DNA from: an uncultured SAR86 cluster bacterium
Lineage (GTDB): Bacteria; Pseudomonadota; Gammaproteobacteria; Magnimaribacterales; AG-339-G14
Direction: 5' to 3'
Length of the DNA stretch: 34,317 nucleotides
NCBI GenBank assembly: GCA_902635045.1
Contig: CACPMT010000004.1
Location: forward strand, 1-34,317
Shown here: piece by piece, positions 1 to 34,317 of the stretch
How positions within the stretch are numbered: the stretch's first letter is position 1
Layout of the letters: each line of letters opens with the position of its first letter
Made by a program: the position numbers and the translations under genes
The notes under the pieces: model-generated
Told to the model about the DNA's origin: nothing
The model's database searches: none
What the model saw: the letters and a program-made list of their open reading frames with translations, nothing else

Positions 1-26
1 CGAGTGTTTTTCTATAGTCCTTGCTT

Positions 27-1238
27 ATGATTAACGAGCAAGAAAAGCCACATAAATCCATTTGGTTTCTTTCGGCTGCCTTAGCATGTGTGGGAGCAGG
101 ACAAACAACTGTATTTATTCTTATTCCATCAGAAGTAAGAAGTTTGGGATTTAGTGAGTTTGAGGTTGGACTAATTTTTTCAATATCTGCTTTAGCTTGG
201 ATGATATTCAGCCCTTTTTGGGGAAGATTAAGTGATAGGTTTGGCAGGGGCTCTATTTTTTTAATTGGGATGATTGGGTTTGCACTTTCAATGGCTTCTT
301 TTGCTGCTATTTTAATTTCGGCTCAAAATTTTTTACTACCTTTAGCGTTAGTTTTTCCTTTATTAGTATTAACAAGATTAATAAACGGACTCTTGGGAAG
401 CGCTGTTAGACCTGCTGCTGGAGGAAGAATAGCTGATTTAACTTCACCAACAACTAGAACGGCAGGATTTGCTCGATTTGATGCAGGCTGGCAATTTGGA
501 ATTGTAATTGGGCCTATAGTTGTAGGGCTTTTGTTATCTATTTTTAATGAAAACCTCCTTGCTCCTTTCTTATTTATAGCTTTATTAGGATTGATAATTG
601 GTTTTTACAATTACAAAAATATGATCGATGAAAATGGATTTACAGAATCTGAAAACATAACAAAACTTAAATTTTATGATTCAAGAGTTTGGCCCTCATT
701 GTTGGTAGCATCTTTTATGGGAATCTCGAATGCATGTTTGGTCTTAACATCTGCTCTTTATACAAAAGATGTAATAGTAACTAGTGGAGAAAGTGTTTAT
801 GCAGTAATAGCTATTGGTTTTTCATTAGTAGCTATGTCAGGAATGTTTGCCAATTTGTTCATCGTTGATAAATTTAAAATCAGACCCCTGAATCTCATCA
901 AATGGGGGTGCGCATTAATTTTATTCAGTTACTTATTTTTAGCCAATGCCACTTCGATACCTAATTTATATTTATCATTGATTATGTTTGGCCTGGGTTC
1001 AGGTCTAATAAGACCTGGGAACATAACTATCCTTTCATTGTCTGTAAGTCCAAAGGAACAAGGTGCTGCAAGTGGTTGGATGGGTACAGTTTTTCCAATT
1101 GGACATTTAATAACGCCTTTTACGATAATGCCTCTTTATATGTTGAGTCCAAATTTACCGTATTTAGCCATTAGTTTTTTGGCTTTATTACTAATAGTAT
1201 TTATACTTTTAAACCAAAAAAAATATTTTTATTATTAG
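27..1238 (+). CDS. MFS transporter, probable drug or metabolite efflux
   Basis: A 403-residue inner-membrane protein with about 12 hydrophobic segments in two halves, which is the major facilitator superfamily layout. After the second segment (about residues 53-70) lies the loop GRLSDRFGRG, a good match to MFS motif A, typical of proton-coupled antiporters. Polar, substrate-specific residues cannot be read by eye, so the substrate is unknown; the overall look is closest to the TetA/multidrug-like efflux branch. I place the start at the ATG at 27 (MINEQEK); an in-frame TTG at 21 is a weaker alternative. The stop is only 12 bases before the next gene, so it is probably co-transcribed with the SDR and aldehyde dehydrogenase downstream. 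Only 26 bases of upstream sequence are visible, so the promoter cannot be judged. Confidence 0.85.
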   Translation: MINEQEKPHKSIWFLSAALACVGAGQTTVFILIPSEVRSLGFSEFEVGLIFSISALAWMIFSPFWGRLSDRFGRGSIFLIGMIGFALSMASFAAILISAQNFLLPLALVFPLLVLTRLINGLLGSAVRPAAGGRIADLTSPTTRTAGFARFDAGWQFGIVIGPIVVGLLLSIFNENLLAPFLFIALLGLIIGFYNYKNMIDENGFTESENITKLKFYDSRVWPSLLVASFMGISNACLVLTSALYTKDVIVTSGESVYAVIAIGFSLVAMSGMFANLFIVDKFKIRPLNLIKWGCALILFSYLFLANATSIPNLYLSLIMFGLGSGLIRPGNITILSLSVSPKEQGAASGWMGTVFPIGHLITPFTIMPLYMLSPNLPYLAISFLALLLIVFILLNQKKYFYY

Positions 1239-1250
1239 GATTAAAAAATT

Positions 1251-2144
1251 ATGTTTAAAGAAGATGCGTTAGAAGGAAAAAGAATTTTAGTCACAGGCGG
1301 AGGCAGCGGCTTGGGCAAAGAAATGGCAAAACATTTTTTATCTCATGGTGCCGAAGTGATTATTTGCGGAAGAAGAGATTCAGTTCTTAAAGAAACAGAA
1401 AATGAGTTAGCAGAAACTACTAATGGAAAGATTTCTTCTTTTAGTTTAGATATTAGAGATTCTTTAGCAATTGAAGAAGCTATTGATACAGTTTTTGCTA
1501 ATGGCGGTCTTGACGGGTTAGTGAATAATGCTGCCGGTAATTTTATAAGTAGGACCAAAGATTTATCACCAAATGCTTTCAACGCTATCGCTTCAATTGT
1601 TTTTCATGGAACATTTAATATGACAAATACAGTTGGAAAAAAATGGATTGAACAAAATAAACCTGGAAGTATTTTATCAATTACAACAACTTGGGTTTGG
1701 ACTGGTTCTCCTTTTGTTGTCCCTTCAGCAATGTCTAAATCAGGAATAAATGCAATGACAAAGTCTTTAGCAGTAGAATGGGGACCTCATAATATTAGAT
1801 TAAATTGCATTGCTCCCGGCCCATTTCCCACTGAAGGAGCTTGGTCTAGATTGAGTCCTGAAACAGAAGGTAACAAAGGTGCATTGGACCAAAGTTCAAT
1901 GTCGTCTAATCCAATGGGCAGAGTGGGGGAAATGAGCGAGTTAGGCAATCTCGCAACTTTTTTGATGTCCGATGGATGCGATTATTTGACGGGACAAACC
2001 ATTGCAATTGATGGAGCAGCTTATCTTTCTGCCGGAGGCACTTTTGCAAGTTTAGGAAAACTTAAGGATGATGATTGGACAAAAATAAGAGATACTATTA
2101 AAAAAAGTAATGAAAAAGATAAAAATTTAAGAAATACTAAATAA
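1251..2144 (+). CDS. SDR oxidoreductase, 2,4-dienoyl-CoA reductase (DECR)-like
   Basis: A 297-residue short-chain dehydrogenase/reductase. The nucleotide-binding glycine motif TGGGSGLG is at residues 15-22 and NNAAGN at 92-97. The blocks ITTTWVWTGSPFVVPSA and APGPFPTEGAWSRLSP resemble mitochondrial/peroxisomal 2,4-dienoyl-CoA reductase, which removes the extra double bond when polyunsaturated acyl chains are degraded. As in that family, the usual YxxxK is SxxxK (Ser159, Lys163). The spacing of Asn97, residue 148, Ser159 and Lys163 equals that of human DECR1 Asn148, Tyr199, Ser210 and Lys214 as I recall it. Oddly, residue 148 is Trp, not Tyr. The gene sits between an MFS transporter and an aldehyde dehydrogenase, 18 bases before the latter's chosen start. 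SDR membership is certain; the DECR assignment is likely; activity is uncertain because of the Trp. Confidence 0.85.
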   Translation: MFKEDALEGKRILVTGGGSGLGKEMAKHFLSHGAEVIICGRRDSVLKETENELAETTNGKISSFSLDIRDSLAIEEAIDTVFANGGLDGLVNNAAGNFISRTKDLSPNAFNAIASIVFHGTFNMTNTVGKKWIEQNKPGSILSITTTWVWTGSPFVVPSAMSKSGINAMTKSLAVEWGPHNIRLNCIAPGPFPTEGAWSRLSPETEGNKGALDQSSMSSNPMGRVGEMSELGNLATFLMSDGCDYLTGQTIAIDGAAYLSAGGTFASLGKLKDDDWTKIRDTIKKSNEKDKNLRNTK

Positions 2145-2162
2145 AATCAAATGGGAGAATAT

Positions 2163-3614
2163 ATGTCTAACGAGAAAATACAGGAAATGGAAAAGGTCCT
2201 TAAACTTCAAAAAAAATTATATATTGAAGAAGAGACGCCTAGTTTAGAACTAAGAGAAGATAGACTAAATAGATGCGTTGAAATGCTGAAGAAATATAAT
2301 GTTGAAATTCTAGATGCTATTCAAGAAGATTTTGGTAATAGAGATTATAAAGCAGGTTTCATATCAGAAATTATGTCTACAATTGGGTCTATTAATCATG
2401 CTAAAGAAAATGTAAAAAAATGGATGAAAGACGAGAGGAGGAAAAGCAATCCTTCTCAACCTTTTGCAATAAGGACAGTCATGTCTTTATTTGGGGCAAA
2501 ATCATGGATTAAGTACCAGCCTTTAGGAACAGTAGGAGTAATTAGTCCTTGGAATTTTCCAATAAACCTTGTTCTATCTCCATTGGGAACAATTTTTGCT
2601 GCAGGCAACAGAGTAATGATCAAACCTTCTGAATTTACTCCGGTGACTTCTGACTTGACGGAGAAAATGTTCAAAGAATTTTTTGACCCATCCGAAGCTG
2701 CAGTTTTTACTGGTGGACCAGATGTAGCTGCGGCATTTAGTGCATTGCCTTTTGATCACTTGCTATTCACAGGAAGCACACAAACTGGAAAATTAGTAAT
2801 GAAGTCAGCTTCAGAAAATTTGGTTCCAGTAACTTTAGAGCTTGGTGGAAAATCACCTGTAATAGTTGACGAAAACGCTGATTTGAAGAATACAGCTACC
2901 AAGGTCATGAGAGGAAAGACAATGAATGCAGGGCAGATCTGTTTAGCCCCTGATTATGTAATGGTACCGAAAGGAAAATCTGAGGATTTTGTAAAAGAGT
3001 CTGAAACCGCAGTTAAGTCCATGTATGAGGATTTAAAATACAATCAGAGTTATACATCTGTGATTAATGAAAAACATTACGATCGATTAAATAATTTAAT
3101 CGAAGATGCGAAAGAAAAGGGTGCAGATATACGAGTAATCAATCCCGCAGATGAAGATTTTAGTCAACAAGAGGTTCATAAAATTCCACCAACTCTTATA
3201 TTAAATCCTACAGATGATATGGATATTATGAAAGAGGAAATATTTGGTCCCTTGCTGCCGGTTAAAGAATATGATGATTTTCAAGAGACTATAGGTTACG
3301 TAAATTCCAAAGACAGGCCTCTAGGTTTGTACTATTTTGGGAATGATAAAAAAAGAGAAAATGATGTTTTAAATAACACTATCTCAGGTGGGGTGACTCT
3401 AAATGATGTTATTTGGCACATAGGCCAAGAAGATATTCCTTTTGGCGGAGTCGGACCAAGTGGAACTGGAAATTATCATGGTTTTGATGGTTTTAAGAAC
3501 TTCAGTCATGCAAAAGCAATTTATAAACAATTTTCAGCCGACCTATTGGCTCCAATGATGCCTCCCTATAAAGGAAAGCAATTTGAATCGACCAAAGACT
3601 CAGTATTGAAATAG
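2163..3614 (+). CDS. Aldehyde dehydrogenase, coniferyl aldehyde dehydrogenase-like
   Basis: A 483-residue NAD(P)-dependent aldehyde dehydrogenase that would oxidise an aldehyde to the carboxylic acid. The general base is Glu226 in LELGGKSP and the catalytic nucleophile is Cys260 in NAGQICLAPDY; their 34-residue spacing is that of the family. The cofactor-binding stretch SPWNFPINL and the FTGSTQTG motif are present. The block around LPFDHLLFTGS and the APDY following the Cys are characteristic of the coniferyl-aldehyde dehydrogenase (CalB) branch, which also includes enzymes acting on long or medium aliphatic aldehydes, so the substrate is not settled. I use the ATG at 2163 because GGGAG lies 5 bases upstream (2153-2157), inside the alternative start at 2151. 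It is the last gene of the first cluster; 24 bases separate it from the lol genes. Confidence 0.88.
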   Translation: MSNEKIQEMEKVLKLQKKLYIEEETPSLELREDRLNRCVEMLKKYNVEILDAIQEDFGNRDYKAGFISEIMSTIGSINHAKENVKKWMKDERRKSNPSQPFAIRTVMSLFGAKSWIKYQPLGTVGVISPWNFPINLVLSPLGTIFAAGNRVMIKPSEFTPVTSDLTEKMFKEFFDPSEAAVFTGGPDVAAAFSALPFDHLLFTGSTQTGKLVMKSASENLVPVTLELGGKSPVIVDENADLKNTATKVMRGKTMNAGQICLAPDYVMVPKGKSEDFVKESETAVKSMYEDLKYNQSYTSVINEKHYDRLNNLIEDAKEKGADIRVINPADEDFSQQEVHKIPPTLILNPTDDMDIMKEEIFGPLLPVKEYDDFQETIGYVNSKDRPLGLYYFGNDKKRENDVLNNTISGGVTLNDVIWHIGQEDIPFGGVGPSGTGNYHGFDGFKNFSHAKAIYKQFSADLLAPMMPPYKGKQFESTKDSVLK

Positions 3615-3638
3615 TTTTTCTGTATAGTTTTATATCTT

Positions 3639-4883
3639 ATGGAAACTAAAGATATATCTCTATCAATCGCTTTTGAATACCTTAGATCTAAAAATAAGGG
3701 AGCTACCGCTTTTGTTTCTTCTTTAGCGTATGCCTGCGTTGCAATTGGAGTAGCTGTTTTGATAATAGTTTCTTCCGTTATGAATGGTTTCGAAAAGGAA
3801 CTTCGAGATAGAATACTTAATGTTATCCCTCATGCTTCAATAATGGGAGTTGTTCCAATTTCAAATTGGAATGACTTGTATAAATCATTGAAAGAGCATC
3901 CTAAAGTAATTGGAGTTTCTCCCTTTGTTCAATCTCAAATGCTAATTGGTAGTTCAGAGGAAGTATACGGATCTAATTTAGTCGGAATAGTTCCAGATTC
4001 TGAAAAGAACGTTTCTGTTGTCTCTAATTTTATTATAAAAGGCAGTTATGACTCCTTGAATGAGCAAGCAGATAACATAATTTTAGGAGAGCTGTTAGCA
4101 AGAAAATTAAATTTAGATGTTGGTAATCAGGTGTCTTTAATGCTTCCAGACACCAAAGCATCATTTGCTGGCTATTTTCCAAAAATAAAAAACTTTAGAG
4201 TTACAGGAATTTTTAGAGTTGGAGCTCCTGATATAGATGAGGGAGTTGCTTATGTAAATATTTCTAAAGCAGCAAATTTATTGTCGATTAAAGATCAAGT
4301 TCAAGGTTTTAGAATAAAGTTTGACGATTTATTTGAGGCTAATTATTTGTCATGGGAAGTTCTGATGGATGTAGAAGATCAAACTGATCAAATATTAATT
4401 TCTGAAAATTGGACAGTAACATATGGACCTTTATTTGAAGCGATAATGATGGAAAAAACATTGGTTGGAATTTTGGTATTTTTAATAGTTATAGTTGCAG
4501 CTTTTAATATCGTTTCGATGTTAATTATGATGATCAATGATAAAAAAGCTCAATTAGCAATTTTCAAAACCATGGGCATGTCAAAATATGAGATTAGAAA
4601 AATTTTTATTTACCTTGGCGCAATGATTTCTTTAATTGGTTCTTTAGTTGGCCTTGGATTAGGAATTTTTGTTACTTATTTACTTTCATCAAGATTTTTT
4701 GAAGAAGTGATAAATTCTCTCATGCAAGATACGTATTTCATTAATTACTTTCCAGTAGATATAAGGATTTCTTGGGTCCTTTTTATCTTAATTTCTACGA
4801 TAACTCTAACTCTTTTGGTCTGTCTGTATCCTGCCAGAGTTGCTTCCAAAGTTGTTCCAGCTGAGGTTTTAAGGAATGAGTAA
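3639..4883 (+). CDS. LolC/LolE-family lipoprotein-releasing permease (LolF-like)
   Basis: A 414-residue inner-membrane permease with the FtsX/MacB-type topology: one transmembrane segment near residues 22-48, a large periplasmic domain to about 270, then three segments near 274-298, 320-350 and 378-402. The N-terminal block SIAFEYLRSKNKG, the MNGFEKELRDRIL following TM1 and the C-terminal YPARVASKVVPAEVLR are LolC/E hallmarks. With LolD it would extract mature lipoproteins from the inner membrane and hand them to LolA. It overlaps lolD by 8 bases. Most model Gammaproteobacteria have lolC-lolD-lolE with two permeases; here lolD is followed directly by exbB, so the complex may use a single LolF-type permease as a homodimer, as described for Francisella and Acinetobacter. 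A second permease elsewhere in the genome cannot be excluded. Confidence 0.88.
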   Translation: METKDISLSIAFEYLRSKNKGATAFVSSLAYACVAIGVAVLIIVSSVMNGFEKELRDRILNVIPHASIMGVVPISNWNDLYKSLKEHPKVIGVSPFVQSQMLIGSSEEVYGSNLVGIVPDSEKNVSVVSNFIIKGSYDSLNEQADNIILGELLARKLNLDVGNQVSLMLPDTKASFAGYFPKIKNFRVTGIFRVGAPDIDEGVAYVNISKAANLLSIKDQVQGFRIKFDDLFEANYLSWEVLMDVEDQTDQILISENWTVTYGPLFEAIMMEKTLVGILVFLIVIVAAFNIVSMLIMMINDKKAQLAIFKTMGMSKYEIRKIFIYLGAMISLIGSLVGLGLGIFVTYLLSSRFFEEVINSLMQDTYFINYFPVDIRISWVLFILISTITLTLLVCLYPARVASKVVPAEVLRNE

Positions 4884-5550
4884 TAAAGTTATTGAAGCAA
4901 AAGATTTAAACAAAAAATTTTTTGATAATTCAAATGTTATTGAAGCAGTAAACGAGGTCAGTTTTTCGGTTAATGAATCTGACATAATGATTATCTTTGG
5001 ACGTTCCGGTTCAGGTAAATCAACACTTCTTTATATGTTAGCCGGTTTAGAAACCGTTACTAGCGGGCAAATAAAATTTGAAAATTATGATTATCAAGAT
5101 TTAACTCTTGATGAGCTTGCATCAATAAGGAGGAAAAATATCGGATTTGTTTACCAATTCCATCATTTAATTCCTGAATTCAAAGCAATTGATAATGCAG
5201 CATTTCCTCTCCTACTAAACGGTGAGTCAAAAGAAGTTGCTTATGAAAAATCAAAAGAAATATTATCTAAATTTGGACTTGAAAAAAGATTATTCCATAA
5301 GCCCAATCAACTATCTGGAGGAGAAAGACAACGTGTTGCCATCGCAAGAGCTCTTATACATGACCCAAAATTTGTTTTATTAGACGAACCTACAGGAGAT
5401 CTAGATCGAGAAACTGCTCAAGAAGTTAGAAAAATGTTAAAAGATTTTATGATTAATTCTAAATCTTCCTTAATAATAGCTACTCATGATAGAAGCTTTG
5501 AAGAAATATCAGATTTTCAGAAGACAATGGACTCAGGTTATTTTATATAA
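4876..5550 (+). CDS. lolD: Lipoprotein-releasing ABC transporter ATPase LolD
   Basis: A 224-residue ABC ATPase of the LolD/MacB group that powers lipoprotein release together with the overlapping permease gene. Walker A is [11 protein letters not shown], the signature motif [15 protein letters not shown], Walker [12 protein letters not shown] and the H-loop IIATHD. The Q-loop region [22 protein letters not shown]-type sequence is distinctive for LolD rather than for MacB or FtsE. Length matches the family (about 230). The start ATG lies inside the end of the permease gene (8-base overlap), which implies translational coupling. A 19-base gap then leads to exbB. Confidence 0.92.
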
Positions 5551-5569
5551 ACTTTAAGGAACAATTTAC

Positions 5570-6172
5570 ATGTCTTATATAATCCTCTCAGGTGGTTTCA
5601 TAATTTGGCCAATAATTTTGCTTTCGATTATCTCTTTAGCCATCGTAATTGAAAAAACATGGAATTTAGCTAGAGATGCAGTATTGCCAAAGGATCTAAC
5701 CAAAGACGTAATATCCCAAATTGAAAAAAAATCTTTAACGACCAGCATGAAAGAAAAAATGGCTAGCGACTCTGTTCAGGGAACGATTTTTTTTGGACTC
5801 ATGGAGGAAAGGTTAAAAAGTAAAACTAATTTAAGACTTCGCGCTGAGGAAATTGGTAGATTTGAAATAAATAGACTTGAAAAATTTATGACATTGTTAG
5901 GAACAATTGCTTCTGTTTCTCCTATATTAGGCCTTTTAGGAACAGTAACTGGAATGATTTCTATATTCAGTAATTTGTTAGTTTCAGGAACTAATTCAAT
6001 TGGACCTCTAGCTGGAGGAATTGCAGAAGCTTTAATTACAACAGCTGCCGGATTAATAGTCGCTATACCAAGTCTTATTTTTTATAGATCTTTTAATAGG
6101 ACGATAGAAAATTATTCTCTAGAGTTGGAAGAAGAATCCAATAAATTAATTAATTACTTATCAAAAAATTGA
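5570..6172 (+). CDS. exbB: ExbB/TolQ/MotA-family proton channel protein
   Basis: A 200-residue membrane protein with three hydrophobic segments: an N-terminal one near residues 7-28, then two after about residue 105 (starting TLLGTIASVSPILGLLGTV and ALITTAAGLIVAIPSLIF). The last two and their small-residue motifs are the ExbB/TolQ proton-conducting core. Paired with the downstream ExbD-like gene it would form a proton-driven motor energising a TonB- or TolA-like protein. No tonB or tolA is in the window, so the partner is unknown. An exbB-exbD pair ahead of lpxK and kdsB is a conserved arrangement in other Gammaproteobacteria, such as Pseudomonas as I recall. Its TGA stop overlaps the next start as TTGA. 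Confidence 0.88.
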   Translation: MSYIILSGGFIIWPIILLSIISLAIVIEKTWNLARDAVLPKDLTKDVISQIEKKSLTTSMKEKMASDSVQGTIFFGLMEERLKSKTNLRLRAEEIGRFEINRLEKFMTLLGTIASVSPILGLLGTVTGMISIFSNLLVSGTNSIGPLAGGIAEALITTAAGLIVAIPSLIFYRSFNRTIENYSLELEEESNKLINYLSKN

Positions 6173-6582
6173 AATTTAAGAAAAAAAAATCTCCTGAAAT
6201 TAATTTAGAAATTACACCTTTGGTGGATGTTATTTTTTTATTACTCATATTCTTTGTATTGAGTACCCAGTTTATTGATCTAAAAACAATGTCGATCGAA
6301 TTACCCACTATTGATAAAGAAACAATGAGTAATTTGCCGGAAAAAAGAGTCAAAATAGAGATATCTAAAGAAGGAGAGGTTTTGATCAATAATACAATTT
6401 TAGATAATTTTTCTATTAAGACTCTAAACAAAGAACTTAAAGCTATTTCCCCTGAAATAAAAACAGCCATTATTTCTGCAGATTCAGATACAAAATATCA
6501 ATACTTAGTTACCATTATGGAATCCTTAAATAGAAACGGCTTCAAAAATATTCAAATAAATGGAGTTTCACAGGGAAATTGA
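6169..6582 (+). CDS. exbD: ExbD/TolR-family biopolymer transport protein
   Basis: A 137-residue protein with a short basic cytoplasmic N-terminus, one transmembrane helix (about residues 17-37) and a periplasmic domain, which is the ExbD/TolR design. The helix begins ITPLVDVIFLLLIFFV; Asp20 is the conserved proton-relay acid. The only start that keeps this helix is a TTG at 6169, whose last two bases form the TGA stop of exbB (TTGA), so translation is probably coupled to exbB. The next in-frame ATG is downstream of the helix and would destroy the protein. The stop at 6580-6582 is one base before the ATG of the MsbA-LpxK fusion. Confidence 0.88.
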   Translation: MKFKKKKSPEINLEITPLVDVIFLLLIFFVLSTQFIDLKTMSIELPTIDKETMSNLPEKRVKIEISKEGEVLINNTILDNFSIKTLNKELKAISPEIKTAIISADSDTKYQYLVTIMESLNRNGFKNIQINGVSQGN

Positions 6583-6583
6583 T

Positions 6584-9358
6584 ATGTCTAAAAAGAAATC
6601 TTACTATCTCAGACTACTTTCTTATGTAAAACCCTATTATGGCTATTTCTTAATAAGTTTCTTTGGATTTGCGATTTTTGCTTCAACTCAAGTCGCAATA
6701 GCCGAGTGGTTCAAGCAAATTGTTGATTACATTTCTGCGCCCGATGAATCAAAGTCACTTTTTCTGCCCTTAGCTTTAGTAGGATTAGCGGTTTTTCGAG
6801 GAATAGGCTCTTACTTAGGTCATTTTTTCATGCATTATGTGTCTTTGAATTTAGTTCACGATCTAAGATCTGAATTATTTAAATCGTTAGTTTTTCTGCC
6901 TTCAAAGTATTATGACGAAAATAATAGAGGTCATCTTTTATCAAGAATTACTTTTAATGTCGGCCAAGTAAGAGATTCTGGCAGTGAAGCAATTAAAATT
7001 CTATTTAGAGAAGGTTTAATAGCAATTGGTCTTCTAAGTTATCTCTTGTACCTTAACTGGAAACTTTCACTAGTATTTTTAATAACTGCTCCATTTATAA
7101 GCGGCATTATATATATAGCAGCAAGAAGGCTTAAAAGAGTAAGCACCAGACTTCAAAATGCTATGGGAGACGTAACTCATGTTAGTTCTGAATCAATAAA
7201 TGCAAATAAGGAAATAAAGTTATTCAATCAACAAGAAGCTGAAAATTTGAGATTCAAAAAAGCAAGTATGGATAACACTATTGCTTATTTAAAATTTGAA
7301 TCAACCAATGCAATTTCATCTCCTCTAATACAGATCATTCTCTCTCTTGCTTTGGCTCTTATAACTTGGATTGCTATAGATTCAAATGTATTGGAGGTAA
7401 TGACTGCTGGAACTTTCATTGCTTTTTTCGGTGCAGCCGGAATGTTGGCTAAGCCCATAAGACAATTAACTCAGGTAAATGCAATGATACAAAGGGGTGT
7501 TGCAGCATCTGAAACTATTTTTGATCAACTTGATGAGTTACCAGAACAAGATAATGGAGACGTTATTTTAGATGAGTGTAAAGGCAAGCTTGAATTTAGA
7601 GATGTCTCGTTTGGTTACGAAAACTCTAAAGAAGTTACATTAGATAAAATATCTTTTAAAGCTTCGCCAAGTAAAACTCTTGCGATAGTTGGTTCTTCAG
7701 GAGCAGGGAAGTCAACTATAATAAATTTGATTCCAAGGTTTTATGATGTATCCAGTGGAGAAATTTTAATTGACGATAACTCCCTAAATGAAATAGAACT
7801 TTCAAATTTGAGAGAAAATATTTCAGCAGTAGGACAAACAACTGTTTTATTCAACGATACAGTCTTAAATAATATTAAATACGCTAATCCGGAAGCTTCC
7901 GAAGAAGAAATAATTGAAGCATCTAAACAAGCTCATGCCCATGAGTTTATTTCGGAACTCCCAGACAAATATGAAACCTTAATTGGTAATGATGGGACTT
8001 TATTGTCAGGTGGACAGAGACAAAGAATTGCAATCGCAAGAGCTTTTTTAAAAAAATGTTCAATTTTGCTATTAGATGAAGCAACCTCAGCACTAGATTC
8101 TGAATCTGAAAAACTTGTGCAAGATGCAATAGAAAACTTAAAAATTGGTAAAACCACAATTGTTATAGCTCACCGTTTGTCTACAGTTGAAAATGCAAAT
8201 GAAATAATTGTAATAAAAAAAGGAAAAATTGTTGAACAAGGAAATCACAAAGATTTACTTTCTTTAGAAGGAGAATACTTCGAACTTTATAAAAATCAAT
8301 TTTCTGATAACGACCTACCAATTCCAGAAGAATCTAAAGTATTCGTTCCTCCCATAAAAATAGAAGAAAAAACTCCACAAGGAATAATTGAAAAAGCCTG
8401 GTATGAAAATAAGTCTTGGATAAAGTTTTTGCTTCCTTTGTCTTGGCTGTTTAATTTTCTAACCACAATAAGAAAAAGTAGACAAAAAAAGAACTCATGG
8501 AAACCTGATCAAAAAGTAATAGTAGTAGGAAATTTGAGTGTGGGAGGAAACGGTAAAACTCCTTTTGTGATATGGCTGGCTAATCTTCTAAAAGACAAAG
8601 GACTAAAACCTGGAATTGTTTCAAGAGGATATAAAAGCTCATCTTCTAAATTTCCGCTAGACGTTAATGAGCAAACTAATGTTAATGCCTCTGGAGACGA
8701 ACCGAAGCTTATTTTTAATCAGACTCATTGTCCAACTGTAATCTCTCCAGATAGAGTGGAAGCAGTAAAATTTCTTTTAAAAAAGCATAATTGTGATGTG
8801 GTAATAAGTGATGATGGAATGCAGCACTATAAGCTTGATAGGGATTTAGAAGTGGCGTTAGTTGATGGTTTTAGAAAATTTGGAAACGGATTCACTTTTC
8901 CTGCTGGTCCTTTGAGAGAGCCTTTAAAAAGATTAAGAGACGTTGATTACATCATAAACACAAATAAATTTTATACTGAAGAAGAAAATTTGTCTGATAA
9001 GGATGTATTAATGACATATGAGCCAGTTTCATGGGTTAGATTAACCTCAGGAGAAGAAATAAAAATTGAAGATTGGCCCTATGAAAAACTAGTATATGCC
9101 GTTGCAGGCATTGCAAATCCAAATAATTTTTTTTCTACACTCAGAAATTTAGGATTTGAAGTAATTGAAAATCCTTTTCCTGATCATCACACTTATAACA
9201 AAGCTGATTTTATTGGCCTTGAAGACTTGCCAATAATTATGACCGAAAAAGATGCAATAAAGTGTAGAAATATTACTGGTAATTTTTGGTACCTTAAGAT
9301 TAAGGCAAAATTATCTGAAGATTTTGCCGATAAGATTTATAAAGAAATTGTATCTTGA
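6584..9358 (+). CDS. MsbA-LpxK fusion: lipid A flippase and tetraacyldisaccharide 4'-kinase
   Basis: A single 924-residue reading frame joining two lipid A enzymes. Residues about 1-580 are a full MsbA-type ABC exporter: six-helix membrane domain, Walker A GSSGAGKSTI from residue 370, signature LSGGQRQR from 474, Walker B ILLLDEATSALD and H-loop IAHRLST; it would flip lipid A-core across the inner membrane. Residues about 600-924 are a full-length LpxK (E. coli LpxK is 328 residues), starting IIEKAWYENKSW, with P-loop GGNGKTP at 654-660, SRGY, DDGMQHY and MTEKDAIKCR; LpxK adds the 4'-phosphate to lipid A. Linker residues about 583-600 are Pro/Glu/Lys-rich with no internal Met that could begin LpxK separately. 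I start at the ATG at 6584, preceded by AGGGAA (6572-6577), rather than the ATG at 6560 inside exbD. In E. coli msbA and lpxK are adjacent, separate genes. Confidence 0.93.
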   Translation: MSKKKSYYLRLLSYVKPYYGYFLISFFGFAIFASTQVAIAEWFKQIVDYISAPDESKSLFLPLALVGLAVFRGIGSYLGHFFMHYVSLNLVHDLRSELFKSLVFLPSKYYDENNRGHLLSRITFNVGQVRDSGSEAIKILFREGLIAIGLLSYLLYLNWKLSLVFLITAPFISGIIYIAARRLKRVSTRLQNAMGDVTHVSSESINANKEIKLFNQQEAENLRFKKASMDNTIAYLKFESTNAISSPLIQIILSLALALITWIAIDSNVLEVMTAGTFIAFFGAAGMLAKPIRQLTQVNAMIQRGVAASETIFDQLDELPEQDNGDVILDECKGKLEFRDVSFGYENSKEVTLDKISFKASPSKTLAIVGSSGAGKSTIINLIPRFYDVSSGEILIDDNSLNEIELSNLRENISAVGQTTVLFNDTVLNNIKYANPEASEEEIIEASKQAHAHEFISELPDKYETLIGNDGTLLSGGQRQRIAIARAFLKKCSILLLDEATSALDSESEKLVQDAIENLKIGKTTIVIAHRLSTVENANEIIVIKKGKIVEQGNHKDLLSLEGEYFELYKNQFSDNDLPIPEESKVFVPPIKIEEKTPQGIIEKAWYENKSWIKFLLPLSWLFNFLTTIRKSRQKKNSWKPDQKVIVVGNLSVGGNGKTPFVIWLANLLKDKGLKPGIVSRGYKSSSSKFPLDVNEQTNVNASGDEPKLIFNQTHCPTVISPDRVEAVKFLLKKHNCDVVISDDGMQHYKLDRDLEVALVDGFRKFGNGFTFPAGPLREPLKRLRDVDYIINTNKFYTEEENLSDKDVLMTYEPVSWVRLTSGEEIKIEDWPYEKLVYAVAGIANPNNFFSTLRNLGFEVIENPFPDHHTYNKADFIGLEDLPIIMTEKDAIKCRNITGNFWYLKIKAKLSEDFADKIYKEIVS

Positions 9359-10104
9359 AAAAAATAGTTATCATTCCAGCTAGATTAGATTCTGAGCGTT
9401 TACCTGAGAAACCACTAAAATTAATTGGCAAAAAACCTATGATTGAATGGACTTATAAAGCTGCACGTAATTCCATTGCAGATGAGGTTTTTGTTGCTAC
9501 TGATTCAAATAAAATTAAAAAAGCAGTGGAGGAGTTTAAAGGAAAAGCATTTTTAACATCAGATCAGCATCAAACTGGAACCGATAGAATATTTGAAGTA
9601 GCTAACAATCTTGATTTACAAGACGATGACGTAGTAATTAATGTACAGGGAGACGAGCCTTTTATTGACCCAATTGATATCAATATTATTTTTAATTCTT
9701 TTTTAGAAAATGAAGACAGTATTCCTACAAAATTAGGAAGTATATTAAATCATGAAATGACTACTTTATATTCAGCTCATGAAACTTTACCGGTTAAAAA
9801 CAATACTAACGAGGTGAAAATTAAAGTTGATGAATGCATTTCGTTAGATTTTTCTAGAGAAGTTGAAGGAGATACCTCAGATTGGTTCATTCATCTTGGA
9901 ATTTACGGTTACAAATTTAGTTGTTTAAAGAATTTTGTAAAATGGCAACAATCTAAACGAGAATTAGAATCTAAACTAGAACAATTACGCGCATTAGACA
10001 ATGGTGTAATGATAAAAGCTTTGCCATCAAAGTCGTTATTTCATCTTGGTGTTGATACCAAAAAAGATCTAGAAGAAGCAAATGAAATTGCCAAAAAATT
10101 TTAG
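9355..10104 (+). CDS. kdsB: 3-deoxy-manno-octulosonate cytidylyltransferase (CMP-Kdo synthetase)
   Basis: A 249-residue cytosolic enzyme that activates Kdo with CTP to give CMP-Kdo, the sugar donor for the lipopolysaccharide inner core. The N-terminal nucleotide-binding block IPARLDSERLPEKPL, the metal/sugar motif NVQGDEPFIDP and the C-terminal LEQLRALDNG and GVDTKKDLEEA are all as in KdsB; length equals E. coli KdsB (248). The start must be the TTG at 9355, which shares bases with the TGA stop of the MsbA-LpxK gene (TTGA); the first in-frame ATG would remove the active-site N-terminus. Its 3' end overlaps murB by 23 bases. Position after lpxK is conserved in many Gammaproteobacteria. Confidence 0.95.
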   Translation: MKKIVIIPARLDSERLPEKPLKLIGKKPMIEWTYKAARNSIADEVFVATDSNKIKKAVEEFKGKAFLTSDQHQTGTDRIFEVANNLDLQDDDVVINVQGDEPFIDPIDINIIFNSFLENEDSIPTKLGSILNHEMTTLYSAHETLPVKNNTNEVKIKVDECISLDFSREVEGDTSDWFIHLGIYGYKFSCLKNFVKWQQSKRELESKLEQLRALDNGVMIKALPSKSLFHLGVDTKKDLEEANEIAKKF

Positions 10105-11068
10105 TTCAAACCATAGTCTAAAAGAGAATAATTCTTTAAAGCTGAATTATGCTGCTGATTATTTTGTATCTTGTAATTCAGAAAAGGAACTTTTTTTAAT
10201 ATACGATTTCCTCGAAGAAAAAAAAATAAAATACTGGATTTTTGGAGATGGGACTAATCTAATCTTGAAAAATAATTTGAAAGGACTAGTGATAAAAAAT
10301 AATTTAAAAGGATTTTCTGTCAATGGAAATTCTGTAATAGTTAGTGCTGGAGAGAATTGGGATGATGTAGTATCTAAGTCATTGAAAAAGAATTTATATG
10401 GATTAGAAAATTTATCAGGAATACCTGGATCTGTTGGAGCTTCACCAATACAAAATATTGGCGCATACGGCTCCGAAATATCAAATTTTGTAAATTATGT
10501 AGAAACTTTTAATCTCGAAAAAGGTCGTTTTGAAATATTTTCCAATCAAGCATGCAACTTTTCATACCGAGAAAGTATTTTTAAGAGAAATCCTAACTTA
10601 ATGGTAACTAAAATTTGCCTTGATCTTAGTCAGGAATTTAAACCAAATACTCATTATGAAGCTTTACCGAAGTCGGTTAAAAATGCTAGCGAACAAAGAA
10701 AAAATATTTTAAGCATCAGATCTCAAAAATTACCTGACCATCAGAAAATTCCAAATGTGGGAAGCTTTTTTAAAAATCCAATAATATCAGAGATGCAACT
10801 TAAAAAACTATCTGCAGATTTTCCTGATATTAAAAATTACTTACTTGAAGATAAAAATTACAAAGTTTCTGCTGCTTGGTTGATAGAAAATGCTGGATTG
10901 AAGAATTCAAAAAAAGGAGATTGTGGTATTTCAAATAAACATGCTCTTGTTTTTTACAACTATTCTGAATCGTCTGATTTCATATTGTCTTACTCCTCCG
11001 AAGTAATAGATATAATTAAGAAGAAATTTGGAATTATTTTGGAATACGAACCTTCAATAATTGGCTAA
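10082..11068 (+). CDS. murB: UDP-N-acetylenolpyruvoylglucosamine reductase MurB
   Basis: A 328-residue flavoenzyme that reduces UDP-GlcNAc-enolpyruvate to UDP-MurNAc in peptidoglycan synthesis. It is the E. coli-type (type I) MurB: FAD-binding GDGTNLIL, SAGENWDDVV, IPGSVGASPIQNIGAYG, the catalytic Arg in FSYRESIFK, the proton-donor Ser in VGSFFKNP, and the catalytic Glu in the C-terminal EYEPSIIG. Length is slightly short of E. coli (342) because the C-terminus ends just after the catalytic Glu. The ATG start lies 23 bases inside kdsB, implying coupled translation; the DUF1285 gene follows after 2 bases. In Pseudomonas a small phosphatase gene lies between kdsB and murB; it is absent here. 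Confidence 0.95.
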   Translation: MKLPKNFSSNHSLKENNSLKLNYAADYFVSCNSEKELFLIYDFLEEKKIKYWIFGDGTNLILKNNLKGLVIKNNLKGFSVNGNSVIVSAGENWDDVVSKSLKKNLYGLENLSGIPGSVGASPIQNIGAYGSEISNFVNYVETFNLEKGRFEIFSNQACNFSYRESIFKRNPNLMVTKICLDLSQEFKPNTHYEALPKSVKNASEQRKNILSIRSQKLPDHQKIPNVGSFFKNPIISEMQLKKLSADFPDIKNYLLEDKNYKVSAAWLIENAGLKNSKKGDCGISNKHALVFYNYSESSDFILSYSSEVIDIIKKKFGIILEYEPSIIG

Positions 11069-11070
11069 AG

Positions 11071-11640
11071 ATGAATAAAGAAGTTAATACTGCAAGCATA
11101 CTTAAAGATATATTAGATGCTCAAAAAACAGCTGGAGAATTACCTCCAGTAGAAAAATGGAATCCACCTCTTTGCGAAAATGTTGAAATGCAAATTTCAA
11201 AGGATGGTAAATGGTTTTTTATGAATTCTCTTATAGGAAGAGAAAAAATGATCAAGTTATTTAGTTCGGTATTGAGGCTTGATGATGATGGTTCTTACTA
11301 TCTAGTTACACCAGTAGAAAAAATTAAGATAGATGTTGCTGATAAACCGTTCGTTATTGTTACTTACGATAAAGAAATAATTGATAATCAGGAAACTTTT
11401 TTTTTTCAGACTAATGTAGGCGATGTAGTTCCGCTGAATTCTAGTCATCCTCTTAGGGTAGAATTTTCTGAAGAAACTGAAGAGCCTTCGCCATATCTTT
11501 TAGTTAGAAAAAATTTGGAAGGACTGATCTCAAGAAATGTATTTTATCAATTAGTGCAAGAAGCTTCATTAAACGCTGACACAGAAGAACTTATAATAAA
11601 AAGCGCTGGGATTGATTTTTCTTTAGGAAAAATAAAATGA
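11071..11640 (+). CDS. DUF1285 family protein
   Basis: A 189-residue soluble protein without signal peptide or membrane segment. The blocks PPVEKWNPPLC, ISKDGKWFFMNSLIGREKMI, LFSSVLRLDDDGSYYLVTPVEK and DKPFVIV match the DUF1285 family as I recall it, a conserved proteobacterial family of unknown biochemical function. It follows murB by 2 bases and closes the envelope operon, facing the convergent ETF-QO gene with only 10 bases between the two stops. A link to envelope metabolism is suggested only by position. Family assignment is confident; function is not known. Confidence 0.85.
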   Translation: MNKEVNTASILKDILDAQKTAGELPPVEKWNPPLCENVEMQISKDGKWFFMNSLIGREKMIKLFSSVLRLDDDGSYYLVTPVEKIKIDVADKPFVIVTYDKEIIDNQETFFFQTNVGDVVPLNSSHPLRVEFSEETEEPSPYLLVRKNLEGLISRNVFYQLVQEASLNADTEELIIKSAGIDFSLGKIK

Positions 11641-11650
11641 GGTTGATTTT

Positions 11651-13315
11651 TTACATGTTTGGATAGTTTGGACCACCCATACCTTCTGGAGTTACCCAAA
11701 CTATATTTTGACTTGGATCTTTTATGTCGCATGTTTTGCAATGGACACAATTTTGAGCGTTTATTTGAAATTTTTTTTCACCTTCTTTTTCTACAACCTC
11801 ATAAACTCCTGCTGGACAATACCTTTGTGCCGGTTCGTCATACTCGGGAAGGTTTACAGAAATTGGAATTGATGCATCTCTGAGCGTTAAGTGACAAGGT
11901 TGATCTTCTTCATGATTGGTGTTTGATAAAAAGACAGACGAAAGTTTATCAAAACTTAATACTCCATCTGGTTTGGGGTAGTCTATCTTCTCTGATTCTG
12001 AAGCTTTTTTCATACAAGCATAGTCTGGTGTTTTATGCCTCCATGTAAATGGCATTTTTCCTCTAAAAAGAAACTGTTCCACAGCCATAACGAAACCCCC
12101 AAGCAAGACTCCATACTTATGAATTAAGGCCGCCATATTTCTAGATTTGTATAAATCAGTTTCAATCCAAGATGATTTAAATCTATCTTCAAAATCAACT
12201 AAATCTTCTCCTATTTTATTTTTAGAGATTGCCTCGAAAGCAGATTCTGCAGCAATCATTCCAGATTTCATTGCAGTGTGCGAACCTTTTATTTTTGTAA
12301 AAACCATCAAGCCTGCATCACAGCCCACTAATATTCCGCCAGGAAAAGTCATTTTCGGTCTTGAGTGGTATCCTCCCTTAGTCAAGGCTCGGGCGCCATA
12401 TGCAACTCTTGTGCCATTTTCTAATATTTTTTTTATGTCTTTGTGATGTTTCCACTGTTGAAATTCATCGAAAGGACTCAAGTGAGGATTTGAATAATCA
12501 AGAGGAACGACTATACCCAAGTAAACTTGGTTATTTTCACCATGATAAAAGTATGATCCAGCCCCGGACTTATTACTTGGCCATCCGAATGTGTGCATTA
12601 CTGTTCCTTCAGAATGAACTTCTTTTGGAACATCCCAAACTTCTTTGAATCCAATACCATAATGCTGAGGATCGCTTTCAGCGTCTAGTTTATATTTTGA
12701 AATTAGTTGTTTGCCTAAGTGACCTCTACACCCTTCAGCAAAAATTGTGTATTTTGCTCTAAGCTCCATAGAGGGTTGGTATGAAGGCTTTTTTTCTCCT
12801 TCTTTTGAAACTCCCATTTCACCGGTAAGAATTCCTTTAACGATATCGTCTTCATAAATAACCTCAGATGCAGTAAATCCTGGGAAGATTTCAACTCCAA
12901 GACTCTCAGCTTCTGATGCTAACCAGCGGCAAAAATTAGCAAGGCTCATTACATAGTTTCCATGGTTGTTAAAATTAGGCATTAAAAAAGAAGGGAACGG
13001 GATATTGAATGATAGATTTTTGTTAAATAAGAATTTAACTATATCTTTAGTTGCAGGGCTATTAAGAGGAGCTCCCTTATCTTTCCAATCTGGTATTAAC
13101 TCATCAAGAGCCCTGGTTTCGAAGCAATTTCCAGAAAGGATATGAGCTCCGACTTCAGAACCTTTTTCAATTAGACATACATTAAGATCCGAATTGTTTT
13201 CAGCTGCTAGTTGTTTCAACCTAATTGCAGTAGATAATCCTGACGGTCCAGCTCCTACTATGACAACGTCGTATTCCATGACGTCTCTAGATATATCTTC
13301 TATATTGTCTTCCAT
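11651..13315 (-). CDS. Electron transfer flavoprotein-ubiquinone oxidoreductase (ETF-QO)
   Basis: A 554-residue FAD and [4Fe-4S] enzyme at the inner membrane that takes electrons from reduced ETF and passes them to ubiquinone. The FAD-binding N-terminus is VVIVGAGPSGLSTAIRL; FPGGILVGCDAGLM marks the second FAD segment. The cluster ligands are Cys500 in CPAGVYE and Cys523, Cys526 and Cys529 in CVHCKTC. Length agrees with bacterial and mitochondrial enzymes. The ATG at 13315 is used; an ATG at 13279 (MEYDVVIVG) is possible and would lose only 12 residues. It is transcribed divergently from etfB-etfA, its electron donor genes, across a 180-base region, and runs into the DUF1285 gene tail to tail. 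Confidence 0.95.
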   Translation of the reverse strand: MEDNIEDISRDVMEYDVVIVGAGPSGLSTAIRLKQLAAENNSDLNVCLIEKGSEVGAHILSGNCFETRALDELIPDWKDKGAPLNSPATKDIVKFLFNKNLSFNIPFPSFLMPNFNNHGNYVMSLANFCRWLASEAESLGVEIFPGFTASEVIYEDDIVKGILTGEMGVSKEGEKKPSYQPSMELRAKYTIFAEGCRGHLGKQLISKYKLDAESDPQHYGIGFKEVWDVPKEVHSEGTVMHTFGWPSNKSGAGSYFYHGENNQVYLGIVVPLDYSNPHLSPFDEFQQWKHHKDIKKILENGTRVAYGARALTKGGYHSRPKMTFPGGILVGCDAGLMVFTKIKGSHTAMKSGMIAAESAFEAISKNKIGEDLVDFEDRFKSSWIETDLYKSRNMAALIHKYGVLLGGFVMAVEQFLFRGKMPFTWRHKTPDYACMKKASESEKIDYPKPDGVLSFDKLSSVFLSNTNHEEDQPCHLTLRDASIPISVNLPEYDEPAQRYCPAGVYEVVEKEGEKKFQINAQNCVHCKTCDIKDPSQNIVWVTPEGMGGPNYPNM

Positions 13316-13336
13316 TTATACTTATTGTAGTTCAAA

Positions 13337-13364
13337 AAAATAAAATCAAGGCGATTTATATCAA
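13337..13364 (-). promoter_or_regulatory. Candidate sigma-70 promoter for ETF-QO
   Basis: Read on the minus strand, TTGATA (13364-13359), a 16-base spacer and TATTTT (13342-13337) give a fair -35/-10 pair with a predicted leader of roughly 15 bases before the ATG at 13315. Found by eye in an AT-rich region, so false positives are likely. Confidence 0.35.
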
Positions 13365-13410
13365 ATTTGAATAAAAAAATGCTTTTTTTAAGCTTTTTTC
13401 TTAGATATTT

Positions 13411-13424
13411 ATATAAACTTATAT
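13411..13424. repeat. 14-bp palindrome, possible operator
   Basis: ATATAA-AC-TTATAT is a perfect inverted repeat with 6-bp arms and a 2-base centre, sitting between the two predicted divergent promoters upstream of the etfB -35. It could be an operator for a dimeric regulator of ETF genes, but such AT-only palindromes arise readily by chance at this base composition. Confidence 0.3.
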
Positions 13425-13434
13425 CCTCAAGTCT

Positions 13435-13463
13435 TTGCTTGAAGAAGTGATATCAATTAAAAT
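13435..13463 (+). promoter_or_regulatory. Candidate sigma-70 promoter for etfB-etfA-nfuA
   Basis: TTGCTT (13435-13440), a 17-base spacer and TAAAAT (13458-13463) form a good -35/-10 pair that would start transcription near 13470, about 26 bases before etfB. No strong Shine-Dalgarno is visible before the etfB ATG. The -35 overlaps the right arm of a small inverted repeat. Confidence 0.4.
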
Positions 13464-13495
13464 GCCTTTTCAGTAAGCACGATACCGTTAAATTT

Positions 13496-14248
13496 ATGAA
13501 AATTTTAGTACCTATTAAAAGAGTTGTTGATTACAACGTAAAAGTTAGACCTAAGTCAGATGAGTCTGGAGTTGATCTGAACAACGTTAAAATGGCTATG
13601 AATCCATTTTGTGAGATAGCAGTAGAAGAAGCTGTAAGACTTAAAGAAGCTGGAAAAGCAGAAGAAATAGTTGCTGTAACAATTGGAGAAAGCTCTTCTC
13701 AAGAACAATTGAGAACTGCTCTTGCTTTAGGAGCAGATAGAGCAATTTTGGTCGAGACGGATGTTCAAGCAGAGCCCTTGGGAATTTCAAAACTTTTGAA
13801 AGCCATTGTTGATAAAGAATCTCCAGATTTAATAATTTTAGGAAAACAGGCCATTGATGGCGATAACAATCAAACGGGGCAGATGTTAGGCGCTTTGACA
13901 GGGTTCTCTCAGGCAACTTTTGCCTCCGAGGTGAATTTGGAAGGTGATAATTTATCAGTAACTAGAGAAATTGATGGTGGTCTTCAAACTTTATCAATAA
14001 ATTTACCTGCCATTGTTACAACCGATTTGAGACTTAATGAGCCAAGGTACGCTTCTCTTCCTAATATAATGAAAGCAAAATCTAAACCTCTAGATGTGAT
14101 ACCAGCATCTGACCTTGGAATCGATATTGCTCCAAGGCTTGAAACTCTTAAAGTTTCTTTACCAGCTGAAAGAGAGGCAGGTGTTATAGTTGAAACAGTT
14201 GATGAATTAATAGATAAATTAAAAAACGAAGCAAAGGTGATTTCATGA
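13496..14248 (+). CDS. etfB: Electron transfer flavoprotein beta subunit
   Basis: A 250-residue soluble subunit that binds AMP and docks acyl-CoA dehydrogenases. N-terminal [52 protein letters not shown] and the recognition-loop segment [15 protein letters not shown] are clear EtfB family motifs, and length is standard. With EtfA it carries electrons from acyl-CoA dehydrogenases (two are encoded at 21025-23363) to the divergently encoded ETF-QO. Its stop overlaps the etfA start as ATGA, so the two subunits are translated together. Confidence 0.96.
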
Positions 14249-15174
14249 CAGCACTAGTAGTAGCAGAACACAATAATAAAGAATTAAAACCAGTTACTTT
14301 GAATACTGTAACCGCGGCATGCGAGTTAGAGCAAGATGTTCATATTTTAGTAGCTGGCCATGGTTGTGCATCTGTAGCCGAACAAGCAGCCAAAATTTCA
14401 GGCGCTTCAAAAGTTCTCTTAGTTGAAGCCGAAGCTTATGAAAACTTTTTGGCAGAGAATGTAGCCTCTTTAATATCTAATATCTCTGGAGATTATGATT
14501 TTATTCTCGCTCCGACAACAACAAACGGGAAAAACGTAATGCCAAGAGTTGCAGCTCTGCAGGACGTAAGTCAGATTTCTGATATCTCAGCTATAGAGAG
14601 CAATGATACCTTTCAAAGACCAATTTATGCCGGAAATTGCATTGCAACTGTTAAAACTAGCGATATAAAAAAAATCATTACTGTTAGAACCACAGCCTTT
14701 GATCCAGCCGATGCAACTAGTGGGTCAGCCGAAATAATTACCTTGGAAGAAATTAATGATGCTGGTATTTCTAAATTTCTAAAAGAAGAAATTGCCGAAT
14801 CAGATAGACCTGAACTTACTGCAGCAGAAGTTATTATTTCTGGAGGAAGAGGAATGCAAAACGGTGAAAACTTTTCTTTATTAGAAGGAATAGCTGATAA
14901 GCTAGGAGCTGCAATAGGAGCTTCACGAGCTGCGGTTGATTCGGGATTTGTACCAAATGATTATCAAGTAGGCCAGACTGGAAAAATTGTCGCTCCAGAC
15001 TTATATATTGCTGTTGGAATATCAGGAGCTATCCAACACCTTGCTGGAATGAAAGATAGTAAAGTCATCGTTGCAATTAATAAAGATGAAGATGCGCCGA
15101 TATTTCAGGTCGCAGATTATGGATTAGTTGCAGATCTGTTTGAGGCGATGCCGGAGTTGGAATCAAAAATATAG
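14245..15174 (+). CDS. etfA: Electron transfer flavoprotein alpha subunit
   Basis: A 309-residue FAD-binding subunit of ETF. The C-terminal FAD domain shows [56 protein letters not shown] and [20 protein letters not shown], all canonical. Normal family length, with a usual C-terminus ([10 protein letters not shown]). The ATG overlaps the etfB stop (ATGA). Downstream, the nfuA frame begins without any spacer and without a standard start codon, so nfuA expression may depend on ribosomes finishing etfA. Confidence 0.96.
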
Positions 15175-15764
15175 CTTTACCAAATATTTCTATTTCTGAA
15201 TCAGCTGAAGATTATTTAGCTGATCTTCTCTCTAAACAAGATGAAGAAAATATAAATATTAAAATTTTTGTAACTGACCCTGGAATGCCATCGGCAGAAA
15301 CTTGTATTGTTTATTGCAAGGAAGGCGAAGAAGAAAAAGATGACAAACTTTTAGAATTAAACAAAATAAAAGTTTACTTAGAAAATCTTAGTTTACCTTT
15401 TCTAGAGGATACAAAAGTCGACTATAACCCTGATAAATTTGGTGGTCAGTTAACAATCAGAGCACCAAATGCTAAGACACCAAATCTTAAAGAAGATAGC
15501 TCTATTGAAGATAAAATAAATTACTATCTATACAGTGAGGTTAACCCTTCACTTGCTTCCCATGGAGGAGAGGTTCATTTGGTCGAGGTAATTGAAAACT
15601 CTAAAGCAGTCTTAAGGTTTGGTGGCGGATGTCAAGGCTGTGGCATGGTTGATTTAACTCTTAGAGATGGCGTCGAAAAAACACTTAAAGATAACATTCC
15701 TGAATTAACCGAAATAGTAGATTCTACAGATCATTCCCAGAGAGAAAACGCTTACTATAAATAA
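15171..15764 (+). CDS. nfuA: Fe-S biogenesis protein NfuA (start codon uncertain)
   Basis: NfuA delivers [4Fe-4S] clusters to client proteins. Homology to E. coli NfuA covers the whole frame: [15 protein letters not shown] (from about 15186) aligns with the first residues of E. coli NfuA, followed by the A-type-like domain ([18 protein letters not shown]), [23 protein letters not shown] and the NifU-type cluster site [17 protein letters not shown] (CxxC). The first in-frame ATG is at 15285 and would delete about 35 conserved residues; no ATG, GTG or TTG lies between the upstream stop (15141) and 15285. I therefore begin at the ATA at 15171, which shares bases with the etfA TAG (ATAG) and has GGAA 8 bases upstream; ATT at 15186, a -1 frameshift from etfA, or a sequence error are alternatives. 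ETF-QO, with its [4Fe-4S] cluster, is a plausible nearby client. Confidence 0.85.
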
Positions 15765-15799
15765 ATTTTTATTCGACAAAATCGGTCCTTATTACTTAA

Positions 15800-15805
15800 T
15801 ATAAT
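15800..15805 (+). promoter_or_regulatory. Candidate -10 box ahead of sbcB
   Basis: A perfect TATAAT lies 6 bases before the sbcB ATG (15812) in a 47-base gap. No good -35 is visible at 16-18 bases upstream. If used, transcription would begin at or near the A of the start codon, giving a leaderless mRNA; no Shine-Dalgarno is seen. Confidence 0.25.
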
Positions 15806-15811
15806 TAAAGA

Positions 15812-17227
15812 ATGAGCGACAACAACAAACTCTACGTATTTAATGATACTGAAACCACTGGTTTAAATACTTGGTATTCTCAAATTATTCAAATTGGCTC
15901 AGTTTTAAGCGACGAAAATTTTGATGTTATTGAAGAATTAGATATTTCTTCAAAGGTATTGCCTTGGGTTGTTCCTACTGTTGGGGCATATAAAGTTCAC
16001 AAGCAAGTTAAAAGCTTAGAATGCAGTATGTCTCATCACGACATGATGTCTGCTTTGAAAGATAAATGGTCTCAGTGGGGCAAAGATAAAAACCTCATTC
16101 ATGTTACCTACAATGGAATGAAATTTGATGAGGAGTTATTTAGACGACAGTTTTATTGGAACTTATATGAACCATATATGACTAATACAAATGGAGCTGC
16201 CAGAATAGATTTGATGGTAGTAATGATGATAATTGCCAATTTTTACTCTGATCAAATTTTTTTTCCAGTTGATGGTGAAGGAAAAATTAAATATAAATTA
16301 GAACTTCTCGCAGAGGCTAATGGAATTTCAGCACAGAATGCTCACGATGCGGTGATTGATTGTTACTTAATGATCAACTTGTTAAGGTTAATTAAGGAAA
16401 AAATACCAGACGTTTGGTATTCAGCTATATCAGCTTCCTCGAAAGAGGGTTGCTTGGAACTTTTGAATTCAAAACCTTTTTGCATGCAGGGAGAATTATA
16501 CGGAGGTAAAAAATTCACCTATCCCGTTGTTCCATGCGGTCAAAACCCAAATAATAAAAATGAAATTGTTCTTGTTGATTTATATTTTGATCCTAAGGAG
16601 TTATTCGAAATGAAGGATGTTGAGCTAAAGGGTCAATTTGGAAGATCCGGCGCATTTAAAAAGATAGCCATAAATAAAACTGTTCCATTGATTAATGCTC
16701 AAAAGATCCCCAATTTGTCTCAATTTTTGGATGCACCGGAGAAACAACTTGAAGAAAGAGCTAAATTGGTTAGAGAAAACAAAGATTTTCAAGATAGAAT
16801 TTCTTCTATCTTAGGAGATAATCAATTCAATTGGCCAGCTCAAGAAATTGTGGAGCAGAGAATATACGACGGTTTTCCATCCGATGCCGATAAGTTATGG
16901 AGAGATAGATTTGAATTAGCTCCATGGGCAGAGAAAGCTAAGTTAATTGAAGGCTTTGAAGACGATAGGTATAGAGAATTAGCTGAAAGAATTATTTGCT
17001 ATCAAAAACCTGAATTTGCTTCTAAAGAAATGTTGGACAGATTCCAAACTTTTGTTAAAACAAGACTCTTTTCAAAAGGTCCGTGGTTAAAAGATAAAGG
17101 GCAGACTTTAGATCAAGCCATAGTAGAAGCAGAAACATTACTTGCCGAAACAGATACTGAGGAAGAAAAAGAAATTTTAGAAAAACTTCTTAGTCACTAC
17201 AATGAAAAGAAGTCTATTTATTCGTAA
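15812..17227 (+). CDS. sbcB: Exodeoxyribonuclease I
   Basis: A 471-residue 3'-5' single-strand DNA exonuclease of the DnaQ (DEDDh) superfamily, acting in recombination and mismatch repair. Exo motif I is NDTETTGL (Asp12, Glu14), motif II YNGMKFDEELF (Asp106), motif III NAHDAVIDCY (His178, Asp183). Matching to E. coli ExoI continues beyond the nuclease domain: FYWNLYEPY, KLELLAEANGI, the SH3-like middle region and the helical C-terminal block around DGFPSDADKLW. Length equals E. coli (475). SbcB is largely confined to Gammaproteobacteria, supporting the placement of this genome. Its last 14 bases overlap the end of the convergent csiV gene. Confidence 0.94.
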   Translation: MSDNNKLYVFNDTETTGLNTWYSQIIQIGSVLSDENFDVIEELDISSKVLPWVVPTVGAYKVHKQVKSLECSMSHHDMMSALKDKWSQWGKDKNLIHVTYNGMKFDEELFRRQFYWNLYEPYMTNTNGAARIDLMVVMMIIANFYSDQIFFPVDGEGKIKYKLELLAEANGISAQNAHDAVIDCYLMINLLRLIKEKIPDVWYSAISASSKEGCLELLNSKPFCMQGELYGGKKFTYPVVPCGQNPNNKNEIVLVDLYFDPKELFEMKDVELKGQFGRSGAFKKIAINKTVPLINAQKIPNLSQFLDAPEKQLEERAKLVRENKDFQDRISSILGDNQFNWPAQEIVEQRIYDGFPSDADKLWRDRFELAPWAEKAKLIEGFEDDRYRELAERIICYQKPEFASKEMLDRFQTFVKTRLFSKGPWLKDKGQTLDQAIVEAETLLAETDTEEEKEILEKLLSHYNEKKSIYS

Positions 17228-18020
17228 TTGGAAAAATTTGAAATATAACTCCAAACTTGGGATGATCAACATAGTGCAATTCTTTAGATTTTACCTTTCT
17301 GGAATGATTCATTCGATATAAAAAATTTAAATTTACCTCTTCTAATAAATTAGATTCTTTCATTTCAAATTGATCCTTTTTTGTTTGTTCAAGTATTTTA
17401 ATATTTATTTCAGAAGGGGCTGGTTCAGAGCTTTCTTTCGTAAAATATAGATTTAAATCTAGGTGAAGGAATCTTTTTTTATATACCTTAAGCTCTCCAA
17501 TGACAATATCTTTATAATCGGCTTCTGTCTTAACCAAAATAGGTAATGCTTCGGTCTCCTTTTTTATTTTTTGAAACCAAGAGTTAAATCCGATTACCCT
17601 GTAGTTTTTACTTCTTTTGAGGCTTTGAATAATTTCTTCCATAGCAAAATCGATCCCTGAGTCGTTTTGAAAAAAAACTTGGTTCTTTGACATTTCAATT
17701 TTTTCTTCTTTTTCCTTTTTTTGAATATTTGAGTTATCAATAATTCTTGTAATGGAAATATCTTGAAATAAATCTTGATAAGGTAGATCGTTTTCTAAAC
17801 TGTCTGGTTTTATAAACTCAGGATACTTGAGATTTGTAATATTTATCAGTTCGTCAGAAAAAAATATCTCTGGAGGTAAAAATCTTTCTTCAGAAGTAAT
17901 TTCCGGTAAAAACTTGAAAATAATGTAATCAATTCTATAAATATTTTCTTCTGAAAAAGAAATATTTGAAAAAATAAAAAAATTGAAAATTAAAAGAAAA
18001 TTAAGCTTTATTTTGCGCAT
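17214..18020 (-). CDS. CsiV-family periplasmic protein
   Basis: A 268-residue exported protein: basic start MRKIK, hydrophobic stretch to about residue 22, probable signal peptidase site after SFS. The mature part begins IYRIDYIIFKF, and the C-terminus has RKVKSKELHYVDHPKFGVIFQIFP, the most conserved block of the CsiV family. In Vibrio cholerae CsiV binds peptidoglycan and is needed for the response to the D-amino-acid-type signal of Tse2/TseL-independent cell wall targeting; I rely here only on the family label and peptidoglycan association. The gene directly follows mfd with a 20-base overlap, an arrangement also found in Pseudomonas and others. The central region is Lys/Glu-rich and poorly conserved. 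Confidence 0.75.
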   Translation of the reverse strand: MRKIKLNFLLIFNFFIFSNISFSEENIYRIDYIIFKFLPEITSEERFLPPEIFFSDELINITNLKYPEFIKPDSLENDLPYQDLFQDISITRIIDNSNIQKKEKEEKIEMSKNQVFFQNDSGIDFAMEEIIQSLKRSKNYRVIGFNSWFQKIKKETEALPILVKTEADYKDIVIGELKVYKKRFLHLDLNLYFTKESSEPAPSEINIKILEQTKKDQFEMKESNLLEEVNLNFLYRMNHSRKVKSKELHYVDHPKFGVIFQIFPITNK

Positions 18021-20937
18021 TAAATGAGAGTAGGTTTTCTAAAACAAAATCTATTTTATCCATTTCTTGAGTTGAATAGTTAAGAAATATTTTTTCTAAT
18101 TCTGAGCCTTGAGGCTTTAAGGGGCTTTTTGAATTTAAATAAATATATATTCTTTTTTGTTCCGATAAAATTTTATAAATTAATAATTTGCTACATAAAA
18201 TTCTTATCCTAGCTATTTTAATTAAATTCTCAGTCTCTTCAGGAAGCTTGCCAAACCTATCCTCTAATTCTTTTTTTAATTCAAATAAGTCCTTTTCTTT
18301 TTTGAAAGAAGTAATTTTTTTATATATAGACAATCTTACTTCAGGTTGGGGTATTGATTCTTCAGTAATATAACCGTTAACTCCGAGTTTAATTTCAATT
18401 TCATCTAAGTTGGTTTCATGTTCTCCTGAGAGTGCCTTTATTGATTTATCTATGAGTGAAGTAAAAAGAGTCAATCCGACAAAATCAATTACTCCACTTT
18501 GTTTTTCACCCAAAATTTCACCAGCACCTCTTATTTCCAAATCTCTCATTGCTAGATTAAATCCAGAATTGAGCGAGTCACCAAATTTTAGAGCTTCCAT
18601 TCTAGCAATTGCATTCTTTGACAGGCTTTTTTCTTCTGTAGTTAAAAAATATGCGTAAGCCTGTCTTTTTGATCTACCTACTCTTCCTCTAATTTGATGA
18701 AGTTGAGATAAACCAAAGTTTTCAGCGGCTTCAACTATTAAAGTATTTGCATTTGGAATATCTAAGCCACTTTCGATGATTGTTGTACAAACCAAAATAT
18801 CTACTTCTTTGTTGTGAAACTTGATCATAATTTCTTTTAGTTCTTTCGGAGACATTTGGCCATGGGCTGATGAGACAATGGCATCAGGTAAGATTTTCTT
18901 AATTTCTTTAACTTTAACGTTTAATCTAGCTACACTATTTAAAAGATAAAAAGATTGGCCTGATCTATGAAATTCCCTTTCTAAGGCTTCTTTGATCAAT
19001 CCATTAGAGTATCTAGATACAATAGTTTCTACAGTTTTTCGACCAGGCGGAGGAGAAGAAATAATCGAAATATCTCTTACTTTAGAAAGTGCTAAATTCA
19101 ATGACCTAGGAATAGGTGTCGCAGAAAGATAAATAACGTTAACTCCTTTTTTTAAGTTTCTTAACTTTTCTTTTTGCCTTACACCAAACCTATGTTCCTC
19201 ATCGATAACTAATAAGCCTAGATCAGCAAACGTGATTGAATCGCTTAACAGAGAATGAGTTCCAATAATTATTGAGATGTCTCCATTCTTTAATTCTTCG
19301 ATAATTTTACTTTTTTCTTTCTGCGATCTTTCCCTTGATAAAAAATCTACCTTTACATCAAAATTCTTAAATCTTTCTTTAAATAATTCAAAATGTTGTC
19401 TTGCTAATACTGTTGTTGGAGCAAGAATACAGACTTGTTTTAGATTTTCTGTGCATATGAAAGAGGCTCTTAGGGCAATTTCTGTTTTACCAAAACCAAC
19501 CTCACCACAAACTAATCGATCTTGAGGTTTAGAAATAGACAAATCATTTGTAACCTGAGAAATTGTTATTTTTTGATCTACTGTTTCAGTAAACCCAAAT
19601 CCATCCTTAAACAATTCGTATTTATTTTTATCTGAAATAGATAATTGATCTGACTTTTCAATTTTTCTTTTGGCTTCTGCCTCAAGTAATTCTGCAGCAA
19701 TGTCGTAAGCTTTTTTTTCAGATTTCTCTTTTTTTATCCTCCAATTATTTTTACTTAACGAATCTAATTTAATTTCTTGATTTCCAATATAAGGACTTAA
19801 TGTGCTCATCGAATCAACAGGAATATATAAAATTTCTTCCCCATCGTATTCAATAACAAAGCATTCGGTATTATTTAAATTTTTAAGACCTCTATAAATA
19901 CCAATGCCATAGTTTGAGTGCACTATTCTTTTGCCGATTATAAATTGATAAAAATCTTCAACGGATGTCTGATTTTGATCTGATTTTTTTTCTTGATTTT
20001 CTTCTTTAAAAGTTTGATTTGAAATTGTTTCTTTTTTTTCTGTAGGCAAAATCTCATGATTTTTTAAGATTTCAGATGGCTTGTTGTAAAGGATTTCAGG
20101 TTTTAAAGGAGGGCGATTTTTATCAGAAATGAAATCTTTAAACCTTCTATTTATTAACTCCCAATATTTTTTTGCGCTTTCATCTACATTTCCGTAAGAA
20201 AATACCTTAAAGAGAGAGAAAAAATCATCAAATGTTGGCTTTTTCTGATAGAAGAGAGGGAAATAGGACTCTATACCTTCCGGAAATTTACCTTTAGTAA
20301 CTTGATCAAAAAAATCACCATCTTCGTTAAACTCTCTTCTCCAATTTTTTTTGAATAATGCTATTGAGTCTGTATCTAACTCAAAACCTTTACTTGATCT
20401 GCATTTGTATTTACTTATTTTTTTCAATGAAAGTTGAGAGTCTTTATCAAACAATCTTATTGACTCTATTATTTCGTCATCTAAATCTATTCTGAGAGGT
20501 AAATTTGAATTTGAAGGAAAAATGTCAATTACCGAACCTCTAACTGCAAATTCAGCTCTTTCCGAAACAATCTCAGAGGCTTTGTATCCTGATTTAGTTA
20601 GCAAAACGATAAGTTGATTCCTATCTAAATTTTCTCCTTCGATAAACTCATAAGAGAACTTATTAAAACAATTTTTATCAAAATAAGGTTGAATCAAAGA
20701 ATTTATAGTCGAAATAACAATTATTTTTTCTTGATTTGAAATTTCTACCATTGCTTCAAGACGAGAAGACAGTTTTTCTTGATGAGGTGAGAAAAGGTCG
20801 TAAGGTAATATTTCAAGATCATTTAAGACACAATAATCTTTGATTTTTTGATTTTCTAAGTATCCAACTAAATCATTTAAAAAATATTGATTTTCACAAA
20901 TTATTAAAGATTTTTGATGTCCTAAAATTCTATGCAT
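18001..20937 (-). CDS. mfd: Transcription-repair coupling factor Mfd, apparently lacking domain D3
   Basis: A 978-residue DNA translocase that removes stalled RNA polymerase and recruits UvrA. The UvrB-like module starts at residue 1 (LEILPYDLFSPHQEKLSSRL; ERAEFAVRGSVIDIFPS in the UvrA-binding part). The polymerase-interaction domain has VHSNYGIGIYRGL and YIPVDSMSTLSPYIG. The RecG-like motor has Walker A GEVGFGKTE from residue 478, VIDEEHRFGV, SATPIPRS and HQIRGRVGRSKRQAYAY; the C-terminal regulatory domain is present (RLSIYKKI, DRFGKLPEE). E. coli Mfd is 1148 residues; about 30 are missing at the N-terminus and about 115-120 between the UvrB-like and polymerase-interaction domains, where only a Lys/Glu/Gln-rich linker remains. 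I use the ATG at 20937; an upstream TTG at 20967 adds 10 residues with no ribosome site. csiV overlaps the 3' end. Confidence 0.94.
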   Translation of the reverse strand: MHRILGHQKSLIICENQYFLNDLVGYLENQKIKDYCVLNDLEILPYDLFSPHQEKLSSRLEAMVEISNQEKIIVISTINSLIQPYFDKNCFNKFSYEFIEGENLDRNQLIVLLTKSGYKASEIVSERAEFAVRGSVIDIFPSNSNLPLRIDLDDEIIESIRLFDKDSQLSLKKISKYKCRSSKGFELDTDSIALFKKNWRREFNEDGDFFDQVTKGKFPEGIESYFPLFYQKKPTFDDFFSLFKVFSYGNVDESAKKYWELINRRFKDFISDKNRPPLKPEILYNKPSEILKNHEILPTEKKETISNQTFKEENQEKKSDQNQTSVEDFYQFIIGKRIVHSNYGIGIYRGLKNLNNTECFVIEYDGEEILYIPVDSMSTLSPYIGNQEIKLDSLSKNNWRIKKEKSEKKAYDIAAELLEAEAKRKIEKSDQLSISDKNKYELFKDGFGFTETVDQKITISQVTNDLSISKPQDRLVCGEVGFGKTEIALRASFICTENLKQVCILAPTTVLARQHFELFKERFKNFDVKVDFLSRERSQKEKSKIIEELKNGDISIIIGTHSLLSDSITFADLGLLVIDEEHRFGVRQKEKLRNLKKGVNVIYLSATPIPRSLNLALSKVRDISIISSPPPGRKTVETIVSRYSNGLIKEALEREFHRSGQSFYLLNSVARLNVKVKEIKKILPDAIVSSAHGQMSPKELKEIMIKFHNKEVDILVCTTIIESGLDIPNANTLIVEAAENFGLSQLHQIRGRVGRSKRQAYAYFLTTEEKSLSKNAIARMEALKFGDSLNSGFNLAMRDLEIRGAGEILGEKQSGVIDFVGLTLFTSLIDKSIKALSGEHETNLDEIEIKLGVNGYITEESIPQPEVRLSIYKKITSFKKEKDLFELKKELEDRFGKLPEETENLIKIARIRILCSKLLIYKILSEQKRIYIYLNSKSPLKPQGSELEKIFLNYSTQEMDKIDFVLENLLSFNAQNKA

Positions 20938-20953
20938 ATGAGTGTCTTTACAC

Positions 20954-20982
20954 CTTTTGAAGTTCAATTCTGTGTGTATAAT
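20954..20982 (+). promoter_or_regulatory. Candidate promoter of the acyl-CoA dehydrogenase to nqrM operon
   Basis: A perfect TATAAT at 20977-20982 with CTTTTG (20954-20959) 17 bases upstream; transcription would begin near 20989, about 36 bases before the first acyl-CoA dehydrogenase. A good ribosome site AGAGG lies at 21014-21018. The element overlaps the upstream region of mfd, so the divergent promoters share DNA. It is the only clear promoter before the genes ending at 31710. Confidence 0.5.
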
Positions 20983-21024
20983 ACCTACCTCAGAGACAAT
21001 TCAAATACTTTATAGAGGTTAATT

Positions 21025-22218
21025 ATGAACTTATCTTTTTCAGACGAAGATTTAAAATTTCAATCAGAAGTTAGATCATTTATTAAAGATAACTACCCAG
21101 CTGATATTAAAGAAAAAATGGATAACGGCATTCCGGTATCTAAAGACGACATCGTTACTTGGCAAAAAATTCTTAGCAAAAAAGGCTGGTTTGCTATTAA
21201 TTGGCCTGAAGAATATGGTGGATCAGGATGGTCGGTGACTCAAAAATATATTTTTCAAAATGAGTTGGCTGAAGCAAACACTCCTAACATTGTTCCTTTT
21301 GGAGTTAGTATGTGCGGACCAGTAATCTATACATTTGGAACAGAAGAACAAAAAGAAAGATTCTTACCCGATATAAGAGACAACAATGTTTGGTGGTGTC
21401 AAGGTTATTCTGAACCTGGATCAGGGTCTGATTTAGCCTCACTAAAGACAAAAGCTGAAAAAAAAGGAGATAAATACATAGTTAACGGTACTAAGACTTG
21501 GACAACTATGGCACAACATGCAGATTGGATTTTCTGTCTAGTAAGAACTGATTCATCGGGAATTAAACAGCAAGGTATTAGTTTTCTCTTAATAGATATG
21601 AAAACTCCTGGAGTAGAGGTTAAGCCCATTATCACAATTGACGGCTCACATGAGGTGAACATGGTTTATTTAGATAATGTCGAAGTTCCTGCTGAAAATC
21701 TTATCGGTGAAGAAGGTGCTGGTTGGAGCATCGCAAAATTCTTACTAGCACACGAAAGGACTGGTATTGGTGGAATTCCTCATTTAAAGAGAGAGATTAG
21801 AAGACTCAGGCAAATCACAGAGGAATTACCTTTAAATGAAGGTTTTTTAAAAGATGATCAGTTATTTATGGATAAACTGAATAAAGTCGAAATCGACTTA
21901 TTATCTGCTGAATACACTGAATTAAGGACTTTAGCTTCCATTTCTGCTGGGGGTCACCCAGGTCCTGAATCCTCTATTTTGAAAATTGGTGGAACAGATT
22001 TACAACAATCTTTGTCAGATCTCTATGTTGAAGCTCTTGGTTATTACGCTCATCCTTTTATGAGTGAAGATGACCTTAAGTCTAATGAGAAAAGAATAGG
22101 CCCTGATTTTGCAGCTAATGTAATGCCGCATTACCTAAACTATAGAAAAGTTTCAATTTATGGTGGAAGTAATGAAGTTCAAAGGAATGTTATTGCAAAA
22201 GCTGTATTAGGCCTCTAA
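21025..22218 (+). CDS. Acyl-CoA dehydrogenase, catalytic (PimC-like large) subunit
   Basis: A 397-residue FAD-dependent acyl-CoA dehydrogenase, introducing the alpha-beta double bond of an acyl-CoA and reducing ETF. N-terminal helical domain, then the middle beta domain (WWCQGYSEPGSGSDLASLKT; NGTKTWTTMAQHADWIFCLVRT) and C-terminal helical domain ending YGGSNEVQRNVIAKAVLGL. Overall pattern matches the large subunit of the pimeloyl-CoA dehydrogenase (PimC) and mycobacterial FadE heterotetramer families. The Glu of medium-chain enzymes is replaced by Gly380, but Glu244 in AHERTG lies at the alternative catalytic position used by isovaleryl-CoA and long-chain dehydrogenases. The paired gene follows after 17 bases. 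Substrate unknown; a branched, dicarboxylic or steroid side-chain acyl-CoA are possibilities by family only. Confidence 0.9.
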   Translation: MNLSFSDEDLKFQSEVRSFIKDNYPADIKEKMDNGIPVSKDDIVTWQKILSKKGWFAINWPEEYGGSGWSVTQKYIFQNELAEANTPNIVPFGVSMCGPVIYTFGTEEQKERFLPDIRDNNVWWCQGYSEPGSGSDLASLKTKAEKKGDKYIVNGTKTWTTMAQHADWIFCLVRTDSSGIKQQGISFLLIDMKTPGVEVKPIITIDGSHEVNMVYLDNVEVPAENLIGEEGAGWSIAKFLLAHERTGIGGIPHLKREIRRLRQITEELPLNEGFLKDDQLFMDKLNKVEIDLLSAEYTELRTLASISAGGHPGPESSILKIGGTDLQQSLSDLYVEALGYYAHPFMSEDDLKSNEKRIGPDFAANVMPHYLNYRKVSIYGGSNEVQRNVIAKAVLGL

Positions 22219-22235
22219 AAATTCGGTAACAGATT

Positions 22236-23363
22236 ATGGATTTCCTAATCACTGATGAGCAAAAGCAGCTTCAAGATCTAATTCATCAGTTCATTCAAAA
22301 GGATTATCCTTTTGACGTAAGAGATAAATTAGTCAAATCTGAGGATGGTTTTAGTAAGGAATTCTGGAAAACCTTTTCTCAATTTGGTCTTCTTGCTATG
22401 CCTTTTTCTGAAGAAGATGGAGGCTTCAATGGTGGTCCAGTTGACATAATGATTATTCTTGAGGCGTTTGGAACAGGTTTAATCGTCGAGCCTTACATTC
22501 CAAATATAGTTCTTTCAGGAAATTTAGTTAGTAAACTAGGTAATAAAGAGCAAAAAGAAGCTATTCTTCCTAATTTATTGAGCGGAGATATGCAGTTGGC
22601 TTTCGCTTTTTCAGAACCTCAAAGTAGATTTGATTTAAATGATGTAACTACTTTGGCAGAAAAAAAGGGTAGTGATTTCAAATTGAATGGTTTTAAGTCT
22701 GTAGTGATGAACGGACCCGCTGCTGACAAATTAATCATTTCTGCTAGAACTGCAGGATCACAGCTAGATGAAAATGGAATTAGCCTATTTATAGTTGATA
22801 GAGAAACCAAAGGAGTTTCTTTAAGAGACTATTCAAATATAGATGGATCAAAAGCATCTGAACTTACTTTAGAGGATGTAGTCTTAACTAAAGATGCTCT
22901 TCTTGGTGAGCAAGATAAAGCATTTTCAACAATAGAAGAAGTTGTAAATCTTGCAACTTTAGCTATATCTGCTGAAGCTATTGGTATCATGCAGAAAATG
23001 AATGAATTAACTTTAGAATACACAAAAACTAGGGAACAATTTGGTCAAGCCCTTAGTCAATTTCAGGCTTTACAACATAGAATGGTCGACACTTTTATGG
23101 TACATGAACAAACAAAATCTTTATTGTTGATGGCTGCAGCAAAAATGAATGATAAAGCTGACGATGCGGTAAAAGCTATTTCCGCTCTTAAATATCAAGT
23201 AGGTAATGCAGCTAAGTTAATTGGAGAAGAATCCATTCAATTGCATGGCGGAATGGGAGTTACTGAAGAAATGAGTATTGGTCATTACTTTAAGAGATTA
23301 ACTACGATAAGAACTATTTTTGGAAACGCAGACTATCATTTGAAAAAATACTCTTCCTTATAA
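22236..23363 (+). CDS. Acyl-CoA dehydrogenase, probable non-catalytic (PimD-like small) subunit
   Basis: A 375-residue acyl-CoA dehydrogenase-fold protein that resembles the small subunit of pimeloyl-CoA dehydrogenase (PimD) and the partner subunits of mycobacterial alpha2-beta2 FadE enzymes. Conserved parts are FGLLAMPFSEEDGGF, LAFAFSEPQSRFD, the flavin-binding TREQFGQALSQFQALQHR (Arg266) and QLHGGMGVTEEM. Both known catalytic-Glu positions appear empty: Ala240 aligns with the helix-G Glu, and the C-terminal site reads TIFGNADYH in place of YEGT. It therefore probably contributes FAD-binding and structural surfaces to the upstream catalytic subunit. It starts 17 bases after that gene and is followed by the GAPDH gene after 4 bases. 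Confidence 0.88.
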   Translation: MDFLITDEQKQLQDLIHQFIQKDYPFDVRDKLVKSEDGFSKEFWKTFSQFGLLAMPFSEEDGGFNGGPVDIMIILEAFGTGLIVEPYIPNIVLSGNLVSKLGNKEQKEAILPNLLSGDMQLAFAFSEPQSRFDLNDVTTLAEKKGSDFKLNGFKSVVMNGPAADKLIISARTAGSQLDENGISLFIVDRETKGVSLRDYSNIDGSKASELTLEDVVLTKDALLGEQDKAFSTIEEVVNLATLAISAEAIGIMQKMNELTLEYTKTREQFGQALSQFQALQHRMVDTFMVHEQTKSLLLMAAAKMNDKADDAVKAISALKYQVGNAAKLIGEESIQLHGGMGVTEEMSIGHYFKRLTTIRTIFGNADYHLKKYSSL

Positions 23364-23367
23364 GAAA

Positions 23368-24852
23368 ATGGTCCCAACCGATTCGGATAATAACCCTGAT
23401 AAAAGATCTAGGGCGAAACCAGAAAACTACCTAGAGAATTGGATAGAAAGACAATCCTTAGTTGAATCTATGATTCCAGTCATTGGGAAATGGCACAGAA
23501 ATAACGTAAGAATTCTCCTTTACGGAAACCCATTGATGAATTTATCAGTTATTGAAATTATGCAACTTCATAGAAAGGTTCGTGAAGTTGAAGCAAATGA
23601 GCTGAGCGAATATGAAACTTCCTTAGTACTTGCTGCAATTGATAAACTCGATGTTGGTCCTTGTCAGATAGACATTGGCATCTTAGCAGCTGGCTTCATG
23701 TTTGATGATCAAGGATTAAATATTGATGAATTTGTCTTGAATCAAATAAAAGATGTAATAGGCGTTCATGATCCAATTTTAGAAAATCCACAAGATTTAG
23801 TTTTATTTGGATTTGGTCGTATTGGCAGACTAATCACAAGATTGTTATTAGAAGATAGTGGAGCTGGAGAAACTTTAAAACTCAAAGCAGTAGTAACAAG
23901 ACAAAAATCTAGTAATGATTTGCTAAAGAGAGCTGAACTAATAAGGAAAGATTCTGTGCACGGTCGCTTCAAAGGAACAATAAGAGTCGACGAAGAACAA
24001 AATGCCTTAATAATGAATGGTAATGTAGTTAAATTCATAAATGCCGATGATCCTAGCAATGTTGATTATTCTAAATATGGAATTAAAGACGCTTTGTTGA
24101 TTGATAACACCGGAATTTTCTCTGATGAAAAGGGTCTCTCTGCGCATTTAAAAAATAAAGAAATCAAAAAAGTCTTACTTACTGCTCCTGTAAAAGGAGG
24201 ATTAAAAAATATTGTTTATGGTGTAAATCATGATGATATTGAAGACTCAGATAAAATCATCGGAGCAGCATCTTGTACTACTAATGCAATTGTTCCTGTT
24301 TTAAGTGCAATTGATAATGAATTCAAAATTAACAATGGTCATGTTGAAACAGTTCATGCCTATACTAATGACCAGAATCTTATTGATAACTATCACAGTA
24401 AAAATAGAAGAGGAAGAGCTGCGGCGTTAAACATGGTCTTAACAGAAACAGGAGCTGCAAGTGCAGTTTCTCAAGTTTTACCTAATTTAGAAGGCAAAAT
24501 ATCTGCGAACGCAATCCGAGTTCCAACACCTAACGTTTCTTTAGCAATTTTAAAACTATATTTAGAAAAACCTTCAAAATTAGAAAAATTTAATGAATTT
24601 TTAAAACAAACAGCTTTTCATAGTTTGTTAAAAGATCAAATAGATTTTTCAATTTCAACTGAAAATGTTTCATCCGACTTTGTTGGAAGTAAATATGCCG
24701 GGGTAATAGATGGCCAATCCACAATAATAAATGGAAAAAATGCGGTAGTTTATGTCTGGTACGATAATGAATTCGGGTATTGTGCTCAATTATTGAAAGT
24801 TATTAAAAGAATGTCAGGAATACAATATAGAAAGTTACCTAATTTTTTATAA
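23368..24852 (+). CDS. Glyceraldehyde-3-phosphate dehydrogenase, long N-extended type
   Basis: A 494-residue GAPDH interconverting glyceraldehyde 3-phosphate and 1,3-bisphosphoglycerate. Residues 1 to about 145 form a helical, charged extension absent from classical (about 330-residue) GAPDH; the Rossmann motif GFGRIGR is at 148-154, the catalytic Cys303 in SCTTNAI, AYTNDQNLID holds the family His-region equivalent, and YVWYDNEFGY is the C-terminal signature. Long GAPDHs of this kind occur next to mfd and nqr in other Gammaproteobacteria such as Pseudomonas as I recall. It begins 4 bases after the second acyl-CoA dehydrogenase and ends 25 bases before nqrA. Glycolytic versus gluconeogenic direction and NAD/NADP choice are not readable; in an isocitrate-lyase genome a gluconeogenic role fits. 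Confidence 0.92.
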   Translation: MVPTDSDNNPDKRSRAKPENYLENWIERQSLVESMIPVIGKWHRNNVRILLYGNPLMNLSVIEIMQLHRKVREVEANELSEYETSLVLAAIDKLDVGPCQIDIGILAAGFMFDDQGLNIDEFVLNQIKDVIGVHDPILENPQDLVLFGFGRIGRLITRLLLEDSGAGETLKLKAVVTRQKSSNDLLKRAELIRKDSVHGRFKGTIRVDEEQNALIMNGNVVKFINADDPSNVDYSKYGIKDALLIDNTGIFSDEKGLSAHLKNKEIKKVLLTAPVKGGLKNIVYGVNHDDIEDSDKIIGAASCTTNAIVPVLSAIDNEFKINNGHVETVHAYTNDQNLIDNYHSKNRRGRAAALNMVLTETGAASAVSQVLPNLEGKISANAIRVPTPNVSLAILKLYLEKPSKLEKFNEFLKQTAFHSLLKDQIDFSISTENVSSDFVGSKYAGVIDGQSTIINGKNAVVYVWYDNEFGYCAQLLKVIKRMSGIQYRKLPNFL

Positions 24853-24877
24853 AATATGTTGAACATCCCCTCTACTA

Positions 24878-26233
24878 ATGAAGTTTAAAGTCTCAAAAGG
24901 TTTAAGTATTCCAATCGGTGGAAATGCAAATCCTGAAATAAAGAATTCTGTTTCTGTCAGAAATGTAGCTCTTCTTGGAGAGGATTATCATGGTTTAAAA
25001 CCAACGATGCTGGTTAAAGAGGGGAACGTAGTAATAAAAGGACAGGATTTATTTGAAGATAAAAAAAATCCAGGAGTTAAGTTTACTTCTCCAGTTTCAG
25101 GAAAAATTACTGAGATAAATCGAGGAGAGCGAAGATCATTCCTTTCAATGGTTATTGAGAAAAATTTAAATAGCACTTCAGAGGTTTCTTTTAAGTCTTT
25201 TCGAGATGCTTCCGAACTATCGAGAGATTCTGTTATTAAAAATTTAATTGAATCTGGAACGTGGACTTCTTTCAAAACAAGACCTTTTTCTAAAATTCCT
25301 AAAATTGATACCCTCCCTGAAGAAATATTCATTTCATTGATTGGTTCTGACCCATTGAGCCTGAATCCTGAAATTTACTTAAATGATAAGTCTGAAGATT
25401 TTAATTTTGGATTAGAAGTGATTTCATATATTCCTAAAAATTGTGTACATATTTCAACTTCTAGTAATAGTAACTTTTCAAAAATTACGTCTGATAAAAT
25501 TCAATTTCATGAGTTTGAAGGAATTCACCCGGTTGGATTGGTTGGAACTCAAATTCATAGAATTTCACCAGTAAGTTTGAACCGAACTGTATGGACAATT
25601 AATTACCAAGACGTAGTGATGATAGGTAAACTTTTTAAAACAGGATCTCTAGATACAACAAGAACAATAGCCTTTTGTGGCCCTCAAGTTGAAGCTCCAT
25701 GCTTAATAGAAACTGAAATTGGTGCATCGATATCGGAAGTTTCAGCTGGAAAGACTTTAGAAGGAAATAATAGATTTGTTTCAGGATCGGTTTTGTGTGG
25801 AAGAGAAGCTAATAGCTACACAAATTATTTAGGACGTTACAACTCTCAAATTTCAGTTTTAAGAGAAGTTGAAAAGGAAGATAGAGAATTTTTAAATTTT
25901 TTAAGACCAGGATTAGAGAAACATTCTGTTTTGCCACTTTTTTTAACCAAATTAAAAGAAAGATTTTTGAAACTTAATTATACAACTGCAATGAATGGAG
26001 CTGACAGGGCCATTGTGCCGATAGGAGTTTTTGAAGATATATTTCCCTTTAACATGATGATTACTCAACTTCTTAAAAGCATCGTTATAGGAGATACAGA
26101 GTTAGCTCAAAAACTTGGTATTTTAGAGTTGGATGAAGAGGATCTATCTCTTTGTACTTATGCTTGTCCTAGTAAATATGATTATGGATCGCTTTTAAGA
26201 GAGATGTTAACCAAAATAGAAGAGGAAGGTTAA
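24878..26233 (+). CDS. nqrA: Na+-translocating NADH:quinone oxidoreductase subunit A
   Basis: A 451-residue peripheral cytosolic subunit of Na+-NQR implicated in ubiquinone contact. The N-terminus (KGLSIPIGGNA), VALLGEDYHGLKPTMLVKEG, LFEDKKNPGVKFTSPVSGK and the C-terminal LDEEDLSLCTYACPSKYDYG are the family markers. Length is normal. First gene of a complete nqrABCDEF set, following the GAPDH gene by 25 bases without a visible promoter or strong ribosome site; 3 bases separate it from nqrB. Confidence 0.96.
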   Translation: MKFKVSKGLSIPIGGNANPEIKNSVSVRNVALLGEDYHGLKPTMLVKEGNVVIKGQDLFEDKKNPGVKFTSPVSGKITEINRGERRSFLSMVIEKNLNSTSEVSFKSFRDASELSRDSVIKNLIESGTWTSFKTRPFSKIPKIDTLPEEIFISLIGSDPLSLNPEIYLNDKSEDFNFGLEVISYIPKNCVHISTSSNSNFSKITSDKIQFHEFEGIHPVGLVGTQIHRISPVSLNRTVWTINYQDVVMIGKLFKTGSLDTTRTIAFCGPQVEAPCLIETEIGASISEVSAGKTLEGNNRFVSGSVLCGREANSYTNYLGRYNSQISVLREVEKEDREFLNFLRPGLEKHSVLPLFLTKLKERFLKLNYTTAMNGADRAIVPIGVFEDIFPFNMMITQLLKSIVIGDTELAQKLGILELDEEDLSLCTYACPSKYDYGSLLREMLTKIEEEG

Positions 26234-26236
26234 ATA

Positions 26237-27454
26237 ATGTCAGATCCTTTGAGAAATCTTTTTGATAGATTGAAGCCATCTTTTCAAGGTTCAGGGAAAC
26301 TTGCGAAGTATTTCCCTCTCTTTGATGTATTTGAGAATCTTTTTTATTCTTCAGATAGAAAAACTTCTGGATTGACTCACATTAGAGACGGTAGTGATAT
26401 TCAACGAATTATGGTCGTGGTTTGGTTGGCAACTTTTCCTGCTGCTTTTTTTGGAATGTACAATGTTGGATTTCAGGCTCTATCAGCATTGGAAGAAATT
26501 AATCTAAAAGGTGGAGTTTTTGAAACAGATTGGCATTGGCCAATAATTCAACTTGTTTCTGGTTTAAATCCTAATAATCTGCTTGATTGCATAAGTTACG
26601 GAGCGGTTTACTTCATACCAATTTACTTAGTCACTTTCATTGTTGGAATTGGTTGGGAAATGATTTTTGCTGTCATTAGAAAACATGAAATAAGCGAAGG
26701 TGCCTTTGTTACAACCATTCTTTTTGCATTATCTTGCCCACCTGACGCACCTTTATGGCAGGTTGCATTAGGAATTAGCGTTGGGTTAGTAATAGGTAAA
26801 GAAATATTTGGCGGCACTGGAAAAAATTTTTTAAACCCGGCCCTAACTGGAAGAGCTTTTTTATATTTTGCATATCCAGCATCGTGGTCAGGTGATATGG
26901 CTTGGGTGGCAGTCGATGGTTATACATCAGCAACAATGTTAGGAATGTCTGCTCAAGAATCATACATGAATATGCCTTATACCTGGAATGATGCTTTTTT
27001 AGGTTTTATTCCAGGATCAATTGGAGAAACTTCAGTTGTAGCAATACTAATCGGATTGGCTATTTTGTTGTATACAAAAATAGCTTCATGGAGAATTGTT
27101 GCAGGTGTTGTATTAGGAACAATGTTTACGGCTACGTTATTTAACATGGCTGGTAGTGATACCAATCCGATGTTTGCTATCCCTTTTTGGTGGCATATGG
27201 TTATGGGTGGCTATATGTTTGGTTTGGTCTTTATGGCTACTGAACCAGTTTCAGGCTCACATACCAATCAAGGAAGATGGGTTTATGGGTTTGTAATAGG
27301 TTTCATGGTGATCATGATTAGAGTCCTTAATCCTGCTTACCCTGAGGGAATGATGTTAGCTATTTTATTCGGAAATTTACTTTCTCCTCTGATTGATCAC
27401 TATTTTGTTTCAAGAAATATTAAACAAAGAGTGAGAGTACTCAATGCAGAATAA
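26237..27454 (+). CDS. nqrB: Na+-NQR subunit B (FMN- and riboflavin-binding membrane subunit)
   Basis: A 405-residue integral membrane subunit on the Na+ path, carrying covalent FMN. Recognised by SGLTHIRDGSDIQRIM, SEGAFVTTILFALSCPP, GKEIFGGTGKNFLNPALTGRA and the C-terminal LFGNLLSPLIDHYF. The predicted FMN attachment site is Thr233 in DGYTSAT; the expected motif is D-x-x-S/T-G-A-T, so Gly is replaced by Ser231 while Asp, Thr, Ala and the acceptor Thr are kept. A GAGGAAGG ribosome site precedes the ATG, and the end overlaps nqrC by 11 bases. Confidence 0.96.
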   Translation: MSDPLRNLFDRLKPSFQGSGKLAKYFPLFDVFENLFYSSDRKTSGLTHIRDGSDIQRIMVVVWLATFPAAFFGMYNVGFQALSALEEINLKGGVFETDWHWPIIQLVSGLNPNNLLDCISYGAVYFIPIYLVTFIVGIGWEMIFAVIRKHEISEGAFVTTILFALSCPPDAPLWQVALGISVGLVIGKEIFGGTGKNFLNPALTGRAFLYFAYPASWSGDMAWVAVDGYTSATMLGMSAQESYMNMPYTWNDAFLGFIPGSIGETSVVAILIGLAILLYTKIASWRIVAGVVLGTMFTATLFNMAGSDTNPMFAIPFWWHMVMGGYMFGLVFMATEPVSGSHTNQGRWVYGFVIGFMVIMIRVLNPAYPEGMMLAILFGNLLSPLIDHYFVSRNIKQRVRVLNAE

Positions 27455-28220
27455 AGATAGCATTAAAAATATTTTACTTATTGGAATTGGACTTTGTCTG
27501 GTTTGTGCTGCTGTAATTTCAATTATAGCCGTAGGCTTGAAGGAATTACAAAAAAGTAATGCCATATTAGATCAGCAAAAAAAAATTGTTGCAGCAGCTG
27601 ATCTAAAACCTTTTTATGGCACTACAGAAGCGGCTTTTGATTCTATAGAAGAAATAATTATTGATATAGAAGAAGGACTTATTACTGATATTTCATCGGA
27701 AAAATACGATCTTTCAAAAGAACTTAAAGATCCTTCCCGACACATAGTTTTAAGTTCTTTAGAGGATATTGCTACTATTAAAAAAAGAGAAAATTTTTCT
27801 AAAGTATTTCTCGAATACCGTGAAGACCAGTTAAATACTGTGATTTTGCCAGTCAGAGGATACGGATTATGGGGAATTTTATATGGGTATTTAGCAATTT
27901 CCAGTGATTTGAATACGATAGTTGGCCTAGAATTCTACCAACATAAAGAAACTCCAGGTCTTGGTGCTGAAGTTGATAACCCAAAATGGAAGGCTCTTTG
28001 GAGAGGAAAAAAGATTTATGACGAAAATGGAGAAATTCTTATTAAAGTTATGAAGGGAAAAGTGGATAATACTAATGAAATGTCCACTTATCAGGTAGAT
28101 GGTTTATCAGGAGCAACACTAACCAGTAATGGAGTGTCTAACTTACTGGCTTATTGGTTGGGAGACGGTGGTTTTAAAAAGTTTTTAAATAATTTAAAGC
28201 AGGAAAACTTAAATGGCTAA
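27444..28220 (+). CDS. nqrC: Na+-NQR subunit C (covalent FMN, periplasmic domain)
   Basis: A 258-residue subunit with one N-terminal transmembrane helix (about residues 9-31) and a periplasmic FMN domain. The flavinylation motif DGLSGAT places the acceptor at Thr225, the same number as in Vibrio cholerae NqrC, followed by [16 protein letters not shown] and [16 protein letters not shown] are family signatures. ApbE, encoded at 30723, would attach the FMN. It overlaps nqrB by 11 bases and nqrD by 8. Confidence 0.96.
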
Positions 28221-28884
28221 AACTTCGGAAGTATTATTGTCTCCAATATTCAAAGACAACCCAATTGCTTTACAAGTTCTTGGTATTTGTTCAGCGTTGG
28301 CAGTAACTAGCAAACTTTATCCAACTTTAATCATGTGTGTTGCCTTAACAGCAACCATTACATTGTCTAATTTTTTTATTTCTTTAATTAGAAATATAGT
28401 TCCGAGCAATATAAGAATTATTGTTCAAATGACAATTATTTCTTCTTTAGTAATTATCGTTGATCAGCTTTTGAAGGCTTACGATTATGAGACGAGCAAA
28501 ACTCTTTCGGTATTTGTTGGTTTAATAATTACTAATTGTATTGTCATGGGCCGCGCCGAAGCTTATGCCATGCAAAATGGCCCTTACATGAGCATGGTGG
28601 ATGGGTTTGGAAATGGCTTAGGCTATAGTGTGATTTTGATTATCGTTGGCTCTATAAGAGAGTTGATAGGAAGTGGACAATTATTGGGGGTACAAATTTT
28701 TCCCTTAGTCTCTGAAGGTGGATGGTACGTAAGCAATAATTTTTTCTTATTGCCGCCAAGTTCTTTTTTAATAATAGGTTTATTTATATGGTTTTTAAGA
28801 TCTTGGAAGACAGAACAAGTAGAGCCGGCTGAATTCAAAATGAGCAAAAATGCTCCTAAAGAAGTAAAGGCAGAGCATGCTTGA
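28213..28884 (+). CDS. nqrD: Na+-NQR subunit D
   Basis: A 223-residue, six-helix membrane subunit of the NqrD/RnfE family, forming with NqrE the intramembrane iron-sulfur site. [13 protein letters not shown] contains Cys26 and [15 protein letters not shown] contains Cys109; these correspond to the two NqrD metal-binding cysteines. [19 protein letters not shown] is also typical. Overlaps of 8 bases with both nqrC and nqrE imply coupled, stoichiometric translation. Confidence 0.96.
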
Positions 28885-29488
28885 AAGTTATTTGAGTATA
28901 TTCATCAACGCTGTTTTTATAGAAAATATTGCACTTTCTGTATTCTTGGGAATGTGCACCTTCATTGCAATTTCAAAAAAAATAGATGCTGCAATTGGTC
29001 TTGGCATCGCTGTTATCGTAATCATTGGAATTACAGTTCCATTAAATAATTTAATTTATACATATGTCCTTAAAGAAGGCGCTCTAGCCTGGCTAGGCTA
29101 TCCAGAAGTTTCTTTAGAATTTGTTGGTCTTATAAGTTACATAGGCGTCATAGCTGCAACTGTTCAAATTTTAGAAATGTTTTTAGACAGATATGTACCT
29201 GTTTTGTATAACGCTCTTGGAATATTTCTTCCTTTGATCACAGTCAATTGCGCAATTTTAGGCGCTTCTTTGTTTATGGTCGAAAAGAGCTTGGCTTTTG
29301 GAGAAAGTGTTGTCTATGGATTAGGAGCTGGTGTTGGTTGGGCTCTCGCTATCGCTATGCTTGCAGGAATTAGAGAGAAACTAAAATACAGCGATATACC
29401 TGATGGTTTGCAGGGCCTAGGTATTACCTTTATAACTGTTGGTTTGATGTGCTTTGGATTTATGTCATTTGGGGGTATAAGTATTTAA
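28877..29488 (+). CDS. nqrE: Na+-NQR subunit E
   Basis: A 203-residue, six-helix membrane subunit, the inverted-topology partner of NqrD. Cys27 in FLGMCTFIA and Cys125 in [11 protein letters not shown] are the metal ligands that complete the intramembrane site. The C-terminus [19 protein letters not shown] is typical. It overlaps nqrD by 8 bases and nqrF by one base (TAATG). Confidence 0.96.
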
Positions 29489-30720
29489 TGATTGACCTCA
29501 TTGAAATAATTTTTGGTATCGTCGCTTTCACTTTGATAGTGAATATGATGATCTTCGTAATTTTATTTGCTAGAACTAAACTAGTCTCCACAGGAGATGT
29601 CACGGTTGAGATTAATGGAGATCCTGAGAAAACTATTACGGTCCCCGCAGGAGGTAAATTGCTTCAAACACTTGCGGAACAAGATTTATTTTTATCCTCG
29701 GCTTGTGGCGGAGGTGGTACTTGTGCTCAATGTAAATGTCAGGTTTTTGATGGTGGAGGTTCAATTTTAGCAACAGAAGAGGCGCATTTTAATAATAGAG
29801 AAAAGAAAGATTTTTGGAGATTATCGTGCCAAGTACCCGTTAAAAGTGATATGAAGATCACCATTCCAGATGAGGTTTTTGGTGCTAAAAAGTGGGAGAC
29901 TACTGTCAAATCAAATGAAAATGTTGCAACTTTTATCAAAGAGCTAATTTTAGAATTACCCGAAGGAGAAGCTGTTGGCTTTGACGCAGGAGGTTATGTT
30001 CAAATGGAAATTCCTGCATACGAGGCTGATTATAAAAATTTTGAAATTGAATCAGAGTATCTGGAAGATTGGGAAAAATTTAAAGTACTTGATAACAAGT
30101 CTATTGTTAAAGAGCCAGTAATTAGAGCTTATTCAATGGCAAATTATCCTGAAGAAAAAGGCATTATGAAATTTAATATCAGGATTGCTAGCCCTCCTCC
30201 TGGAACAGATTTTCCTCCAGGGGAAGCATCTTCATATCTATTTAACTTAAAAAAAGGAGATAAGCTGACTATCTTCGGTCCTTTTGGTGAATTCATGGCA
30301 AAAGATACCCAAAATGAAATGGTTTTCATTGGTGGGGGAGCAGGAATGGCGCCGATGAGATCTCATATTTTTGACCAATTGCTAAGATTAAACTCTTCAA
30401 GAAAAATATCATTTTGGTATGGAGCTAGAAGTCTTAAAGAAATGTTTTATGATGAAGAATTTAGAGAACTTGAAAAAAAATACGAAAATTTTTCGTATCA
30501 CACTGCTTTGTCTGACCCACTTCCGGAAGATAGTTGGAGCGGTTACACAGGTTTTATTAGTCACGTCTTACATGATAATTACTTGGTTAATCATCCAACT
30601 CCAGAAGATTGCGAGTACTACATGTGTGGACCGCCAATGATGATGGATGCAGCTTTTAAAATGCTTGATAGTCTTGGGGTTGAGCCTGAAAACATCATGT
30701 TTGATGATTTTGGTGGCTAA
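29488..30720 (+). CDS. nqrF: Na+-NQR subunit F (NADH-oxidising, FAD and [2Fe-2S])
   Basis: A 410-residue entry subunit: an N-terminal membrane helix (residues about 5-27), a ferredoxin domain with Cys73, Cys79, Cys82 and Cys114 ([10 protein letters not shown] ... LSC) binding [2Fe-2S], then FAD- and NADH-binding domains with [32 protein letters not shown] and YMCGPPMMM, ending with a FDDFGG C-terminus. I start at the ATG at 29488, which overlaps the nqrE stop by one base and gives the normal N-terminus ([10 protein letters not shown]); an ATG at 29449 inside nqrE would add 13 residues. Confidence 0.96.
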
Positions 30721-30722
30721 TA

Positions 30723-31547
30723 ATGCCCACCAAAATCTCTCTTTTTCTTTTTCTTTGTCTCTTTATCCTAGGTTGTTCTAATGAACCCAGTCAAAAAATA
30801 ATTCAAGGAGAAGCTTATGGAACAACTTGGCAGCTGAAATACTTTTCTGAAAACAATGAAATTCCTGTAGAAGCAATCGTCATTAAAGAGCTCAATCGAA
30901 TTGATGATCTTTTTTCGCATTATAAAAAAAACTCTCTTACCTCTCTTATTAACGATAATAAGATTGCATATAAGGATGCAGATGAAGAATGGAAAAAATT
31001 AGATCAAGTTGGATGGGAGGTTCACGCAAAATCAAATGGTTATTTCAATCATAAAATTACAGGTGATTATGATTTTAATTCATTTGCAAAAGGATACGCC
31101 GTAGATAAAGTTTCTAATCTTTTAAAAGATAATAATATTAAAAATTTTATGATTGAGATAGGAGGAGAATTGAGATTTGAAGGTTTGAATAACTCTAAAT
31201 CGTGGTCTTTTGCAATTGAAGATCCCACTTTGTCTAAGACTTTTCATAAGAAATTTTCAATTTTAGCTAATCTATCCATCGCATCTTCTGGAAATTACAG
31301 AAATCCAGGACATATACTTGATCCAAATACTTCTGAACCATCAAAAACAAATTTACTTAGCGTCACGGTGATTGATGAAGATTCAACGACTTTAGCAGAT
31401 GCATGGGCCACTGCTCTTTTTGCTTCAAAAAGAGAGGATTGGTTAAATCTTGCTAATGTGAATAACTTAAACGCTTATTTTATTTATGATGAAGACGAAA
31501 AAATAAAATTTATAAGTACATCTAAATGGTCAGACTTGGTAGAATAA
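30723..31547 (+). CDS. apbE: FAD:protein FMN transferase ApbE (lipoprotein)
   Basis: A 274-residue lipoprotein: signal peptide with lipobox ILGC (Cys18), so it is tethered in the periplasm, where it would transfer FMN from FAD to Thr residues of NqrB and NqrC. Family blocks: GEAYGTTWQLKY, FNSFAKGYAVDKVSNLL, FMIEIGGELRFEG, the HILDPNTSEP segment and the metal-site ADAWATALF. It is shorter than typical ApbE (about 330-350): the usual FDPTVGPL segment and roughly 40-50 following residues before AKGYAVD are reduced to a short FNHKITGDYD stretch. It follows nqrF by 2 bases, and nqrM comes next. Confidence 0.92.
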   Translation: MPTKISLFLFLCLFILGCSNEPSQKIIQGEAYGTTWQLKYFSENNEIPVEAIVIKELNRIDDLFSHYKKNSLTSLINDNKIAYKDADEEWKKLDQVGWEVHAKSNGYFNHKITGDYDFNSFAKGYAVDKVSNLLKDNNIKNFMIEIGGELRFEGLNNSKSWSFAIEDPTLSKTFHKKFSILANLSIASSGNYRNPGHILDPNTSEPSKTNLLSVTVIDEDSTTLADAWATALFASKREDWLNLANVNNLNAYFIYDEDEKIKFISTSKWSDLVE

Positions 31548-31551
31548 TTAT

Positions 31552-31710
31552 ATGGCTACAGTAATTTTCGCTCTCATAGTGGTTGCTTTATCAATAGCTG
31601 GAATGGCTATAGGTTTGATCTTAAATAAGAAACCTTTGCAACCCAGTTGCGGCGGCATTTACCTTGAAAAAGGCGATACTTGTAGCGTCTGCGGTAAAGT
31701 AAAAGATTAG
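31552..31710 (+). CDS. nqrM: Na+-NQR maturation protein NqrM
   Basis: A 52-residue reading frame starting ATG at 31552, 4 bases after apbE. One N-terminal transmembrane helix (about residues 3-24) is followed by a short Cys-containing tail: Cys33 in PSCGG, then Cys44 and Cys47 in TCSVC. Position at the end of nqr-apbE, size, helix plus SCGG motif identify it as NqrM (former DUF539), needed for assembling the iron centre between NqrD and NqrE. Vibrio NqrM is longer with four cysteines as I recall; here three are seen, with Cys33 at the position reported essential. The TAG stop overlaps the convergent aceA stop by 4 bases. Confidence 0.85.
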   Translation: MATVIFALIVVALSIAGMAIGLILNKKPLQPSCGGIYLEKGDTCSVCGKVKD

Positions 31711-33311
31711 AATTGATTCATGGTGTTATCTGCACCACCAGCTTTTAAAGCATTTTCTCCAGAGAAATACTCTTTGTGAGTGTCACCTACGGTTGAACCA
31801 GCTAAATCTTGATGCTTAACTGAAGACATATCCCGTCTAATTTCTGCCCTTTGAATTTCTTTAACATAAGCCAACATGCCTTTATCTCCAAAATAGCCTT
31901 CTGATAAAACTGCAGTTCCTAGTGCAGTTTCATGGTAAGTAGGTAAAGTAATGAGGTGATGAAATATTCCAGCTTCTCTAGCTGCATCTTTTTGGAAGTT
32001 TTGTATTAATTGATCAGCCTCTAATGCTAACTCACTATCATCAAATTTTATATCCATAAGACCTCTTGGAGTCTTTGCTGGATCTGGATAATCGCTAACG
32101 TCTTTTCCTTCGGCCACCCATTCTTCATAAACTTGCTCTCTGAAAGCTAAAGTCCAATTAAAAGAGGGTGAATTATTATAAACAAGTTTAGCATCTGGCT
32201 CAGTTTCTCTTATTTTGTTCACCATTTCGGCAATTTGGGCTACATTAGGCTTTTCTGTTTCTATCCAAAGTAAATCAGCACCATTTTGAAGACTTGTTAT
32301 GCAATCTAAAACCACTCGATCAAAACCAGTACCTTTTCTAAACTGATACAATCCGTTGGCCAATCTGACAGGCTTCACTAAAATACCATTTTGATGAATC
32401 GTAATATCATTTTCGTTCAGTTGATTTAGATCTTGAATTTCTTCAGTTTCAAGAAAAGAATTGTATTGATCAGCTAAATCTCCTGGCTCTTTCGAGACAG
32501 GAACTTTTTGAGTAAGACCAGCGCCTAGAGAGTCTGTTCTTGCCACAATAATTCCATTCTCAACTCCTAATTCTAAAAAAGCATATCGAACAGCATTAAT
32601 TTTAGAAAGGAAATCTTCATGCGGAACGGTGACTTTGCCATCTTGGTGACCGCATTGTTTTTCATCTGAAACTTGATTTTCTATTTGGATACAACATGCT
32701 CCAGCTTGAATCATTTTTTTTGCTAGTAGATAAGTCGCTTCTTCATTTCCAAAACCAGCGTCTATATCAGCAATAATAGGTACGACATGAGTTTCAAAAT
32801 TATCTATTCTAGAAATAATTTCATCTGTTTTAGAACCGCTCTTATAAGCTTCATCTAATTCATTGAAAAGATGTTGAAGTTGAACTGAATCTGCTCTTTT
32901 TAAAAAAGTGTATATTTCCTTAATCAGATTTGGCACGGTTGTTTTTTCGTGCATGCTTTGGTCAGGTAGGGGACCGAATTCAGATCTTAATGCTGCAACC
33001 ATCCAGCCACTAAGATAGACATATGATTTAGCAGTAGTTTTTTGAGATTTTTTTATCTCCATCATCATTTGTTGAGCCGTAAAACCATGCCAACAACCGA
33101 GAGATTGAGTATATTTTGAAGAATCTCCATCATATTCTTTCATGTCAGCATGCATAATGTCGGCTGTGTATCTAGCAATATCCAAGCCAGAATGAAATCT
33201 ATTTTGAAGTCTCATTCTTGCGGCACTTTCAGCATTGATATGCTTAAGAAGATTAGGTTCCTTCTCTCTGAGATCAGTGTAATGATCAAGCATTTCTTTG
33301 TATTTCAACAT
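31707..33311 (-). CDS. aceA: Isocitrate lyase
   Basis: A 534-residue enzyme cleaving isocitrate to succinate and glyoxylate, the first step of the glyoxylate shunt. The active-site loop is DEKQCGHQDGKVTVPHEDFL with catalytic Cys220; VYLSGWMVAALRS near the N-terminus, DIDAGFGNEEATYLLAKK (metal site) and NNSPSFNWTLAFREQ are also present. Length and the QCGHQDGK variant place it in the long ICL branch typical of Pseudomonas rather than the 434-residue E. coli type. The ATG at 33311 has a strong ribosome site AGGGGAA (33322-33316 on the minus strand). It lies 29 bases downstream of purB. Malate synthase is not in the window. Confidence 0.95.
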   Translation of the reverse strand: MLKYKEMLDHYTDLREKEPNLLKHINAESAARMRLQNRFHSGLDIARYTADIMHADMKEYDGDSSKYTQSLGCWHGFTAQQMMMEIKKSQKTTAKSYVYLSGWMVAALRSEFGPLPDQSMHEKTTVPNLIKEIYTFLKRADSVQLQHLFNELDEAYKSGSKTDEIISRIDNFETHVVPIIADIDAGFGNEEATYLLAKKMIQAGACCIQIENQVSDEKQCGHQDGKVTVPHEDFLSKINAVRYAFLELGVENGIIVARTDSLGAGLTQKVPVSKEPGDLADQYNSFLETEEIQDLNQLNENDITIHQNGILVKPVRLANGLYQFRKGTGFDRVVLDCITSLQNGADLLWIETEKPNVAQIAEMVNKIRETEPDAKLVYNNSPSFNWTLAFREQVYEEWVAEGKDVSDYPDPAKTPRGLMDIKFDDSELALEADQLIQNFQKDAAREAGIFHHLITLPTYHETALGTAVLSEGYFGDKGMLAYVKEIQRAEIRRDMSSVKHQDLAGSTVGDTHKEYFSGENALKAGGADNTMNQF

Positions 33312-33340
33312 GGAGTTCCCCTAAATTGTGTTTGTAAGTT

Positions 33341-34317
33341 TTAAATTTCTTTAGCTAATTTCTCGGCCAAGCCGATATATTTTAATGGAGTTAACTGAGA
33401 AAGTTTAGCTTTATCTTTTTCACTTATATCCAAGGTTGCTATGATATCTAAATAGATTTTTTTATCAAACGGTTTTCCTCTTGAAATCTTTTTGATCAGA
33501 TCATAACTATTGGCAATTTTATTTTTTCTCATCACTGTTTGAAGAGGCTCAGTTAAAACTTCCCAGCTATTTTCTAAATCAGCATTAATTTGTTTTTTAT
33601 TTGCCTCAATTTTAGAGAATCCTTTAAGCAAAGATTTATATGCTAAATAGGAGTATCCAAACGCGGAGCCCAAATTTCTTATAGTTGTTGAATCAGATAA
33701 ATCTCTTTGTAACCTTGAAATTTGAATCTTTTCTTTTATAGCTGAAGACATGGAGTTTGATATAGTTAAGTTTCCTTCTGCATTTTCAAAATCTATTGGA
33801 TTTACTTTATGCGGCATAGTTGATGAGCCTACTTCCCCAGCAACCGTTAATTGTTTTAAATATCCCTTTGAAATATATAACCAACAATCTTTCGATAGAT
33901 CTAGGAGAACGTTATTAAGATTTTCTATTATCGAAATAATAGTTACCATTTCATCTTTCAATTCAATTTGAGTTGAGTATTTAGACCAATTCAAGCCTAG
34001 GGATTTTACAAACCTTTCGGATAAAGATTGCCAATTCACTTTATCGTAAGTAAATACATGCGCATTATAATTACCTACTGCACCATTAAATTTTCCACTA
34101 GGATTTAGAGATTTTAAAAGATTCAAATGATATTTAATTCTTTCATGAAAGTTTGCAATTTCTTTACCCAAAGTTGTGGGCGACGCAGTTTGTCCGTGAG
34201 TAAAAGATAACATGGATAACTTAGACCACTTTTTAGATTTAGATTTTAAGTCTTTTAAAAGTAACGAATTTATTTTTTTAAATTCATTATCTAAATAACT
34301 CTTCAACATTAAACTGT
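33341..34317 (-). CDS. purB: Adenylosuccinate lyase, C-terminal part (cut by window edge)
   Basis: The frame is open through the right-hand edge, so this is the C-terminal portion, about 325 of roughly 455 residues; about 130 N-terminal residues lie beyond the window, and the in-frame ATG at 34309 is internal. PurB cleaves SAICAR and adenylosuccinate in purine synthesis. Seen here: the catalytic-His block SFTHGQTASPTTLGKEIANF, NGAVGNYNAHVFTY, the flexible catalytic-Ser loop VGSSTMPHKVNPIDFENAEG, QRDLSDSTTIRNLG and the C-terminal LTPLKYIGLAE. All match the E. coli-type PurB. Isocitrate lyase follows 29 bases downstream on the same strand. Confidence 0.95.
   Translation of the reverse strand, partial: SLMLKSYLDNEFKKINSLLLKDLKSKSKKWSKLSMLSFTHGQTASPTTLGKEIANFHERIKYHLNLLKSLNPSGKFNGAVGNYNAHVFTYDKVNWQSLSERFVKSLGLNWSKYSTQIELKDEMVTIISIIENLNNVLLDLSKDCWLYISKGYLKQLTVAGEVGSSTMPHKVNPIDFENAEGNLTISNSMSSAIKEKIQISRLQRDLSDSTTIRNLGSAFGYSYLAYKSLLKGFSKIEANKKQINADLENSWEVLTEPLQTVMRKNKIANSYDLIKKISRGKPFDKKIYLDIIATLDISEKDKAKLSQLTPLKYIGLAEKLAKEI

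Follow-up and report, generated by a model that had tools for sequence, protein, structure and literature searches.

Mfd is a motor protein that removes stalled RNA polymerase (RNAP) and summons DNA repair. Its domain D3 has already been described as non-conserved and lineage-specific, and the D1-D3 part of the Escherichia coli protein has been proposed to swing on the 25-residue linker between D3 and D4 (PMC7864632). A paper of 2020 referred to D3 as a domain of unknown function, yet argued that in E. coli Mfd it contributes to unmasking the UvrA site (PMC7385628). The first-pass annotation of the DNA studied here, in holding that D3 has no firmly assigned role, agrees with this account, apart from the proposed part in unmasking. 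The Mfd of Thermus thermophilus (6M6A) has been shown to displace RNAP (PMC7672476).

The protein described here is an Mfd from an oceanic SAR86-type bacterium. It is encoded in the window, the whole 34,317-nucleotide stretch of contig CACPMT010000004.1 that was analyzed. D3 is missing from it, and the UvrB-homology module, the RNAP-interaction domain (RID), the translocase and D7 are all kept. With E. coli Mfd (2EYQ, 6X26) it shares D1a-D2-D1b, RID, relay helix, D5/D6 and D7 in the same order, and the tested DNA-contact and D2-D7 clamp residues. It differs in lacking D3 (about 107 residues by the domain limits that we assume for E. coli) and the first 31–35 or so residues, in having a flexible tether of 31–43 residues, and in carrying Asp in place of F185. 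T. thermophilus Mfd, like the SAR86 protein, is 978 residues long, with its RID starting near residue 320; since it displaces RNAP, an Mfd of such length works. It probably lacks D3 as well, to judge from its length and from the absence of an MFD_D3 match in the Thermus composti control. Residues 1–290 of the SAR86 protein gave no match in the N-terminal region of the T. thermophilus protein at E ≤ 10.

Domain architecture of the SAR86 Mfd

The mfd gene occupies positions 18001–20937 on the minus strand and encodes 978 amino acids from an ATG at 20937. The whole protein scores 866.3 bits against TIGR00580, the Mfd/TRCF equivalog, above the curated cut-off of 800; in the genome-level search, which scores pieces, the best piece reached 796.7 bits, below that cut-off. 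Pfam recognizes UvrB_inter (residues 100–181), CarD_TRCF_RID (332–384), DEAD (455–612), Helicase_C (651–756) and TRCF (852–943). UvrA is encoded in the same genome. The protein is assigned as an Mfd/TRCF without D3, for which RNAP displacement and UvrA recruitment are predicted.

All of the domains lie on the minus strand, and the E. coli limits used as landmarks for D1a, D2, D3 and the rest are those we take to be current. D1a (residues 1–95; 20653–20937) lacks the counterpart of approximately E. coli residues 1–34 in the segment alignment. D2, with the UvrA-binding face, spans residues 96–180 (20398–20652; PF17757, E 1.3e-19), and D1b residues 181–290 (20068–20397), where the phmmer match to E. 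coli runs up to residue 288–293 and the model has a last helix at 287–290. The flexible linker that replaces D3 follows at residues 291–333 (19939–20067), with a low-confidence core at 300–330. D4, the RID, is assigned to residues 334–395 (19753–19938; PF02559, E 4e-13), upstream of the motor. The RecG-like SF2 translocase consists of D5 (residues 425–634; 19036–19665; PF00270) and D6 (residues 635–841; 18415–19035; PF00271). D5 contains the Walker A motif GEVGFGKT at residues 478–485 (19483–19506), as had been read from the letters, with lysine 484 aligned to E. coli K634. D6 carries the TRG motif, in which R803 corresponds to E. coli R953. The C-terminal TRCF domain D7 (PF03461) covers residues 842–978 (18004–18414) and includes the clamp residues E890 and D893.

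In a phmmer comparison with E. coli Mfd, residues 25–293 match 60–330 and residues 314–942 match 459–1097. Between these blocks lie 20 residues in the SAR86 protein versus 128 in E. coli, a deficit of 108, and the N-terminus is about 31–35 residues shorter by phmmer (about 35) and the segment alignment. In a 47-protein alignment, the D3 slot (E. coli 350–456, 107 residues) holds 15 residues, and neighboring segments keep their length (D2, 86 in both; D5, 240 vs. 239). No match to the Pfam MFD_D3 profile (PF21132) was found by profile search anywhere in the genome. The first-pass annotation had proposed an Mfd that lacks D3 and is otherwise complete, with some 30 residues lost at the N-terminus and the rest between the UvrB-like module and the RID, and all of this is borne out. 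It had also named what would speak against the proposal, a compact D3-like fold at residues 285–345 or loss elsewhere; phmmer, the alignment and AlphaFold2 revealed neither. Of the 14 control genomes, only three gave a PF21132 match, and the profile was dropped as a test of presence or absence across phyla. It missed Corynebacterium, although the related M. smegmatis has more than 500 residues before the RID. A lack of match with this profile is therefore not equivalent to absence of D3, and slot length was used instead where it mattered.

An AlphaFold2 model built on a 12-sequence alignment has a mean pLDDT of 77.9 and a pTM of 0.61, and does not fix the placement of D1-D2 relative to the motor. 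It superseded an earlier model from six similar sequences, which was unusable (pLDDT 37.7). Against E. coli Mfd (6x26) the model gives a 940-residue alignment (Z 44.9, rmsd 8.3, chain range 30–1147), and a fold match to RecG 1GM5 covers 412 residues (Z 35.8, rmsd 3.4). Its longest low-confidence stretch is residues 300–330, which lacks regular structure as far as 325 and has pLDDT of 26–33 in all three ten-residue blocks across 301–330. The charge-hydropathy minimum of the protein falls at residue 313, inside the linker. As a weak test, the same scan gave an unfavorable run over the linker in 7/7 D3-less proteins, which was the protein-wide minimum in only two of the seven. About 50 residues rich in Lys, Glu and Gln had been suggested to stand in for D3. 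A polar, flexible linker is indeed found in its place, but the outer parts of the roughly 49 residues belong to D1b (helix 287–290) and to the segment leading into the RID.

Distribution of D3 and competing explanations

Among the sampled genomes of the order, no readable Mfd of two families (f1, which includes the window, and f2) or of one further genus (f3-g11) has D3. In the sister family f4, Mfd was not found in any of eight genomes. Most sampled genera of family f3 have an Mfd with the same domains, from the same order and from similarly small genomes, but keep an insert of 85–93 residues at the D3 position (7/7 aligned). A single loss within the order was rejected (p-AU 1.3e-5) on a tree with long branches, about which the tool warns; two or more losses of D3 appear to have occurred in this one bacterial order.

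A shortened gene may arise from an assembly error, a frameshift or decay into a pseudogene; draft genomes are error-prone, and a relative (G033) has stops inside mfd. This reading is refuted by the single continuous frame, by five contigs titled SAR86 and 30/30 aligned f1 proteins that share the architecture, and by whole-gene dN/dS values of 0.05–0.12 in six pairs; its probability is negligible. Purifying selection acts on the gene, which is not decaying. Residues 285–335 could instead form a diverged, shortened D3 that sequence methods miss. The D3-sized inserts of f3 also give no Pfam MFD_D3 match, and their alignment to E. coli-type D3 is not significant, which indicates that D3 can drift past recognition. 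This too is very improbable, given that the slot holds 6–17 residues in all 38 D3-less proteins vs. 85–110 in the nine bearers, that the model is without regular structure at 300–325, and that linker dN is the highest of five compared regions in 6/6 pairs. In dN/dS, the linker (residues 285–333) has values of 0.35–0.68 compared to 0.05–0.12 for the whole gene.

The D3-less state could also be ancestral in the order, the f3 insert having been gained later and being unrelated to D3. In local profile comparison this insert has no significant link to E. coli-type D3 (E 0.63), and reaches E 0.009 against divergent D3s; divergent inserts of other class members were linked to D3 by the same comparison at E 4e-14. 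Weak as the alignment is, the f3 insert matches D3 along its whole length; a profile comparison in global mode was meaningless. Outside the order, 244 of the 253 class-sample genomes with an Mfd match also match MFD_D3, seven hold 80–109 residues there and two are fragments, and we consider ancestral absence unlikely. Genome streamlining, a cause suggested by the first-pass annotation, could have removed D3 with function unchanged; this is doubtful as a full explanation but less so than ancestral absence. SAR86 assemblies are small (1.0–1.8 Mb), the D3-less f1 (1.0–1.3 Mb) and f3-g11 (1.0–1.2 Mb) have smaller assemblies on average than the 29 complete D3-length f3 members (1.1–1.5 Mb), and none of the eight f4 genomes shows an Mfd. 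The largest assemblies, however, are those of D3-less f2 (1.2–1.8 Mb), and six other genomes of the class of 1.0–1.2 Mb retain 96–108 residues in the slot. These sizes are rounded, come from incomplete assemblies and are compared directly; streamlining accounts for the loss at best partly.

Functional residues and proposed mechanism

The SAR86 Mfd retains K634, R685, T710, N817, H842, T868, W550 and L499 (E. coli numbering), as well as R133 and R149 in D2 (E. coli R165 and R181). PMC7385628 names E. coli R865, but the K-12 sequence used has Leu there, and that position was left unscored. E890 and D893 correspond to the D7 clamp residues E1045 and D1048 of E. coli (PMC3025350). Counting against the mechanism proposed below, the clamp residues vary among the D3-less relatives: D1048 is Asn in 7/7 f2 proteins, and at E1045 8/30 f1 proteins have Asp and 1/30 has Ile.

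The reading we favor, at a probability of about 0.8, is that the protein works as an ordinary Mfd in which a flexible tether carries D1-D2 and the D2-D7 latch is retained. The protein would still bind the RNAP β protrusion through D4, and D5/D6 would translocate on DNA. At rest it would be switched off by the D2-D7 clamp. Upon loading of the motor on DNA, the D1-D2 module may swing out on its tether, as proposed for E. coli D1-D3, so that UvrA could bind D2. The contacts of E. coli D3, with D5/D6 at rest and with D7 in the DNA-bound state, cannot form here, and the Mfd of these cells is thus unlikely to depend on them for its function.

D153 takes the place of F185, a conserved aromatic residue and putative UvrA contact, and the position is acidic in 24/24 proteins of the window's genus and two other genera of f1. 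Since UvrB keeps the equivalent aromatic residue (Phe in 6/6 f1 genomes checked), UvrA recruitment may be altered, which the tethered mechanism leaves unexplained. It is conceivable, though improbable, that in these three genera the loss of D3 and the change of F185 to Asp or Glu mark an Mfd with a rebuilt or weakened UvrA hand-off, mainly an autoinhibited RNAP-clearing motor rather than a repair recruiter, as a step toward the complete lack of Mfd observed in f4.

Because D3 had already been described as non-conserved and lineage-specific (PMC7864632), the SAR86 protein is a variant of a known protein rather than a new kind, and the advance is modest. A D3-less Mfd under strong selection is nevertheless a natural test of the purpose of D3, and matched Mfds with and without the insert from related genomes could show its part in autoinhibition, loading and the hand-off to UvrA.

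An Mfd protein without domain D3

The mfd gene of the window (18001-20937, minus strand) is a frame of 978 residues whose product is Mfd by TIGR00580 (866 bits vs. a cut-off of 800), with the UvrB interaction domain, RID, two helicase lobes and TRCF domain recognized by Pfam. SAR86 belongs to the Gammaproteobacteria; "class" below is that of the window's genome (1.11 Mb, 9 contigs, 88.5% complete) in the search tool's grouping. The architecture of the window Mfd recurs, at 81–83% identity, in five contigs that bear the title 'uncultured SAR86 cluster bacterium', which marks the host as a bacterium of SAR86 type. A CsiV-family gene (PF10972; 17214-18020) begins within the final codons of mfd, and the 20-base overlap suggests that the two lie on one transcript.

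In a phmmer comparison with E. coli Mfd, residues 25-293 matched E. coli 60-330 and residues 314-942 matched 459-1097, which by arithmetic leaves 108 residues fewer between D1b and RID and about 35 fewer at the N-terminus. These losses place the Walker A motif at residue 478, as the first-pass annotation had stated, and not at 628. An alignment of 47 proteins was cut at E. coli landmarks, the underlying domain limits, including a D3 slot at 350-456, being what we take to be those of the E. coli protein. In E. coli this slot, the place between D1b and RID, is 107 residues long, against 15 in the window protein, in which D2, D5 and D6 are of full or almost full length. The absence of D3 noted in the first-pass annotation is thus upheld.

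The segment equivalent to E. coli 1-34 is represented by 0–3 residues in 30/30 proteins of the window's family, f1 (window start codon at 20937). The first residue of these proteins corresponds to about residue 32-35 of E. coli Mfd, and as aligned the start of D1a is absent across the whole f1 sample.

An AlphaFold2 model built from 12 sequences had a mean pLDDT of 77.9 and a pTM of 0.61. The final helices of D1b lie at 280-283 and 287-290, residues 300-325 have no regular structure, and a short helix (326-331) precedes the RID strands, which start at 337. The longest stretch with pLDDT <50 is 300-330, which bears out the earlier reading that a flexible linker has replaced D3, and a scan placed the charge-hydropathy minimum of the protein at residue 313. 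With VIA-align the model could be superposed on the L1 state of E. coli Mfd (chain of 1142) over 940 residues, at Z 44.9 and rmsd 8.3, and on the M. smegmatis protein (chain of 1171) over 916, at Z 40.5 and rmsd 5.5; the top row, of equal Z, was another E. coli Mfd state with an rmsd of 26.2. Among six pairs of close relatives, linker residues 285-333 were 39–92% identical with dN/dS of 0.35–0.68; for the whole gene the same pairs gave 0.05–0.12, synonymous changes being near saturation in the more distant ones.

Distribution in the order, class and phylum

In the 47-protein alignment the D3 slot holds 8–17 residues in 30/30 f1 proteins, 11–14 in 7/7 of family f2, and 6 in the single protein of genus g11 of family f3; the other f3 proteins have 85–93 (7/7). 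A larger survey covered the 116 genomes of the order that are at least 80% complete, at an Mfd threshold of 1e-95, and scored D3 by frame length and an unbroken match, with slots uncounted. Mfd was found in 83/116, the 33 without a match including incomplete genomes. Of 25 in f1, 24 matched as one piece, with frames of 928–1006 except in G031, where the frame was merged across undetermined bases; in G033 mfd is broken. Sixteen of 17 in f2 were in one piece (985–998) and one was partial, five of six in g11 measured 1003–1005 and the sixth was a fragment, and the remaining f3 (n = 35) comprised 29 frames of 1056–1118 and six fragments. The mfd of G033 (genus g3 of f1; C1:447684-450588) has in-frame stops, as does uvrA of this genome, and these are perhaps sequencing errors or decay.

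Within the class sample of 275 genomes, Mfd was matched in 256 (1e-110) and the Pfam D3 profile, MFD_D3, in 250. Both were present in 244, six had MFD_D3 without an Mfd match at threshold, and 12 had Mfd only. Three of these 12 are inside the order, two D3-less (G000, G008) and one with a divergent insert (G038); of the other nine, seven have 80–109 slot residues and the last two, fragments of contigs, allow no verdict. For the phylum 299 genomes were sampled; 296 matched the window's Mfd (1e-90), and MFD_D3 was matched in 217 and unmatched in 82. Among the Mfd matches listed, frames below 1,100 occurred only in the window and in G448, and no second D3-less but otherwise complete Mfd was seen. 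G448, of the same class, has a 1.0 Mb genome and an Mfd of 717 aa (C1:352390-354264) whose match begins at RID, so that this protein seemingly does without the UvrB-homology module.

Repeated loss and genome size

In a tree of 31 rows from the RID-D6 columns, g11 is nested in f3 among bearers of the D3 slot (SH-aLRT 96 and 92), and the fewest state changes on the free tree are three. Placing all D3-less rows in one clade was 94.5 log units worse and was rejected (p-AU 1.3e-5); a clade of f1 plus f2 was not rejected (p-AU 0.62). Provided that D3 is ancestral, these tests argue strongly for two or three losses, a count that is not final because of the tool's long-branch warning for genera g11 and g14. 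The earlier suggestion of genome streamlining holds in part at best. D3-less f1 (1.0–1.3 Mb) and g11 (1.0–1.2 Mb) have assemblies somewhat smaller than those of the 29 complete f3 members with D3-length frames (1.1–1.5 Mb), but D3-less f2 has the largest (1.2–1.8 Mb) and the slot has been retained in six further small genomes from the class. Genome size is thus not enough by itself to predict the loss.

UvrA contact, clamp and loading

E. coli F185 is a putative UvrA-interacting residue, termed highly conserved in PMC3025350. Its counterpart is Asp or Glu in 24/24 Mfd proteins of f1 genera g1–g3 (D153 in the window protein; 20479-20481, minus strand), Phe in 6/6 of f1-g4 and 8/8 of f3, and Phe or Tyr in 7/7 of f2. 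Since D3-less f2 and g11 keep the aromatic residue, loss of D3 does not explain the change. UvrB retains its Phe in 6/6 f1 genomes checked, the window's included. In family f4 of the order, 8/8 genomes (G039, G042, G045, G048, G051, G054, G057, G060) had RecG-like matches only and no Mfd, and UvrA was present in all eight; excision repair there apparently proceeds without the coupling factor.

The window protein retains R133, R149, E890 and D893, the counterparts of the D2-D7 clamp residues R165, R181, E1045 and D1048 of E. coli. The clamp is not uniform across the order, because D1048 is replaced by Asn in 7/7 f2 proteins (L040-L046) and the E1045 position varies in f1 and f3.

D3 has been called 'non-conserved, lineage-specific' in PMC7864632. 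T. thermophilus Mfd, which like the window protein has 978 aa, displaces RNAP (PMC7672476). Among the papers listed for Mfd lacking D3, for domain loss in Thermus and Thermotoga Mfd and for SAR86 Mfd or repair, no description of the SAR86 protein was seen, in a literature collection that mostly lacks subscription journals.

PMC7385628 describes a contact of D3 with D7 in DNA-bound E. coli Mfd, which the window protein cannot make. During loading, D1-D3 has been proposed to release and swing on the 25-residue D3-D4 linker (2021 cryo-EM study, PMC7864632). According to a 2025 preprint (PMC12424862), D1-D3 appears to come off and rebind. In the D3-less Mfd of SAR86, a derived form of this well-known protein, a flexible tether of 31–43 residues joined straight to D1b could carry out the D1-D3 swing step.
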